64,000 nt of DNA from the NCBI RefSeq assembly GCF_014961315.1, contig NZ_CP063141.1, positions 1,674,001-1,738,000 on the forward strand, written 5' to 3'. Made by a program: the position numbers and the translations under genes. The notes beneath the pieces are model-generated. The model saw only the letters and a program-made list of their open reading frames with translations. It was not told the DNA's origin and made no database searches. This DNA comes from Thermoflavifilum sp. (GTDB taxonomy: Bacteria; Bacteroidota; Bacteroidia; Chitinophagales; Chitinophagaceae). This document shows positions 1 to 64,000 of this stretch, one piece after another (position 1 is the first letter of the stretch; each line of letters opens with the position of its first letter).

Positions 1-270
1 ATAACCTTACCGCTGATTTACGCCCTTCGAAAAGCCAGTCCAGCTGAGAAACGCAGAATGATGCATCTGATTAAGCATGAATATCGCAATCGAAAAAAAA
101 TTCGGGAGGTTATTCAGTTTGTCATTGAAGCGGGTGGCATTGAATATGCTACACAGCAGATGTTTGCATTCCGGGATGAAGCGTTTCAAATTTTATATAC
201 TTTTCCGGATGAACCTGTACGTAGAGGCCTGGAAGCTCTGGTTAGATTCACTACAGATCGTCAGTATTGA
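1..270 (+). CDS. Polyprenyl (isoprenoid) diphosphate synthase, 3' end only
   Basis: This is the C-terminal 89 codons of a gene that begins before the window. The frame is open from base 1 and reads ITLPLIYALRKAS, which matches the GK(I/L)TLP(L/V)I segment of trans-isoprenyl diphosphate synthases, and it ends with the LEALVRFTTDRQY-type tail common in these enzymes. The family condenses isopentenyl diphosphate units into the polyprenyl chain used for quinones or undecaprenyl carriers. The aspartate-rich catalytic motifs would lie upstream and cannot be seen, so chain length and exact role are undetermined. The next gene, recJ, starts 28 bases downstream on the same strand and may be cotranscribed. 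Confidence 0.85.
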   Translation: MTLPLIYALRKASPAEKRRMMHLIKHEYRNRKKIREVIQFVIEAGGIEYATQQMFAFRDEAFQILYTFPDEPVRRGLEALVRFTTDRQY

Positions 271-298
271 TAGCTCTTTCAATATATAACATTCCCAC

Positions 299-2059
299 AT
301 GAGGATTCGTACATTGCCAAAGCGCTGGATAGTAAAAGCTTTCGATACACAGGATACCTGCTATCATGACATGCTTATATTGCAACAGCAATTGCAGCTA
401 AGGCCCCTGTGGTGTCGGCTGCTCGTGCAAAGAGGAATTAAAAACTACACAGAAGCTTATCGTTTCTTCAGGCCTTCGTTCTCACATCTACATGATCCTT
501 TTCTCATGCCCGATATGCATCGGGCCTGTGAGCGCATATATGATGCTATCACGCGTAATGAGCCTATCCTCATTTTCGGTGACTATGATGTGGATGGCAC
601 CACTTCGGTGGCCATTTTGTATGATTACCTGCAGCAACGGGGGGCAAATGTAAGTTTCGACGTTCCAGACAGGTTGAGGGAAGGGTATGGTCTTTCTATG
701 GCAGCCGTGGATCGGGCCATACAATCGCATGCCAGGTTGTTAATCACGCTTGATTGTGGCATGAAAGATATCTCATCCATAGCCCGTGCAAGACAGGCCG
801 GAATGGATGTGATTGTATGCGATCATCATCTGCCAGGCGCAGTATTGCCGGATGCATGTGCGATATTAAATCCATTGCTTCACCGCCCATCCACTGAAGC
901 TTATCCTTACAGCGCATTATCGGCCTGTGGCATCACGTTTAAATTGATTCAGGCTTTAGATGCCGGTGGAAAGACGGATGTCAACATTTTGGATTATCTG
1001 GATCGGGTGGCGCTCAGCATTGCTGCTGATATTGTGCCGCTTACCGGCGAGAACCGAACACTGCTGGCTTTAGGATTGAAGCAAATGAACCTTCATCCTT
1101 CCACGGGTATGCTTGCCCTGATAGAAGCCAGTGGATTGTCTCGCGACCCATCTTGCCCGATCGGGATGCGGGAGCTGGGATTTGTATTGGCGCCACGGGT
1201 AAATGCGGCAGGGCGCATGAAAGACGCACATACGGCCGTGCGATTGTTTACGGAAAAAGATCCGCAAAATGCAAGGGAACTGGCCGAGGAATTGCACCAG
1301 CGCAACCAGCAACGCATGGAAAACGACCGAAATATAGCGCAGGAAGCCATGGAATGGATTGAAAACCATCCCGAGGAACAACAACGTAAAACCATTGTGG
1401 TTTATCAACCCCACTGGCATAAGGGTGTCATTGGCATCGTTGCATCGCGACTGGTGGAATGGTATTTTAAACCTACTGTGGTGCTCACTGCAGCCGATGA
1501 TCAGCAACTGGCAGGCTCAGCTCGCTCGGTGCCAGGCTTTAATCTGTATCAAGCCATCGATGCATGCGGTCATTTACTGGAACGTTACGGCGGGCATGAT
1601 TATGCAGCAGGACTTGTGTTGCCTGCACATCATCTGGATGCATTCCGGGAAACATTTGAAAACGTAGTATCGTCAACCATTCAAGACCATCAACTCATGC
1701 CCGCTATTTACATTGACGCCGCTATTCGTCCCGAAGAAATCACGCCTGCTTTTATCCGGATGCTGAAGCAGTTTGAGCCTTATGGCATGGAAAATGAACC
1801 ACCCGTGTTTCTCATGAGCAAACTGCGTTCCATAACGAATATCCAGCCTTTGAAAAATGATCATCTCAAGTTTCAGATCCAGCGGAATAACCTGCCGCCT
1901 TTAGAAGTTGTGGGTTTTCAAATGGCCCACTATTTTGATTTATTTCGTCAGCAAAAACCCATCGATATATGTTTTACCATTGAAGAAAATGTCTGGAACG
2001 GGCAATCCTCCATTCAGCTAAAATTATGTGATATGCGTATCACCCAGGCCTCAATTTGA
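299..2059 (+). CDS. recJ: Single-stranded-DNA-specific exonuclease RecJ
   Basis: A 586-residue DHH-family 5'-3' single-strand exonuclease, acting in recombinational repair and mismatch repair. The metal-binding motifs are intact: DYDVDG at residues 95-100, LDCG at 151-154 and CDHH at 174-177. A DHHA1-type region follows, with the glycine-rich GGHDYAAGL segment near residue 440, then a C-terminal OB-like domain, giving the usual RecJ length. The ATG at 299 lies just after the preceding polyprenyl synthase gene. The 3' end overlaps the end of the convergent DUF983 gene by nine bases, so no terminator fits between them. Confidence 0.95.
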   Translation: MRIRTLPKRWIVKAFDTQDTCYHDMLILQQQLQLRPLWCRLLVQRGIKNYTEAYRFFRPSFSHLHDPFLMPDMHRACERIYDAITRNEPILIFGDYDVDGTTSVAILYDYLQQRGANVSFDVPDRLREGYGLSMAAVDRAIQSHARLLITLDCGMKDISSIARARQAGMDVIVCDHHLPGAVLPDACAILNPLLHRPSTEAYPYSALSACGITFKLIQALDAGGKTDVNILDYLDRVALSIAADIVPLTGENRTLLALGLKQMNLHPSTGMLALIEASGLSRDPSCPIGMRELGFVLAPRVNAAGRMKDAHTAVRLFTEKDPQNARELAEELHQRNQQRMENDRNIAQEAMEWIENHPEEQQRKTIVVYQPHWHKGVIGIVASRLVEWYFKPTVVLTAADDQQLAGSARSVPGFNLYQAIDACGHLLERYGGHDYAAGLVLPAHHLDAFRETFENVVSSTIQDHQLMPAIYIDAAIRPEEITPAFIRMLKQFEPYGMENEPPVFLMSKLRSITNIQPLKNDHLKFQIQRNNLPPLEVVGFQMAHYFDLFRQQKPIDICFTIEENVWNGQSSIQLKLCDMRITQASI

Positions 2060-2482
2060 TGTCGCGCGATCGGCAATGGATGTACATTGCGTGGCATGAG
2101 GATCAAAATGTACGAATAAGCTTAAATATAAAACCCTCGACAAACGCATCAGATAAGGCATGGCAATCAGTACAATGGCTGCGTTGATCAGCAACCAGTA
2201 CAGTATGCTATTGTCTTTCCAGCTGATGCCAAATAAAATCCAGTACCACGCTAAATTAAATCCAGATAAGGCTACACTGAGCCCATAACTTACATAGCCG
2301 GTACCATACCAGAAGCCGGTTTCCAGTTCTGTTTTTTGTCCACACACCGGGCAATGCGCATGCATATCGAGCGTATGGTTGAGTTGATACGGATTACGGG
2401 TACGAAATAAAAATCCTTTTCTGCAGTGCGGGCATTTCAATTGCAGTACAGCACGTATATAACTGATAACATTGTCTGGCAT
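2051..2482 (-). CDS. DUF983 family small membrane protein with zinc-ribbon motif
   Basis: A 143-residue protein of the DUF983 family. Near the N-terminus it has two CPxC pairs (CPHC at about residue 18, CPVC at about residue 45), expected to form a zinc ribbon on the cytoplasmic side. Two hydrophobic segments follow, at about residues 65-88 and 93-112, suggesting a membrane-anchored protein. The molecular role of the family is not established. It is a single-gene unit: a -7 promoter element lies about 45 bases upstream, and its end overlaps convergent recJ. The family assignment is firm; any function would be a guess. Confidence 0.85.
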   Translation of the reverse strand: MPDNVISYIRAVLQLKCPHCRKGFLFRTRNPYQLNHTLDMHAHCPVCGQKTELETGFWYGTGYVSYGLSVALSGFNLAWYWILFGISWKDNSILYWLLINAAIVLIAMPYLMRLSRVLYLSLFVHFDPHATQCTSIADRATSN

Positions 2483-2526
2483 AAAAAAGAAGGATTTTGT
2501 TGTCCCGCTGATGCGTAATTTCGTTG

Positions 2527-2534
2527 CAAAGGTA
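2527..2534 (-). promoter_or_regulatory. Candidate -7 element for the DUF983 gene
   Basis: On the minus strand this reads TACCTTTG, an exact match to the Bacteroidota -7 consensus TAnnTTTG. It lies about 45 bases before the DUF983 ATG. No good TTG -33 element stands at the usual distance, so this rests on the -7 match and position alone. Confidence 0.4.
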
Positions 2535-2566
2535 ATACCTTGGGTTATCAGGCAGTTGTCATATTT

Positions 2567-4126
2567 TCAAGCTCCCCAGTTTTCCCGATCCAGGCTGCGG
2601 TACTGAATAGCTTCTGCGATGTGCTGGATCTGGATGTTTTCTGATCCTTCAAGGTCGGCAATGGTACGGGCTACTTTGAGGATGCGATCATAGGCTCTGG
2701 CAGAAAGATGCAGTCTTTCCATGGCCGTCTTTAACAATTGCAAGCCGCCTTGAGGTACGATGCAAAATTTTTTCAATAAGCTGCTGTTGATTTGTGCATT
2801 GCAGTAAATGCCGGGATAGGCCTGATAGCGTTGTTGCTGAATCTGTCTGGCTTTGATAACCCTTTCCCGGATGGTAGCGCTTTTTTCAGCCTCCTGCGTG
2901 GTAGACAGTTGAAGGAAAGGAACGGGCGTAACCTCTACATGTAAGTCAATTCTATCGAGCAGGGGGCCGGAAATGCGGCTGAGGTATTTCTGTACAGCAC
3001 CGGGTGGACAGGTGCATGCTTTTTCGGGGTGGTTGAAATAGCCGCAGGGACATGGATTCATCGAAGCGACAAGCATAAAGCTGGCGGGGAATTCAATAGC
3101 GATTTTTGCACGTGAAATGGTTACCTTTCGCTCTTCGATGGGTTGTCGCAATACTTCCAGCACGGAGCGTTTGAATTCGGGCAATTCATCCAGAAACAAC
3201 ACTCCATGATGTGCAAGCGAAATCTCGCCGGGTTGAGGAATACTCCCTCCGCCCACCAGTGCTGTGTCGCTGATGGTGTGATGGGGAGCCCTGAAAGGCC
3301 TATGTGCAATTAAAGTAGCATTTGCAGGAAGCTTGCCTGCAACCGAATGAATTTTGGTTGTTTCCAGTGCTTCCTGTAGGGTAAGAGGCGGTAAGATGGT
3401 GGGTAAGCGCCTGGCAAGCATGGTTTTTCCGGCTCCGGGTGGTCCGATCAAAATCACATTATGACCGCCTGCGGCTGCGATTTCCATAGCCCTTTTAATG
3501 TGATCCTGTCCTTTTACATCACTGAAATCTTCTGTAAACGTTTGCTGGGCATGAAAAAACTCCTCACGGGTATCTATTTTCAGGGGCTCCAGTTGCGATT
3601 TGCCTTCCAGGAAGTCGACAACTTCCCGGATATGTGAAACACCATATACTTCCAAACGATTTACCATAGCGGCTTCTCGTGCATTCTGCCTGGGCAGGAT
3701 GAAACCCTTGAATTGTTCTTTACGGGCCTGAATTGCAATAGGCAACGCACCGCGTATGGGTTGTAAGGAACCATCCAGCGACAATTCACCCATGATTACA
3801 TATTGCGAGAGCCTGGCCTGTCCGCCTTCTGGTAAATCGGCTAACATCTGACCGGAAGCAGCTAAAATGCCAATAGCGATGGGAAGATCGTAGGCCGACC
3901 CTGCTTTTTTAATATCGGCAGGAGCCATGTTCACCACAATGCGCATGCGGGGCATCCGGAATCCACTGTTTTTCAATGCCGCTTCAATACGTTGCTGGCT
4001 CTCTTTCACGGCATTATCGGGTAAGCCCACCATAAAGTATTTCATGCCCTGTGCTACATCCACTTCAATGGTAATGGTGATGGCATCAATACCATGAACT
4101 GCACTGCCAAAGGTTTTTACCAGCAT
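2567..4126 (-). CDS. comM: YifB/ComM family Mg-chelatase-like AAA+ ATPase
   Basis: A 519-residue protein of the YifB/ComM family. The N-terminal ChlI-like domain begins [15 protein letters not shown]. The central AAA+ module has Walker A GPPGAGKT and a Walker B-like LFLDELPEF. The C-terminal Mg-chelatase-related domain contains a conserved cysteine segment (MNPCPCGYF). In naturally competent bacteria ComM is a hexameric helicase that promotes branch migration during integration of donor DNA; whether it does so here is inference. It lies upstream of the convergent DUF983 gene and is separated from the MutS-like gene by 63 bases. Confidence 0.9.
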
Positions 4127-4189
4127 CTGATAGGGTTTGTTCGGTTGAAATTACATATTCATCATCATATCCGCAAGGCTGGAATAATG

Positions 4190-5533
4190 CTATCCGATTT
4201 CGGTTTGTTGTAAAGCTCTGAGCAGATCGAGCACTTGCTCTTCCTTTAATATCAGGTACCCCAGCCGATCCTGCGATATGCCTTCTCGTAATTGATAATT
4301 GAATTGAAATTTGCCAGCCTGCATCTGTACTTCAAAATATCGAAATTGAATGTTGTTTTGTGATTTTAATTGTTCGGCGATTTCGTATAAATGGGTGGAT
4401 AGAATAAACAGGCTGCTCCGAACAGATGATAGCCCGCGAATAACAGCAACCGAGCAGTTTCTGGCATCATCTACGTTTGTTCCTTTAAACAGCTCATCAA
4501 TAAGCACCAGCCAGTGTTTTCTATCTTGAATCTTTTCAATGGTATTTTTGATACGATGAACTTCATTGTAAAAATAACTCTTACCATGAATGATATCGTC
4601 GTCAACATGAATGTTGGTAAGCAATCCATCGAATAAGCTTAATTCCATATCTCGTGCCGGCACACCCATACCCATATGAGCCAGAAACACAGCTATTCCC
4701 ACGGCTTTAATAAGCGTACTTTTACCGGCCATATTAGCACCGGTAAGAAAAAGAAAGTTTTGTTCTCGACTCAATTGCAAATCGTTTCTGACAGGTTGTT
4801 TCAAAAGCGGATGAAATATGCCACTCACGCGCAGGAAAGGTGCCTGATGGGAGGTAAATGTGGGCATCACAAAATCATAAGTTTTCATAGCTTTTGCCAT
4901 GGCATACCATGCATCCAGATGTGCATACAGCCTAATTAGCTCCTGCAAGCGCGGTCGGAAGTAACGTTTTGCAATTTGATGTGCCCTTAGCACCACGCTT
5001 ATGGATGTATGCGAATGAAATGAATGGTCAAAAGCCGAAGCTTCTGAAAGAGAAAGAATTTGTTGCATGGATTGCAGTATAGCAGCAAGTTCCCTGGGTG
5101 CAGATGGTTTTAACAACAGTTGAACAAGATAGGTGCATCCCCTCATTAAATCCGCAACATGAGAAAGTGCAAAACACAAATAAGAATAATCACTTTTTCT
5201 CAACGTATGAAACCAGAGGTGCTGAAATAGTCTGGAAATCGGATTATTAGCGGGTTTATCGGCATCAATGCGTGCATTTAAATATTCTTCAATCATCACA
5301 ATGGTTCCGTTTGTTACCTGGTGATCCCATTGATCGATATGTTGATAGATGAATTGTACGATTTGCTGTACGTTGTGTATCTGCTCAAAGCTTTTCAATG
5401 GATGTAAAAAAATACGCTTCAATTCAGCCTCTCCTATACTGGTACGTGTGAAATTAAGATGATGAAAAAGAGAAGACTCTTCATCAGCATGAAAGATAGA
5501 TAGATCCTGATATGTTGTTTTATCGATTTCCAT
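4190..5533 (-). CDS. MutS-related ATPase lacking the mismatch-recognition domain
   Basis: A 447-residue MutS-superfamily protein containing only the lever/core helices and the C-terminal ABC-type ATPase. Walker A is TGANMAGKS at residues 264-272, and the Walker B region is LIDELFKGTN near residue 345. The N-terminal mismatch-binding domain with the Phe-X-Glu motif of true MutS is absent, and there is no C-terminal Smr nuclease domain as in MutS2. Stand-alone proteins of this type are common in Bacteroidota, but their function is not settled. Its start lies only 18 bases from the end of pyrC, so the two are probably cotranscribed. Confidence 0.85.
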   Translation of the reverse strand: MEIDKTTYQDLSIFHADEESSLFHHLNFTRTSIGEAELKRIFLHPLKSFEQIHNVQQIVQFIYQHIDQWDHQVTNGTIVMIEEYLNARIDADKPANNPISRLFQHLWFHTLRKSDYSYLCFALSHVADLMRGCTYLVQLLLKPSAPRELAAILQSMQQILSLSEASAFDHSFHSHTSISVVLRAHQIAKRYFRPRLQELIRLYAHLDAWYAMAKAMKTYDFVMPTFTSHQAPFLRVSGIFHPLLKQPVRNDLQLSREQNFLFLTGANMAGKSTLIKAVGIAVFLAHMGMGVPARDMELSLFDGLLTNIHVDDDIIHGKSYFYNEVHRIKNTIEKIQDRKHWLVLIDELFKGTNVDDARNCSVAVIRGLSSVRSSLFILSTHLYEIAEQLKSQNNIQFRYFEVQMQAGKFQFNYQLREGISQDRLGYLILKEEQVLDLLRALQQTEIG

Positions 5534-5551
5534 GCAAATGATTTATGATCA

Positions 5552-6895
5552 TCATCGGTTAAATAGCAGTCGTTTGCCCATTTGCGATTCATTGAATTTG
5601 CCTTCAACATAGGCCAGGTGACCACTCACAAAGGTATGGCTGATGCGTGCGGGAAAACGGTGTGATTCAAAGGGGCTCCACTTACATTTATAAAACAAGT
5701 GTTCTTTATCAACCGGTGTTGTACCTTGCATATCTACGATAACGGCATCTGCAAAATAACCTTCCCGCACAAAACCCCTATCACGAATCTGAAAACATAT
5801 GGCCGGATGATGACACATTTTTTCTACGATTTGCTCCAGTGATATTTTACCGTTACGGAAATATTCCAGCATGAGCAGCAAACCATGTTGCACCAGTGGC
5901 AATCCGGCGGGTGCCTGCAAGTAAGGTTGTTGTTTTTCTTCCCACGTGTGGGGTGCATGATCGGTTGCAATCACATCAATACGTCCTTCCAGCAGAGCCT
6001 GCCACAGCGCTTCTCGATGATGTGCGGCTTTAATAGCCGGGTTGCATTTGATTAAATTGCCCAGTTTGCTGTATGCATCTGCAGTAAAATGCAAATGATG
6101 TACGCACACCTCGGCCGTGATTTGTTTCTCGGCCAACGGTATATCGGCTGAAAACAAATGCATTTCATCGGCTGTGGTCAAATGCAAAACATGCAAGCGT
6201 GTGCCATAACGTTTGGCCAGTGAAACGGCAAAGGATGATGAACGGTAACAGACTTCTTCATTGCGAATCCAGGGATGATCGGCGGCTGTTAAAGCTTCGC
6301 CCTTTTGTGCTCTGGCCTGTTGCAGGCGAAGCCTGATCAGCGCTTCATCCTCGCAATGGGTAGTTATGGGCAACTCGCAGCTGGCAAATATGTTTTCAAG
6401 TGTGGAAATATCATCCACAAGCAATTCACCCGTAGATGATCCCATGAAGATTTTCAATCCGCATATCTCATGTCGATGTGCATTTAGCCTCAGAATTTCG
6501 TCCTGGTGATGATTGGCCGCACCGAGATAAAAAGAATAATTGGCCAGTGAATGCCTGGCGGCAATTTCATATTTCTGCTGCAGTATTTCCAGCTTAACGG
6601 CCGGTGGATAGGTGTTGGGCATTTCCATATAACTGGTTACCCCACCTGCAACTGCCGCACGTGATTCGGTATGAATGGTGGCTTTATGGGTATATCCCGG
6701 TTCGCGAAAATGCACCTGATCATCGATGATGCCCGGCAGCAGATATTTCCCGTGGCCATCAATTTCGGTTACCTGAGTTTTTACCTGAATCTGGGGAGCG
6801 ATCTTACCAAAACGTTCTCCTTCAATCAGTACATCCGTTGGCACGATTTTCCCTTCATTAACAAGTAGAATATCTTTGATCAAATATCTTTGCAT
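5552..6895 (-). CDS. pyrC: Dihydroorotase (class I, PyrC type)
   Basis: A 447-residue amidohydrolase converting carbamoyl aspartate to dihydroorotate in pyrimidine synthesis. The family motifs are the metal site DDQVHFREPG, a lysine in KIFMGSSTGE (the candidate carboxylated lysine), a histidine in THCEDE, and ATDHAPH near the C-terminus. The first histidine of the usual HxH pair is a glutamine. The start at 6895 (MQRYLIKDILL) was chosen because homologues begin this way; a further in-frame ATG at 6916 would add seven residues that look non-conserved. The MutS-like gene follows after 18 bases, and the outer-membrane protein gene is divergent. Confidence 0.9.
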   Translation of the reverse strand: MQRYLIKDILLVNEGKIVPTDVLIEGERFGKIAPQIQVKTQVTEIDGHGKYLLPGIIDDQVHFREPGYTHKATIHTESRAAVAGGVTSYMEMPNTYPPAVKLEILQQKYEIAARHSLANYSFYLGAANHHQDEILRLNAHRHEICGLKIFMGSSTGELLVDDISTLENIFASCELPITTHCEDEALIRLRLQQARAQKGEALTAADHPWIRNEEVCYRSSSFAVSLAKRYGTRLHVLHLTTADEMHLFSADIPLAEKQITAEVCVHHLHFTADAYSKLGNLIKCNPAIKAAHHREALWQALLEGRIDVIATDHAPHTWEEKQQPYLQAPAGLPLVQHGLLLMLEYFRNGKISLEQIVEKMCHHPAICFQIRDRGFVREGYFADAVIVDMQGTTPVDKEHLFYKCKWSPFESHRFPARISHTFVSGHLAYVEGKFNESQMGKRLLFNR

Positions 6896-6943
6896 GTGAT
6901 AAAAATACTGAAACATTCACATTCCTCAACCCATCTTCCCGCC

Positions 6944-8647
6944 ATGTACCCATTATCATCCTTTTTATTTCGCACCGGTGCTTGTTTGCTTTTCTTCACA
7001 GGACTGGTGTTTTGCCATCATAGCGTTGATGCACAATCTACGGATATTCCCCTGCATCAGCCGGCCTATCACGAAGCCGATCGAATGGAAATATTATCAG
7101 GCCGATTGCCATCTACCTACACCAGTTTTGTGAAACCTTATGCGGCGTCAGCACTGATACCTTTTGTCCAGCAAGCAGATTCACAAATGCATCCGGTACT
7201 TTCACGCGTAGATCAATATGCAATCCGGCAAATCTACACGGATTACCCGGAATGGCTTCAGGATACCACCCTGGCCGATAGTTCCCGTCATCCACTGTGG
7301 AAACTTTTTTATACTTCTCCGGCTTATTTATTTCAATACCATAGCCCCGATTTATATTTCACCATCAATCCAGTATTGCTGTTACAGGGTGGAAAAGAAA
7401 CGCACGATGGTGATTTGTTGTTTGTCAATACCCGGGGTTTAGAGCTCAAAGGCCGACTGGCAAATAAAATCGGATTTTATTCTTTCCTTTCAGACAATCA
7501 AGAAAGGCCTCCATTATTCGTTCAGCAATGGATTCATCAATATAAGGCCGTACCTGGAATGGGATTTTACAAATCATATCGGGGTAATGGTGTGGATTAT
7601 ATTCATGCTACGGGATATATCTCGTTTCAGGTGACCCGATTTATTGATGTAAATTTCGGCTATGGTAAAAACTTTCTGGGGGATGGTATTCGGAGTATGT
7701 TCCTGAGCGATTTTTCGAATGATTACCTGTATCTGAAGCTGAATACGAATGTATGGCGGTTGCATTATTATAACTTGTTTGCCGAGCTAACCTCCCAATT
7801 CAATCCCGATAGTGATTATTTGAGGCCTAAAAAATACATGGCTTTGCACGATCTGAGCATGGATATCACGCATTGGTTGAATGCAGGGGTATTTGAAAGC
7901 GTAATATTTACCAGGCCCGATCATTTTGATTTTCAATATTTAAACCCCGTGATTTTTTATCGCTCGGTGGAACAACAATTAGGAAGTCCGGATAAAGCAC
8001 ATGTAGGATTTCATGCGAAAGCCGATGTGGCCCATCACTGGCAGTTTTACGGACAGTTTCTGTTCGATGAACTGCGTATCAGCGAATTTCTCAGTCATGA
8101 CGGATGGTGGGGTAACAAGTGGGCTGCACAACTGGGCGCAAAGTACATAAACGCTTTCGGAATCCACAACCTCGATTTGCAGGGCGAAATGAACATTGTG
8201 CGGCCATACACCTATACGCATAGTGATACCATTACCAATTACACGAATTACAACCAACCATTGGCCGATCCGATGGGCGCTAATTTCAGGGAGTTTATCG
8301 GTATTGCTCGTTATCAGCCTCTGCCCAGGTTGGTATTGCAGGGGCAACTTTTATTTGTGCAACAGGGGCGCGATACTACGGGAGTGAACTGGGGCAGTAA
8401 TATTTTCAAAAGTTATTACACCCGTCAACAGGATTACAATAACCGTATCGGACAGGGGTTAGAGGCTAAGATTGCCAGCCTGAACCTGCTGCTTTCTTAC
8501 GAAATTAAGTATCATCTTTATCTCGATCTTTCGTATCTATATCGAAAAACAGGTGGAGCTTATTTCCTGTATGATCCGCAACCCGACACGCATTTTATTT
8601 CCATAGCGTTACGATGGAATATCGCTCGTCGGACGTATGATTTTTAG
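6944..8647 (+). CDS. Outer-membrane beta-barrel protein, Wzi/RemB-like
   Basis: A 567-residue exported protein. The ATG at 6944 gives a clear signal peptide (hydrophobic core GACLLFFTGLVF, probable cleavage after VDA); an upstream in-frame TTG would put 18 polar residues in front of it. The mature part has many alternating aromatic/hydrophobic strands and ends RRTYDF, with a terminal phenylalanine as in outer-membrane barrels. Segments such as GKNFLGDGIRSMFLSDFSN resemble the RemB/Wzi-type proteins of Bacteroidota, linked to gliding or capsule attachment in some species. That function is not shown here. A strong hairpin follows the stop codon. Confidence 0.7.
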   Translation: MYPLSSFLFRTGACLLFFTGLVFCHHSVDAQSTDIPLHQPAYHEADRMEILSGRLPSTYTSFVKPYAASALIPFVQQADSQMHPVLSRVDQYAIRQIYTDYPEWLQDTTLADSSRHPLWKLFYTSPAYLFQYHSPDLYFTINPVLLLQGGKETHDGDLLFVNTRGLELKGRLANKIGFYSFLSDNQERPPLFVQQWIHQYKAVPGMGFYKSYRGNGVDYIHATGYISFQVTRFIDVNFGYGKNFLGDGIRSMFLSDFSNDYLYLKLNTNVWRLHYYNLFAELTSQFNPDSDYLRPKKYMALHDLSMDITHWLNAGVFESVIFTRPDHFDFQYLNPVIFYRSVEQQLGSPDKAHVGFHAKADVAHHWQFYGQFLFDELRISEFLSHDGWWGNKWAAQLGAKYINAFGIHNLDLQGEMNIVRPYTYTHSDTITNYTNYNQPLADPMGANFREFIGIARYQPLPRLVLQGQLLFVQQGRDTTGVNWGSNIFKSYYTRQQDYNNRIGQGLEAKIASLNLLLSYEIKYHLYLDLSYLYRKTGGAYFLYDPQPDTHFISIALRWNIARRTYDF

Positions 8648-8655
8648 CAAATGAA

Positions 8656-8681
8656 AAAGCTGCAGATAAAGCTGCAGCTTT
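8656..8681. terminator. Bidirectional terminator hairpin
   Basis: A perfect 10-bp inverted repeat, AAAGCTGCAG and CTGCAGCTTT, with a six-base loop. It lies between two convergent genes, the barrel protein ending at 8647 and rplI ending at 8711. Flanking A and T runs make it usable from both sides. Confidence 0.75.
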
Positions 8682-8710
8682 CGATTATGTTGTGGCATTG
8701 AAGTTTTTGC

Positions 8711-9157
8711 TTATTCTGCTACCACTTCAAATTTAACATCCACTTCATTGCCCTTACCAAAATCAATGCGGGCCGTATATACGCCTAATTCTTTTACTTC
8801 TTCGAGCAAATGGATGCGACGGCGGTCAACTTCATATCCTTTCTGGGTTTTAATAGCCTGGGCGATTTGCACGGGCGTCACAGAGCCGAAAATTTTTCCG
8901 GTAGTACCAACTTTAGCGCCAATCCGCAACGGGGAAGCCTGAAGTGCTTCTTTCACCTGAGCGATGGCGGCCAGGAGGGCTTCTTCTTTACGACGTTCGG
9001 CTTTTTTGCGCTGTTCCAGTTGCTTCAGGTTTGCAGGACTGGCTTCAACGGCCAGCTTGCGCGGAATCAAAAAATTTCGCCCGTAGCCGTCTTTAACCGT
9101 CACCAGATCATTTTGATGGCCCAAGTTTTCCACGTCTTGCAACAAAATAACTTGCAT
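8711..9157 (-). CDS. rplI: 50S ribosomal protein bL9
   Basis: A 148-residue protein of normal bL9 length. It starts with the conserved MQVILLQDVENLGHQND and contains GYGRNFLIPRKLA, the family signature of the N-terminal 23S rRNA-binding domain. A long lysine- and glutamate-rich connecting helix and a C-terminal domain follow. It is the last gene of the rpsF-rpsR-rplI operon, 14 bases after rpsR, and is followed by a hairpin terminator shared with the convergent gene. Confidence 0.97.
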   Translation of the reverse strand: MQVILLQDVENLGHQNDLVTVKDGYGRNFLIPRKLAVEASPANLKQLEQRKKAERRKEEALLAAIAQVKEALQASPLRIGAKVGTTGKIFGSVTPVQIAQAIKTQKGYEVDRRRIHLLEEVKELGVYTARIDFGKGNEVDVKFEVVAE

Positions 9158-9171
9158 AGAGAGCGAGCTTT

Positions 9172-9441
9172 TTATTTCAGGAGATCGGTTACATAAGGCA
9201 GCAGTGCCATCTGGCGGGCTTTTTTTACAGCCGTGGCCAGCTTGCGTTGATATTTCAGGGAATTTCCCGTGATGCGGCGGGGAAGTAATTTACCCTGTTC
9301 GTTCAAAAATTTTTTCAGGAATTCGGCGTCTTTGTAATCGATATACTTGATACCCAATTTTTTGAAACGACAGTATTTCTTCTGCCGTTTTTCAATGCGG
9401 GTAGCTGTTAAATACTTGATTTCTGGTTGCTTGGTTGCCAT
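9172..9441 (-). CDS. rpsR: 30S ribosomal protein bS18
   Basis: An 89-residue bS18 with the conserved core: [18 protein letters not shown], then LLPRRITG, then [21 protein letters not shown]. It binds next to bS6 on the 30S platform, which fits its position 13 bases downstream of rpsF. The N-terminal extension rich in lysine and arginine is normal for Bacteroidota. It is the middle gene of the three-gene ribosomal protein operon. Confidence 0.97.
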
Positions 9442-9454
9442 AGTTTGTTAAGCA

Positions 9455-9826
9455 TTAGGCATTAAGGTTATCAAATTCTTTTTGAATAGCACTTTGCTGA
9501 ATCCCGGCCCTGCGTTTGGCGTTGTATTCTACCGCGTACTTGTCGAGGCGGGTAATCATGTGACGCATCACCTGTTCATCGCGATTGAGCTGAACGGTGA
9601 GTTTACTATTGAGGTCGGATGGCGCCTGATATTCCAGCACCCAGTAAAGACCGGTCGTCTTCTTCTGGATGGGATACGCCAGTGATCTGAGTCCCCATGG
9701 TTCCTGATAAACGATCACACCGCCGTTTTCCTGGATAAAATCCACATACTTCTTCTGTGCAGCGGCATATTCTTCTTCAGAAAGAATCGGGGTAAAGATC
9801 ACCATCAATTCATAATTGTTCATCAT
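9455..9826 (-). CDS. rpsF: 30S ribosomal protein bS6
   Basis: A 123-residue bS6, first gene of the rpsF-rpsR-rplI operon. The core NNYELMVIFTPILSEEE and the segment GLRSLAYPIQKKTTGLYW are typical. Two adjacent ATG codons (9826 and 9823) compete as start; the second gives MNNYELM, the usual beginning. A strong Bacteroidota promoter lies about 30 bases upstream, and htpG is divergent. In many bacteria bS6 with bS18 binds its own leader, but the leader here is short and I see no obvious structure for that. Confidence 0.97.
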   Translation of the reverse strand: MMNNYELMVIFTPILSEEEYAAAQKKYVDFIQENGGVIVYQEPWGLRSLAYPIQKKTTGLYWVLEYQAPSDLNSKLTVQLNRDEQVMRHMITRLDKYAVEYNAKRRAGIQQSAIQKEFDNLNA

Positions 9827-9853
9827 ACCCGGTGTTTAAAGAATTTGGGAGTG

Positions 9854-9885
9854 CAAAGATAGGAGAATTTATGAAACCATACCAA
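9854..9885 (-). promoter_or_regulatory. Promoter of the rpsF-rpsR-rplI operon
   Basis: On the minus strand a TTG (-33) is followed, after 21 bases, by TATCTTTG, an exact TAnnTTTG -7 element. The predicted start of transcription is about 20 bases before the rpsF ATG. The spacing and both boxes fit the consensus recognised by the Bacteroidota primary sigma factor. Confidence 0.65.
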
Positions 9886-9918
9886 GACAATCTGTCAGCA
9901 TCCGCCGGTGGCATAGGG

Positions 9919-9945
9919 TTTGAAAACGGGCAAGTCGTAGTTTTG
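9919..9945 (+). promoter_or_regulatory. Candidate promoter of htpG
   Basis: TTTG at 9919-9922 and the exact -7 element TAGTTTTG at 9938-9945. The 15-base spacer is a few bases shorter than usual. The -7 box ends 20 bases before the htpG ATG. I see no CIRCE-type inverted repeat that would indicate HrcA control. Confidence 0.45.
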
Positions 9946-9965
9946 CCTGCAAAATCCAGATTGCC

Positions 9966-11816
9966 ATGCAAAAAGGTCAGATTCGCGTTCACACGGAAAA
10001 TATTTTTCCTATTATTAAAAAATTCCTCTACTCTGAGCATGAAATTTTCCTGCGGGAACTCATCAGCAACGCTGTGGATGCCACACAAAAGCTGAAGATG
10101 CTGGCCAACAGCGGCGAATTTAAAGGTGAATTAGGGACTTTAGATATCGAGGTGAAATTAGATGTAGCCCAGCGCACCCTGACCATTTCCGATCGGGGGA
10201 TAGGGATGACCGCCGAAGAGGTGGATCGCTACATCAATCAGGTGGCTTTTTCCAGTGCAGAAGAATTTCTCAGTAAATACAAGGGCGACGGCGCTTCCAT
10301 CATCGGACATTTCGGATTGGGTTTTTATTCGGCATTTATGGTTAGTGAACGGGTGGAAATTCTTACCCGTTCTTATCGTGATGAGGCTCAGGCAGTTCGC
10401 TGGATATGCGATGGAAGTCCTGAATACGTTCTCGAAGAAGCCGAAAAGCCATGGCGGGGAACCGATGTCATCCTGCACATTCATGAAGATAGCCGCGAAT
10501 TTCTGGAGCCCGAACGCATCCGGACTATTTTATTGAAATACTGCAGATTTTTACCGGTTCCGATTTATTTTGAAGGAAAGCAAATCAACAACACCGAACC
10601 CATCTGGGTGAAAAGGCCGTCAGAGCTTACTTCTCAGGATTATCAACAATTCTACAAAGAATTATACCCCTATCATGAGCCGCCGCTATTCTGGATTCAT
10701 CTGCATGTCGACTATCCTTTTCATTTAAATGGGGTACTCTATTTTCCCAAAATCACCCATAGCTTCGATATTCAAAAAGACAGAATTCAGCTTTATTGCA
10801 ACCAGGTATTCGTGACTGATGAGGTAAAAGATATTGTGCCCGAATTTTTAATGCTTTTACATGGTGTGATCGATTCGCCTGATATTCCCTTAAATGTAAG
10901 TCGCAGCTATTTGCAGGGCGATCCAAATGTACGCAAGATCAACAGCCATATTACCAAAAAAGTGGCGGATAAGCTGGAGGACATCTTCAAGCAAGATCGG
11001 AAGGAATTAGAAGAAAAATGGGAATACATTGGTTTGTTTGTGAAATATGGCATGATGACCGACGATAAGTTCCGGGAAAGGGCACAGACGTTTTTACTCA
11101 TGCAGGACGCCTTTGCTTCAGCAACCTGGTACACGCTGTCTGAGTATCGCGAAAAAGCAGCTTCCTTACAAACCAATCCGGATCGTAAGCTGGTAATTTT
11201 GTACACCACCGATCCAGTCCAGCAATACAGCTACCTGCAGGCTGCGCGCGAAAGAGGTTATCTGGTGGTGAAGCTTGATTCGATTATTGATGCGGCTTTC
11301 ATCCAGGCGATGGAAGAGAAATGGGACGATGTGGTGTTTACGCGTGTGGATGCAGATATTCCAGAGCGGTTGATCAAACGGGAAGAAAGCTCGCATAGTG
11401 TGCTCACTGCCCAGCAGGAAGCCCGGTTAAAGGAGCTATTTGCAAAGGAGATACCCGAACCTTCGTATCGCGTGGAACTGAAGGGACTTTCACCCGATAC
11501 CCAACCCGTGGTGGCCACCAGACCCGAAATGAGTCGCCGATTGAAAGAAATGGCGGCTATGAGTGGACAGGCTGCGAGCTGGTACGGAAAGATTCCCGAT
11601 GAAGTGGTGCTCACGGTGAATACCAATCATCCGATATTTCAGCAGATTCTGCAAGAAAGCCGTGAAGAACAGCAGCGAAAAATGATTCGCAATCTGGCCG
11701 ATCTGGCCTTGCTTTCGCAGCAAATGCTCAACGGTGAAGCACTGAACCGTTTTATCCAGCGGAGTATTGAGCTGATGGGTGGCATCAAAAAATCATCTAT
11801 CATTCTGCCTTCCTGA
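9966..11816 (+). CDS. htpG: Molecular chaperone HtpG (Hsp90 family)
   Basis: A 616-residue bacterial Hsp90. The N-terminal GHKL ATPase domain has all its motifs: ELISNAVDA (catalytic glutamate and Mg-binding asparagine), DRGIGM, and GHFGLGFYSAF for the ATP lid. The middle domain has the conserved SRSYLQGD segment with the catalytic-loop arginine. The C-terminal part supports dimerisation. It lacks the charged linker of eukaryotic Hsp90. It is a single gene, divergent from rpsF, with the convergent permease gene ending 14 bases after its stop. Confidence 0.97.
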   Translation: MQKGQIRVHTENIFPIIKKFLYSEHEIFLRELISNAVDATQKLKMLANSGEFKGELGTLDIEVKLDVAQRTLTISDRGIGMTAEEVDRYINQVAFSSAEEFLSKYKGDGASIIGHFGLGFYSAFMVSERVEILTRSYRDEAQAVRWICDGSPEYVLEEAEKPWRGTDVILHIHEDSREFLEPERIRTILLKYCRFLPVPIYFEGKQINNTEPIWVKRPSELTSQDYQQFYKELYPYHEPPLFWIHLHVDYPFHLNGVLYFPKITHSFDIQKDRIQLYCNQVFVTDEVKDIVPEFLMLLHGVIDSPDIPLNVSRSYLQGDPNVRKINSHITKKVADKLEDIFKQDRKELEEKWEYIGLFVKYGMMTDDKFRERAQTFLLMQDAFASATWYTLSEYREKAASLQTNPDRKLVILYTTDPVQQYSYLQAARERGYLVVKLDSIIDAAFIQAMEEKWDDVVFTRVDADIPERLIKREESSHSVLTAQQEARLKELFAKEIPEPSYRVELKGLSPDTQPVVATRPEMSRRLKEMAAMSGQAASWYGKIPDEVVLTVNTNHPIFQQILQESREEQQRKMIRNLADLALLSQQMLNGEALNRFIQRSIELMGGIKKSSIILPS

Positions 11817-11830
11817 GTAATGCTGGATAT

Positions 11831-13108
11831 TCATTCATAACGCAAGGCTACAATGGGGTCAAGACGTGCCGCCTTCATAGCCGGATATACGCCTGCCACC
11901 AGGCCTACGGCCGCACAAAGGGCTATGGCACCACCTATCCATACCCAGGGGATAATGAAACCAGCGTGGAGCAACAGCGATACCAGATTGCCAATGGCAA
12001 TGCCAAGCAAAATACCCAGTGCACCACCTAAAAGACTGATGAGGATGGATTCATACAAAAACTGATTACGAATCACCTGTGCAGTTGCACCGATAGCCTT
12101 GCTGACGCCGATTTCACGGGTGCGCTCAGCCACTGCAACCAGCATGATGTTCATCAACCCGATTATCGAACCCAGCAGCGTAATCAATCCCACACCGAAT
12201 GTGAGGAAACGCACTTTCTTTAAACTGCCAAACAACATATCGGCAAGCGTATCACTCCGTGTGATGTAAAAATTATCGGCCTCATTCAAAGCTAAATGCC
12301 TGATGAGGCGGAAAGTTCCTGTAGCTTCGTCAATAGCCGTATTCAACAGGGCAATCTGAGGCACCATTACGCCAATCTGAAATGAACTGTTGCTGCTGAT
12401 GGGATAGACCCGACGTACGTTGTTGAGCGGAAGAATCACCAGATTATCGGCACTGAATATGCCAGTGTTCCCGACGGATTTTAAAACGCCTACGACCCGA
12501 TATTTTACCATGCCAATGCGGATATCTTTTCCTACGGCGGCCATGGGATTCGCATCGAATAATTTCTGTGCAATATCATGACCGATAACGGCCACATTGG
12601 CGCCACTCTGCAATTCATCGGGATTCAAGTTGCGTCCGGCATCAAAATCAAATCCATTAATCTTTACATAATTTTCATCGGCTCCCATGACCGAGACGTT
12701 GGGATTGGTTTTTTTGTCTTCGAAATAAACCGTGGCCGTTCCAGAAGCCCGGTAAGAAATACTTACAATAGCGGGAAAACGAAAACGTTGTTTGAAGGCA
12801 AGTGCCTGTTCGTAAGTAATAGGCTGGTTGCGGTTGGATGTTTTTACCTTTTGCCTGGTTGATCCTTTCTGGGCTTGTTGCTGGTTCCCTCCAATAAAAA
12901 TCCGCATTTCCCAGCTACGAATCACAAATCCATTGGCGCCCATTCGGGCGAAATTGTTATAAATAGAAGTACGGATACTGTCGATAGCCGTAATAATGCC
13001 CACCAGCGCCGTAATACCCAGCGCAATGATGGCAATGGTGAGTCCTGTACGCAGTCTGTTGCCTTTTACGGAACGGAATGCCAGAAACAAATTATCAGAG
13101 AATTGCAT
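11831..13108 (-). CDS. ABC transporter permease, MacB/FtsX type
   Basis: A 425-residue permease with four membrane segments in the MacB arrangement: one at about residues 18-40, a large periplasmic MacB_PCD domain (about 45-285), then three helices ending in a FtsX domain. The cytoplasmic motif AERTREIGVSKAIGA and the final PIVALRYE are diagnostic for this family. Such permeases pair with an ATPase to drive lipoprotein trafficking, peptide export or mechanotransmission, but no ATPase gene lies next to this one, so its partner and substrate are unknown. Its end faces the end of htpG. It is separated from the TPR gene by a terminator. Confidence 0.88.
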   Translation of the reverse strand: MQFSDNLFLAFRSVKGNRLRTGLTIAIIALGITALVGIITAIDSIRTSIYNNFARMGANGFVIRSWEMRIFIGGNQQQAQKGSTRQKVKTSNRNQPITYEQALAFKQRFRFPAIVSISYRASGTATVYFEDKKTNPNVSVMGADENYVKINGFDFDAGRNLNPDELQSGANVAVIGHDIAQKLFDANPMAAVGKDIRIGMVKYRVVGVLKSVGNTGIFSADNLVILPLNNVRRVYPISSNSSFQIGVMVPQIALLNTAIDEATGTFRLIRHLALNEADNFYITRSDTLADMLFGSLKKVRFLTFGVGLITLLGSIIGLMNIMLVAVAERTREIGVSKAIGATAQVIRNQFLYESILISLLGGALGILLGIAIGNLVSLLLHAGFIIPWVWIGGAIALCAAVGLVAGVYPAMKAARLDPIVALRYE

Positions 13109-13230
13109 AGGCTATTTCCCATTCAACCGATTAAAATTACTAAAAAACATCGGCGTTGCGGATGGCAAGGGTTAAATGGTCAATTGATGGTATCAACGGC
13201 AATTCAAATGGATGAAGAAATAAAAACAAA

Positions 13231-13256
13231 CCCCTTCTTCCGGACAGAAGAAGGGG
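13231..13256 (-). terminator. Rho-independent terminator of the TPR gene cluster
   Basis: A perfect 10-bp stem (CCCCTTCTTC and GAAGAAGGGG) with a six-base loop. Read on the minus strand it is followed by TTTGTTTTTA. It lies 36 bases after the stop of the TPR gene and ends that minus-strand transcript before the permease gene. Confidence 0.8.
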
Positions 13257-13291
13257 CTATAGGCAATTGGATAAGCTAAGCAAGCAATATG

Positions 13292-15118
13292 CTATCCGCC
13301 GCTTTGTTTCTTTTTCTTTTCGTATTCGCGCATTCTGGCATTGTATTCATCTAATTGCTTGTAGTAGTCCAGGATTTGTTGCGATGTGGTATCTCCCGGA
13401 TTGAGCTTAAGGGCTTTCTGGGCGAAGCTGGTGGCGCCTTCACGATTTTTAGCATGCAGATAATTCACCGCAATCTGGCTGTAAATCTGGGAAGCGAGCT
13501 GCGGATTATAGGTGGCCAGTTTCTCGGCATACGTGCTTGCCCTGTCATAATCGTTTTTCGTGAGATAAGATGCAGCCAGATAATAATATACACGTGTAAT
13601 CTGCGTTTGATTCTCTGCATTCACGGTGTCCACCAGGCTGAGGTATTTGAGAAGGGGGTCAATAGCGAGGCCTACCGGGCCGGTTGAAGCGGTATCTTTC
13701 ATCATCAGGGCCTGTCCCCAGTAATAATAAGCCGTACGCTGGTTGGGTTTTTCGGGGAATTTCTTTGCCATTTCTTGAAATACAGCAACTGCGCTATCGG
13801 GCTCATCGCTATACATCAATGAAAAGCCATACCAGAAATAATCTGCCACCTGTGCCTGTCCGTCGGCAATGTTTAGAATCTTTTTGTAGTAAAGTGCCGC
13901 TCCCCGGAAGTTATCTTGCTTACGGAGATCTTCAGCGATGCCCCGAAGGGCGTTCAGGTCCTGAGTCGTATCAGCTTCTATGGCTTTAGCGAAATAGATA
14001 TTGGCCAGTGAGTCCTGATTCAGTTTCATCAAGATCTGGGCATAGGTCTGGTAATCAAACTTGGCAAATTTTGGATCGGGATGGCGCGAGAAATAAATAT
14101 CCATATTTTTCTTGGCATCCAGCGAGTCGCCCAGTGCCAGTTCACTCACGGCAATCAGTTTATACAGCCGGGTCTGGGTTACGTCGTTCACTTGATTCAT
14201 GATTTCATTTGCCTTTTCAATGGCCTGGCGATATTTCGTGGTATCGTGTTGCAGCAGGCCCTGAGTATAAAGCAGGTCCACCAGGTTTACCTGAGCATTT
14301 ACCTTATCGTCGGCTAATTGCATGTATTGATTGATGTATTGTTCGGCTGAATCCAGGTTACGAAGCCGGTAGTATTCATACAGGTGCAGGTATGCAGGTG
14401 GATAGTTGGGATTAGCGTCAATGGCTTTATGATAAAACTCCAGTGCATTATCAAATGCACGTGCACTCATCAGCACTTCGGCATATTTGTCGTATGCCTG
14501 GGCGTCTTTGGGGTCGGCATAAAAAGCATTTTGGTAGTTGGTAGCCGCATCGCCCGCGCCGCCTGGCAATTGTAACTGGGCATCGGCCAGAGCGATGTAA
14601 TCATCGGCTGTGAAAGTATATTTTTTGTTCTTTCGGTCATTTTTCATTTGCAGGAGCAGGTCGATAGCATAACGATTGTCGGCATTGGGTGATTGAGCTG
14701 TAGCTTCAAGGATGGCGCGCATGACTTCGAAATCACGCCCTTTTGAAGCGTCATAAGCTTGCTGAATTTTTGTTTTGGCATCATCATATTTTCCATTGAG
14801 GATATCGAGGCGAGCCAGCCCCACGGTATTCAGGGGTGACCCCGGATTCACCTGTAATCCTTGTTGAAAATCCATTCTGGCAGAGTCGGCCAGATCCAGC
14901 CCCAGATCGGCAAGGCCCAGGTAATAATAAGCCCTGTCGTCTTTGGGATGGTTAGCCAGGTATTGTTGCAGGATCTGCTTGGCCGTCCGGAATTTCTGAT
15001 ACTTGAGATTCTGGATGGCATCATCCACACTCTGGGCATGAACAGCCGCGACAGTGGCCAGAAAAGCCAGCACCATTGCAAACTTCGTGATAAAACGCAT
15101 CTTCATTGTGTATTTCAT
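13292..15118 (-). CDS. Exported tetratricopeptide-repeat protein
   Basis: A 608-residue protein with a signal peptide (hydrophobic stretch FAMVLAFLATVAAVHA, cleavage expected before QSVDDA) followed almost entirely by TPR-like helical repeats, for example DDRAYYYLGLADLGL and PPAYLHLYEYYRLRNLD. It ends with a charged EYEKKKKQSGG tail. Methionines at residues 1, 5 and 7 are all possible starts. It lies 24 bases after the PstS-like gene in the same direction, and a terminator follows it. In other Bacteroidota a TPR protein of this kind sits beside a PstS-like lipoprotein and ExbB/ExbD/TonB genes; those transport genes are not here. A scaffold or envelope role is inference. Confidence 0.8.
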   Translation of the reverse strand: MKYTMKMRFITKFAMVLAFLATVAAVHAQSVDDAIQNLKYQKFRTAKQILQQYLANHPKDDRAYYYLGLADLGLDLADSARMDFQQGLQVNPGSPLNTVGLARLDILNGKYDDAKTKIQQAYDASKGRDFEVMRAILEATAQSPNADNRYAIDLLLQMKNDRKNKKYTFTADDYIALADAQLQLPGGAGDAATNYQNAFYADPKDAQAYDKYAEVLMSARAFDNALEFYHKAIDANPNYPPAYLHLYEYYRLRNLDSAEQYINQYMQLADDKVNAQVNLVDLLYTQGLLQHDTTKYRQAIEKANEIMNQVNDVTQTRLYKLIAVSELALGDSLDAKKNMDIYFSRHPDPKFAKFDYQTYAQILMKLNQDSLANIYFAKAIEADTTQDLNALRGIAEDLRKQDNFRGAALYYKKILNIADGQAQVADYFWYGFSLMYSDEPDSAVAVFQEMAKKFPEKPNQRTAYYYWGQALMMKDTASTGPVGLAIDPLLKYLSLVDTVNAENQTQITRVYYYLAASYLTKNDYDRASTYAEKLATYNPQLASQIYSQIAVNYLHAKNREGATSFAQKALKLNPGDTTSQQILDYYKQLDEYNARMREYEKKKKQSGG

Positions 15119-15142
15119 TTTTTATGAACAATGATGGATAAT

Positions 15143-16054
15143 TTACCGAATGGTGGCATCCCGGAATACAATATTCATCAATGCCGGGAATAGCCGATAT
15201 TTTGCAATTATCAACTGCCCCTTGTCACTTGCTAAAAAATTGACAAACCCCGTACCTAATCCATAATAGGGTTCCCGCAAAATAAAATAAAATGCTCGAG
15301 TTAAAGGATAACTTTTTAGGGCGATGTAGTATTGATAGGGTTTAAAGTATCGGGTTTCATTTGCAGTCTTTAATCCCACCACCCGCACTTTTTTCAGAAA
15401 CGACAGGCCGAGGGAATCGTAAGGGTCGGAAATCCAGCTTACGCCAATCATCCCGATTGCATTGGGGGTGGATGCCACATAATCCACCACTTCCGAAGGG
15501 CCATGAGCGGCCATCGCATAAGCCGGCAGCGGTTTACCGTGATTGATGGAGTCGATGATAAATCGTACCGTGCTGGAATTTTGTTCGTCGAAAACCAGCT
15601 GGATGGGCTTCCCGTGATAGTCGCCGGTGGTGATTTTGGCCAGTTCATCCACCGTCATATTTGTATCGGGATTAGCAGGATTCACAATCACAGCAATGGC
15701 GTCCCAGGCAAGAATCTTACTTACGATGGGTTCGTGAATGCTCCTGAAATAAGCCTGTTCCTGCTCGTTCAAATCGCGGGTAACAATAATCAGTCGTGCA
15801 CTATCGTTCAACAGGTCTTTAAAACAATCGGCTTCAGGTTTGTAGGAGGCAATGATATGTGCTTGCGGATGCTGGGTTTCAAACACTTTGATTTCTGAAT
15901 CCATCAGCGGTTCATAGGAAATATCCACGCTGATATGGATAGTCCCCGACGTGGTGGTATCGGCAGGATGCTTGGCCTGCTGATTACAGGATATCCAGCA
16001 AAAGCCAGCCAGCCATAAGGCGATCCATGCAGATATGATTTTTCGCAATTTCAT
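15143..16054 (-). CDS. PstS-like periplasmic substrate-binding lipoprotein
   Basis: A 303-residue protein with a lipoprotein signal ending at Cys23 (CWISC; the -3 tryptophan is unusual for a lipobox). The mature part is a PBP-like domain of the PstS family: a TxxDxN-like region (VTRDLNEQEQ), IVNPANPD, VFDEQNSSTVRF, and a C-terminal FILREPY...GTGFVNFLASDKGQ segment typical of PstS-like proteins. No pstCAB genes are adjacent, so high-affinity phosphate uptake is not supported. It lies between a small membrane protein (20 bases upstream) and the TPR gene, probably in one transcript. Confidence 0.82.
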   Translation of the reverse strand: MKLRKIISAWIALWLAGFCWISCNQQAKHPADTTTSGTIHISVDISYEPLMDSEIKVFETQHPQAHIIASYKPEADCFKDLLNDSARLIIVTRDLNEQEQAYFRSIHEPIVSKILAWDAIAVIVNPANPDTNMTVDELAKITTGDYHGKPIQLVFDEQNSSTVRFIIDSINHGKPLPAYAMAAHGPSEVVDYVASTPNAIGMIGVSWISDPYDSLGLSFLKKVRVVGLKTANETRYFKPYQYYIALKSYPLTRAFYFILREPYYGLGTGFVNFLASDKGQLIIAKYRLFPALMNIVFRDATIR

Positions 16055-16074
16055 TGGAAATAATTAACAAAATC

Positions 16075-16314
16075 TTAATGATCACGTCCTGAAAAAGAAA
16101 AAAATGATTTCCAGCCTTTGATGATTCTGTATGTTCCATAAATCAATACAATCGCGCCAAACACATCCACAAAGGTGTTATCCAGCGAAAAATGCAGGTG
16201 TAGCTGTTCATGGAAAAGCAATACCAGAGCAACACACACATAACAAAGGCCCATCAATCCATTGATCATGGCGCTCAGTTTTTTGCTTTTTTGTCGGTAT
16301 GGTTCCATACGCAA
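16075..16314 (-). CDS. Small two-helix membrane protein, unknown function
   Basis: A 79-residue protein that I do not recognise. A basic N-terminus (residues 1-14, RQKSKK) is followed by two hydrophobic segments, about 17-34 and 44-65, and a short basic-to-polar C-terminus. The topology suggests both ends in the cytoplasm. It lies immediately upstream of the PstS-like lipoprotein and TPR genes on the same strand, 20 bases apart, so it appears to be the first gene of a three-gene unit. The shared transcript suggests a shared envelope function, but nothing in the sequence identifies it. Confidence 0.65.
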   Translation of the reverse strand: MRMEPYRQKSKKLSAMINGLMGLCYVCVALVLLFHEQLHLHFSLDNTFVDVFGAIVLIYGTYRIIKGWKSFFSFSGRDH

Positions 16315-16427
16315 GCCGGCAATTATACAAAAAGATTTTCACTCGCTTCCTGTTGCCTTCGTTGAAAAGATGAAATCAGATGGTATTTTCCACAGCCTAT
16401 TTTCAGGTCTTATGCCGGGAAAGCGAT

Positions 16428-16435
16428 TAACTTTG
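16428..16435 (+). promoter_or_regulatory. Candidate -7 element for the phosphatase-hisS unit
   Basis: TAACTTTG, an exact TAnnTTTG match, 67 bases before the ATG of the phosphatase gene. I see no clear TTG at -33. The leader would be about 60 bases. Confidence 0.35.
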
Positions 16436-16502
16436 CCGCCGGAAGTTCATCCAGGGCATCTGGAAATGGCCATTTGATAGGCATTTTAAAAAGAGATATG
16501 AC

Positions 16503-17012
16503 ATGAACAATGAACCTGCGCGGGTATTGATGGTTTGTCTGGGTAATATCTGTCGGTCGCCGATGGCAGAGGGTATCTTCCGAAAGCTGGCTGGAGATTA
16601 TGGCTTGGCTGTTGAGGTGGATTCGGCGGGTACGAGCGACTGGCATGCGGGGGAAATGCCCGATCGGCGGGCTATTGCAACGGCTCGCCGGCATGGAATC
16701 GATATTAGCAGTCATCGTGCCCGACCCTTTAGCAGGGCGGATTTTGACCGATTCGATTTTATTTTCGTAATGGATAGGGACAACCTGCATGAGGTAACAC
16801 GGCAGGCCCGTAATGAGGCTGATCGCAAAAAGGTATTTATGCTCACGGAAGCACTTTCTCCTCAACGCCCGGTATCTGTTCCCGATCCCTGGTTCGATGA
16901 TGCCCTGTTTGAACCCGTATTTCAACAAATCCAGGCCGCCAGCGAAGCCTGGTTGAAAAAATGGATCGCTCATCCTGAAATGATGAACACGAATCGTTAT
17001 TCACATGATTAA
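16503..17012 (+). CDS. Low-molecular-weight protein-tyrosine phosphatase
   Basis: A 169-residue LMW-PTP. The P-loop VCLGNICRSP carries the nucleophile Cys12 and Arg18 of the CX5R motif, and the general-acid aspartate is in DPWFDD near residue 127. The region SAGTSDWHAGEMPD is also typical. Enzymes of this family dephosphorylate protein tyrosines or, in some species, arginines; the substrate is unknown here. The last eight bases overlap the start of hisS, indicating translational coupling, although no functional link between these two is known to me. Confidence 0.92.
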   Translation: MNNEPARVLMVCLGNICRSPMAEGIFRKLAGDYGLAVEVDSAGTSDWHAGEMPDRRAIATARRHGIDISSHRARPFSRADFDRFDFIFVMDRDNLHEVTRQARNEADRKKVFMLTEALSPQRPVSVPDPWFDDALFEPVFQQIQAASEAWLKKWIAHPEMMNTNRYSHD

Positions 17013-18378
17013 ACCTGCTCTACCCAAGGGTACCCGTGATTTTACTCCCGAAGCGGTGCGGAAAAGGAGATATCTTTTTCAAACCATTCAACACTGCTTT
17101 GAAGTTTTCGGCTTTGAACCGATTGAAACGCCGGCCATGGAAAATTTAAGTACTCTGCTGGGCAAGTATGGTGAAGAAGGTGATAAGCTGATCTTCCGGA
17201 TTTTGAATAACGGCGACATTTTGCCGATTGCTCGCCAGGCCCGCGATAATCGCGAACTGGCCAATTTGCTCTGTGAAAAAGCGCTTCGCTACGATCTCAC
17301 CATTCCTTTTGCCCGTTTTGTGGTGATGAACCACCATCAGTTGGTGTTCCCATTCAAACGATACCAGATCCAGCCGGTGTGGCGGGCCGACAGGCCCCAG
17401 AAGGGGCGATACCGGGAATTTTACCAGTGCGATGCAGATATTGTGGGGAGTCGTTCGTTATTGAATGAGGTAGAGCTGGTACGCCTGTACCAGCAGGTAT
17501 TTACCCGGTTGTCGTTGCGGGTGCAGATTCGGATCAACCACCGTAAATTGCTTCAGGCCCTGGCTGCATGTTCTGGCGATCCGGCCTGGATGGGATGGAT
17601 CACCACAGCCATCGATAAGCTCGATAAAATACCGGTCGCCGAAGTGGAGGCCGAGTTGCGCCAGAGGGGGCTGGATGACGAGGCCGTCAAGCTGGTGCGG
17701 GCCTACGTGGATTTGCCCGGCGAACCATCGGAGGCTTTTCCTGCCGTCTTAACGCTTTTACGCCAGCATCCCGACGCCGTGGAAGGCGTGAAAGAGCTGG
17801 AATTTATCCTGCATCATGTGGCTTCATCGCCCCATGATCAGGCCCCGGTAAGGGTGGATTTCATGCTGGCGCGCGGGCTGGATTATTATACCGGCACCAT
17901 CCTCGAAGTGAAGTCGGAGGAGCTGGCTATGGGTAGTTTGGGTGGGGGAGGTCGATATGACAATCTCACGGGTTTATTTGGGCTTCCCGATGTGCCGGGC
18001 GTGGGTATTTCTTTTGGTGTCGATCGCATTTACGATGTCATGGAGGCCTTGCAGCGTTTCCCGGCTGACACCCGGCAGGCGACGCAGGTGCTCTGGTTGC
18101 GCATGGATGACGCCTGGCTCACTCAGGCGCTGGAATATGTGATGCAATTGCGGGCGCAAGGCATTTCGGCCGAGATTTATCCGGATGCCATTAAAATGGA
18201 TAAGCAGCTCAAATATGCCAGTAAAAAAGGCATTCGTTTTGCCGTGATGATGGGCTCGCGCGAATATGAACAGCAGGCGGTGAGCTTGAAAGATCTATGG
18301 AACGGCCAACAGGAACAGGTTCCGCTTCATGAACTCGTGCCCATGATACAAAAGAAGATTCAGGAGTTGCCGGCTTGA
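17005..18378 (+). CDS. hisS: Histidyl-tRNA synthetase
   Basis: A 457-residue class II synthetase charging tRNA-His. It starts KPALPKGTRDFTPE. Class II motif 2 is visible as the RYQIQPVWRADRPQKGRYREFYQCDADI region. The histidine-binding motif LARGLDYYTGTILEV and GGGGRYDNL are intact, and the GVGISFGVDRIYDVM motif 3 is present. The C-terminal anticodon-binding domain closes the protein. The start overlaps the phosphatase gene. The final 19 bases overlap the convergent dsbD coding sequence, so no room exists for a terminator between them. Confidence 0.97.
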   Translation: MIKPALPKGTRDFTPEAVRKRRYLFQTIQHCFEVFGFEPIETPAMENLSTLLGKYGEEGDKLIFRILNNGDILPIARQARDNRELANLLCEKALRYDLTIPFARFVVMNHHQLVFPFKRYQIQPVWRADRPQKGRYREFYQCDADIVGSRSLLNEVELVRLYQQVFTRLSLRVQIRINHRKLLQALAACSGDPAWMGWITTAIDKLDKIPVAEVEAELRQRGLDDEAVKLVRAYVDLPGEPSEAFPAVLTLLRQHPDAVEGVKELEFILHHVASSPHDQAPVRVDFMLARGLDYYTGTILEVKSEELAMGSLGGGGRYDNLTGLFGLPDVPGVGISFGVDRIYDVMEALQRFPADTRQATQVLWLRMDDAWLTQALEYVMQLRAQGISAEIYPDAIKMDKQLKYASKKGIRFAVMMGSREYEQQAVSLKDLWNGQQEQVPLHELVPMIQKKIQELPA

Positions 18379-20417
18379 TGAAACCGGTTGAGTACATCCT
18401 GCAAGTATTGCAAAAAATGAGCAGGATCCGGATCATAGCCATATCCCCCGGGCATGATGGGCTGGCCTTGAGGGTTCAGAAAAACATAATAGGGCTGGGC
18501 ATTCCGGTTGAAACGCGAAGCCTCAAAATCGGCATTCAGCTGCCCCAGCGTACGGATATGTGTCCCATCGACCTTCGAAATGTATTGCAGACTGTCGGGC
18601 AACGGTGTACGGTCGTCCACATACAGGGAAAGTAAAATGAAGTGCTGGTTGATCATTTGCCTGACGGCGGGATCGGTCCATACGGCATTTTCCATTTTCC
18701 GACAATTCACACACGACCAGCCCGTAAAATCGACCATGATAGGCTTATGTTCACGTTGGGCGGCCTGCAGGGCTTCCTGATAATCGTAATAAGCTGTATA
18801 ACCCGCCGGTGTGGCCTTTCCGAATATATCGGCATACTTCCTGGGACCCGCAACCGCAGTTGTGGGCGTAGATACATGGCTTTGTGCAGGAAAGTATATG
18901 CTCGAATAGTTGGGCAGAAAGCCGCTGAAGATGCCTTTCGGCTCGCCACCAAATAATCCGGGAACCAGATAAACAGCAATGGCGAAAAACACCATGGCAA
19001 AGAACAGACGCGGCAGGGAAAGCGCCGCCGGAGGCGCATCATGCGTCAGATGCAATTTACCCAGCAGGTAGAGCCCGGTAAGCGCGAAAATCACAATCCA
19101 GATGGCCAGGAACACTTCCTTGCTCAGGATATTCCAGTGATAGACCATATCGACATTCGACAGGAACTTAAAGGCCAGCGCCAGTTCTAAGAAGCCCAGG
19201 GTGATTTTTACGGCATTCAGCCAGCCGCCGGGCCGGAAAAGGGTTTGCAGCCACTGTGGAAAGATGGCAAACAGGGAAAAGGGGATGGCCAGCGCCAGCG
19301 AAAAACCAAACATACCTACCAGGGGGCCGCTCACGCCGCCATGCACGGCCAGTACCAGCAAATTGCCGATGATGGGCGCCGTACAGGAAAATGAAACAAT
19401 AGATAACGTAAGCGCCATGAAAAAGATACCCATCAAGCTGCCCAGGCCAGCCCGCGCATCGGTTTTGCTGGACAACGACCCCGGCAGGCGGATCTCAAAC
19501 GCCCCCAGAAAGGAAAGGGCAAACACCACAAACAGGACGAAGAAAATCAAGTTCACCCAGATATTACTGGCCAGCGCGTTCAGTGCACCGGCGCCCAGCA
19601 GGCGGGTGATCAGAAAGCCCAGGCCGGTGTAGATCACAATAATCGATAAGGAATATATCGCTGCATGTTGAATACCTGCTTTTCGGGATCCGCTGCGTTT
19701 GATGAAAAAACTTACGGTGAGTGGAATCATGGAAAACACGCAGGGAGTGATCAAAGCCAGAAAACCTCCCGCAAAACTTGCCCAGAATATCCACCAGAGC
19801 GAGTTTTCGGCAGACGCATTGTGCGGTTGCATGGGAGATGTCGGTACGGATGCTGCCGTGCTGATGGTTTGCATCGTATCTGAAGGGGAGGTAGTTGTTG
19901 TGCCGCCGGTAACGGATGAGGTCGGCTGGCTGGGTAAAGCTGCTGTCAGTGCTGGAAGCTGAAAAGAAAAAGGCACTTCCTTTGGCGGTAAACAATTTTT
20001 ATCGTTGCACACCATGTATTCAAGATGTCCGGTCACCTGGCCTTTTTCGGCCGACTGGCGCTTGATGGTTTGTACGAAATCCACCTCGTTTTCAAAATAG
20101 CGGAGCACGGTGCCGAAAGCACCGTCGAAATGCGCAATTTTATGGCCTTTTTCCTGAATCGGGCCTGCCAGTTGCCAGCCCTGCATCTGTTCAAAATGAA
20201 AAGACGTGGGAATAGGCCCCTCGCCAGCATCCAGTGCATAGATATGCCAGCCAGGATCTATGCTGGCACGGAAATGCAGGGCATACGTGCTGTCGTTGAT
20301 TTTTTGAGTAGAAAAATTCCAGCGTACCGGGTTCAATAACTGGGCATGCACGCCCGTAAAACACAACAAAAATGTGAGCATCAATCCGTATGAAGCGTTC
20401 CTTTTCTTGAGCATCAT
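18360..20417 (-). CDS. dsbD: Thiol:disulfide interchange protein DsbD type
   Basis: A 685-residue three-part reductant transporter. It has a signal peptide, then an N-terminal periplasmic domain with the cysteine pair in VCNDKNCLPP. A central cytochrome-c-biogenesis-type membrane domain of about eight helices follows, with the redox cysteines in TPCVFSMIP and SFSCTAPIIG. The C-terminal thioredoxin-like domain has CVNC at about 569-572. DsbD passes electrons from cytoplasmic thioredoxin to periplasmic proteins. A threonine/serine-rich linker (about 170-200) joins the first two parts. Two adjacent ATGs are possible starts. The 3' end overlaps hisS. Confidence 0.93.
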   Translation of the reverse strand: MMLKKRNASYGLMLTFLLCFTGVHAQLLNPVRWNFSTQKINDSTYALHFRASIDPGWHIYALDAGEGPIPTSFHFEQMQGWQLAGPIQEKGHKIAHFDGAFGTVLRYFENEVDFVQTIKRQSAEKGQVTGHLEYMVCNDKNCLPPKEVPFSFQLPALTAALPSQPTSSVTGGTTTTSPSDTMQTISTAASVPTSPMQPHNASAENSLWWIFWASFAGGFLALITPCVFSMIPLTVSFFIKRSGSRKAGIQHAAIYSLSIIVIYTGLGFLITRLLGAGALNALASNIWVNLIFFVLFVVFALSFLGAFEIRLPGSLSSKTDARAGLGSLMGIFFMALTLSIVSFSCTAPIIGNLLVLAVHGGVSGPLVGMFGFSLALAIPFSLFAIFPQWLQTLFRPGGWLNAVKITLGFLELALAFKFLSNVDMVYHWNILSKEVFLAIWIVIFALTGLYLLGKLHLTHDAPPAALSLPRLFFAMVFFAIAVYLVPGLFGGEPKGIFSGFLPNYSSIYFPAQSHVSTPTTAVAGPRKYADIFGKATPAGYTAYYDYQEALQAAQREHKPIMVDFTGWSCVNCRKMENAVWTDPAVRQMINQHFILLSLYVDDRTPLPDSLQYISKVDGTHIRTLGQLNADFEASRFNRNAQPYYVFLNPQGQPIMPGGYGYDPDPAHFLQYLQDVLNRFHQAGNS

Positions 20418-20542
20418 GATCAGTTCGAATGTGAAAGTTTAAGCAAAAATGCGGATCAGGCGGTGTGAAACCTGAAACTTAAGCTACAGAAATAACGAAT
20501 TTAACAAGTCATTAGTTTTTCTCTACACGCATTTCTGATCGA

Positions 20543-21262
20543 TCAAGAAACAACTGGATGATGCCGGTAGCTCGAAGCATAGGAAAGGATGGATTCGAAG
20601 ATCAGGCGTCCGTCTGTATTGCCGAGTTCAGCCAGTACAGCTCGTTCGGGATGAGGCATCATGCCGAATACATTCTTCTCCCGATTGCAGATACCGGCAA
20701 TCTGATGCAATGCCCCGTTAGGATTGCTGGCTGCCGATATATTCCCCTGTGCATCGCAATATTGAAAAATCACCTGACCATGAATAAATAAATTTTCAAT
20801 GGTTTTTTCATCCGCATAATACCTGCCTTCAGCATGGGCAATGGGAATCAGCAGGGGGCGATGAGCTGATTTGCAGGTAAGCAGGGTATCGGGTTGTTTG
20901 CTGATGATATAGGTATTGCGGCAGATGAAATTCCGTCCGACGTTGGGCAACAATACGCCCGGCAATAAATGGGCTTCGCAGAGGATTTGAAATCCATTAC
21001 AAACGCCCAGCACTTTTCCTCCCCTGCGTGCAAAAGCCATGATGGAAGACATAATGGGGCTGAAACGAGCCAATGCACCACAACGCAGGTAATCTCCGTA
21101 CGAAAATCCACCAGGAAGAATAATCATATCTTCCACAGAAAATCCCGATAGGTCGGTGTCTTTATGCCACAACCGAATGGCCTCCTGCCCCATCGCATGC
21201 AGGGCATCGATCATATCCTGATCGCAATTTGAACCTGGAAAGGTGACTACACCAAACTTCAT
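20543..21262 (-). CDS. purQ: Phosphoribosylformylglycinamidine synthase subunit PurQ
   Basis: A 239-residue class I glutamine amidotransferase supplying ammonia for FGAM formation in purine synthesis. The sequence starts MKFGVVTFPGSNCDQD. The nucleophile cysteine is in GVCNGFQIL, the oxyanion region is ILPGGFSYGDYLR, and the histidine/glutamate pair is in MMPHPERA. This is the separate small PurQ, so a PurL of the small-subunit type and PurS are expected elsewhere. It lies 89 bases after the DUF6427 gene on the same strand. Confidence 0.95.
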   Translation of the reverse strand: MKFGVVTFPGSNCDQDMIDALHAMGQEAIRLWHKDTDLSGFSVEDMIILPGGFSYGDYLRCGALARFSPIMSSIMAFARRGGKVLGVCNGFQILCEAHLLPGVLLPNVGRNFICRNTYIISKQPDTLLTCKSAHRPLLIPIAHAEGRYYADEKTIENLFIHGQVIFQYCDAQGNISAASNPNGALHQIAGICNREKNVFGMMPHPERAVLAELGNTDGRLIFESILSYASSYRHHPVVS

Positions 21263-21351
21263 TCGCTAAGGTATTTTAACCAATCTTCTGGCAGCATTTC
21301 TGTTTTCAGCCAGAAGGAGCATGTGTAAACCTTCACAAAGGTAATACTCCC

Positions 21352-22407
21352 TTAGAAATGGCCATTGTAAGGAAGAAATCTGATCTGGGGTTGATGTGTC
21401 GGCAGGTAAATGATGGCCCAGGCGAGTAAAATCAGCAATAGATGCAACATATTCACCGTCCATACCCATCGTCGGGCAGGCAAGTACCACCATAAATTGC
21501 TGGCAAATGCTGCAATAACGGCCACCAGAGGCAGCCAGTCGGCCATTGAGGAAAGGCCATTCCACAACATCTGGGCAACGGCCATCATCCCTGTGCATAA
21601 CAGTAATATCCAGCTTTTTCTCACCTGAATCGTCATACCCGACATGTGGTGCCATACAATGCCCAATCCAATTACAAATATCAAACTTAACACCAGCAGG
21701 CTTACCCATGTCCATTGATCCATTCTCCTGATATCCCATGACCAGTTCAGGGGATATTTCCATATTTGCCAGGAGAAATGGTTGAGCAAAAAACTGCCTA
21801 CCGCGTAAAAGTACAGGGGGGTTAGCCAGCCCATACATACCAGCAACCAATCGGCCATACGAAAAGGTCTGTTGATCAACATCATCAGCCACAGCAGCAG
21901 CAGAAACATGCTAAATGAAGCAGCAATCAGTGATGCAATCCCGAGGGATAGTCCGGCATTAAAAAGTTGTGTACGTTTAATGGTTTGTTGATCGGGATGC
22001 AGCATGGGGGTAATGGCTGGCAACAAAAAACAGGAGGCCAATAGCGGCGGCGATAGCTGATTCCATGCCGGATGAAATGTGCTGAGCAACAAAAAACTCA
22101 TGGCCGGATAATAATTTTTTCCCGGCAATAGATGATAACGAATCAATAGCTGATTCAGTTGCAAAGCCAGTATAAGGAGTAACAACAGCGCTATCCATTG
22201 AAAATGACCATTACCCCAGTGTAATTGATCTTGCAGAAGCTTAATCAGCAAGCTGTACACATATCCTCCATGCGCATCGGCAATCATCGGTAAAGGATGA
22301 ATAAGAAAAAGAATTTTTATACCCAATGCATAGAGGATCAGCCATACCAGTGTAGTAGGATTACCCGACCGAAACAGATGCGTCACGTCAGAACTGAATT
22401 TTTGCAA
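21352..22407 (-). CDS. DUF6427-like polytopic membrane protein
   Basis: A 351-residue, strongly hydrophobic protein with about nine predicted membrane segments, among them VWLILYALGIKILFLI near the N-terminus and LLHLLLILLAWAIIYL near the C-terminus. It resembles a conserved Bacteroidota membrane protein family (DUF6427) of unknown function. I place it there by overall pattern, not by an exact motif. Its start overlaps the end of the upstream exported-protein gene by 20 bases, so the two are coupled. purQ follows 89 bases downstream. Confidence 0.65.
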   Translation of the reverse strand: MQKFSSDVTHLFRSGNPTTLVWLILYALGIKILFLIHPLPMIADAHGGYVYSLLIKLLQDQLHWGNGHFQWIALLLLLILALQLNQLLIRYHLLPGKNYYPAMSFLLLSTFHPAWNQLSPPLLASCFLLPAITPMLHPDQQTIKRTQLFNAGLSLGIASLIAASFSMFLLLLWLMMLINRPFRMADWLLVCMGWLTPLYFYAVGSFLLNHFSWQIWKYPLNWSWDIRRMDQWTWVSLLVLSLIFVIGLGIVWHHMSGMTIQVRKSWILLLCTGMMAVAQMLWNGLSSMADWLPLVAVIAAFASNLWWYLPARRWVWTVNMLHLLLILLAWAIIYLPTHQPQIRFLPYNGHF

Positions 22408-23923
22408 AGCAAACGAAATTCCGATAAATGCAGGGAATTACGGTTTCATTGGCACTGATTTGTTTCCCGTAACGCGGCATGAAAACATATCCACGATCCA
22501 ATCCGCGCATGGTAGGTTGCATGTTCAACTTCCCATCAGGTGTAATGGTCACATCCCGAAGAATATATGAACGACGATAAGGTTCATTATACAGAAAATG
22601 CAGCGCTAATCCGGTGTTTAATAATTGATAAGAAAGGAAATCATCTGTTTGATCATCATATTGATCCTTGCGCACAAAATTGCTCCATTCCAGCTTACCT
22701 GTTCCATCGTATGATAAAACGGCTATATCGTTGTAATGAAACCGACTGTAACCCATACTGCGGTAAAATGGACTGTAAAACCACGGCGAAAAAGGTGTGT
22801 AATAAAAATCGTAATACGGATACAGGGTATAGGGGCCATACAGATAATCCCATCGGTTCCAGGGATTATATCCCGAACTGGAATAAAAAGATTCTGCAGT
22901 GATTAAAAATCCTCCATCACTTCTCAAAATCAGCTGGCGCAAAAAATAATCGTCGAATGCATCTTCACGGGGAGCACCATTACGTGCAGCAGCTTTGAGA
23001 TTATTGTCGAAAGGAATAAACCTTACGATGTCCACGCTGTCGTCCAGATAACGATAACGCACATAACAAAGACCTGCTACATCATTTCTGCGTGTATCAT
23101 AAAAAAACGAAACGGCATAACTTAAGTGGTGATCATTGTCTAATTTTAATTTGAACTCATCAATATATCGATGGTTTAAAGGGATAGATGCGGTGTAGAA
23201 GGTGTCTTCATAAGCCGGCTTGGTTACCATCCACGCATCGGCCGCAAGATCTTTATTATTAGCTTTGCCTACTTTCACAAATACGAAGTTCCCCTCATTA
23301 TCAAGGCTAAAACCTGTTAAATAATCCTTTCTATTTTCCATCGGAAGTGAAACGCGGCTGTTGTTGAGCAACTGAAGTTGATCGTTTAATAGAAAGGTGT
23401 AAAAGATATTGGTGAGTTCTTTGTTCTGGTTGATTTTATACACCAGAATACGATGCTTATCGTCGCTATAGGTTACAGAATATAATTTATGTTTTAGATT
23501 ACCAAACCCTACGTCAGTGGAATCGATTAATACAGGCTGGCCTATGATGCTGGCGTTTTCATCCATAATCATACCATAACAATATACATAGCGACGGTAT
23601 TGATACTGGTAGATGAGTATGAATTGATTGGGATAATTGATGAAATCAACATTCAATAAATTATACCGAAACCTTAGGGGAACCCGATTAACAGGATTCA
23701 TCTCATTATCATAAATAGAAATGGCTTCATCACCATTATTGTCTTTGTAAACAAGGATGTGTTGCCCTACCTTGCCGATGATTTCGAAAGCAGTGTTACG
23801 TGAATCATCACGTTCGGGCTGAGAATAATATATCTTCTGGGCATAGCCGCCGATATACATCAGCAAAATAAAGGCCATGGAGCTTATGCATGTATTTAGA
23901 ATACGAACGAATCTGCCCAACAT
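22388..23923 (-). CDS. Exported protein of unknown function with Tyr/Pro-rich segment
   Basis: A 511-residue protein I do not recognise beyond being Bacteroidota-specific in style. It has an N-terminal signal or anchor (SSMAFILLMYIGGYAQ), then many short beta-rich segments resembling a propeller or repeat protein (for example GQHILVYKDNNGDEAISIYD). At about residues 345-385 there is a tyrosine-, proline- and tryptophan-rich stretch, after which the beta-rich pattern resumes. Its end overlaps the DUF6427-like membrane protein gene by 20 bases. A well-formed promoter stands about 45 bases upstream. Confidence 0.75.
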   Translation of the reverse strand: MLGRFVRILNTCISSMAFILLMYIGGYAQKIYYSQPERDDSRNTAFEIIGKVGQHILVYKDNNGDEAISIYDNEMNPVNRVPLRFRYNLLNVDFINYPNQFILIYQYQYRRYVYCYGMIMDENASIIGQPVLIDSTDVGFGNLKHKLYSVTYSDDKHRILVYKINQNKELTNIFYTFLLNDQLQLLNNSRVSLPMENRKDYLTGFSLDNEGNFVFVKVGKANNKDLAADAWMVTKPAYEDTFYTASIPLNHRYIDEFKLKLDNDHHLSYAVSFFYDTRRNDVAGLCYVRYRYLDDSVDIVRFIPFDNNLKAAARNGAPREDAFDDYFLRQLILRSDGGFLITAESFYSSSGYNPWNRWDYLYGPYTLYPYYDFYYTPFSPWFYSPFYRSMGYSRFHYNDIAVLSYDGTGKLEWSNFVRKDQYDDQTDDFLSYQLLNTGLALHFLYNEPYRRSYILRDVTITPDGKLNMQPTMRGLDRGYVFMPRYGKQISANETVIPCIYRNFVCFAKIQF

Positions 23924-23966
23924 AGCTGATTATTTTTTGTACAGATGATTCATGAAATTGGGTAAA

Positions 23967-24000
23967 CAAACATAATTCATCTGGTAGATTTCTGTGCAAA
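23967..24000 (-). promoter_or_regulatory. Promoter of the exported-protein/DUF6427 unit
   Basis: On the minus strand TTTG is followed, after 22 bases, by TATGTTTG, an exact TAnnTTTG -7 element. The leader to the ATG at 23923 would be about 38 bases. Both elements and spacing fit the Bacteroidota consensus. Confidence 0.55.
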
Positions 24001-24138
24001 AATTAAACGGATTTTTACGGTTGACGAAATTTTTCCGGGAATTTAAATCTCCCTTAACGAAGCTTGTTTCAAGTAAGTTGCCCGCATACCTGTTAAACGT
24101 ATGTTTCGCGTTTTCAGTATAAATACTAACTTGGGGGC

Positions 24139-25074
24139 ATGCCTACCGTGTTGATGACAGGAGGTACCGGCTTAATCGGGCGAGCGCTGACAGGCATGTT
24201 GCAACAGCGTGGTTATCGTATCAAGTTGCTTACTCGCAGGAAGCAGGCTGCTGAGGCCGGGATACAGTATCTTTTCTGGGATCCGGAACGGGGGAAATTG
24301 CCGGCGGAAGATTTACTGGATGCGGATTATCTGATTCATCTGGCCGGTGCAAATGTTGCGGAAAAGCGATGGACGGCAGTACGTAAGCAGGAGCTGGTAT
24401 GGAGCCGCACCCGAACGCTCGATTTATTGTGGGATGTATTTTCACGGCATCCTCATCAGCTGAAGGCCGTGGTGAGTGCCTCTGCTATTGGATATTACGA
24501 TGCATCTCAAGATCGCTGGTTTCAGGAAACCGATGCACCGGGCAAAGATTTTCTGGCGCAAACCTGTGTGGAATGGGAAGCCCATGCACATCGGTTTGAG
24601 GCATTGTCGGTTCGGGTCGTATGTTTGCGTACGGGCATCGTTTTAAGTCGGCAAGGCGGTTTTCTTGTTCCTTTTTTGCGCGCGCTTCGTTGGGGTGTTG
24701 CGCCCATTCTGGGCAGCGGCGTACAATGGATCAGCTGGATTCATATCCATGATCTTTGTCGTCTGTATGCAAATGCGTTGATTACGGAACAGATGGTGGG
24801 TGCTTACAATGCGGTGGCTCCAGAGCCCGTGACCCAGAAAAACCTGATTTTAAGTCTGGCTCGACTCCTGAAAAAGCAGTATTTTGTGCCCTTGCATGTT
24901 CCCGCATTGTTGCTCCGTATCCTAATGGGTGAGATGAGCGTAGAGGTGCTGAAGAGCGTGCGGGTATCGGCTCAAAAGCTGCAACAAGAAGGATTTCAGT
25001 ATTCCTATCCCGACATATCCAGTGCATTGCTGGCACTCCTGCAAACACCCAATGGGATGGGTAATCACGCATAA
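24139..25074 (+). CDS. TIGR01777 family NAD-dependent epimerase-like protein
   Basis: A 311-residue extended short-chain dehydrogenase/reductase of the TIGR01777 (YfcH) family. The nucleotide-binding motif TGGTGLIG is at residues 7-14. Family markers follow: LLTRRKQAAE, DYLIHLAGANVAEKRW, SASAIGYY (active-site tyrosine with the YxxxK-like context altered, as is usual in this family), and VQWISWIHIHDLCRL. The substrate is not known for any close relative I can name. It is transcribed divergently from the exported-protein gene; the acetyltransferase gene follows 20 bases later. Confidence 0.88.
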   Translation: MPTVLMTGGTGLIGRALTGMLQQRGYRIKLLTRRKQAAEAGIQYLFWDPERGKLPAEDLLDADYLIHLAGANVAEKRWTAVRKQELVWSRTRTLDLLWDVFSRHPHQLKAVVSASAIGYYDASQDRWFQETDAPGKDFLAQTCVEWEAHAHRFEALSVRVVCLRTGIVLSRQGGFLVPFLRALRWGVAPILGSGVQWISWIHIHDLCRLYANALITEQMVGAYNAVAPEPVTQKNLILSLARLLKKQYFVPLHVPALLLRILMGEMSVEVLKSVRVSAQKLQQEGFQYSYPDISSALLALLQTPNGMGNHA

Positions 25075-25094
25075 ATTTTTATTTTTATCGGGTT

Positions 25095-25547
25095 ATGTTG
25101 GTAACGATTCGGGAAGCCGTCAGGGCCGATTGTCCCCAGATGTTTGCTCTTGTACAGGAACTGGCTGCGTTTGAGCGTGCGTCTCACGAAGTATGCATTT
25201 CCCTGGAGGCCTTTACAGAAAGTGGATTTGGAGAAAATCCGGTGTGGTGGGCTTTTGTGGCCGAAGACCAGGGGAAAAAGATTGTGGGTATGGCACTTTA
25301 TTACATTCGCTTTTCCACCTGGAAGGGCAAACGCTTATATCTGGAAGATATTATTGTAACGCAATCCATGCGTGGCCAGGGTATCGGCAAACGCTTGTTC
25401 GAACGTTGCATACAGGAAGCCAGGCTTAAGGGGTTCAGCGGGATGACCTGGCAGGTCCTCGACTGGAATGAGCCGGCCATTCGTTTTTATGAAAAATATG
25501 GTGCCCGCATCAGCAGGGAATGGCTTACCTGCCAGCTCGATTGGTAG
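25095..25547 (+). CDS. GNAT acetyltransferase, diamine/SSAT-like
   Basis: A 150-residue GCN5-related N-acetyltransferase. The acetyl-CoA pyrophosphate-binding motif is TQSMRGQGIGKRLF, preceded by the beta-4 strand LYLEDIIV. The downstream WNEPAIRFYEKYGA motif is also typical. The overall pattern, with AxFE(R) near residue 25 and WxxxxLDWNEPA, resembles the spermidine/spermine or thialysine acetyltransferase group, but the acceptor amine cannot be set from sequence. It follows the epimerase gene closely, and its stop is two bases from the end of convergent fabD. Confidence 0.85.
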   Translation: MLVTIREAVRADCPQMFALVQELAAFERASHEVCISLEAFTESGFGENPVWWAFVAEDQGKKIVGMALYYIRFSTWKGKRLYLEDIIVTQSMRGQGIGKRLFERCIQEARLKGFSGMTWQVLDWNEPAIRFYEKYGARISREWLTCQLDW

Positions 25548-25549
25548 AT

Positions 25550-26434
25550 TTATTCCTGAATTTGATGCACCTGCACGGAAGAATCAATTTTTTGGATGAG
25601 TCCTGATAAAACCTTGCCCGGCCCAACCTCTGTAAAATCCCTTGCACCATCGGCAATCATCATACGGATCGTTTGCGTCCATCTTACAGGACTGGTGAGT
25701 TGTGCGATAAGCTGTTCGCGAATGAGCGCTGGATCGGTCGTTGCGGTAGCGCTTACATTCTGATACACCGGGCAGGAAGGCGTATGAAATTCGACGGCTG
25801 CGATGGCTTTTTGCAATTTTTCCCGGGCAGGTTCCATAAGCGGCGAATGAAATGCACCGCTAACGGGAAGCGGTACTGCTCGTCGCGCACCTGCAGCTTT
25901 TAACTTCTCACAGGCCAGGGCTACACCCTGCCTGGTGCCGGAAATCACCAGCTGTCCGGGGCAATTGTAATTAGCCGCTACCACAGTTTCTCCTTCAATA
26001 GATGCGCAGATGCTTTCTACCTGTTCATCGTCCATGCCCAGTACGGCCGCCATACCAGAAGGCTGTAAATTGCAGGCTTCCTGCATGGCTTCGGCACGAG
26101 CAGCCACCAGTTGTAGGCCATCTTCAAAACTCAATACACCTGTAGCCACCAGTGCCGTAAACTCGCCCAGGGAATGACCTGCTGCCATGTCCATTTTCAA
26201 TTCCGGATGCATAAGAAAGGCCACAATGGAATGTAAAAATATGGCAGGCTGGGTCACGCGGGTTTGCTTTAATTCTTCTTCACTACCTTCAAACATTAAA
26301 TCCGAAATCCGAAATCCTAATACAGCATTGGCTTTTTCGAATATCTCCCGGGCTGTAGAATAACGTTCGTATAAGGATTTACCCATTCCTTTGAACTGGG
26401 AACCCTGTCCGGGAAAAACAATAGCATGTTTCAT
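25550..26434 (-). CDS. fabD: Malonyl-CoA:ACP transacylase
   Basis: A 294-residue enzyme loading malonate onto acyl carrier protein for fatty acid synthesis. It starts KHAIVFPGQGSQFKGMGK. The nucleophile is Ser88 in GHSLGE, with the catalytic histidine in GAFHSPLM near residue 195 and an arginine in the RAEAMQEA segment. It stands apart from other fab genes in this window. A probable promoter lies about 20-50 bases upstream. Confidence 0.95.
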   Translation of the reverse strand: MKHAIVFPGQGSQFKGMGKSLYERYSTAREIFEKANAVLGFRISDLMFEGSEEELKQTRVTQPAIFLHSIVAFLMHPELKMDMAAGHSLGEFTALVATGVLSFEDGLQLVAARAEAMQEACNLQPSGMAAVLGMDDEQVESICASIEGETVVAANYNCPGQLVISGTRQGVALACEKLKAAGARRAVPLPVSGAFHSPLMEPAREKLQKAIAAVEFHTPSCPVYQNVSATATTDPALIREQLIAQLTSPVRWTQTIRMMIADGARDFTEVGPGKVLSGLIQKIDSSVQVHQIQE

Positions 26435-26454
26435 GTGTCAAAATAATTGTAAGG

Positions 26455-26484
26455 CAAAGATGCATATTCCTTTTGCCTTGCAAA
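26455..26484 (-). promoter_or_regulatory. Candidate promoter of fabD
   Basis: On the minus strand TTTG, then 18 bases, then CATCTTTG, one mismatch from TAnnTTTG. Position about 20 bases before the fabD ATG is suitable. I see no FapR-like palindrome here. Confidence 0.4.
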
Positions 26485-26518
26485 AATCAGATGAATTCGT
26501 CCGATAGCCAAATGCATT

Positions 26519-27130
26519 TTATCTGTGCATTAAATCGGCGCTGATGAGCCTGATGAATTCTGCGCGGGTACGTTCATCTTCGAACTGGCCTGAAAAGGCG
26601 GATGTGGTGGTTACGGAATTTTGTTTTTGCACGCCACGCATCATCATGCAAAGATGCTGGGCCTCAATCACCACGGCCACACCCAGCGGATGAAGCACAT
26701 CCTGAATTGCATCCAGGATTTGATGGGTAAGTCTTTCCTGCACCTGCAGTCGTCTGGAAAAACAATCCACCACCCTTGCAATTTTACTCAGCCCCACGAT
26801 GTAACCATTTGGAATATAAGCTACGTGAGCCTTGCCAAAGAAAGGAAGCAGATGATGTTCACAAAGGGAGTACAATTCAATGTCTTTTACCAGCACCATT
26901 TCACTGTAGGATTCCTGAAACTTTGCGGATTCTAAGATGGCCTTCGGGTCCATATGGTAGCCCTGTGTAAGATATTGCATGGCTTTGGCCACCCGGTGTG
27001 GTGTTTTTTTTAATCCTTCTCTATCGGGATTTTCGCCCAGTAAGATTAAAGTTTCCCGATAATTTTCTACCAGATGCGAGGTGATTTTTTCTTCGTACTG
27101 TTCGATTTTTTTGTATGACATGTGATGCAA
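26519..27130 (-). CDS. folE: GTP cyclohydrolase I
   Basis: A 203-residue FolE forming dihydroneopterin triphosphate from GTP. The zinc site and active-site motifs are [43 protein letters not shown], and the later cysteine in [19 protein letters not shown]. The likely start is either the ATG at 27130 or the one three codons on ([11 protein letters not shown]). It lies 21 bases after the PTPS-family gene, with which it forms a pterin pair. The product can feed folate, queuosine or a tetrahydropterin cofactor. Confidence 0.96.
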
Positions 27131-27151
27131 TTAAAACATGAATAAATGCAA

Positions 27152-27559
27152 TTAATCGCCAAAATATTCTACATAAATGTTTTCCGTTTCATATAACTTA
27201 ATGCAATGCAGTTTTCCCTGCTTGATTTCCGGAGCCAGCTGCTCCCAGATTGCTTTTGCAAAATTCTCCGTAGAGCATATTTTACCTTTCATGAAGGGAA
27301 CATCCAGATTTAAATTTCGGTGATCGACCTGATCCACAATCTTTCGTTGAATGAGTTCATGCAATGCTTTAGCATCCGTTACATAACCGGTTTCAGGATC
27401 TATTTCCCCTTTCACAGTTACATACAATACGTAATTATGCCCATGCCAGTTTTCATTCGCACATTTCCCGAATACGGCTTCATTTTTTTCTTTACTCCAG
27501 GCAGGATTAAAAAGCTTATGTGCTGCATTGAAATGCACTCTTCTGGTAATATACATCAT
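27152..27559 (-). CDS. 6-pyruvoyl-tetrahydropterin synthase/QueD family protein
   Basis: A 135-residue PTPS-family protein. Zinc ligands are His14 (AAHKL), His39 and His41 (HGHNY); the candidate catalytic cysteine is Cys33 in GKCANEN. The spacing of six between that cysteine and the first HGH histidine matches true 6-pyruvoyl-tetrahydropterin synthases, rather than the closer spacing of classical QueD. The context with folE shows a pterin substrate, but 7-cyano-7-deazaguanine (queuosine) synthesis remains possible. It is the first gene of the pair and has its own promoter candidate. Confidence 0.88.
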   Translation of the reverse strand: MMYITRRVHFNAAHKLFNPAWSKEKNEAVFGKCANENWHGHNYVLYVTVKGEIDPETGYVTDAKALHELIQRKIVDQVDHRNLNLDVPFMKGKICSTENFAKAIWEQLAPEIKQGKLHCIKLYETENIYVEYFGD

Positions 27560-27575
27560 GGTCGCTACCTTTGTT

Positions 27576-27602
27576 CAAAATTAGATAAAGTTCATTGCTC
27601 AA
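27576..27602 (-). promoter_or_regulatory. Candidate promoter of the PTPS-folE pair
   Basis: On the minus strand TTG, a 16-base spacer, then TAATTTTG, an exact TAnnTTTG -7 element, ending 17 bases before the PTPS-family ATG. The spacer is one base shorter than the usual range. Confidence 0.45.
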
Positions 27603-27662
27603 TAAAGCATCGAATAATCAACAGATATCTGGTTATATTGTTCACCGTATGAAGAGTATATT

Positions 27663-28343
27663 ATGCAGGTATGGGTTACAGCACCAACGGATAGGGAAAT
27701 TCATCCACTCATCACCTGGCTCCAATCCATTTCGCAGCCGACAGACGGGCAAAAATATAGGTTTCGGGGTCATGATATTGTAATAAAAACCACGGGTGTG
27801 GGGGCTGTGGCGACTGTATTTCATCTCAGCCGGGCGTTGCAGGAAACCATGCCCGATTGTGTTTTGCAGATCGGCCTGGCGGGCAGTTATGCAGCCGAAC
27901 TCAGTCCGGGTACGGTAGTGCGGGTGCAGCGCGATCGACTGGCCGACCTGGGTGCTGAGGATCATGATCGTTTTCTGGATGTTTTTACGCTTGGACTGGA
28001 TGCGGCGGATGCATTTCCTTTTCAACAGGGCTGGCTTGTCAATCCACATCTGCAGGCATTTCCGGAGTTAACCCTGCCTGCGGTGCAGGCAATTACCGTG
28101 CAAACGGTTTCTGGTTCGGCATCGACCATAGCCAGGCGAGCGGCGGGATATCATCCGCAGATAGAAACTATGGAAGGTGCGGCATTTCATTATGTATGCC
28201 TGCAGATGCATGTTCCGTTTTTACAGATTCGGGCTATCTCGAATTATGTAGAGCCGCGCGATAAAAGCAAATGGCGTATCTCAACTGCTATTGAAAACCT
28301 CCATCAGGTGATGAAACAGTGGCTGGACGCCTGGCTGCGATAA
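27663..28343 (+). CDS. mqnB: Futalosine hydrolase
   Basis: A 226-residue nucleoside phosphorylase-superfamily enzyme, assigned to futalosine hydrolase, which releases dehypoxanthine futalosine in the alternative menaquinone pathway. Visible motifs are the phosphorylase-like TTGVGAVATVFHL, LQIGLAGSYAAEL, and the nucleoside-binding IETMEGAAFHYVC, with the final acid region RAISNYVEPRDKSKW. The link to mqnD, 39 bases downstream, strongly supports this over MTA/SAH nucleosidase. Confidence 0.92.
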   Translation: MQVWVTAPTDREIHPLITWLQSISQPTDGQKYRFRGHDIVIKTTGVGAVATVFHLSRALQETMPDCVLQIGLAGSYAAELSPGTVVRVQRDRLADLGAEDHDRFLDVFTLGLDAADAFPFQQGWLVNPHLQAFPELTLPAVQAITVQTVSGSASTIARRAAGYHPQIETMEGAAFHYVCLQMHVPFLQIRAISNYVEPRDKSKWRISTAIENLHQVMKQWLDAWLR

Positions 28344-28355
28344 ACGCAAATGAAT

Positions 28356-28363
28356 TAATTTTG
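28356..28363 (+). promoter_or_regulatory. Candidate internal -7 element before mqnD
   Basis: TAATTTTG, an exact TAnnTTTG, ends 19 bases before the mqnD ATG. No TTG is found at -33. It could give mqnD its own transcript in addition to readthrough from mqnB. Confidence 0.3.
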
Positions 28364-28382
28364 ATATTCAAATCTGCTGCAC

Positions 28383-29216
28383 ATGAAATTGAGTCTGGGT
28401 TTTTCGCCCTGTCCGAACGATACATTCATCTTTGATGCACTTGTAAATGGTAAAATAGATACAGGCGAGCTGCAGTTTCAGGTATATCTGGAAGATGTGG
28501 AGACGCTCAACCAGTGGGCACAGGAAGGCAGGCTCGATATCACCAAATTGAGTTCACTTGCCTTTTTGCAGGTGGCCGGGCAGTATATGATTTTAGATGC
28601 GGGTAGTGCCATGGGCAAAGGTTGTGGCCCATTGCTGGTAGCCAGTCGAGCATGGCCTTTATCGTCGGTGTCGGAGCTGCGCATTGCTATTCCTGGCGAG
28701 CATACCACGGCCAATATGCTTTTGCATGTGGCCTTCCCACAGGTGCGCAATCTGGTGCCCATGTTGTTCTCGGATATTGAAGACGCCATCCTGCGTGGAG
28801 AGGTAGATGCCGGTGTAATTATTCATGAAAATCGGTTTACCTATCAGCAGAAGGGATTGATGAAGCTTATCGATCTGGGTGATTACTGGGAGCAACACAC
28901 CGGTGCACCCATTCCGCTGGCTTTCATTGCCATGAAACGCAGTTATCCGCAGCCGCTCATGCAGCAGGTGAGCGGCCTCATTCGCCGCAGTCTGGAATAT
29001 GCCTTCGCGCAATATCCCCGGATTGCTCCTTTTGTCAGGCAACATGCTCAGGCGATGGACGAGCACGTGATGCGTCAGCACATCGACCTGTATGTAAATG
29101 AATACAGTCTTTCGTTGCACGACGAAGGCAAAAAAGCCATTGAAGTCTTGCAACAGGAAGCCATGCGCAATGGAATGCTTGCTGAAGTGCCCGGACTTTC
29201 TTTATTTGCTGCTTGA
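28383..29216 (+). CDS. mqnD: 1,4-dihydroxy-6-naphthoate synthase
   Basis: A 277-residue MqnD, which converts cyclic dehypoxanthine futalosine to 1,4-dihydroxy-6-naphthoate. The N-terminus LSLGFSPCPNDTFIFDALV is the family signature. The periplasmic-binding-protein-like fold shows in DITKLSSLAFL, IPGEHTTANMLL and the VDAGVIIHENRF motif, which carries the catalytic histidine. Together with mqnB it indicates the futalosine route; mqnA, mqnC and mqnE are not in this window. The stop is one base from the end of the convergent photolyase gene. Confidence 0.95.
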   Translation: MKLSLGFSPCPNDTFIFDALVNGKIDTGELQFQVYLEDVETLNQWAQEGRLDITKLSSLAFLQVAGQYMILDAGSAMGKGCGPLLVASRAWPLSSVSELRIAIPGEHTTANMLLHVAFPQVRNLVPMLFSDIEDAILRGEVDAGVIIHENRFTYQQKGLMKLIDLGDYWEQHTGAPIPLAFIAMKRSYPQPLMQQVSGLIRRSLEYAFAQYPRIAPFVRQHAQAMDEHVMRQHIDLYVNEYSLSLHDEGKKAIEVLQQEAMRNGMLAEVPGLSLFAA

Positions 29217-29217
29217 T

Positions 29218-30540
29218 CTAACGTGCAGGTTTCATCCTATCCTTTAACGCCCGGGAATAGGTTTCTATACAGCGTTTTCGGGCTTCTTCATGGGAAACGA
29301 TAGGAACTGGATATTCAGGTGTGGCATATTCGGGTACCCATTTTTTGATAAAAGCAAGGTCCGGATCAAAACGCTTTGCCTGTAGGTCAGGATTGAAAAT
29401 TCGAAAATAGGGCGCCGCATCACAGCCGCAACCGGCCGCCCATTGCCATCCTCCGTTGTTGGAAGCGAGGTCGTAATCCAGTAATTGTTTAGCAAAATAA
29501 GCTTCACCCCATCGCCAGTCGATCAATAGATCTTTGGTAAGATAGCTCGCCGTAATCATCCGCAATCGGTTGTGCATATATCCTGTAGCATTCAATTGCC
29601 GCATTCCTGCATCTACAATCGGGCATCCGGTGCGACCCTCACACCAGCGTTGAAAAGCTTGCTCATCGTTCAACCATTCCATGCGATCATATTCCGGTTT
29701 GAAGGATTGATGTACGACATGTGGAAAATGCCAGAGGATCATCTGATAGAACTCACGCCAGATGAGCTCATTGAGATATGTTTCATTTAATGCCCGTGCT
29801 TTTCTAACCAGTTCTCTGATGCTAACCGTGCCAAATCGCAGGTGTACACTCATTTTCGTGGTACCTTCTTTTGCGGGATAATCGCGCCACTCATGGTAAT
29901 GCCTGATGATTTCCTCGTCGGGTTCAGCCGGAGGAAAGGACATGTACACGGGCCGAAAACCTATGCTTTCCAGCGATGGCAAGGAAAGTGCCGGCATTTG
30001 AAAGAAATGTCCGGCATATTTTTCTACAGGATACGATCGCGTGTAAAAGGCATTTAATTTTTGTTTCCATTGTTTCATGTAAGGCGTATAAACGGTATAT
30101 GGCGAACCATCTGGCTTCAAAATCTCATCCCTGTCGAAGATCACCTGATCTTTGTAATCATGAAATGCAATTCCTTTTTCCTGAAGGAATGCCGCGACCT
30201 GTTGATCTCGTTGACGGGCATAAGGCTCATAATCTCGATTGGTATATACTTCCTGTACATCGAATTGCTGAATCAGTTTTTGAAATGCTGCAAGCGGGGT
30301 ATCGTGAAAGGTAATCAGTGTGGATCCAAGGCTGATTAACTGCTGATTGATTTTTTCCAGTTGTGCATGAATAAAAGTCAAACGCCTGTCGTAAGGATTG
30401 TCGAGTGTATCGAGTATATGCCGATCGAAGATGAAGATAACGACAACTGGTAATCCTTTTCGAAGAGCATAATAAAGCGCAGCCTGATCATGCAGACGCA
30501 GATCACGGCGCAACCAGCAAATATTTACCCGGGGCAACAT
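29218..30540 (-). CDS. phr: Deoxyribodipyrimidine photolyase (cryptochrome/photolyase family)
   Basis: A 440-residue class I CPD photolyase-type flavoprotein. The N-terminal antenna domain begins with NICWLRRDLRLHDQAALYYAL. The C-terminal FAD domain has GRTGCPIVDAGMRQL, GYMHNRLRM and DYDLASNNGGWQWAAG, with the tryptophan chain residues and the asparagine that contacts FAD N5. Light-driven repair of cyclobutane dimers is the expected activity. It lies 15 bases after the class IV aminotransferase gene on the minus strand, apparently as the last gene of the long bamD transcript. Confidence 0.93.
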   Translation of the reverse strand: MLPRVNICWLRRDLRLHDQAALYYALRKGLPVVVIFIFDRHILDTLDNPYDRRLTFIHAQLEKINQQLISLGSTLITFHDTPLAAFQKLIQQFDVQEVYTNRDYEPYARQRDQQVAAFLQEKGIAFHDYKDQVIFDRDEILKPDGSPYTVYTPYMKQWKQKLNAFYTRSYPVEKYAGHFFQMPALSLPSLESIGFRPVYMSFPPAEPDEEIIRHYHEWRDYPAKEGTTKMSVHLRFGTVSIRELVRKARALNETYLNELIWREFYQMILWHFPHVVHQSFKPEYDRMEWLNDEQAFQRWCEGRTGCPIVDAGMRQLNATGYMHNRLRMITASYLTKDLLIDWRWGEAYFAKQLLDYDLASNNGGWQWAAGCGCDAAPYFRIFNPDLQAKRFDPDLAFIKKWVPEYATPEYPVPIVSHEEARKRCIETYSRALKDRMKPAR

Positions 30541-30555
30541 ATTCTCATAAACAAA

Positions 30556-31398
30556 TTATGCTTCCGAATGTTCATTTTCCTGCATACGCAACCATGTGGC
30601 GATAGCAGGTGCAATTTGTGGCCGGGCGAATGTACGTTGATGAATTTTGCTAAAGTATTGAATACCCTGAATGGTATTGGTAGTAAACACTTCGTCGGCA
30701 TCCATCAGTTCCTGCACACGGAGGGGTTGTTCTTTTATCTTCCAGGGTAATCTGGCTTCGAGTAATACCTTGCGGATAATGCCATCCACGCACCCTTCGG
30801 AAAGGGGAGGTGTAATAATCATTTGATTATACACACAAAAAATATTGGCGATATGTGTTTCGGCGATTCTTCCTGCCGTATTTTGCAGAATAGCCTGATC
30901 CCATCCCTGCTGTTTTGCTTCCATACCGGCAAGGATATAAGGCAGGCATTGCAATGATTTTAATGTCGATAAGGTAGAAATGGGTTTTTCTACCTGTGCT
31001 ATTCCGCCCAGGATTCCCATTGTTGTCGAACTGCTTAGGGGCAGCGGTTCGGCTTCGATTAACACGTCCAGCTCATTGGAAACAGGGGTATATTTTCCGC
31101 CATTGCCACGGTAAAAGCTGATTCGTACACGTGCAGCTTGCATACAGTTATTGATCTTGCAAAGCTCGCATATATCATTTTTCAATTTTGACCATTCCGG
31201 AGATGATAACGCAGGCATGTTGAGCATCTGCAGACTTTTCTGTGCACGTTTCTGATGATAGTTCCACCATAAAATTTTTCCGTTCAGGCATTTAAGCGTT
31301 TCAAAGAAGCCATCCCCGTAGCGGAAAGCCCTGTTCTGTGCAGTAAATAAACGTGCGTGTACGGATAAGAGCCTGCCATTGAGTAAGAGCTTCGGCAT
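30556..31398 (-). CDS. Class IV aminotransferase (possible aminodeoxychorismate lyase)
   Basis: A 280-residue fold-type IV PLP enzyme. The early GDGFFETLK motif is typical of PabC/BCAT/D-amino-acid aminotransferases. The candidate Schiff-base lysine is in STLKSLQCLPYILAGMEAK. The substrate-facing EGCVDGIIRK segment and the EVFTTNTIQGI segment resemble PabC and IlvE-like enzymes. With pabB elsewhere in the window an aminodeoxychorismate lyase role is plausible, but neither branched-chain nor PabC specificity is proven. It starts three bases after the DUF4296 gene. Confidence 0.75.
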   Translation of the reverse strand: MPKLLLNGRLLSVHARLFTAQNRAFRYGDGFFETLKCLNGKILWWNYHQKRAQKSLQMLNMPALSSPEWSKLKNDICELCKINNCMQAARVRISFYRGNGGKYTPVSNELDVLIEAEPLPLSSSTTMGILGGIAQVEKPISTLSTLKSLQCLPYILAGMEAKQQGWDQAILQNTAGRIAETHIANIFCVYNQMIITPPLSEGCVDGIIRKVLLEARLPWKIKEQPLRVQELMDADEVFTTNTIQGIQYFSKIHQRTFARPQIAPAIATWLRMQENEHSEA

Positions 31399-31401
31399 TT
31401 G

Positions 31402-31815
31402 TTATCTTTCAATAGGATGTTGAAATCGTTTTTTGATAAGCAAAGAATCCAGCTCAACCTGTCGTCTTTTTACGTCGCTCAGCAGACTGTCGTACACCAT
31501 CTTCATGATCACCGGATGCATGACATAGTATTCATAACTTCTCATGAATTGCTGATGGTTCAGGTGATATAACTCTAAAATCTGCTGATAATAATATTTC
31601 AATTTTTCCTGACGTGGATGCAGGGAATCGTAAGGCATATTATCCACATAAGCCTGCGCAGCTTGCATATCAAGCAAAATTTGTTTCATTTCTTCCGGCT
31701 GAATATAAGATTTGGGGACACGTTCATGATGCTTGCATCCGGCAAGCATGACCATGTATATGATGATGCAATATTCGATAATCGTTTGATGACGAAATAT
31801 TGTTTTCATGTTCAT
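31402..31815 (-). CDS. DUF4296 family lipoprotein
   Basis: A 137-residue lipoprotein with lipobox LAGC, lipidated at Cys27. The mature protein is largely helical and includes the features of the DUF4296 family, IQPEEMKQILLDMQAAQAY, followed by HPVIMKMVYDSLL. Its ATG overlaps the stop of the DUF4835 gene by four bases. DUF4835 and DUF4296 genes are frequent neighbours in Bacteroidota. Their function is unknown, and the position behind bamD and coaBC gives only a broad envelope hint. Confidence 0.8.
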   Translation of the reverse strand: MNMKTIFRHQTIIEYCIIIYMVMLAGCKHHERVPKSYIQPEEMKQILLDMQAAQAYVDNMPYDSLHPRQEKLKYYYQQILELYHLNHQQFMRSYEYYVMHPVIMKMVYDSLLSDVKRRQVELDSLLIKKRFQHPIER

Positions 31816-32762
31816 TGCAGCTTCTGGGTATATAATGAAGTATGCTCCGGATCAAGCTGGGTAAGGATTTGAAGGGCACGCTGTTTATAATTCAACGGTG
31901 CATCGGAGAACAGGTTAGCCAGTTCATCGGCCTTGGCCAGCATAAACAATTGCAGGATCATTGTATTCGGATTATCCTGATTCATGCTGTAAAGTGAAGA
32001 CAGGCTGTTGAGGATGCTCATCCGGGCATTGTTGGGGTCGTCATACATTCTGTCGAGCCCCAGCCGATAGTATTGGTACATTACGCTATGAAAAGCCTGA
32101 AGCCGGGTATTCAGTAGATTATCTACCAGCCAGTATCGATTGCGATTTCCCTCAAAAGGCTTCCATCCGCTGATGTAGCGACTATCTTCCGGAGCATTGT
32201 TTACGATATATTGTGCTTTCTGAAAATAGGGTACGCCTCCACGAGGCAAAAACGAATCGGCGTCGAGGCCTAAAATGATGTACACATAATAAGCCAGCAC
32301 GGCGGTAAGGTTGGCCTGAAGGGCATCGTTTCCAGAGATGCGATTTTCGTTGAATTCAAGTGGTTGATTGATGATGTATCGAAAACTTACGTTCTGGTCG
32401 AGATAATTAAATACAGGCGATTGATAGTCGGTATGATAAACAGGGCGGGATGACTGCACGGTAAGCTGGACGACAAAAATGTTATCGCCTGAATACTGAG
32501 TGAAATTGAACACGAAATTGCATTGAATGCGTTCATAGGGCAGATAGCTGTCGTTTGTCCATTTGCGTTGATTTAAGAAACTCGTTACATCAGCCTGAAA
32601 CCGTTGGAATGTAGCATCGTCCACGCCTTTGATGCGATCATGAATCACGCTTACCTGCGCCTGCAATTCCTGAGCCTGTACAGGTATGTACAGCGTCGAG
32701 AAGAAGAAACTTCCAAACAACAAACACATCCGGGCGAAATGGTATTTTAGCTCATGTGGCAT
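31812..32762 (-). CDS. DUF4835 family exported protein
   Basis: A 316-residue secreted protein of the DUF4835 family, with a signal peptide (CLLFGSFFFSTLYIPVQA) and the mature N-terminus QELQAQVSVIHDRI. The family pattern continues with FNFTQYSGDNIFVVQLTVQSSRPVY, then LAYYVYIILGLDADSF. The start at 32762 was chosen because it gives an 11-base overlap with coaBC and a usual signal length; the more upstream ATG at 32807 adds 15 residues inside coaBC. Function unknown. It overlaps the DUF4296 gene at its end. Confidence 0.85.
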   Translation of the reverse strand: MPHELKYHFARMCLLFGSFFFSTLYIPVQAQELQAQVSVIHDRIKGVDDATFQRFQADVTSFLNQRKWTNDSYLPYERIQCNFVFNFTQYSGDNIFVVQLTVQSSRPVYHTDYQSPVFNYLDQNVSFRYIINQPLEFNENRISGNDALQANLTAVLAYYVYIILGLDADSFLPRGGVPYFQKAQYIVNNAPEDSRYISGWKPFEGNRNRYWLVDNLLNTRLQAFHSVMYQYYRLGLDRMYDDPNNARMSILNSLSSLYSMNQDNPNTMILQLFMLAKADELANLFSDAPLNYKQRALQILTQLDPEHTSLYTQKLQ

Positions 32763-33957
32763 GCATAAGGTCGAGCAGTGCCTGAATGATATCGTGAGCG
32801 ACGGCATGTTTGTGTTTTAAAGGAAAATGTATTTCATGGCCCAGGCGATCAAAAATACTGATTTTATTACTGTCGCCTGCAAAACCTGCCCCGGGGTCAT
32901 CCAGGCTGTTCAGCACAATCATGTCGAGATTTTTGCGTTGCAGTTTTTCCAGAGCAAGTGAAGCATCGTGCTGACTTTCCAGTGCAAAACCTACCAGCCA
33001 TTGATGGGCTTGCTTACGTTTTCCCAGTTCAGCGAGAATATCGGTTGTTTTTTCTAATTGCAATTGCAGGTGATCATCCAGCTTTTTTATTTTCTGAGTA
33101 GCGGCGTGTTGGGGGCGATAATCGGCCACGGCAGCGGCCATGACCGTGATATCCATTTGCGGAAAAAACATTTCGCATGCATGTTGTAATTCGGCTGCGG
33201 TTTCAATACGGGTAAGCTGTATGTGGGGGTGCCGGGGAGGTGGTACTGGAGTCGGGCCGGCGATAAGATGCACTTCCGCTCCCATCCAGGCAAATAATCT
33301 TGCCAGCGCAAAACCCATTTTGCCGGATGAATGATTGCTAATGTACCGTACGGGATCGATTGGCTCGCGGGTAGGACCGGCTGTGACCAGCACTTTTTTC
33401 CCTTTCAATTGATGGCCCGGCTGTACCCAGCGGGCTTCAATAGCTTCCACAATTTGCTGGGGTTCAAGCATACGCCCCCATCCCTGCAGGCCACTGGCCA
33501 GATCGCCATGGGCTACATCAAGTACATCCACACCGTGGCTGAGTAACTTATCCACCTGTTCGCGTGTGGCCGGATGCCACCACATATCTTCATCCATGGC
33601 GGGCACCACCATCACCGGACAGCAAGCCGATAAATAGGTGGCCAGTAAAAGGTTATCGCACAGGCCGCTGGCCATTTTAGCAATGGTATGTGCAGTGGCC
33701 GGTGCAATCAGTAACAGATCGGCTTCCCTGCCCAGCATCACATGATTGTGCCATTCATCTTCTGATGCGATTTCGGTATATACCGGGTGGCGCGAAAGCG
33801 TGGCTAACGTAAGTGAAGTAATGAATTGCCGGGCCTCGGGCGTCATCAACACTTTTACCGTGGCACCTTTTTTCACTAACAGCCGCACCAGCTCGGCCGA
33901 CTTATAAGCGGCTATGCTGCCTGTAACGCCCAGTACGATGGTATGGCCTTCCAGCAT
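32752..33957 (-). CDS. coaBC: Bifunctional phosphopantothenoylcysteine decarboxylase/synthetase
   Basis: A 401-residue CoaBC for coenzyme A synthesis. The N-terminal CoaC flavoprotein part shows VLGVTGSIAAYKSAELVR, SGLCDNLLLATYL and VVPAMDEDMWWHP. The C-terminal CoaB part has LVTAGPTREPIDPVRYI, NHSSGKMGFALA, and late QWLVGFALES. It joins cysteine to phosphopantothenate, then decarboxylates the product. It lies 20 bases after rpoZ, and its last bases overlap the DUF4835 gene. Confidence 0.96.
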   Translation of the reverse strand: MLEGHTIVLGVTGSIAAYKSAELVRLLVKKGATVKVLMTPEARQFITSLTLATLSRHPVYTEIASEDEWHNHVMLGREADLLLIAPATAHTIAKMASGLCDNLLLATYLSACCPVMVVPAMDEDMWWHPATREQVDKLLSHGVDVLDVAHGDLASGLQGWGRMLEPQQIVEAIEARWVQPGHQLKGKKVLVTAGPTREPIDPVRYISNHSSGKMGFALARLFAWMGAEVHLIAGPTPVPPPRHPHIQLTRIETAAELQHACEMFFPQMDITVMAAAVADYRPQHAATQKIKKLDDHLQLQLEKTTDILAELGKRKQAHQWLVGFALESQHDASLALEKLQRKNLDMIVLNSLDDPGAGFAGDSNKISIFDRLGHEIHFPLKHKHAVAHDIIQALLDLMHAT

Positions 33958-33977
33958 GGAAATAAGGCTTCAGCCCG

Positions 33978-34322
33978 TTAGCTGAATAAATCTTGATCTT
34001 CTTCCTTACGATAATAAATCTTATCTTCTAAAAATTCCTGGGTAGCCTGAAGCGCAGGATTGGGAAGCCTTTCGTAGTACCTGGAAATCTCAATTTGTTC
34101 CTTGTTCTCATGCACCTCTTCCAGGCTATCGGTATGACTCGCAAATTCTTCCAGCTTGGCATGCAACTCTTCTTTCAAGGCAACATTAATCTGATTTGCC
34201 CTTTTGGCAATGATGGCAATGGATTCGTAGATATTGCCCGTCTTTGCTTTGATCTGGTTCACATTCCTGGTCTCAATCGACGGGCTGATGTGGTGAACCA
34301 GGCTTTTTTTGGACTTACTCAT
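33978..34322 (-). CDS. rpoZ: RNA polymerase subunit omega (Bacteroidota RpoZ/RPB6-like)
   Basis: A 114-residue omega subunit. The segment TGNIYESIAIIAKRANQINVALKEEL corresponds to the helix pair that clamps the C-terminal tail of beta-prime. The position between bamD and coaBC is the usual one in this phylum. It starts inside the last eight bases of bamD, so translation is likely coupled. Similarity to other phyla is weak, so the name rests partly on context. Confidence 0.88.
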   Translation of the reverse strand: MSKSKKSLVHHISPSIETRNVNQIKAKTGNIYESIAIIAKRANQINVALKEELHAKLEEFASHTDSLEEVHENKEQIEISRYYERLPNPALQATQEFLEDKIYYRKEEDQDLFS

Positions 34323-35130
34323 GGGAACGGGATTTTAAATTTTGTTGCGCTAAATGATAATAGGTAGTTGCTTCTCTGGCATATTTGCTATTGGCATAAT
34401 ACTGCATAAAATCCAGGTAATCTGTAATCACCTGGTTAAAACGTTCTTCCTGCTTGGATGGTATGCTATTCAGGGCATACAAATATTCAGATTTGATGAC
34501 CAGGTATTTATACTCATCGCTTCTGGGTGAAGTAGGATAATCGAGCAGCACATTGTTAAACGTAATGGCAGCCGCCTGATAATAGCCCAGGTTGAAATAT
34601 AGCATGGCCGCACGATATTCTTTTTCTTCCAGTTTTGCCCTGCAGGCATCAATAATTTTATTTGCTTCTTCTACCTTATCGGATTCCGGATAAGTATCAA
34701 TAAATTGTTGCATTTGCCCGATAGCTTTTTCCGTATTGCTCTGGTCGAGCTCTACACGAGGCGAAAGTTTATAAAAGCAGTAGGCCTGCATGAAAGCCAT
34801 TTCTGCGGCATGCGGACTATTGGGGAAATAATCCACAAAATTTTTGAAATGGAATGCCGCCTGCACATAGTCTTTCATATAATAGGTAGCATAGGCATAT
34901 CGATAATACAAATTCTCAAATTGTGTAGTGCCTTTATACACGGTCAGCAGAGATTCATAAAGATCGTGTGCCTGCGTGTATTTTTTTCTGGCATATAACG
35001 CATTTGCATAGGCTAACTTTTTCTGATAGTCTCCGCTCTTTTCAATTTTAGCCAGTGGAGAACATCCAACCAGGAGCATGGCTGCTGCCAGCATCCCCAA
35101 GGCCATTCGTATGGACATGTTTGGTTTCAT
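34315..35130 (-). CDS. bamD: Outer membrane assembly lipoprotein BamD
   Basis: A 271-residue lipoprotein with lipobox LVGC and lipidated Cys23. The mature protein has YfiO/BamD-type TPR repeats, for example FENLYYRYAYATYYMKDY and PHAAEMAFMQAYCFYKLS. It is the essential partner of BamA in inserting beta-barrel proteins. Methionines 1, 5 and 9 are possible starts. The predicted promoter leaves nearly no leader to the first one, so Met5 or Met9 may be used, and the signal peptide still works with these. It is the first gene of the rpoZ-coaBC-DUF4835-DUF4296 unit. Confidence 0.9.
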   Translation of the reverse strand: MKPNMSIRMALGMLAAAMLLVGCSPLAKIEKSGDYQKKLAYANALYARKKYTQAHDLYESLLTVYKGTTQFENLYYRYAYATYYMKDYVQAAFHFKNFVDYFPNSPHAAEMAFMQAYCFYKLSPRVELDQSNTEKAIGQMQQFIDTYPESDKVEEANKIIDACRAKLEEKEYRAAMLYFNLGYYQAAAITFNNVLLDYPTSPRSDEYKYLVIKSEYLYALNSIPSKQEERFNQVITDYLDFMQYYANSKYAREATTYYHLAQQNLKSRSHE

Positions 35131-35138
35131 GAAGCCCG

Positions 35139-35146
35139 CAAATATA
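35139..35146 (-). promoter_or_regulatory. Candidate -7 element of the bamD operon
   Basis: On the minus strand TATATTTG, an exact TAnnTTTG. Predicted transcription start would fall within a few bases of the first bamD ATG. No TTG at -33, though a TTA lies 18 bases upstream of the -7 box. It overlaps a 17-bp dyad at 35143-35159. Confidence 0.45.
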
Positions 35147-35159
35147 CGGATTCCGTATA
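35143..35159. promoter_or_regulatory. 17-bp dyad overlapping the bamD promoter
   Basis: TATACGGA-T-TCCGTATA: eight perfectly paired bases on each side of one central base. Its end covers the start of the candidate -7 element, where a repressor could act. I cannot name a factor that binds this sequence. Confidence 0.45.
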
Positions 35160-35341
35160 ATCTCTAAGGCTGCGGCCTGCTTTGGATATCGATGAAGTAC
35201 CGACCCGGCTGGTGTCGTAATTTTGGCTTTATTCACCTTTCATGCACATCAATCCACAGCTTATGCACGATATATGCAGGTTGTTTCGGGGTTAAAATTT
35301 CTCAAATCCTTTACAGATAAGGCTTTCCCGGGATTACATAT

Positions 35342-35350
35342 TGTGGATAA
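35342..35350 (-). promoter_or_regulatory. DnaA box 1
   Basis: TGTGGATAA on the plus strand, i.e. TTATCCACA on the minus strand: an exact match to the strict DnaA box. It lies in an AT-rich stretch of the bamD-mraZ spacer, 72 bases before the mraZ start. Confidence 0.5.
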
Positions 35351-35366
35351 AAATCATTGAATAAAT

Positions 35367-35399
35367 TTTGGAAAAAAAGTGGGAAAAAGTGTTATTTTG
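35367..35399 (+). promoter_or_regulatory. Candidate promoter of mraZ and the dcw cluster
   Basis: TTTG at 35367-35370, a 22-base spacer, then TATTTTG at 35393-35399, one base shorter than the TAnnTTTG consensus. The leader to the mraZ start would be about 16 bases. A second exact -7 element, TAATTTTG, is at 35218-35225, farther upstream, without a good -33 box. Confidence 0.4.
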
Positions 35400-35401
35400 T
35401 G
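35376..35401 (+). repeat. Three 10-bp-period GTG repeats, candidate MraZ operator
   Basis: AAAGTG at 35376-35381, AAAGTG at 35386-35391 and TTTGTG at 35396-35401, exactly 10 bp apart; a degenerate AAATTG at 35406-35411 continues the period. MraZ of Escherichia coli and Mycoplasma binds direct repeats of TGGG or AAAGTG type with 10-bp spacing in front of its own operon. The placement just before mraZ and over the -7 element fits autoregulation. Confidence 0.55.
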
Positions 35402-35406
35402 GATAA
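35398..35406 (-). promoter_or_regulatory. DnaA box 2
   Basis: A second exact TGTGGATAA, 56 bases from the first and in the same orientation. It overlaps the third GTG repeat and the end of the proposed mraZ promoter, so it may be part of that repeat and not a real DnaA site. Confidence 0.4.
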
Positions 35407-35421
35407 AATTGAAAATTCGTC

Positions 35422-35877
35422 TTGACAGGCTTTCTCGGAGAATATGAGGCCACGCTCGATGCTAAAGGGCGTTTTTTGTTGCCAACCGGTTTTCGCAAGC
35501 AACTGGGAGAAGGCGATAGCCACCAGTTTGTGCTGAACCGGGGTTTTGAAAAATGCCTGTCGCTTTACCCTATGTCGGAATGGATGCCTTTATTTGAGCA
35601 GTTGAAGAAGCTGAATGATTTTGATCCGCAGGTAAGGGCTTTCAAGCGCTATTTTCTGGCAGGTGCCACGCTGGTGGAGCTCGATAGCGCTTCAAGGATA
35701 TTATTGCCCAGGCATCTGATGGAGTATGCGGGTTTAACGCGGGATATCATATTGGCAGCCAATACCAATAAAATTGAGATCTGGGATAAACAGAAATATC
35801 AGGAGCTCTTTGACAATTTTTCACCTGAAGCCTTCAGCCAGCTGGCCGGGCGGGTGATGGGAGGTAATCAGCCATGA
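35422..35877 (+). CDS. mraZ: Transcriptional regulator and division protein MraZ
   Basis: A 151-residue MraZ with two SpoVT/AbrB-like domains. It begins TGFLGEYEATLDAKGRFLLP, with the second copy near ELDSASRILLPRHL. MraZ is a DNA-binding regulator of the dcw cluster. The start is the TTG at 35422: an in-frame stop lies 10 bases upstream, and homologues begin at this residue. Its last four bases overlap the start of rsmH. The region just upstream holds a 10-bp-period repeat that may be its own binding site. Confidence 0.94.
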   Translation: MTGFLGEYEATLDAKGRFLLPTGFRKQLGEGDSHQFVLNRGFEKCLSLYPMSEWMPLFEQLKKLNDFDPQVRAFKRYFLAGATLVELDSASRILLPRHLMEYAGLTRDIILAANTNKIEIWDKQKYQELFDNFSPEAFSQLAGRVMGGNQP

Positions 35878-36776
35878 ACCATCCAGAAGTTTATCATGAA
35901 CCGGTGATGGTGCAGGAAGTGCTGGAGGGATTGCAAATCCGGAAGGATGGAATATATGTGGATGCAACCTACGGTGGAGGGGGGCATACACGGGCTATCC
36001 TGGAGCGTCTGGGCGCAGGTGGGAAAGTGATTGCTTTTGATCAGGATGAGTCGGTGCGTGCTCATGTCATGCGTGATGAACGCCTGATTTTCGTGCCGGA
36101 AAGCTTTGTGTATCTCAAGCAATTCTTGCGCTATTATCATACGATACCGGTGGATGGGATTCTGGCCGATTTAGGTGTATCGTCTTTTCAACTGGATACC
36201 CCTGAGCGAGGGTTTTCCCTCCGTTATGATGCTCCTCTGGACATGCGTATGGACCGGCGCAGGGAACATACCGCGGCCGACCTGTTGCGCACAGCCTCAG
36301 AGGCCGAGCTGCATCGCCTGCTGGAGGCTTATGGTGAGGTAAGAAATGCGCGCACAGTGGCCCGCGTACTTGTGCAGGCCCGTGCAGAAAAGCCTATCCA
36401 GCGCACGGGAGAATTGGTGCAACTGCTTGAACCCCTGATTCGGGGCAACAGGCATCAATATCTGGCGAGGGTGTTTCAGGCATTACGCATAGCTGTAAAC
36501 GACGAACTCCATGCGCTGGAAAGCTTTCTTCGGCAGGCGGCCGAAGTACTGAAGCCAGGTGGACGATTGGTCGTTATCAGCTTCCATTCACTGGAAGACC
36601 GCATCGTGAAGCAGTTTATGAAAGGTGCCGATGCAACGCAGGCGACCCAATCGCATGCTGTCTGGCGCATGCTCACCCGAAAACCCCTGCAGCCCACACC
36701 CGCCGAGGTGAAGCGTAATCCCAGATCGTCGAGCGCTCGATTGCGCGTGGCCGAAAAGTTATCCTTACCATCCTGA
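35874..36776 (+). CDS. rsmH: 16S rRNA m4C1402 methyltransferase RsmH
   Basis: A 300-residue SAM-dependent methyltransferase (MraW), modifying the P-site nucleotide C1402 of 16S rRNA. It starts NHPEVYHEPVMVQEVLEGL. The SAM-binding motif is VDATYGGGGHTRAIL, followed by ILADLGVSSFQLDTPERGFS and a late ISFHSLEDRIVKQF. The ATG overlaps the mraZ stop codon (ATGA), so it is translationally coupled. It is followed by the ftsL-like gene after 37 bases. Confidence 0.97.
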   Translation: MNHPEVYHEPVMVQEVLEGLQIRKDGIYVDATYGGGGHTRAILERLGAGGKVIAFDQDESVRAHVMRDERLIFVPESFVYLKQFLRYYHTIPVDGILADLGVSSFQLDTPERGFSLRYDAPLDMRMDRRREHTAADLLRTASEAELHRLLEAYGEVRNARTVARVLVQARAEKPIQRTGELVQLLEPLIRGNRHQYLARVFQALRIAVNDELHALESFLRQAAEVLKPGGRLVVISFHSLEDRIVKQFMKGADATQATQSHAVWRMLTRKPLQPTPAEVKRNPRSSSARLRVAEKLSLPS

Positions 36777-36813
36777 ATTTTTCATCGAAACATGATGGAT
36801 AAATAATTACCCG

Positions 36814-37188
36814 ATGGCAAAACAGCAATATCAACCGGAGTCATCAATGGAGCAGGTGCACGCAAAGGGTGAACCGAAAAAGCACAGGTGGGCTTACCGG
36901 CGCATCCTGTTTCAACACGAGTGGGTGATCAGGCATTTGCCCTTTGTGTTTTACCTCTCCTGTCTGGCATTGGTTTACATAGCCAACGGGCATCAGGCTG
37001 AAAAGAAAATCAGAACAATGAACCAGTTGCAGAAAGAGGTGAAAACGCTTCACTGGAAATACCTGGAAGCAAAAAGTGATGTGATGTTTCAGAGGAAATA
37101 CAGTGAAATAGCACGGCAGGTTGCTCCGTGGGGCTGGAAAACTTCATCCCGACCTCCTTTTGTACTGGTTGTGGATACAACGAAATGA
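36814..37188 (+). CDS. ftsL: FtsL-like division protein
   Basis: A 124-residue bitopic protein. A basic cytoplasmic N-terminus of about 40 residues is followed by a membrane segment at about 44-60 (PFVFYLSCLALVYIANG), then a periplasmic heptad-like segment (EKKIRTMNQLQKEVKTLHWKY) fit for a coiled coil with a FtsB/DivIC partner. Sequence similarity to proteobacterial FtsL is low; the call rests on topology and position between rsmH and ftsI. ftsI begins three bases after its stop. Confidence 0.82.
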   Translation: MAKQQYQPESSMEQVHAKGEPKKHRWAYRRILFQHEWVIRHLPFVFYLSCLALVYIANGHQAEKKIRTMNQLQKEVKTLHWKYLEAKSDVMFQRKYSEIARQVAPWGWKTSSRPPFVLVVDTTK

Positions 37189-37191
37189 AGC

Positions 37192-39264
37192 ATGGATATC
37201 AAACAGGATATTCTATGGCGGGTTTATCTCAGCTTCATGGGGATGGCGGTAGTAGGCATCGTCATCCTGGGGAAGATTTTCATCATTCAACATATTCAGG
37301 GCAATTACTGGAGAAGTATGGCCGATAGCTTGCAGGAACGATATGTGACGATGGATGCCGAGCGGGGCACCATTTATTCCGATGATGGGGAAATGCTTTC
37401 CACCTCGGTTCCATTTTTTGATATCCATCTGGATATGATGGCCGATGGGTTACGGGCAAATCAGGGAAAATTATTTCGGGAAAATGTGGATTCGCTGGCA
37501 TGGGGTCTTTCTGCCTTGTTTCGCGATCATCCTGCTTCCTGGTATCGATCGTTTTTATGGAAAGCTTATCGCAGTCGGGAACGGTATCTAATGTTCAAAA
37601 AAGATCTGGATTTTAAAACTTATCAGCAACTCATGCAATTGCCGCTTTTCCGGCTTGGCAGGTATCGCAGTGGAATGATTGCGGAAATGCATGAAAAACG
37701 CATGAACCCTTATGGTTTGCTGGCCAATCGTACCATAGGGCTCTGGCGGCCCAATGCACCAAACGTAGGTCTGGAGGCTACTTACGATAGTGTGTTGCGC
37801 GGCAAAGACGGCCGGCAGCTGGTACGTCGGGTGGCGGCAGGCACCTACGCACCCGTTGAAGGTTATACGCTGGAGCCGGAAAATGGAAAAGATATCGTCA
37901 CCACGATTGATGTGTATATCCAGGATATAGCCGAGCAGGCCCTGTATCAGATGCTCGATTCTGTTCAGGCTCAATATGGTACCTGTCTGGTGATGCAGGT
38001 GAAAACCGGACAGATCAAAGCTATTGCCAATCTGGGTCGCCAGTCCGACGGCACTTACTGGGAAGATTACAATTATGCGCTGATGAACACAGAGCCCGGG
38101 TCAATTTTTAAGCTCGCTACTTTGATTGCCGTGCTGGAAGACCATCTGGTTAGTCCTCAAAGCCAGATTAATCTGTATCGTGGCGAGCTAAAATTTGGAA
38201 ATCGTACCGTATATGATGCGGAAAAACATCATGAAACCTGGGTGAGTGTAGAGAAAGCTTTAGACCTGAGTTCAAATGTAGGATTCGCCCAGCTGGCCAA
38301 TCTTTATCGCGACCATCCGATGAAATTCATCCAACATCTGCGTGCGCTGCATTTAGATCGTCCAACGGGTATTGATTTAATCGGAGAACAGCCTCCTTTG
38401 ATTAAAACACCCGGATCGCGTACCTGGAGTGCCACCACATTACCCTGGATGGGATTTGGATATGAAGTACTGGTAAGTCCCGTGCAAATGTTAACCCTTT
38501 ACAATGCCGTGGCAAATGATGGCTGGATGATGAAACCTTATCTGGTGCAATCCATCCAGGATTTTGGCTCGCCTTTGAAGGTCTTTTCACCGGAGAAAAT
38601 AGAAAAAATTTGTTCCGATACGGTGTTGCATCAAGTACAGCGGATGTTGCGGAGTGTAGTTACAGATGGCACTGCCCGGAAGCCTTTTCTGGGTGCGCCT
38701 TATGCCGTTGCAGGAAAAACGGGTACAGCTCTGGTTGCCGATGGTCGGGCAGGATACGGCAATAAGGTTTACCAGTCCAGCTTTGTGGGATATTTCCCGG
38801 CTGATGATCCGCAATACTCCTGCATTGTGGTTATACGCAGTCGGCCCCATCCCCGCATCTATTATGGTGCGGATGTGGCGGCACCCGTATTTCGGAAGAT
38901 TGCCGATCAGCTCTATGCCCTGTACCTGGCACCCGATGCAGCACCTCGCATGCCCCATCCGCGAATGGATACCATACGCTGGGGCATACGTACGATTTCA
39001 ACACGGGCAAAGCAGCTTGCGGCTAAGTGGAAGGACATCCCGGTGGATGCACTGGACGGGCAGAGCAGGATGATGGCGGCATCAAACGCTGCTGGTGATG
39101 TAGTACCCGATCTCACCGGTGTAGGTCTCCGGGATGCTGTACGCATCCTGGAACAAAAAGGATTAAGAGTTGATTTTACGGGTGCAGGCCGGGTGGTGCA
39201 ACAATCCCTGCCTGCCGGAACTCCGGTTCGCCCCGGACAACACATTCAATTGATTTTAAATTGA
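37192..39264 (+). CDS. ftsI: Division-specific penicillin-binding protein FtsI with PASTA domain
   Basis: A 690-residue class B penicillin-binding protein, the septal peptidoglycan transpeptidase. It has one N-terminal membrane segment (about 12-28) and a pedestal domain. The transpeptidase domain has the SxxK motif in EPGSIFKLA, SSN in DLSSNVGF, and KTG in AGKTGTA. A single PASTA domain forms the C-terminus (DVVPDLTGVGLRDAVRILEQKG onward). It follows the ftsL-like gene directly. murE begins with an ATG three bases past its stop. Confidence 0.95.
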   Translation: MDIKQDILWRVYLSFMGMAVVGIVILGKIFIIQHIQGNYWRSMADSLQERYVTMDAERGTIYSDDGEMLSTSVPFFDIHLDMMADGLRANQGKLFRENVDSLAWGLSALFRDHPASWYRSFLWKAYRSRERYLMFKKDLDFKTYQQLMQLPLFRLGRYRSGMIAEMHEKRMNPYGLLANRTIGLWRPNAPNVGLEATYDSVLRGKDGRQLVRRVAAGTYAPVEGYTLEPENGKDIVTTIDVYIQDIAEQALYQMLDSVQAQYGTCLVMQVKTGQIKAIANLGRQSDGTYWEDYNYALMNTEPGSIFKLATLIAVLEDHLVSPQSQINLYRGELKFGNRTVYDAEKHHETWVSVEKALDLSSNVGFAQLANLYRDHPMKFIQHLRALHLDRPTGIDLIGEQPPLIKTPGSRTWSATTLPWMGFGYEVLVSPVQMLTLYNAVANDGWMMKPYLVQSIQDFGSPLKVFSPEKIEKICSDTVLHQVQRMLRSVVTDGTARKPFLGAPYAVAGKTGTALVADGRAGYGNKVYQSSFVGYFPADDPQYSCIVVIRSRPHPRIYYGADVAAPVFRKIADQLYALYLAPDAAPRMPHPRMDTIRWGIRTISTRAKQLAAKWKDIPVDALDGQSRMMAASNAAGDVVPDLTGVGLRDAVRILEQKGLRVDFTGAGRVVQQSLPAGTPVRPGQHIQLILN

Positions 39265-39266
39265 GC

Positions 39267-40734
39267 ATGGTGTTATTGCGCGACATATTAGCAGATATCC
39301 CCCTGGTCAAACTCATCGGAACCAGTGATATACCTATTGCCGAGATTACGGCTGATTCGCGGCAGGTAAGACCGGGTTCATTGTTTTTTGCTCTGCGCGG
39401 CTTGCATACCGATGGACATCAATTCATTGAGCAGGCTGTGGCTCAAGGTGCCGTGGCCGTTGTATGTGAAGAAATACCCGAACACCCTTCCCCTCATATC
39501 AGTTATGTAACGGTGAGCGATAGTGCCCTGGCATGTGGCATCATGGCCGGACATTTTTTTGGTGATCCGTCGAAACACATGCAGGTAGTGGGCGTTACCG
39601 GTACAAATGGCAAAACCACAGTCGTGACCTTACTCTATCAATTGTTTTCCCGACTGGGATTTCGTACGGGGCTTATTTCAACCGTGCAAAATATCATTGT
39701 AGATAAACCAGAACCGGCTACCCACACCACTCCCGACGCTATTCAGCTTCATCGACTGCTGGCACGCATGCATCAGCAGGGATGTTACACATGTATTCAT
39801 GGAGGCCAGTTCGCATGCCATCCATCAGAAGCGCATTGCAGGCGTGCATTACACCGGAGGTATTTTCACCAATATCACCCATGATCATCTGGATTATCAC
39901 AAAACTTTTGAAAACTATTTAAAAGCTAAAAAGGCGTTCTTTGATCAATTGCCGGCTTCAGCCTTTGCACTGACGAACATCGATGATCGCAATGGAATGG
40001 TCATGGTGCAAAGTACGCGTGCAAAAATTGCGACGTATGCCCTGAGAAAAAAAGCTGATTTCAAAGCCAGAATTATTGAAAATCATCTCACCGGTCTGCA
40101 AATCGAGATTGATCATCAACTGGTACATAGCCGGCTCATTGGTGAATTCAATGCATATAATTTGCTTGCTGCATATGCTGCTGCCAGGCTACTGGGGCAG
40201 GAAAAACAGGAAACCTTGCGCATATTAAGCGATTTGAAAGGCGCTGAAGGCCGGTTCGATTATCTGATTTCTCCTAACCAGCATATCATCGCTATTATCG
40301 ATTATGCGCATACGCCCGATGCGTTAAAAAATGTATTGCAAACCATTTTAGGCTTTAAGCAATCATCACAACGCATCATCACGGTTGTGGGTTGCGGTGG
40401 AGATCGCGATCGGACGAAGCGTCCCGAAATGGCGCTCATTGCTGCGCATTTTAGTGATCAGGTGATTTTCACATCCGATAATCCAAGAAGTGAAGATCCG
40501 CAGGCTATTATCGATGAAATGAAAGCGGGCCTTTCTGCATCCATGCAGGCTAAGACGTTGTCGATTGTCGATCGGAAAGAAGCCATCCGCACCGCTTGCA
40601 TGTTGGCACAGCCCGATGATATTATTCTGATTGCCGGAAAAGGTCATGAAAAATATCAGGAAATACGGGGAGTGAAATATCCATTTGATGATAAAGAAGT
40701 AGTGAAAGAAATCTTTGCATCATCCGGTAAATGA
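39267..40734 (+). pseudogene. murE: MurE ligase gene, interrupted by a one-base frameshift
   Basis: UDP-MurNAc-tripeptide synthetase, read in two frames. Part 1 (39267-39797) carries the N-terminal domain and the P-loop GTNGKTT, then leaves the reading frame and stops at 39884. Part 2 (from 39799) resumes at MEASSHAIHQKR and includes HLDYH, the C-terminal domain, and TSDNPRSEDP, whose DNPR marks meso-diaminopimelate as substrate. Joining CYTCI to MEASS by removing one base at about 39795-39798 restores a normal-length MurE with no other defect. Since the gene should be essential, a sequencing error is the simplest cause, but the site is not a homopolymer. mraY follows seven bases after its end. 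Confidence 0.9.
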
Positions 40735-40741
40735 AGCAGGT

Positions 40742-41998
40742 ATGCTATACTATTTGTTCACATATTTAAAAGCACATTTCGATCTGCCCGGTGCAGGCGT
40801 ATTTCAATATATTACTTTCCGAGCCACCATGGCTATTCTGCTTTCCCTGATCATTTCTCTGTTTGCCGGCAAGCGGATATTGCTTTTCTTACAACGCAAG
40901 CAAATTGGTGAAACAGTACGTCAGCTGGGGCTTAGCGGAGAAAATCAAAAAGCAGGTACACCCACCATGGGCGGATTAATTATTCTTGCATCCATTATTA
41001 TTCCCACATTGTTATTTGCCCGACTTGAAAATGTATACATCATTCTCATGTTGATATGCACATTATGGCTCGGGTTTATTGGCTTTCTCGATGATTATAT
41101 TAAAGTGTTCAAGAAAAATAAAGAGGGTCTTGCAGGAAAATTTAAAATTCTGGGGCAGGTGGGTTTGGGACTCATTGTAGGATGTACTTTATATTTTAAT
41201 GATCATGTGGTGATCATGCGGGAAATTATTGGTAAACCCAGACTTGCGCAATACGAAAAAGTGGTTGCCGACACCACAGCGATGAAAGAAGGTAAACGCC
41301 AGCGATTTGTCGAGGTGAAAACGCCCATTACTACCATCCCGTTTGTAAAAAGCCATGAGTTTAATTACGCTCGATTGATTTCCTGGATTGGCAAAAATGC
41401 GGAACAATACACATATATCGTATATATTTTGATTGTGGTATTTATCATTACCGCTGTATCGAATGGTGCAAATATCACGGATGGCCTCGACGGACTTGCG
41501 ACGGGCGTTTCGGCCATTATTGGCGCCTGTCTCGGCATATTTGCTTATGTATCGGGTAATATCAATTTTGCTTCTTATCTCAACATCATGTACATTCCTA
41601 ATCTTGGCGAACTTTCCATTTTCATCGGTACGTTTGTAGGAGCATGTGTTGGTTTTCTCTGGTACAACGCTTATCCCGCACAGATATTTATGGGTGATAC
41701 GGGCAGCCTGGCACTGGGCGGCATCATTGCTTCACTTGCCTTCATTGTACGAAAAGAATTATTGATTCCTATTTTTTGTGGAATCTTTCTGGTGGAGAAT
41801 ATTTCGGTATTGATTCAGGTCATGTATTTCAAATACACCAAACGAAAATATGGAGAGGGAAGAAGGATATTTAAGATGGCGCCTTTACATCATCATTATC
41901 AGAAGTTAGGATATCACGAAAGCAAGATAGTCGTGCGTTTCTGGATCGTGGCTGTTTTTTGTGCGGTGTTTTCAATTGCTACATTAAAACTCAGATGA
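40742..41998 (+). CDS. mraY: Phospho-N-acetylmuramoyl-pentapeptide transferase MraY
   Basis: A 418-residue polytopic enzyme forming lipid I from UDP-MurNAc-pentapeptide and undecaprenyl phosphate. About ten membrane segments are visible. The catalytic aspartate motif is [15 protein letters not shown], with [12 protein letters not shown] and the later [11 protein letters not shown] and PLHHHYQ histidine region. Compared with E. coli, it has a longer periplasmic/cytosolic loop (about residues 165-215), normal for Bacteroidota. The ATG at 40742 gives MLYYLFTYL; an earlier TTG would overlap murE. Confidence 0.96.
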
Positions 41999-42005
41999 AT
42001 GCAAT

Positions 42006-43340
42006 ATGGCTGAAAAAGTCGTCATATTAGGTGCAGGCGAGAGCGGTGTGGGAGCAGCTCTGCTGGCTGTGAAGCAGGGATATGAGGTATGGGTTTCCGA
42101 TGCGGGAACCATAGCAGATAAATATAAACAGGAGCTGAAGGCTTCAGGTATTGCTTTTGAAGAACGCGTACACAGTTTTGATAAAATTTTTGAAGCCGAT
42201 TTAATTATTAAAAGCCCTGGAATTGCAGAAAACACACCTGTTATGCAGGCGGTTAGATCAAGATCTAAACCGGTGATCAGTGAAATTGAATGGGCTTATC
42301 GTTTCTGCAACCAGGCCACGATTATTGCGATTACGGGTACCAATGGGAAGACCACGACAACCGCATTGATCCATTATCTTTTGAAAAACTCCGGAATATC
42401 AGCAGCCTGCGTTGGCAATATAGGCAATAGCTTTGCCAGGCAGGTTGCTACCTCACCGGAACCTTATTATGTTGTAGAAGTAAGCAGTTTTCAGTTAGAT
42501 GATATTGAAACCTTTCATCCGCATGTTGCCGTTTTGCTTAACATCACAGAGGATCATTTAGATCGGTATAAAAATATGGAAGCGTATGCTGCTTCCAAAT
42601 TCCGCATTACGGAAAATCAGACGGAGGAAGATTATTTCATTTACTGCATGGATGATGCTTACACAAGAAAATTCTTTAAAAAAAATATTCGTTCACAACT
42701 TTTACCTTTTAGCATTATGGAACAGGTTAAACAGGGAGCCTATTTGCAAGATGGCCAGATTCACATTCGCATCCATGATGATGAATGTATTTTTTCGGCC
42801 GATGAATTATCACTCAAGGGTAAACACAACATGTATAACTCTATGGCTGCGGGGATTGCTGGTAAAACCATGAATATCCGGAATGAGAAAATCAGGGAAA
42901 GCCTGGCAACGTTTAAAGGTATTGAACACCGGCTTGAATATGTGGCAACCATACGTGGAGTGGAATTCATTAACGACAGCAAGGCGACGAACGTCAATTC
43001 CGTGTGGTATGCTCTGGAATGCATGCAAAAGCCGGTCATCCTCATCATGGGTGGAATTGACAAAGGCAATGATTATAGCATCATTCGCGATCTGGTGAAA
43101 GAAAAAGTCAAGGCAATAGTTTGTTTAGGAAAAGATAATCGAAAAATTAATGAAGCATTCCGGGATGATGTGCAGTTGATGGTAAATACTTCTTCGATGA
43201 AAGAGGCCGTAGAGGCTGCATTTCATTTTGCAAGTCCGGGTGATGTGGTATTGCTTTCGCCGGGTTGTGCAAGTTTTGATTTATTTAAAAACTATGAAGA
43301 TCGAGGACACCAGTTTAAAGAAGTGGTGAAAAGTTTATGA
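42006..43340 (+). CDS. murD: UDP-N-acetylmuramoylalanine-D-glutamate ligase
   Basis: A 444-residue Mur ligase adding D-glutamate to UDP-MurNAc-L-alanine. The N-terminal Rossmann domain starts EKVVILGAGESGVGAAL. The ATPase P-loop is TGTNGKTTTT near residue 115. Other features are the VEVSSFQLDDIE motif, EDHLDRY, and the C-terminal INDSKATNVNSV with LSPGCASFDLFKNYEDRG. Here the same ligase motif that is broken in murE is intact. It follows mraY by seven bases and is followed by ftsW after 19. Confidence 0.97.
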   Translation: MAEKVVILGAGESGVGAALLAVKQGYEVWVSDAGTIADKYKQELKASGIAFEERVHSFDKIFEADLIIKSPGIAENTPVMQAVRSRSKPVISEIEWAYRFCNQATIIAITGTNGKTTTTALIHYLLKNSGISAACVGNIGNSFARQVATSPEPYYVVEVSSFQLDDIETFHPHVAVLLNITEDHLDRYKNMEAYAASKFRITENQTEEDYFIYCMDDAYTRKFFKKNIRSQLLPFSIMEQVKQGAYLQDGQIHIRIHDDECIFSADELSLKGKHNMYNSMAAGIAGKTMNIRNEKIRESLATFKGIEHRLEYVATIRGVEFINDSKATNVNSVWYALECMQKPVILIMGGIDKGNDYSIIRDLVKEKVKAIVCLGKDNRKINEAFRDDVQLMVNTSSMKEAVEAAFHFASPGDVVLLSPGCASFDLFKNYEDRGHQFKEVVKSL

Positions 43341-43359
43341 AACATCAAATGCTGAACTC

Positions 43360-44691
43360 ATGAAACATCTGATGCAGCAGGTGAAGGGCGACAGGGTCAT
43401 CTGGGGTGTGGTGGTCATGCTTTCGCTGATTAGCATGCTTGCGGTGTACAGCTCCACAGGGATGCTTGCATACCGAATGCAACATGGCCACAATGAATAT
43501 TATTTGTTCAAGCAGGTCTCGGTGTTATTGTTTGGATTACTTATCATTTATCTTTCGCATCGTGTGCATTATATGATATATGCACGTGTGGCAAAGATGG
43601 GTGTGATTGTAGCCGTTCCCCTGCTGGTATATACCCTGCTGTTTGGTTCTCATGTGAATGATGCCAGTAGATGGATCCGTTTGCCAGTGATTAACCTCAC
43701 TTTTCAAACCTCCGACTTCGCCAGGCTTGTTTTATTTATGTATGTATCCCTGCAACTGGCCAGGCATCAAGAGCAAATCAAGGATTTTCACAAGGGATAT
43801 AAACCCGTGCTGGTAGCCATGCTGGTGATATGCGGATTAATCGCACCGGCTAATTTATCTACCGCATTGCTGTTGGGTGCAAGCTGTTTGCTGTTGTGTT
43901 TTATCGGCCGGATATCGATCAGGCATTTGGTGATTACCCTGCTGGTGCTGGCTTTACCCTTGCTGCTGCTCATGGCTATTGCCTCTCTGACCTATCATCC
44001 CGATGATGCACAAACGGCATCCGTTCATCATCAACAGGCCTGGTATGAGAAATTGATTGAGCGTGCAGAGGGGAAAGGTCGTGTCGCCACCTGGATTCAT
44101 CGTGTACAGGATTTCATGTATGCTTCGCATGAAGATGCACCCTATCAGGTAGAACAGGCAAAGATCGCCATTGCCAGAGGAGGGCTGTTTGGCAAAGGAC
44201 CGGGCAATAGCATTCAACGCAATTTTCTACCGTATCCCTATTCCGATTTCATTTTTGCCATTATTGTGGAAGAATATGGATTGGCAGGAGCAACTCTGCT
44301 GGTGATGTTATATCTCATTCTGTTGTTTCGCTGTATTCGTCTGTTCAGGAAATGTCCATACGCTTTCGGTTCATTTTTATGTATTGGATTGAGTTTTACG
44401 CTGGTTATTCAGGCTTTTGCAAACATGGCTGTAGCCGTGAATCTATTGCCGGTAACGGGCGTCACGCTGCCGTTGGTGAGCATGGGAGGTTCATCGATAT
44501 GGTTCACCAGCCTCTCGATAGGTATCATATTAAGTGTAGCCAGGCATATGCAGGAGCAGGAAGAATGGGAAAAATTACATGCATCATCATCGGATAACCA
44601 TATCCAGAACTGGATAGATCAGTTGAACCATGCTGAAGATACAGTACAGCAACCGGCCTATGGGAAGATGGAATCGTCATCGCTCGTGTAG
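43360..44691 (+). CDS. ftsW: Peptidoglycan glycosyltransferase FtsW
   Basis: A 443-residue SEDS-family polymerase acting with FtsI at the septum. About ten membrane segments can be seen. Signature regions are SISMLAVYSSTG near the N-terminus (segment 1), NDASRWIRLP, and the C-terminal PVTGVTLPLVSMGGSS. The large periplasmic loop (about residues 205-260) carries the catalytic aspartate region. A C-terminal cytoplasmic tail of about 50 polar residues extends beyond the last helix. murG begins 17 bases after its stop. Confidence 0.95.
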   Translation: MKHLMQQVKGDRVIWGVVVMLSLISMLAVYSSTGMLAYRMQHGHNEYYLFKQVSVLLFGLLIIYLSHRVHYMIYARVAKMGVIVAVPLLVYTLLFGSHVNDASRWIRLPVINLTFQTSDFARLVLFMYVSLQLARHQEQIKDFHKGYKPVLVAMLVICGLIAPANLSTALLLGASCLLLCFIGRISIRHLVITLLVLALPLLLLMAIASLTYHPDDAQTASVHHQQAWYEKLIERAEGKGRVATWIHRVQDFMYASHEDAPYQVEQAKIAIARGGLFGKGPGNSIQRNFLPYPYSDFIFAIIVEEYGLAGATLLVMLYLILLFRCIRLFRKCPYAFGSFLCIGLSFTLVIQAFANMAVAVNLLPVTGVTLPLVSMGGSSIWFTSLSIGIILSVARHMQEQEEWEKLHASSSDNHIQNWIDQLNHAEDTVQQPAYGKMESSSLV

Positions 44692-44708
44692 TGATAATAA
44701 CAGGTTAT

Positions 44709-45890
44709 ATGAACGAACAAAAGGGATCATATCGAATTATCATCAGCGGCGGGGGGACGGGTGGACATATCTTTCCGGCCATCGCCATTGCGCGTGCATT
44801 GCAACAACGCGAGTCCGATATGCAAATTTTGTTTGTTGGGGCAAAAGGTAAAATGGAGATGGAAAAAATTCCGCAAGCCGGCTATGCCATTCGTGCACTC
44901 GATATCAGGGGGATGGATCGTGGTAAATGGTGGAAAAATATCACGCTTCCTTATTTTGTGTTGAAAAGCCTGTTGCAGGCCAGGAATATTTTACATGAGT
45001 TCAAACCGCACGCGGTGGTGGGTGTGGGCGGCTATGCCAGTTTTCCGATATTGTTTGCTGCCCAGCAAAAAGGAATCGATACATTTATCCAGGAACAGAA
45101 TTCCTATGCCGGAAAGGCCAACCAGTGGCTGGGGAAAAAGGCTACGCGGGTTTTTGTAGCCTATGAGGGGATGGACAGATTTTTTCCGCCTGAGAAAATT
45201 ATGATTACCGGCAATCCGGTAAGACAGGATATTTTATCGACGCATATTTCCAGAGACGAAGCATGTCGATATTTTGAACTGGATCCACAACTCCCTGTCG
45301 TATTGGTTGTGGGAGGCAGTCAGGGCGCTCGTTCCATCAATCTGGCCATTTTGCAAAAAATTGAATTATTGATCTCCCATCGCATTCAATTGATCTGGCA
45401 AACGGGCAAATGGAATTTTGAAGAAATACAGCAGCGGCTTCAATCAACTACCACATCATCATCGTATCATAAGCGGATCAAAATCATGCCCTTTATCGAT
45501 GATATGGCAAAAGCTTACGCAGCGGCCGACGTGGTGGTATCTCGTGCAGGAGCAATCGCCATTGCTGAATTATCTGTGATGCAGAAGCCGGCTATTCTGG
45601 TACCTTTCCCGTTTGCAGCAGAAGATCATCAAACGCATAATGCAACCATGCTGGTTGAACAACAGGCAGCCTGTATGATTTCCGATGCAGAGGCGGGCGA
45701 GAAGCTGGTGCCTACCATCATTACCTTATGTGTTGACGAAGAAAAACGAAATACTTTACGCGAGCATATTCGCAAATGGGCGATACGAGATGCCGATCAA
45801 CGGATCGCTGATGCAATCCTGCAGGTTTTACAACAAAAACGATATCGGTCGTCAAGTTCAAAACAAAATCCCATAAATCATCATTCATGA
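44709..45890 (+). CDS. murG: UDP-GlcNAc:lipid I N-acetylglucosamine transferase MurG
   Basis: A 393-residue GT28 glycosyltransferase making lipid II on the inner face of the membrane. The N-terminal G-loop is SGGGTGGHIFPAIAIA, followed by VGVGGYASFP and EQNSYAGKAN. The C-terminal donor-binding region has VVGGSQGARSIN and AADVVVSRAGAIAIAEL. The ATG at 44709 was preferred over a GTG six codons upstream, since it lies close to the conserved region. The last four bases overlap murC. Confidence 0.97.
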   Translation: MNEQKGSYRIIISGGGTGGHIFPAIAIARALQQRESDMQILFVGAKGKMEMEKIPQAGYAIRALDIRGMDRGKWWKNITLPYFVLKSLLQARNILHEFKPHAVVGVGGYASFPILFAAQQKGIDTFIQEQNSYAGKANQWLGKKATRVFVAYEGMDRFFPPEKIMITGNPVRQDILSTHISRDEACRYFELDPQLPVVLVVGGSQGARSINLAILQKIELLISHRIQLIWQTGKWNFEEIQQRLQSTTTSSSYHKRIKIMPFIDDMAKAYAAADVVVSRAGAIAIAELSVMQKPAILVPFPFAAEDHQTHNATMLVEQQAACMISDAEAGEKLVPTIITLCVDEEKRNTLREHIRKWAIRDADQRIADAILQVLQQKRYRSSSSKQNPINHHS

Positions 45891-47263
45891 AACTCAACGG
45901 TGCAGATATTAAACGCGTTTATTTCATTGGCATAGGCGGCATTGGCATGAGTGCACTGGCCCGTTATTTTCATGAACATGGAGTAAAGGTCAGTGGATAT
46001 GATCGCACACCATCAGCACTATGCAGGGAATTGGAGCAGGAAGGCATATCCATTCATTATGATGAAAACCTTGACGCCATCGATCATCAGGCCGATATGG
46101 TTGTGTACACGCCTGCTGTTCCGGCCGATCACAGCGAATTACTCTATTATCGGCATCAGGGTTATCCGTTGTTCAAACGCAGCGAAGTATTGGGCATGAT
46201 CTGCAAAAGCATGAACACCATAGCCGTTGCGGGTACACACGGGAAAACCACGACCACTACATTAATTGCGCATATACTCAGGCATTGCGGGCGAACGCCT
46301 TATGCTTTCTTAGGCGGGATTTCTGCCAATTATCACACCAATTACTGGCGTGGAATTGAGCCCATTGTCGTAGCGGAAGCAGATGAATATGACCGTTCTT
46401 TTCTGCAGCTGCAACCTTATATCGCTGTGGTTACAGCCACAGACGCCGATCATCTGGATATTTATGGTACAGTGGAAGCCATGCAGGATGCCTATTTGCA
46501 ATTTGCACAACAATTGAAGCCAGGAGGATATTTAATTTATCATAAAGGTATAGCCCGGGAACATGAATGGCGAAAAATTGCCACATGGAGCTATCATCTA
46601 AGCGATCAGAAAGCAGATTTTTATGCTGTTGATGTACGCATTCATGACGGCGCTTATCATTTTAATGTACGCGCATGTGAAATACTCATCGAAGACCTGT
46701 GTTTGCATACGGGTGGACTTTACAATGTGGAGAATGCAGTGGCGGCCATTGCCGTAGTAAGACAATTAGGCATTGAAGCGGAGCAAATCAGGGAAGCGAT
46801 TCAACTTTTTAAAGGTGTGAAACGTCGTTTTGAATATGTTTTAAAACGCGAGGATATTGTATTCATTGATGATTATGCGCATCATCCGCAGGAATTAAAA
46901 GCTTTATTAACCAGTGCAAGAGCTTTGTATCCCGGTCGGCCTTTGCACATAGCTTTCCAGCCGCACCTGTATTCCCGTACGCGTGATCTGGCACAAGAAT
47001 TTGCTGCCAGTTTAGACCTGGCGGATGAGGTGTGGCTTTTGCCTATTTATCCAGCAAGAGAATTGCCCATTGCGGGTGTGAGCAGCGAACTGATTCGTGA
47101 TAAGATGCAAAAGGCAAAAGTAAGTTGTGTGGATAAAGATGCGCTGATTGTGCAGATTGCCGAAAAAAAACCTTCGCTGTTCATCACAGCGGGAGCCGGT
47201 GATATCGATCAGCTCATTCCGAAGATTGTACATATTTATCAATCCAATACCTATGCAGCGTAA
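45887..47263 (+). CDS. murC: UDP-N-acetylmuramate-L-alanine ligase
   Basis: A 458-residue Mur ligase adding L-alanine to UDP-MurNAc. Motifs are FIGIGGIGMSALARYF at the N-terminus, the P-loop AGTHGKTTTTT, EADEYDRSFL, DADHLDIY, and FIDDYAHHPQE of the C-terminal domain. The start codon overlaps the murG stop as ATGA, and its end overlaps the ftsQ start by 11 bases. The order murG-murC-ftsQ without murB and ddl between is usual for the phylum. Confidence 0.97.
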   Translation: MKLNGADIKRVYFIGIGGIGMSALARYFHEHGVKVSGYDRTPSALCRELEQEGISIHYDENLDAIDHQADMVVYTPAVPADHSELLYYRHQGYPLFKRSEVLGMICKSMNTIAVAGTHGKTTTTTLIAHILRHCGRTPYAFLGGISANYHTNYWRGIEPIVVAEADEYDRSFLQLQPYIAVVTATDADHLDIYGTVEAMQDAYLQFAQQLKPGGYLIYHKGIAREHEWRKIATWSYHLSDQKADFYAVDVRIHDGAYHFNVRACEILIEDLCLHTGGLYNVENAVAAIAVVRQLGIEAEQIREAIQLFKGVKRRFEYVLKREDIVFIDDYAHHPQELKALLTSARALYPGRPLHIAFQPHLYSRTRDLAQEFAASLDLADEVWLLPIYPARELPIAGVSSELIRDKMQKAKVSCVDKDALIVQIAEKKPSLFITAGAGDIDQLIPKIVHIYQSNTYAA

Positions 47264-48158
47264 CCGAAAATCATATCGGATACATGCAGGCTGGCTGATA
47301 GCAAGTATGCTGTTATCGGCAAGCCTGGTGGTATTGTTTGTATTTGCTGCACAACAAAATCAACGACAGATCTGCAGGGGTATTATCGTAGAACATATGC
47401 GCACGGGATCACATCCCGAATTTATTTCTGCATCGGATGTATTGAAAACAATTCGCAATTTTCATCCTGAAGGGAAACCGCTGCATCAGATTGATCTGCA
47501 TGCCATGGAGCTGGTTTTGCAACAAATTCCATGGATGCAGCATGTGGTCATGTTTTTCGATACCCATGGTAAGCTGCATGTGCGTTATGCGCAAAGAATA
47601 CCTCTGTTGCTGGTATATACGACGGATAGAAAATCATTTTATCTCGATAAAGAAGGCCATCAGATCCCTGTTTCAGATCAATATCGTCCTGATGTACCCA
47701 TCGTCACCGGCTGGTTTTCATTGAACCACCAGCATGATAGTGTGCTTACACAACGACTCACACAGATCGGCATTTTGCTTATGGACAATCGTTTCTGGAA
47801 TGCCCAGGTGCAGCAAATCGCGATTCAACCTGATGGACGTCTGTTGATGATCCCTACTGTAGGGCCGGTGATTCAACTGGGAAAAGCCGAACGATTTAAT
47901 CTGCAATGCAGGGTATTGCAGGCTTTTTATGAACAGGTGCTGTTAAAAGGTTATATGCAGGTGTATGATACTGTGGATGTGTCGGTTCCTTCACAAATCA
48001 TGGCCATTCGCAAATCCATGCCCGCAGATACACAGCTCCGGCAATTGCAGTTTGCCCATCAGGATACCAATGGCGGACAGCCACGTGTGGCCATGATGCC
48101 CATAACAAATCAGCAATCCGTATTTCTTCATCATACTCAAAAACCTTTAATACCATGA
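47253..48158 (+). CDS. ftsQ: Cell division protein FtsQ
   Basis: A 301-residue bitopic division protein. A short basic cytoplasmic N-terminus (MQRNRKSYRIHAG) precedes one membrane segment at about 14-33. The periplasmic part has a POTRA-type beginning (FISASDVLKTI, then MELVLQQIPWMQHVVMFFD) and the FtsQ domain with RIPLLLVYTTD. The ATG at 47253 was chosen because the longer open frame runs through murC. It overlaps murC by 11 bases and ftsA by four. Confidence 0.9.
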   Translation: MQRNRKSYRIHAGWLIASMLLSASLVVLFVFAAQQNQRQICRGIIVEHMRTGSHPEFISASDVLKTIRNFHPEGKPLHQIDLHAMELVLQQIPWMQHVVMFFDTHGKLHVRYAQRIPLLLVYTTDRKSFYLDKEGHQIPVSDQYRPDVPIVTGWFSLNHQHDSVLTQRLTQIGILLMDNRFWNAQVQQIAIQPDGRLLMIPTVGPVIQLGKAERFNLQCRVLQAFYEQVLLKGYMQVYDTVDVSVPSQIMAIRKSMPADTQLRQLQFAHQDTNGGQPRVAMMPITNQQSVFLHHTQKPLIP

Positions 48159-49528
48159 GTAAATCATCTCCCATCATCGTCGGACTTGATATAGGCACTA
48201 CAAAAATCGCCGTGATTGCAGGAAGAAAAAATGAATTCGGAAAGCTTGAAATCCTGGGATTCGGCAGAGCCGATTCTTTCGGCGTGCAGCATGGTATGGT
48301 GCTGAATATTGAACAAACCATACGTGCCATTCAAAATGCCCTTCAACGTTGCTATGAATCCAATCCCGATTTAATCATCGAAGAAGTATATGTGGGTATT
48401 GCAGGCCAGCATATCCAGAGCTTGCAAACACGCGGTGAAATGATTCGGACCGATATTGAATCGGAAATTTCTAAACAGGAAATTGAGCAATTAATCAACG
48501 ATCAGTATAAAACCTATATTCCCACAGGAGATCAAATCATTGACGTCATTCCACAGGAGTTTTCGGTAGATCAATATCAAAATATTACCAATCCTGTGGG
48601 TTATTCGGGAATTAAGATCGGTGCAAGTTTTCACATCATCACCGGAAACAAACTTGCCATACGAAACATTTACCGTAGTGTGGAAAAAGCAGGCTTGCAT
48701 GTAAAAGACCTGGTGCTACAGCCACTGGCTTCGGCAGCTGCTGTGATGTGCGATCAGGATCTGGAAGCAGGTGTGGCTATTGTAGATATCGGTGGTGGCA
48801 CTACAGATATGGCCGTGTTTTATGAAGGCGTATTGCGGCAAACGGTGGTCATTCCTTATGGAGGTGAGAATATTACCAACGATATTAAAAATGGATTAGG
48901 GGTGTTGCGTACGCAGGCCGAGCAAATGAAAGTGCAATTCGGCTCCGCACTTGCCGACGAGGCGAAAAGCAATGCCTATATTACGATTCCGGGTTTGCGC
49001 GGACAACAGCCCAGAGAAATTTCAGTGAAAAATCTGGCACACATCATCCAGGCACGCATGCAGGAAATCCTTGACTTCGTCATGTATCACCTGCGACAGA
49101 TCGGGTTGGATAGCAAATATTTAAATGGAGGTATTATCCTCACCGGTGGCGGATCTCAGCTCAAGCATCTGATTCAGCTTACGGAATACGTAACCGGCCT
49201 CAGTGCCAGAATCGGCTATCCCAACGAACATCTGGCCAGCGGTCACCCTGAAGAACTGGCACGACCTATGTATGCTACCTGCATCGGGCTGATTTTAAAA
49301 GGATTGCATGATTATGAAAATCATCCGGAAGCCTTTGAAGCTCATTTCAAGCCCATCAATGTATTAAAGCATGAGCAGCCCGTGCAGCCACCGTCGGAAA
49401 TGGCCGGCCCCTCGCATCAGGAAGAACGGCAGGTTGCAGCCAGAAACAGCCGGCTGAGGGCATTTCTGGACAATATTAAATCAGGTATCATCGAACTGTT
49501 CCGCGATGAAGAAGATAAAACAATATAA
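48155..49528 (+). CDS. ftsA: Cell division protein FtsA
   Basis: A 457-residue actin-like protein that anchors FtsZ to the membrane. The phosphate-1 motif is VGLDIGTTKIAVIAG, phosphate-2 is IVDIGGGTTDMAVF, and the adenosine motif is GGIILTGGGSQLKHL. A SHS2/1C domain follows phosphate-1. The C-terminus ends in the probable membrane-binding amphipathic helix AFLDNIKSGIIELFRDEE. Its ATG overlaps the ftsQ stop. ftsZ begins 38 bases downstream. Confidence 0.96.
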   Translation: MSKSSPIIVGLDIGTTKIAVIAGRKNEFGKLEILGFGRADSFGVQHGMVLNIEQTIRAIQNALQRCYESNPDLIIEEVYVGIAGQHIQSLQTRGEMIRTDIESEISKQEIEQLINDQYKTYIPTGDQIIDVIPQEFSVDQYQNITNPVGYSGIKIGASFHIITGNKLAIRNIYRSVEKAGLHVKDLVLQPLASAAAVMCDQDLEAGVAIVDIGGGTTDMAVFYEGVLRQTVVIPYGGENITNDIKNGLGVLRTQAEQMKVQFGSALADEAKSNAYITIPGLRGQQPREISVKNLAHIIQARMQEILDFVMYHLRQIGLDSKYLNGGIILTGGGSQLKHLIQLTEYVTGLSARIGYPNEHLASGHPEELARPMYATCIGLILKGLHDYENHPEAFEAHFKPINVLKHEQPVQPPSEMAGPSHQEERQVAARNSRLRAFLDNIKSGIIELFRDEEDKTI

Positions 49529-49566
49529 TGTCGCATCAACACACAAAAACCTAAAAACGAAACGTC

Positions 49567-51219
49567 ATGATCCACTTTGATCTCCCCAAAGAAAAGTCCT
49601 CCATCATTAAAGTGATTGGTATCGGCGGAGGCGGCAGCAATGCGGTGAATTATATGTACAGCCTGGGTATTGAAGGTGTTGATTTTATTGTATGCAACAC
49701 CGATGCGCAGGCGTTGGCCAATAGCCCGGTTCCGAACAAAGTGCAGCTGGGCCCTTCCCTCACACAGGGGTTGGGTGCAGGTGCAAACCCAGAAATCGGC
49801 AAACAGGCTACAGAAGAATCGCTTGAAGAAATTCGACGTATCCTTGAGGTGAATACCAAAATGGTATTCATTACCGCCGGTATGGGTGGGGGCACCGGTA
49901 CAGGAGGAGCGCCTATTGTGGCCAGGATCTGCCGCGAACTGGGTATTCTTACCGTTGGCATCGTTACCATGCCATTTTCTTATGAAGGCCGCAGGCGTAT
50001 GCAACAGGCCGAAATGGGGATTCAAAACCTTAAGGAATACACTGATACGCTGCTGATTATTTCAAACGACAAGCTGCGTCATCAATTTGGAAATCTGCCC
50101 TTTAAAGCTGCTTTTGCGAAAGCCGATAATATCCTGGCTATTGCTGCCAAATGTATTACAGATGTAATCAATCAACATGGACATATTAATGTTGACTTTG
50201 CAGACGTATGCACGGCAATGCGAAACGGCGGGGTGGCAATTTTAGGATCTGCAACGGCAAGTGGAGAAAATCGTGCTCAGAAAGCCATCGAAATGGCGCT
50301 TAATTCACCTTTGTTAAATGATAATGATATCCACGGCGCCAAATGGGTGTTACTGAACATCACCTCCTCTGAAGGAGAGTACGAACATACCATCGATGAA
50401 ATGGATATTATCCAGTCGTATATCCAGACTCAGGCCGGCGATCAATGCGATGTGATTCTGGGTGTGGGCTACGATCAATCGCTGGGCGAGCAGATAGGTG
50501 TAACCATCATTGCAACAGGATTTGAACAAAAACCCTTTGTGCGTCAGGTACGAGAGAAAGATCATCAGAAAATGGTTGAACCGAAAATCACCGTCGTGCT
50601 TGGAAAGGAAAATGAAGAAGAAAAATTATGGAAACCTCAAACCCCGGACCAACCTGAGATCGATGCGCTTGCGCCCAAACTCATTGATCCGGAATCACCC
50701 ACAACCTCACGTAATTCTGCTTCTGCCGGGATGCTCAGCCTTTTCGATGAACCGGTTGACCAGAAAAATATGCCATCCAGCAAACCGATGACCGGCCCTA
50801 CGGGTGGTTCGCGCATCTATGCACAGACGCCCACGGTTAGACCCGAGTCGGCATCATCTCAGGAACGGCCATCCGATGGGCAACCGGAAGAAATGAAGCT
50901 GGTGTACAAAGATGAGCCTCCATCGACTCCTGCCGCCCCTACTCAACAGTCCACGCAGGAGCTCAACGATCCGGACGCCTGTTCCAAACAATATGAGCGC
51001 ATGCGAAAACTCAAACAGCTCAGCTATCCGCTTTCTCCCTCAGCTGAAATTGAAGAAATACCGGCCTTTATTCGGCAGGGTTTATCTATTCAACAGGATA
51101 TACCCCCTGCCGATCCGCATCAACTCTCCGGATTGAGCGTACAGGCTGATCCAGGGGGGCCGGGCAAATCGTCAATCAGCACGCTGAATACCTTTCTGGA
51201 TGGGAAAAAACCCGACTGA
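49567..51219 (+). CDS. ftsZ: Cell division protein FtsZ with long C-terminal region
   Basis: A 550-residue tubulin homologue forming the division ring. The GTP-binding core is complete: GIGGGGSNAVNYM at 18-30 and the tubulin signature GGGTGTGG at 107-114. The globular part ends near residue 320. It is followed by an unusually long disordered linker, rich in P, S, E and Q. The FtsA/ZipA-binding type peptide IPAFIRQG is at 498-505, about 45 residues before the end, and a second motif-like terminus, LNTFLDGKKPD, follows. It is the last gene of the dcw cluster; a terminator lies 29 bases after its stop. Confidence 0.97.
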   Translation: MIHFDLPKEKSSIIKVIGIGGGGSNAVNYMYSLGIEGVDFIVCNTDAQALANSPVPNKVQLGPSLTQGLGAGANPEIGKQATEESLEEIRRILEVNTKMVFITAGMGGGTGTGGAPIVARICRELGILTVGIVTMPFSYEGRRRMQQAEMGIQNLKEYTDTLLIISNDKLRHQFGNLPFKAAFAKADNILAIAAKCITDVINQHGHINVDFADVCTAMRNGGVAILGSATASGENRAQKAIEMALNSPLLNDNDIHGAKWVLLNITSSEGEYEHTIDEMDIIQSYIQTQAGDQCDVILGVGYDQSLGEQIGVTIIATGFEQKPFVRQVREKDHQKMVEPKITVVLGKENEEEKLWKPQTPDQPEIDALAPKLIDPESPTTSRNSASAGMLSLFDEPVDQKNMPSSKPMTGPTGGSRIYAQTPTVRPESASSQERPSDGQPEEMKLVYKDEPPSTPAAPTQQSTQELNDPDACSKQYERMRKLKQLSYPLSPSAEIEEIPAFIRQGLSIQQDIPPADPHQLSGLSVQADPGGPGKSSISTLNTFLDGKKPD

Positions 51220-51247
51220 GCAATGGCAAGCAGGCTTTTTAATGCTG

Positions 51248-51274
51248 TCCCGGGATCATCCCGGGATTTTCTTT
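51248..51274 (+). terminator. Rho-independent terminator after ftsZ
   Basis: Inverted repeat TCCCGGGA with a three-base loop (51248-51266), followed by TTTTCTTTT. It ends the dcw transcript before kup. Confidence 0.75.
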
Positions 51275-51292
51275 TATTTAACCTGCATCACT

Positions 51293-51300
51293 TAATTTTG
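51293..51300 (+). promoter_or_regulatory. Candidate -7 element of kup
   Basis: TAATTTTG, an exact TAnnTTTG, 35 bases before the GTG start of kup and after the ftsZ terminator. No TTG is found at the right distance upstream. Confidence 0.4.
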
Positions 51301-51335
51301 CATGTGATTTCGTGAAAATTCTGTATTCTCGATAA

Positions 51336-53291
51336 GTGAGCAAACCAACTTCTCATCTTCGGAAAGCCACACTTGGTGGTCTGCTCGTGGCCCTTGGTAT
51401 TGTGTATGGAGATATCGGTACTTCCCCGTTGTACACTTTTGCGGCTATTGTCAGAGGGCAACCCATCCAGGAATTGTTGGTGGTCGGTGGAGCTTCCCTG
51501 ATCATCTGGACATTAACGATGCAAACAACGATCAAGTATGTCGTACTCACCTTGCGGGCTGATAACAAAGGAGAAGGTGGCATTTTTTCATTATATGCGC
51601 TTATCCGCCGACATGCGAAGTGGGCGGTGATTTTTGCTATGATTGGCGGAGCAGGGTTGCTGGCCGATGGATTGATCACGCCGCCTATTTCGGTTACTTC
51701 GGCTATCGAAGGGCTGGGCTTGCCGCAGGGTGATACGGTAAAAATTGTGCTGTTCATCATCACCTCCCTGTTTGTGATCCAGCAGTTCGGTACCGAGTGG
51801 ATCGGACGTTTCTTTGGTCCCATTATGTGCATCTGGTTTCTGATGATGGCTCTGGTAGGGCTTCCTCATCTATTAAAAGATCCAAGTGTATTAAGGGCGT
51901 TTAATCCATATTATGGCCTTAAGCTGCTATATGTTTATCCAAAAGGTTTTTTGATTCTGGGTGCGGTGTTTCTCTGCACAACAGGAGCTGAAGCGTTGTA
52001 TTCCGATCTGGGGCATTGTGGGCGAGCCAATATTCGCTTCAGCTGGATATATGTGAAAACCTGTCTGATTTTGAGCTATTTAGGGCAAAGCGCCTGGTTG
52101 CTTTCGCATAAAGGTGAAATCATTTCCGAGAATATCAGTCCTTTTTATGCAATCATGCCCGGTTGGTTTTTGCCATTTGGAATTGTGATCGCTACAGCCG
52201 CAACCATCATCGCCAGTCAGGCCCTGATCTCCGGTTCCTATACGCTGGTGAGTGAGGCCATGCGCCTGAATTTATGGCCCAAACTCAAAATCAATTATCC
52301 GACGGAAGAGAAAGGACAGCTTTATGTGCCGGGCATTAATTTGCTGCTATTCATTGGTTGTGTGTCGGCCGTATTATTGTTCCAGCGCTCATCGGCCATG
52401 GAAGCCGCTTACGGCATCACCATCACCGTGTGCATGCTCATGACTTCGTTTTTATTTGCCGTATATCTGTATGCTCATCGGGTAAAGCCCATCTGGATTG
52501 GACTATACCTGGTGGTATACCTCACCATTGAATTTTCTTTCCTGTTTTCCAACCTGGTTAAATTCGTACATGGTGGTTATTTCTCCATTTTTGTGGGCGG
52601 ACTGCTGTTTCTGGTGATGTATGTATGGTATAAATCCAGGAAAATCCGCAATCGATATGTGGAGTTTGTAAGGCTCGAAGATTATTTACCGTTGTTGCAG
52701 GAATTGAGCAATGATCAGAGTATTCCTAAATATGCGACTCATCTGGTGTATTTAACCAGTGCCAATCACCCGCGTGAAATCGAACACAAAATCATCTATT
52801 CTATTTTCAATAAAAAACCCAAACGCGCCGATATTTACTGGTTTGTTCATGTGGATGTGCTCGACGATCCTTATACCTGCGAATATGTTGTGGATACCAT
52901 TATTCCCAATGAAGTGATTCGCATTGAGTTCAGGCTGGGCTTCCGGGTAGAGCAACGTATCAATCTCATGTTTCGCAAAGTAGTGGAAGATATGGTACAA
53001 AACCGGGAGGTGAATATCACCAGCCGCTATGAATCACTCAGCAAAAACAATGTGGTGGGCGATTTCCGGTTTATTGTAATCGAAAAGTTCCTTTCTCACG
53101 AAAATGATTTGCCGATTTATGAGCGATTGATGATGCGTGGATATTTCCTGTTGAAAAAAATCAGCCTTTCCGAAGAACGTGGATTCGGGCTGGATCCCAG
53201 CTATGTCACTGTAGAAAAATTCCCGTTGGTGATAGCTCCCGTTACCAATCTTAATTTAAAACGGGTTTATGAACAGGAGAAAACCACATAA
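51336..53291 (+). CDS. kup: KUP-type potassium uptake protein
   Basis: A 651-residue KUP/HAK/KT potassium transporter. The N-terminal signature is LGIVYGDIGTSPLYT. About twelve membrane segments fill residues 12-440. The pore region has GGIFSLYALIRR and GAEALYSDLGHCG. A C-terminal cytoplasmic domain of about 200 residues follows. The start is the GTG at 51336; an in-frame stop lies just upstream. It is separated from ftsZ by a terminator, so it is not part of the dcw transcript. pabB converges on it. Confidence 0.95.
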   Translation: MSKPTSHLRKATLGGLLVALGIVYGDIGTSPLYTFAAIVRGQPIQELLVVGGASLIIWTLTMQTTIKYVVLTLRADNKGEGGIFSLYALIRRHAKWAVIFAMIGGAGLLADGLITPPISVTSAIEGLGLPQGDTVKIVLFIITSLFVIQQFGTEWIGRFFGPIMCIWFLMMALVGLPHLLKDPSVLRAFNPYYGLKLLYVYPKGFLILGAVFLCTTGAEALYSDLGHCGRANIRFSWIYVKTCLILSYLGQSAWLLSHKGEIISENISPFYAIMPGWFLPFGIVIATAATIIASQALISGSYTLVSEAMRLNLWPKLKINYPTEEKGQLYVPGINLLLFIGCVSAVLLFQRSSAMEAAYGITITVCMLMTSFLFAVYLYAHRVKPIWIGLYLVVYLTIEFSFLFSNLVKFVHGGYFSIFVGGLLFLVMYVWYKSRKIRNRYVEFVRLEDYLPLLQELSNDQSIPKYATHLVYLTSANHPREIEHKIIYSIFNKKPKRADIYWFVHVDVLDDPYTCEYVVDTIIPNEVIRIEFRLGFRVEQRINLMFRKVVEDMVQNREVNITSRYESLSKNNVVGDFRFIVIEKFLSHENDLPIYERLMMRGYFLLKKISLSEERGFGLDPSYVTVEKFPLVIAPVTNLNLKRVYEQEKTT

Positions 53292-53321
53292 GTCTATGTA
53301 AATTTCCGCCGTATCTACTGA

Positions 53322-54515
53322 TCAGATGCGGATATGTGCGAGATGTTTGGTTTTTGTCAAACATTCTTCCCATTCGTCTTCAGGATTGCAATAGCAGGTG
53401 ATACCCGATCCGGCGTGATAATAAACCTGCTGGCTCGAAGTTGCATAGAGTAAAGATCGGATGACGACATTCATTTCCATATCGCCTTCCGGTGTGATAT
53501 AGCCTGCAGCACCTGAATACAGCCCTCTGGGCCACGATTCAAAGGTATCGATCAATTTTAGTACGCTTTTCTTAGGTGCTCCTGTCATGGAGCCCATGGG
53601 GAATGTAGTTGCCAGCAGGTCGCCTATATGATAAGCACTATCCATTTCACTGCTGATGGTTGATATCATTTGATGCACGGTAGGATAGGAATAAATCTTC
53701 AACCATTCCATGACCTGCACGGAGCCGGGCACAGCCGTACGGGAAAGATCGTTGCGGACCAGATCCACTACGATGGTATTTTCTGCGCGTTCTTTGGGCG
53801 ATTGTTGCAGGTTATACAGTAGTTGTGCATCTTCATTTGCATCGGGGCTGCGGCGAATTGTTCCTTTCATGGGTTGCATGATGACGTGTTGCCCGCGTTT
53901 CAGCAAATAGCGTTCAGGGCTGGCGCAAAGCAAATAGGCATCATGCCAGCGATAACATAATGAAAAGGGTGCATGCGGGAGCTGCATAAAAGTTTCGACG
54001 GGTGATAAGTTTACCGGCTTACTGGCAAACAGCTGGCAAAAATTCAGCTCGTAACAATCGCCCCGTTGAATATGTTGAAGTATATGGTGAACGATTTCGA
54101 TATATTGCTCACGCTGCAATACGGGGAAAATATTCAATGGATAACCCGATGGACATGAGGCTATTTTGGTTTTGCCGATCGCTTCAAATATTCGACGAGC
54201 ATGCGTTTCGGAGCCATGGATGCCGATCTGAACCCGATCGGGGTGCAGCAGAATCAATATTTCGGGAATAAAAAAATAGATCTCCGGGAAACCGCACAGG
54301 CAGGGCTTTTTTGAAAGGCCAGGCCATAGGTGGGGCGTCAGGTGATAGCCGATATGCCCCACCATCCAGTCGTGATGCTGCTGATGGAAGGCAGAGAGCT
54401 GGTGCAATGCACTTTCGGGTAAGGGCTTCCAGCCTCGATATTCGCCGGCAGCCAGCATCCACGGGGCCTGTTGCCAACCATGCGCATAAGGATGGTTTTT
54501 AAAAAACATAAACAC
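53322..54515 (-). CDS. pabB: Aminodeoxychorismate synthase component I
   Basis: A chorismate-utilising enzyme, 397 residues from the GTG at 54515. The motif MQPMKGTIRRS carries the PabB-type lysine (TrpE has an alanine there). Other markers are NDLSRTA, FPMGSMTGAPKKSVL and GLYSGAAGYI. It makes 4-amino-4-deoxychorismate for folate. Coding similarity seems to continue upstream of the GTG: the frame is open to about 54605 and reads RVFYTFHPPDPHRFATQLL, a PabB-like N-terminus, yet no ATG, GTG or TTG stands before it. An ATA or CTG start, or a sequence error, is possible. Confidence 0.9.
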   Translation of the reverse strand: MFMFFKNHPYAHGWQQAPWMLAAGEYRGWKPLPESALHQLSAFHQQHHDWMVGHIGYHLTPHLWPGLSKKPCLCGFPEIYFFIPEILILLHPDRVQIGIHGSETHARRIFEAIGKTKIASCPSGYPLNIFPVLQREQYIEIVHHILQHIQRGDCYELNFCQLFASKPVNLSPVETFMQLPHAPFSLCYRWHDAYLLCASPERYLLKRGQHVIMQPMKGTIRRSPDANEDAQLLYNLQQSPKERAENTIVVDLVRNDLSRTAVPGSVQVMEWLKIYSYPTVHQMISTISSEMDSAYHIGDLLATTFPMGSMTGAPKKSVLKLIDTFESWPRGLYSGAAGYITPEGDMEMNVVIRSLLYATSSQQVYYHAGSGITCYCNPEDEWEECLTKTKHLAHIRI

Positions 54516-54615
54516 CTGGAACTGCTTGCCCCAGGTGAGCAGCTGTGTAGCAAAACGATGAGGATCGGGAGGGTGAAAAGTATAAAATACGCGCGCTATG
54601 GCAGAAGTTTAAAGA

Positions 54616-55062
54616 TTAGAAATCATCCTCGTCGTCATCCTCAAAATCTGTTTCATTAAAAAATCCGAGGTCCTTAAAATCTTCGTCGTCGTACAGCTCA
54701 TCATCATCTTTCCCTCTCCGACCGGGCTTTTTCGAACGGGAAGGAGGCAAATCAAACTCTTCAAAATCGGGGTCATAATCCGTTTCTTCCGGTTCTTCCC
54801 ATTCGTCGTCAAGCCGTTCGTCCCATTCATCATCTTCTTCAACACTGGCTTTACGCGACTTCTTACCCTGCGTTTTTTCTGTCTTTTTCCGGCTTGTTTT
54901 ACCCCGGGATTTTACGGTTTCTTCTTCTTCCTCTTCTTCGTTCAGTTCGGTGTCTTCCTGTTTGGACCTGGTTGATGTTTTCCGGGCGCTGGCCTTTGGT
55001 TTTGACTGACGCTTTTCAGATTTCTGTTTCTTTTCCTTGTCAGACCTGGCTTTCATGTGCAT
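54616..55062 (-). CDS. Highly charged low-complexity protein, unknown function
   Basis: A 148-residue protein I do not recognise. The N-terminal third is strongly basic (lysine, arginine, serine; KKQKSEKRQSKPKASARK). The middle and C-terminus are strongly acidic, with a six-glutamate run and a final EDDDEDDF. It has few hydrophobic residues, so it is likely disordered. Such proteins may bind nucleic acids or ribosomal proteins, but this is speculation. It precedes pabB on the same strand. The 249 bases before it, to purA at 55312, hold AT-rich sequence in which I see no gene or clear terminator. Confidence 0.6.
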   Translation of the reverse strand: MHMKARSDKEKKQKSEKRQSKPKASARKTSTRSKQEDTELNEEEEEEETVKSRGKTSRKKTEKTQGKKSRKASVEEDDEWDERLDDEWEEPEETDYDPDFEEFDLPPSRSKKPGRRGKDDDELYDDEDFKDLGFFNETDFEDDDEDDF

Positions 55063-55311
55063 GAAATTTTAGGTTCACAACTAATGTGTAACAGGCTGTT
55101 ATATGGATTATTATATCGTTTTTCTGTTCAAATGATTGGGCTCTCAGTTTTTCGGGTATCTCACCTTAATGCTGTCATGTTTCAAGGGTAAAATTATGGG
55201 AATTTCTTTTACATCATATATGTTGAAAGTAAAGCGCAATCAGGATATCGGGCATTCATGTGTAAAGTTTTGACTAGTTTTTTAATTCACCAAATTTTTT
55301 TTCAGAAAATC

Positions 55312-56649
<1,338 letters not shown>

Positions 56650-56659
56650 AAGAAAATAA

Positions 56660-58903
56660 TCAGGGTGTTTCAAGTCGGGTTACAGATTCAATTCCATCCA
56701 GCTTTTTGAGTCGTTCCACGAGTTCATCAAGCTCTTCTCTGTCGTGTACAAAAACCTTGATGATACCCTCAAAAATTCCGCCCTGAGATTCAATGGTCAA
56801 AGCCGAAATGTTAATTTTCATTTCACCCGAGATCACGTTGGTGATTTTATGAATTACCCCCACATCGTCCATACCCACGATACGGAGGCCTGTAAGGAAA
56901 GAAATTTCTTTATTTTTTGCCCATTTCGTTTTCACAATACGATGGGCGTAGTTGGCCAGCAATTGTGGTGCATTGGGACAATTGGTGCGATGAATTTTCA
57001 ACCCTTCGGTGGCGGTGATAATACCAAACACATCGTCGCCGGGAATGGGTTTACAGCAATTGGCCAGCTTGTAAGCTATTTTGTCGGAGCTTTCGCCAAA
57101 AATGATGAGTTCGGCTTCATTTTTTCTGGGCAGCTGTTTGGAAATATCGGGTGGTGATTCTTTTTCCTGATTCTCAATGGCAGCTGGTTTGGGCAGTTCC
57201 AGTCGTTCGCCATTTACCACGAAATGTTTCAATTCCTTCAGGTCGATAGCTTTAATAGCGATCTGGTAATAAAAGTCCAGCAGGGCGTTCTGGTGGAAAT
57301 ATTGCATCAGCTCATTCAGGTTAGCCTGTGAGGCGGGTACGCCCATGCTGGCCAGCTTTTTTTCAAGCATGGCTTTTCCTTCCATAGCCACCTGTCGCTT
57401 TTCTTCTTTCAGTGCATCTTTGATGGCCGATTTGGCTTTTGCGGTAACCACGAAATTCAGCCAGTCTTCCGTTGGTCTTTGCTTTTGTGAGGTGATGATT
57501 TCCACCTGGTCGCCGCTGCGGAGTTTATGGCTGATGGGTACCAGTTTATAGTTCACTTTTGCTCCGATGCATCGCGTGCCGATATCGGTGTGTATGGCGA
57601 AGGCAAAATCCAGTGCAGTAGCGCCCGCAGGCAACACTTTCACATCTCCTTTGGGCGTATATACATAAATTTCTTCGGAAAAGAGGTTAAGTTTAAAATC
57701 CTGGAGGAAGTCGAGCGTATTACTATCGGAGCGGCTCAGCAGTTCGCGGATCTGTCGCAGCCATTCGTCGAAACGGCTTTCGCTGGTGGTACCTTCTTTG
57801 TATTTCCAGTGTGCAGCCAGTCCCTTTTCCGCGATTTCGTTCATACGCTGGGAGCGGATCTGTACTTCCACCCATTTGCCGCCCGGCCCCATCACCGTGA
57901 TATGCAGGGCTTCGTAGCCGTTTGACTTAGGATTGCTGATCCAGTCGCGCAGTCGTTCGGTGTTTGGCATATAAAAATCGGTGATCAGGGAATAAACCCG
58001 CCAGCAATCGGCTTTTTCACGTTCTGGTGGTGATTTCAGGATAATCCGGATGGCAAACAGGTCGTACACTTCTTCGAAGGATACTCCCTTTTTTTTCATT
58101 TTCTCCCAGATGGAATGGATGGTCTTGGGCCGGCCGAAGATTTCGAATTCGAAGCCCTCCTGCTGGAGTTTTTCGCGAATGGGTTTGATGAATTCATTGA
58201 TATAGCGTGTACGTTCCCGACGGGTTTCCTGCAGTTTCTGGGCGATGGCAAAATAAGCTTCCGGCTCGGTGTATTTCATGGCCAGATCTTCCATCTCCAG
58301 TTTGATGTTGTACAGGCCGAGCCGGTGAGCGAGCGGGGCATAGATAAAAGTAGTTTCGGAAGCGATTTTCAATTGTTTCTCGCGGCTCATACAGTCGAGC
58401 GTGCGCATGTTGTGAAGCCGGTCGGCCAGTTTGATGAGAATGACGCGGGGGTCGTCGGCCAGGGTGAGCAAAATTTTACGGAAATTTTCGGCTTGCTGGG
58501 AGGTGTTACTCGATTCTTCAATATTACTCATTTTCGTGAGCCCATCGATGATACGGGCGCACTGGTTGCCGAATTCCCGTTCAATATCCTGCAGGGTGAT
58601 TTCTGTATCTTCCACCGTATCGTGAAGCAATGCACAGATCGCCGAAGTGACCCCCAAGCCTATTTCTTCGACGGTGATCAACGCCACGGCCAGGGGATGC
58701 AGGATATAGGGTTCACCCGACTTGCGACGCATGTCGCGATGCGCTTCGGCGGCCATTTCAAAAGCCCGGCGCACCAGTTCTTTGTCACCTTTTTTCAATT
58801 TGGTTTTCAGTGCCCTGAGCAGGGCCCGGTATTGACGGACAATTTCTTTCTTCTCCGTTTCTTCGTCTGGCACATAAGGCCTTTTGATCATCGCGGTGTC
58901 CAT
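56660..58903 (-). CDS. Bifunctional (p)ppGpp synthetase/hydrolase, RelA/SpoT family
   Basis: A 747-residue long Rel protein. The hydrolase domain is complete, with HD at 94-95 and ED at 98-99 (HDTVEDTE). The synthetase domain follows, with its conserved region near residues 310-385, including YEALHITVMGP and VEVQIRSQRMNEIAE. A TGS domain (YVYTPKGDVKVLPAGATALDFAF), a helical zinc-finger-like region with CCKPIPGDDV, and a C-terminal ACT domain complete it. Both activities are expected, governing the stringent response. An exact -7 element lies only six bases before the first ATG, so Met5 (MIKRPY) may be the true start. Confidence 0.95.
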   Translation of the reverse strand: MDTAMIKRPYVPDEETEKKEIVRQYRALLRALKTKLKKGDKELVRRAFEMAAEAHRDMRRKSGEPYILHPLAVALITVEEIGLGVTSAICALLHDTVEDTEITLQDIEREFGNQCARIIDGLTKMSNIEESSNTSQQAENFRKILLTLADDPRVILIKLADRLHNMRTLDCMSREKQLKIASETTFIYAPLAHRLGLYNIKLEMEDLAMKYTEPEAYFAIAQKLQETRRERTRYINEFIKPIREKLQQEGFEFEIFGRPKTIHSIWEKMKKKGVSFEEVYDLFAIRIILKSPPEREKADCWRVYSLITDFYMPNTERLRDWISNPKSNGYEALHITVMGPGGKWVEVQIRSQRMNEIAEKGLAAHWKYKEGTTSESRFDEWLRQIRELLSRSDSNTLDFLQDFKLNLFSEEIYVYTPKGDVKVLPAGATALDFAFAIHTDIGTRCIGAKVNYKLVPISHKLRSGDQVEIITSQKQRPTEDWLNFVVTAKAKSAIKDALKEEKRQVAMEGKAMLEKKLASMGVPASQANLNELMQYFHQNALLDFYYQIAIKAIDLKELKHFVVNGERLELPKPAAIENQEKESPPDISKQLPRKNEAELIIFGESSDKIAYKLANCCKPIPGDDVFGIITATEGLKIHRTNCPNAPQLLANYAHRIVKTKWAKNKEISFLTGLRIVGMDDVGVIHKITNVISGEMKINISALTIESQGGIFEGIIKVFVHDREELDELVERLKKLDGIESVTRLETP

Positions 58904-58977
58904 ATATTCAAATTTACGAAGGTTTTGGCTGCTTTTCGCCGGCGGGGCACAACCTTTCCATTCTCCCTAAAATGCAA

Positions 58978-58985
58978 TACCTTTG
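58978..58985 (+). promoter_or_regulatory. Candidate -7 element of tRNA-Leu
   Basis: TACCTTTG, an exact TAnnTTTG, 23 bases upstream of the mature tRNA 5' end. No TTG at -33. It lies between the divergent rel gene and the tRNA. Confidence 0.45.
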
Positions 58986-59008
58986 CCAGCTCTGGATGCC
59001 GAACAATT

Positions 59009-59090
59009 GCGGACGTGGTGGAACTGGCAGACACACCAGACTTAGGATCTGGTGCCGAAAGGCGTGGGGGTTCGAGTCCCCCCGTCCGCA
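59009..59090 (+). tRNA. tRNA-Leu (anticodon UAG)
   Basis: An 82-nucleotide class II tRNA. The acceptor stem pairs GCGGACG with CGTCCGC, discriminator A. The anticodon stem CCAGA/TCTGG holds the loop CTTAGGA, which gives anticodon TAG and reads CUA-type leucine codons. A long variable arm (TGCCGAAAGGCGT) and the T-arm GGGGG-TTCGAGT-CCCCC follow. CCA is not encoded. The type II variable arm and anticodon agree on leucine. Confidence 0.97.
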
Positions 59091-59190
59091 CGCCCGTCAA
59101 TTCCAGCCAGATTTTCCGATGGCACTGACGTTACGGCAGAAACCAGATTTGGGAATTATTCTTGTAAATCTTTGTATTTCTTAAAAAATT

Positions 59191-60603
59191 ATGGCAACCA
59201 TTCAACGTGAAACGCTGGCCCCCTTGCATGAAAAAATCGTCGTGCAGGTTGATGAACAGGATTACATGCCGGCATTTGAAAAAACGCTAAAAGATTATCG
59301 GCGCAAAGCGCAGATTCCCGGTTTCCGAAAAGGTATGGTGCCGGTGAGTCTCATCCGAAAAATGTATGGTCAGGCCCTCTTTACCGAGGAGGTGGTTCGG
59401 GCCGCTGAGCAACAGCTCACGCAATATCTGGAACAGGAAAAGCTGGATATTTTTTCCCAACCTTTATTGATCGACAGCGATGCCCCACAGCTGAATGTGC
59501 TGAACCCGGGAAGCTATGCATTTGCTTTTGAAATAGGCCTCAGGCCTAAATTCGAGCTCCAGCTCCTGCAACCCGCCACCGAGCTTCAAGCATATGTGGT
59601 GCAGGTAACAGATCAGATGGTCGAAGATGAAATGGAATACTTGCTCAGGCGGTATGCCGCACGCGAGAAGGTAGAAAAATTTGAGCAGGATGATGATTTT
59701 GTACAGGCCAGCTTTGAACAGGTCGATGCGCAGGGCGAACCCCTGGCCGAAGGACGCAGGCAACAATTGAGCTTTTTATTGAAGGAGGTGGATGCAGCCC
59801 GCCGGTCGGACTGGGTGGGTAAACAGGAAAAAGACACGGTGGTTGCACCCCTTAATGAAATATTTTCTGGAGAGCGGCTGGCTTATATGGCCGGTCGATT
59901 GGGGTTGGATCAAAATGATGCTTCAGCGCTATCCACGCGTTTTCGCATCACCATTGAAGAGATAGGCAGGCTTAACAAACCTGCACTCGAGCCTGAATTC
60001 TTCAACCGGGTGTTCCCTGAAGAAAATATCCAGACGGCAGAGGAATTCCGCCAGCGTGTACGAGAGGAAGTAGTTTATTATTATCAGGAAATTGCACGGG
60101 AACGACTGCGCAATGAATTGATGGAAAAATTGATACATGAAACAGATATTCCTTTACCTGAAGCATTTCTCAGGCATCTGGTAGCCCGCAACCAGTCTCA
60201 ACCTGCAGAATCGGTGAGTGATGAAACCCTTCATGCTTTCCTGCATCAGTTGCGATGGACGCTAATTGCGCAGCAGCTGGAACAGCTGTCGGGAGTGGAA
60301 ATCACACAGGAAGATATTGTTCAGAAAGCAAAAGCGGATTTTATTCAGTACTTCGATGTATATAGCCAGAAGAAAACACCGGAATATATCAATCGTTTTA
60401 CCTTGCAGCTTTTGCAGAACGAAAAAACATTTGAAAAATATGCTTTAGAAGCCAAGAATCAGAAGTTGCTCGACTGGGCGCTTCAGCAGATCACCCTCAA
60501 AGAAACACCCGTGAGTCTGGATGAATTTAAAGCGATACTGGAAAAACCATTTTCCCATCACAGTCACCAACATAGCCATGAACATGAGCACCAACATGCA
60601 TGA
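59191..60603 (+). CDS. tig: Trigger factor
   Basis: A 470-residue ribosome-associated chaperone. The N-terminal ribosome-binding domain contains the signature FRKGMVPVSLIRKMYG (GFRxGxxP class). The middle PPIase-like domain looks degenerate, as is common in this phylum. The C-terminal helical arms follow. The last 15 residues are histidine-rich (HHSHQHSHEHEHQHA), a candidate metal-binding tail. The gene heads a tig-clpP1-clpP2-clpX unit, and its last eight bases overlap the predicted start of clpP1. Confidence 0.92.
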   Translation: MATIQRETLAPLHEKIVVQVDEQDYMPAFEKTLKDYRRKAQIPGFRKGMVPVSLIRKMYGQALFTEEVVRAAEQQLTQYLEQEKLDIFSQPLLIDSDAPQLNVLNPGSYAFAFEIGLRPKFELQLLQPATELQAYVVQVTDQMVEDEMEYLLRRYAAREKVEKFEQDDDFVQASFEQVDAQGEPLAEGRRQQLSFLLKEVDAARRSDWVGKQEKDTVVAPLNEIFSGERLAYMAGRLGLDQNDASALSTRFRITIEEIGRLNKPALEPEFFNRVFPEENIQTAEEFRQRVREEVVYYYQEIARERLRNELMEKLIHETDIPLPEAFLRHLVARNQSQPAESVSDETLHAFLHQLRWTLIAQQLEQLSGVEITQEDIVQKAKADFIQYFDVYSQKKTPEYINRFTLQLLQNEKTFEKYALEAKNQKLLDWALQQITLKETPVSLDEFKAILEKPFSHHSHQHSHEHEHQHA

Positions 60604-61339
60604 TGAATTTCGCAGGTACGCGGTACATCACCGGCGTATCAACGGCCTGGTATTCGATCAATACACCAGGCATGCCGTAAAAGCACTTACGCCCTACATC
60701 ATCGAGGAGCGGCCATTAAATGTTGCATCGATGGATGTATTTTCCCGATTGATGATGGATCGGATTATATTTTTGGGCGAGCCCATCGATGATTATGTAG
60801 CCAATATTGTCACGGCACAGCTGCTTTTTCTGGAATCCACCGATCGGGGTCGCGATATTCAGATGTATATTAACAGTCCGGGTGGCAGTGCCTATGCCGG
60901 ACTGGGTATTTATGACACCATGCAGGTGATTCAACCCGATGTAGCAACCATTTGCACCGGAATGGCGGCATCCATGGCGGCTGTGCTGATGTGTGCCGGG
61001 GTAAAAGGCAAACGTACGGCGTTGAAGCATTCGCGTATTCTCATCCACCAGCCCAGCGGTGGTATTTCGGGTCAGGCCTCGGATGTGGAAATCACGGCAC
61101 GCGAAATATCTAAAGTCAAGAAAGAGTTGTATGAAATTATTGCCTATCATTCCGGACAGGATGTAGAAAAGATTGAACGTGATGGCGATCGTGATTTCTG
61201 GATGTCGGCCGAGGAAGCCGTTGCTTATGGGTTGATTGACGAGGTATTGCAGACGCATCCGCGCAAACGACCGGCCGAACTCAGTTCCGGGACAAAAGCC
61301 GATGGGCAAGAAAATCAACAAAAAAACAGCAAAACCTAA
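60596..61339 (+). CDS. clpP: ATP-dependent Clp protease proteolytic subunit, paralogue 1
   Basis: A 247-residue ClpP from the ATG at 60596, which overlaps the tig stop by eight bases. Earlier in-frame ATGs lie within tig. The catalytic triad is intact: Ser126 in GMAASMAAV, His151 in LIHQPSGG, and Asp200 in GDRDFW. The sequence RPLNVASMDVFSRLMMDRIIFLG is typical of Bacteroidota ClpP. The residue after SM is alanine rather than the usual glycine. A charged, extended C-terminus of about 27 residues follows the conserved fold. clpP2 begins 11 bases later. Confidence 0.93.
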   Translation: MHDEFRRYAVHHRRINGLVFDQYTRHAVKALTPYIIEERPLNVASMDVFSRLMMDRIIFLGEPIDDYVANIVTAQLLFLESTDRGRDIQMYINSPGGSAYAGLGIYDTMQVIQPDVATICTGMAASMAAVLMCAGVKGKRTALKHSRILIHQPSGGISGQASDVEITAREISKVKKELYEIIAYHSGQDVEKIERDGDRDFWMSAEEAVAYGLIDEVLQTHPRKRPAELSSGTKADGQENQQKNSKT

Positions 61340-61350
61340 ACTGAACAGCT

Positions 61351-61977
61351 ATGACGAACAGGCAGGCTTTATCATACCCGCCAATATTTCAACAGGAACC
61401 CGATATTGAAGCTCCGCCGAAGCTGGAAGAGCTCATCAGCAATCGTGAATTCGACCGAACATTCTTAGAGCAGCGGCGTGTGTTTCTGTGGGGAGTTGTA
61501 GATGATCACTCAGCCCGTGAGGTGGTGAATCGCCTTCTTTATCTGGAAGCCAAGGCTCCTGGCAAAGAAATTACTTTATTTATCAATAGTCCGGGTGGTA
61601 TCGTTTCCTCGGGCATGGTCATTCACGATACCATGCAACTCATCAGCTCGCCTGTGGCAACCGTATGCATGGGACTGGCAGCTTCGATGGGTTCTATTAT
61701 CCTTTCGGCTGGTAAGAAAGGCAGACGCTTTATTTTCCCGCATGGTGAAGTGATGATTCATCAACCGAGTATCGGGGGTTATCAGGGCACTTCAGCCGAT
61801 CTGGAAATTCAAGCCCGGCAAATCCGTAAGACAAAAGAAATAGGTGCCCGCATACTCGCTGAAAATTGTGGGCAACCTATTGAAAAAATATTAAAGGATT
61901 TTGATCGGGATTACTGGATGGATGCTGAGGAAGCCGTAAAATATGGAATTGTGGACAAGGTGATTGAAAAACTCTGA
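61351..61977 (+). CDS. clpP: ATP-dependent Clp protease proteolytic subunit, paralogue 2
   Basis: A 208-residue ClpP of the family length, only moderately similar to its upstream neighbour. The triad is Ser112 (GLAASMGSI), His137 (MIHQPSIGG) and Asp187 (FDRDYW). The handle loop after the catalytic histidine reads HQPSIGG, one residue longer than the HQPxGG of most ClpPs. The N-terminal axial region also differs ([17 protein letters not shown]). Two different ClpP subunits next to clpX suggest mixed or alternative ClpP rings, as known in Listeria and mycobacteria; this is inference. clpX follows five bases after its stop. Confidence 0.92.
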
Positions 61978-61982
61978 ATAAC

Positions 61983-63242
61983 ATGAAAGAACAAGAAGGC
62001 AATCATCATACGCAAGGCCCGCGTAATCGTCCGCGTTGTTCATTTTGCGGACGTTCGCAGGATGAGGTGCGCATTTTGATTTCCTCTGAAAAAGCCAATA
62101 TTTGTGATATCTGTGTGGCGCAGGCTCAGGAGTTGATAGCCGAAGAGTTTGGTGCCGGCACACGCTCGTCGCAGCCCTTTTCCTTGAAAATTGCCAAGCC
62201 TGTTGAAATCAAAAAATTCCTTGATGAATATGTTATCGGTCAGGACGAGGCCAAAAAAGTGCTGGCCGTGGCGGTGTATAATCATTACAAACGATTGAAA
62301 TATCATTCGCGTCAGGAAGATGTGGAGATTGAAAAATCCAACATCATCATGGTAGGCGAAACGGGAACAGGCAAAACCTTGCTGGCGCGTTCTATTGCAA
62401 AACTATTGCGCGTGCCCTTTACCATTGTAGATGCCACGGTATTCACCGAGGCTGGATATGTGGGCGAAGATGTAGAAAGTATTCTCACCCGTTTGTTACA
62501 GGTTTGCGATTACGATGTTTCGGCGGCAGAGAAAGGAATCGTGTATATTGATGAGATTGACAAAATTGCACGTAAGGGTGATAATCCTTCTATCACACGC
62601 GATGTGAGCGGAGAAGGTGTACAGCAAGCTTTGCTGAAGTTGCTGGAGGGTACAGAAGTGCTGGTGCCACCGCAGGGAGGCCGAAAACATCCGGAACAAA
62701 AGATGATTAAGGTGAATACCCAGCACATCCTGTTTATTTGTGGGGGCGCTTTTGAAGGCATTGATAAAATCATAGCCCGACGCATTCAAACCCATACCAT
62801 TGGTTTTAAAACCGAACATGAAAGCAGATTCGATCGAGATCAGATCTTAAAACACGTGAATGCACAGGATTTGCGTGCATTTGGTTTGATTCCCGAATTA
62901 ATCGGGCGTTTGCCCGTGATTACTTATTTGAATACCCTCGATCGCAACGCTTTACGCGCTATTCTCACTGAACCCAAGAATGCGCTGATTAAACAGTATA
63001 AAAAATTGTTTGCGCTTGAAGGTATTGAATTGCATATCGATGATGAAGTACTTGATTTTATTGTGGATAAAGCGCTGGAGTTCCGGTTGGGAGCACGTGG
63101 ATTGCGTTCGATCTGCGAAATTATTATGACCGATGCCATGTTTGAATTGCCTTCCACAAATCAAAAAGAATTTCATCTTACCCTGGAATATGCACGTCAG
63201 AAGCTGGATGCCAATGCGGTATCACGACTGAAAGTGGCTTAA
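61983..63242 (+). CDS. clpX: ATP-dependent Clp protease ATP-binding subunit ClpX
   Basis: A 419-residue AAA+ unfoldase. The N-terminal zinc-binding domain has Cys19, Cys22, Cys41 and Cys44. Walker A is GETGTGKT at 125-132, Walker B is [11 protein letters not shown], and the pore loop is in the [11 protein letters not shown] region. The IGF loop that docks onto ClpP is present in HTIGFKTE. It is the fourth gene of the tig-clpP1-clpP2-clpX unit. No clear terminator was seen after it. Confidence 0.97.
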
Positions 63243-63336
63243 GTGAAAAAACATATTACAGGACTCATGCATTGCGGTTAATCCTGAATCTGCAAGGATA
63301 CACTTGCATGAATCTACTCCACAAACCGGGCTTCGC

Positions 63337-64000
63337 TCAGGAAAGCGCCTGTTGCAAATCCGCCAGCAGATCTTCGATGTTTTCGATACCCACGCTCATG
63401 CGAATGAGTCCGTCTGTAATCCCGCTTTTTTCACGTTGTTCGCGGGGCACGCCATAATGTGTCATGGATGCCGGATGGCAGACCAGGGTATCGCATGTGC
63501 CAAGTGAAACAGCACGTACACACAATTGCAGTCGATCAATAAATTTTTTTCCGGCAGGTAATCCATCTTTTAATTCAAAGCTCAGTATGGCTCCTGGATG
63601 TTTCATTTGTTTGCGGGCAATGGCATAATCAGGATGTGATGTTAATCCGGGATAATTCACCCTGGACACTGCCGGATGCTGCTCCAGAAAAGTGGCAATA
63701 CGCATGGCATTATCACAATGCCGCTGCATGCGCAATTCAAGTGTTTTCATGCCCATGGTCAGCAGATAGGCATCAAAGGCATTGCTATTACCTCCCAGCA
63801 GGCGTGCAATTTTAGTGACATGTTGTTGCATTTTCTCCACATCTCTTCCCACCAATGCGCCGCCTACGGCCGTTCCATGTCCGTTTAGAAATTTGGTCGT
63901 GGAATGAAACACATAATCCGCACCATATCGGAAGGGCTGCTGCAGATAAGGCGTTGCGAATGTATTGTCAACAGCGGTTGTCAGCTGATATTGTTTGGCC
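63337..64000 (-). CDS. Trans-sulfuration PLP enzyme, 3' part (5' end beyond window)
   Basis: The C-terminal 221 codons of a Cys/Met metabolism PLP enzyme (MetB/MetC/CGL class). The reading frame stays open to the window end. It contains VDNTFATPYLQQPFRYGAD and the PLP lysine in HSTTKFLNGHGT, then the C-terminal SLGTCDTLVCHPASMTHYGV, and it ends with GIENIEDLLADLQQAL. The residues point to cystathionine gamma-synthase or gamma-lyase; a choice between them, or O-acetylhomoserine sulfhydrylase, cannot be made from this part. It converges on clpX. Confidence 0.92.
   Translation of the reverse strand, partial: AKQYQLTTAVDNTFATPYLQQPFRYGADYVFHSTTKFLNGHGTAVGGALVGRDVEKMQQHVTKIARLLGGNSNAFDAYLLTMGMKTLELRMQRHCDNAMRIATFLEQHPAVSRVNYPGLTSHPDYAIARKQMKHPGAILSFELKDGLPAGKKFIDRLQLCVRAVSLGTCDTLVCHPASMTHYGVPREQREKSGITDGLIRMSVGIENIEDLLADLQQALS

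What the first reader, a model, noticed from the sequence alone, without database searches (positions are those of the whole stretch)
39781..39810. One-base frameshift splits murE inside the ATPase domain
The frame 1 sequence reads GCYTC-I and the +1 frame resumes as MEASSHA without loss of a residue, so exactly one extra base lies at about 39795-39798. The downstream half is fully conserved, including DNPR. The shift site is not a homopolymer, which makes a routine run-length sequencing error less likely. An ATG of the second frame sits right at the junction. MurE is needed for cell-wall synthesis, so either the assembly is wrong, a second murE exists, or decoding shifts frame here.
Basis: partly seen in the sequence, partly recalled or inferred. 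Interest (0 to 1): 0.6.

Follow-up and report, generated by a model that had tools for sequence, protein, structure and literature searches.

The report
Likely sequencing error breaks murE
One extra base in an essential cell-wall gene is very probably a leftover error in this genome assembly, because the gene is unbroken at that place in every relative compared and both of its halves still look like working code.

Summary
The frameshift is in the sequence, but the finding misplaces it. Against the four congeneric genomes held, the window has one extra base in the T pair at 39785-39786, about ten bases upstream of the stated 39795-39798. The own genome (one contig, 2.83 Mb) has no second murE over the cut-off. 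Of 115 loci compared, 114 (109 distinct proteins) cross the site in one frame; the exception is this genome. Both halves show purifying selection, the N half slightly weaker than five neighbouring genes. No slippery site or unusual RNA fold was seen. In 600 kb of this assembly, 3 of 443 compared genes have a confirmed one-base break: murE, the only metX, and a third gene. A relative's assembly has at least one such break too. A residual sequencing or assembly error is the best explanation; a very recent real mutation is a weak second; frameshift decoding or a split enzyme is improbable. Reads were not available.

The parts
39267..39782 (+). N half of murE in its normal frame, with P-loop GTNGKTT; aligned to E. 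coli MurE 1e8c chain residues 20-175
   Evidence: NCBIfam TIGR01085 164 bits, profile 2-159, scan of 39261-39881; PDB alignment; codon comparison with G001-G004
39785..39786 (+). T pair where the four congeners have one base: the one-base frameshift
   Evidence: DNA alignments with G001, G002, G003, G004 (L010 and L012); G001 and G002 again
39787..40734 (+). C half of murE, frame resumed as THVFMEASSHA to the normal stop, with DNPR motif
   Evidence: NF001126 430 bits for 39799-40731, profile 177-484 of 486; 1e8c residues 181-488; pN/pS 0.06 against G002 and G001
39799..39801 (+).
   Evidence: Met at this place in 114 of 114 loci that cross the site
39882..39884 (+). TGA that ends the N-half frame after the shift
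   Evidence: the C-half frame is open upstream to 39703, so the two frames overlap 39703-39881
35422..47263 (+). Division and cell-wall cluster around murE (mraZ, mraW, ftsL-like, ftsI, murE, mraY, murD, ftsW, murG, murC)
   Evidence: ORFs; names other than murE recalled from the translations, not scanned; mraW, ftsI, mraY, murD and ftsW have no internal stop

Best explanation
The cell has an ordinary murE, and the extra base at 39785-39786 is a residual sequencing or assembly error in this single-contig genome. Shown: the extra base relative to congeners, no other murE over the cut-off in the assembly, an unbroken frame at this place in every other locus compared, purifying selection on both halves, and other one-base breaks in conserved genes of the same assembly. 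Inferred: that the base is absent from the real DNA.
For: Of 115 loci, 114 cross the site in one frame and only this genome does not; the 114 hold 109 distinct proteins, five being repeats. The 4 congeners among them are unbroken. No second murE over the cut-off, so a real break should be lethal for a peptidoglycan maker (established knowledge of MurE). pN/pS against G002 is 0.17 (N half) and 0.06 (C half), with mraW, ftsI, mraY, murD and ftsW at 0.04-0.16; at codons where G001 and G002 agree and G000 differs, the C half has 79 synonymous and 14 nonsynonymous. In 600 kb compared with G002, 3 of 443 ORFs have a confirmed internal one-base break in G000: murE, metX and one other gene. metX has no other copy and is matched in one piece in 4 of 4 congeners (one of these matches, in G004, includes a TAA); the third gene is matched in one open piece in 4 of 4. 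Insertions after T and at runs of two are a reported error type of a long-read assembly (PMC12007338, passages).
Against: No reads were seen, and the sequencing platform of this genome is unknown. The murE case is an insertion at a T pair, while the other two are losses next to G runs, so they need not share a cause. The third gene also has a TAA inside its G000 match and lower identity (64% over one piece, against 76-86% for whole matches in three congeners), so it may be really decaying. G002 has at least one similar break in 448 ORFs, so G000 is not grossly worse than a relative. G000 keeps more G/C runs of six than G002 (57 against 28 per 600 kb), no sign of general run compression. The N half's pN/pS (0.171) is slightly above all five neighbours tested.
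Confidence: 0.88

Rival explanations
1. A real and very recent mutation in the sequenced material (a variant within the culture or population, or a strain that compensates in an unknown way), too young to show relaxed selection.
For: The sequence as given is broken; selection statistics cannot see an event of the last few generations; other conserved genes are broken too, one of them with a further stop inside.
Against: MurE is essential where peptidoglycan is made (established knowledge), and there is no second murE over the cut-off; the five neighbouring genes tested have no internal stop.
Confidence: 0.08
2. Ribosomal frameshifting (+1) near 39785 joins the two frames into full-length MurE.
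For: Both frames are open and conserved across the join, with an overlap of 39703-39881.
Against: None of the 114 other loci has the shift. The site GGA-UGU-UAC has no stop and no slippery run, and tRNA-Cys would re-pair poorly (inference). The RNA around it folds no better than shuffles: z +0.92, 173 of 200 shuffles fold at least as well. A paper search for murE with frameshifting listed 8 of 9 papers, none with a title on this.
Confidence: 0.03
3. A true two-piece MurE: the N piece ends at 39884 and the C piece starts at the ATG at 39799, and they assemble.
For: An ATG in the right frame.
Against: The ATG is a conserved internal Met in 114 of 114 loci. The pieces would split the protein at about residue 176-181 of E. 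coli MurE, inside the ATPase domain by recalled domain borders; the C piece would lack the four residues before the Met, and the N piece would carry a nonsense tail.
Confidence: 0.01

Closest known systems
MurE, UDP-MurNAc-L-Ala-D-Glu--2,6-diaminopimelate ligase (TIGR01085, NF001126)
   Same: Both pieces match the family over adjoining profile positions; DNPR motif; place in the division cluster (neighbour names recalled)
   Different: One extra base splits the frame, in this genome alone of the 115 loci compared
Gene-fragmenting indel errors of long-read assemblies (PMC12007338, passages seen)
   Same: Single-base insertion in a conserved gene that is unbroken in relatives; other such breaks in the same assembly
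   Different: The sequencing method of this genome is unknown and no reads were seen
Programmed +1 frameshifting as in prfB (recalled)
   Same: A +1 shift would restore the product
   Different: No stop or slippery codon at the site, no conservation, no stimulating structure found

Membership tests
MurE ligase | Match to the curated MurE model | tested here: met
   C half 347-354 bits, cut-off 257.3; N half 164 bits, below the cut-off as a fragment
MurE ligase | One continuous reading frame | tested here: not met
   One extra base at 39785-39786 in the sequence as given
MurE ligase | P-loop GTNGKT and DNPR motif | tested here: met
   Read in the translations; motif meanings recalled
Programmed ribosomal frameshift | Shift conserved in relatives | tested here: not met
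   114 of 115 loci have one frame at the site; the only exception is this genome
Programmed ribosomal frameshift | Slippery site with stop or rare codon | tested here: not met
   GGA UGU UAC ACA at the site, zero-frame stop only at 39882; read by eye, codon rarity not computed
Programmed ribosomal frameshift | Stimulatory RNA structure | tested here: not met
   z +0.92 for 39776-39875; no Rfam match in 39000-41000; pseudoknots not tested
Pseudogene | Relaxed selection after the break | tested here: not met
   pN/pS 0.06 in the C half and 0.17 in the N half against G002; five neighbours 0.04-0.16
Assembly or sequencing error | Reads disagree with the assembled base | not testable with these tools
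   No reads held
Assembly or sequencing error | Other one-base breaks in conserved genes of the same assembly | tested here: met
   3 of 443 compared ORFs including murE; metX and the third gene are matched in one piece in 4 of 4 congeners, with one TAA in the metX match of G004; G002 has at least one such break too

The most novel reading that the evidence does not exclude
The base is real and this bacterium makes full-length MurE from a newly shifted gene by +1 frameshifting at a site unlike known programmed sites.
Probability: 0.03. Interest if true: 0.6.

Novelty: not a real feature. Interest (0 to 1): 0.08.

Why it matters
It matters as a caution. A single-contig genome rated 100% complete can still carry one-base breaks in essential genes, which automatic annotation may call pseudogenes. 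If the base were real it would matter far more, as either an unconventional decoding event or a cell-wall gene lost without a visible substitute.

Tried and rejected
Second murE in the genome: rejected; of 13 places that match, only the window's C half passes the cut-off. Re-initiation at the ATG: rejected, conserved internal Met. RNA signal: no Rfam match in 39000-41000, fold no better than shuffles. General homopolymer compression of the assembly: not supported; G000 has more G/C runs of six than G002.

Rows left out of the frame survey. Of 8 ORFs of 443 flagged in G000 against G002, five were aligned: three are internal one-base breaks (murE, metX, one other); two (upstream of rpsF, window about 9458-10040, and o128) I read as spurious 5' extensions of the query ORF. 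Three (o98, o194, o457) have their break within the first 50 residues and were not aligned; they are not in the count of 3. Against G001, 4 of 165 were flagged: murE, the rpsF case, an outer-membrane protein gene with two longer gaps, and one read as an upstream extension. In reverse, 9 of 448 G000 ORFs were flagged against G002: two are the broken pieces of murE and metX themselves; three were aligned, of which o324 is a clean one-base break in G002 while o370 (one-base gaps) and o111 (a seven-base gap) stay unresolved; four were not aligned. Of 169 G000 ORFs compared with G001, 3 were flagged, one of them murE itself; the other two, and the flags between G001 and G002 (2 of 163 and 4 of 164), were not aligned.

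Naming the genome: no tool named the genus. G001 and G002 share 90.5% DNA identity over the compared stretches and about 79% with G000. Size and G+C of Thermoflavifilum aggregans in PMC6767994 (passages: 2.84 Mbp, 46.0%) are near those of G001 and G002, so Thermoflavifilum is only a guess. PMC10215811 (sections 7 and 15 and passages) describes a genome of that genus from Nanopore and Illumina data, but nothing ties it to this window; passages of PMC11349053 did not help. A 16S comparison gave a match in one of four congeners, over 282 bases, and was not pursued. In the family-wide murE search 284 of 294 genomes pass the cut-off; its row list was cut, so intactness was not counted from it.

After the first submit was returned I checked the counts again and ran, which showed five repeats among the 114 loci and that THVF itself stands in only 22 of them. 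I also corrected the metX statement (a TAA in one congener's match) and added the TAA and low identity of the third gene.

Full report
What is there. ORFs 39261-39884 and 39799-40734 on the plus strand are two pieces of one murE. Scanned separately, they match adjoining parts of the same MurE models: NF001126 positions 3-176 and 177-484, TIGR01085 positions 2-159 and 161-471. They align to E. coli MurE (1e8c) residues 20-175 and 181-488. The gene sits between ftsI and mraY in a division and cell-wall cluster (neighbour names recalled from the translations).

Where the shift is. Aligned with the four congeneric genomes held, the window shows one extra base in the T pair at 39785-39786 (also seen against L010 and L012, where the other two congeners were given on the wrong strand). 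The difference matters: the ATG at 39799 is not at the junction but four codons past it, and it is Met in 114 of 114 relative loci that cross the site. The four residues before it, THVF, are the same in three of four congeners and in 22 of 114 loci, with similar residues in the same frame elsewhere. The ATG is therefore not a start that arose with the break.

Is it shared? Not in anything compared. Of 115 loci (110, one from the own genome and four second copies of the congeneric genes), 114 cross the site in one frame; the one that does not is this genome. The 114 hold 109 distinct proteins. One of them shows a stop, at the C end of the alignment, far from the site. In a search of 39 genomes, 37 exceed the MurE cut-off, this genome among them by its C half; the two that do not are drafts of 140 contigs (98% complete) and 250 contigs (57% complete), not looked into.

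Is there another murE? The genome is one contig of 2,828,742 bases, 100% complete by the tool's estimate. Thirteen places match the MurE model; only the window's C half exceeds the curated cut-off, and the places outside this gene score at most 65.9 bits and are partial.

Selection. Against G002, pN/pS is 0.171 for the N half and 0.061 for the C half; mraW, ftsI, mraY, murD and ftsW lie at 0.161, 0.131, 0.037, 0.100 and 0.114, so the N half is slightly above all five. At codons where G001 and G002 agree and G000 differs, the C half has 79 synonymous and 14 nonsynonymous codons, with 83 of 106 base changes at third positions; the N half has 32 and 18, with 42 of 62. Both halves have thus been read in their normal frames until now or until very recently. 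A long-standing pseudogene is unlikely. An error, a fresh mutation and successful decoding are all compatible with this.

Decoding signals. The site reads GGA UGU UAC ACA, with no stop codon and no slippery run; the frames overlap from 39703 to 39881. The RNA around it folds no better than shuffles (z +0.92; 173 of 200 shuffles fold at least as well), and Rfam has no match at gathering scores in 39000-41000.

Quality of the assembly. I compared 600 kb of G000 (21% of the genome) with 600 kb of G002 and 200 kb of G001, which are largely collinear. Of 443 G002 ORFs with a well-covered counterpart in G000, 8 were flagged as changing frame. Alignment confirmed three internal one-base breaks: murE, metX (homoserine O-acetyltransferase; both pieces match TIGR01392) and a gene at G000:C1:1447032-1447900. 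Two others I read as false alarms at 5' ends, and three with breaks near the N end were not aligned. metX and the third gene lack one base at or next to a run of five G. metX has no other copy in G000; in 4 of 4 congeners it matches in one piece over at least 349 of 358 residues, although the match in G004 includes one TAA. The third gene matches in one open piece in 4 of 4 congeners, but its G000 copy also has a TAA inside the match and lower identity, so it may be really decaying. Against G001 an outer-membrane protein gene shows two longer gaps. G002 has at least one comparable break in 448 ORFs, so such breaks are not peculiar to murE or to this genome.

What the literature says. The Kastor paper (PMC12007338; search listing, passages) reports gene-fragmenting indels in long-read assemblies: most errors lie at homopolymers, but many insertion errors follow A or T without tie to any particular homopolymer and are more frequent at runs of two or five. 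A T after a T fits that, if this genome rests on long reads, which is unknown. A search for papers with both murE and frameshifting held 9 and listed 8, none with a title about this (titles and abstract starts seen only).

Verdict. A residual sequencing or assembly error is the most likely cause (0.88), then a fresh real mutation (0.08), programmed or spontaneous frameshifting (0.03), and a two-piece enzyme (0.01). These numbers are judgements. Reads over 39770-39800 would decide.

Noticed in passing
L160:6083-7137 (G000:C1:1926083-1927137), outside the window: The only metX of this genome is split by one missing base at a run of five G; it matches in one piece in 4 of 4 congeners, one of those matches including a TAA.
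   Followed up: partly
L166:7032-7900 (G000:C1:1447032-1447900), outside the window: Another gene split by one missing base next to five G, with a further TAA inside its match; open in 4 of 4 congeners. It looks like a family 19 chitinase, a label recalled from the residues; no NCBIfam match.
   Followed up: partly
L131:7217-9456 (G000:C1:1747217-1749456), outside the window: An outer-membrane protein gene (OMP_b-brl_3) lacks stretches aligned as 35 and 53 bases relative to G001, and its match runs over three frames.
   Followed up: no
G002:C1:938791-941837 (L140 to L141): A 1016-residue ORF of G000 is broken in G002 by one missing base: a comparable break in a relative's assembly.
   Followed up: no
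G027 (same order, 98% complete draft), whole genome: No MurE match over the cut-off; best E-value 3.1e-18. Possibly a gap in the draft.
   Followed up: no
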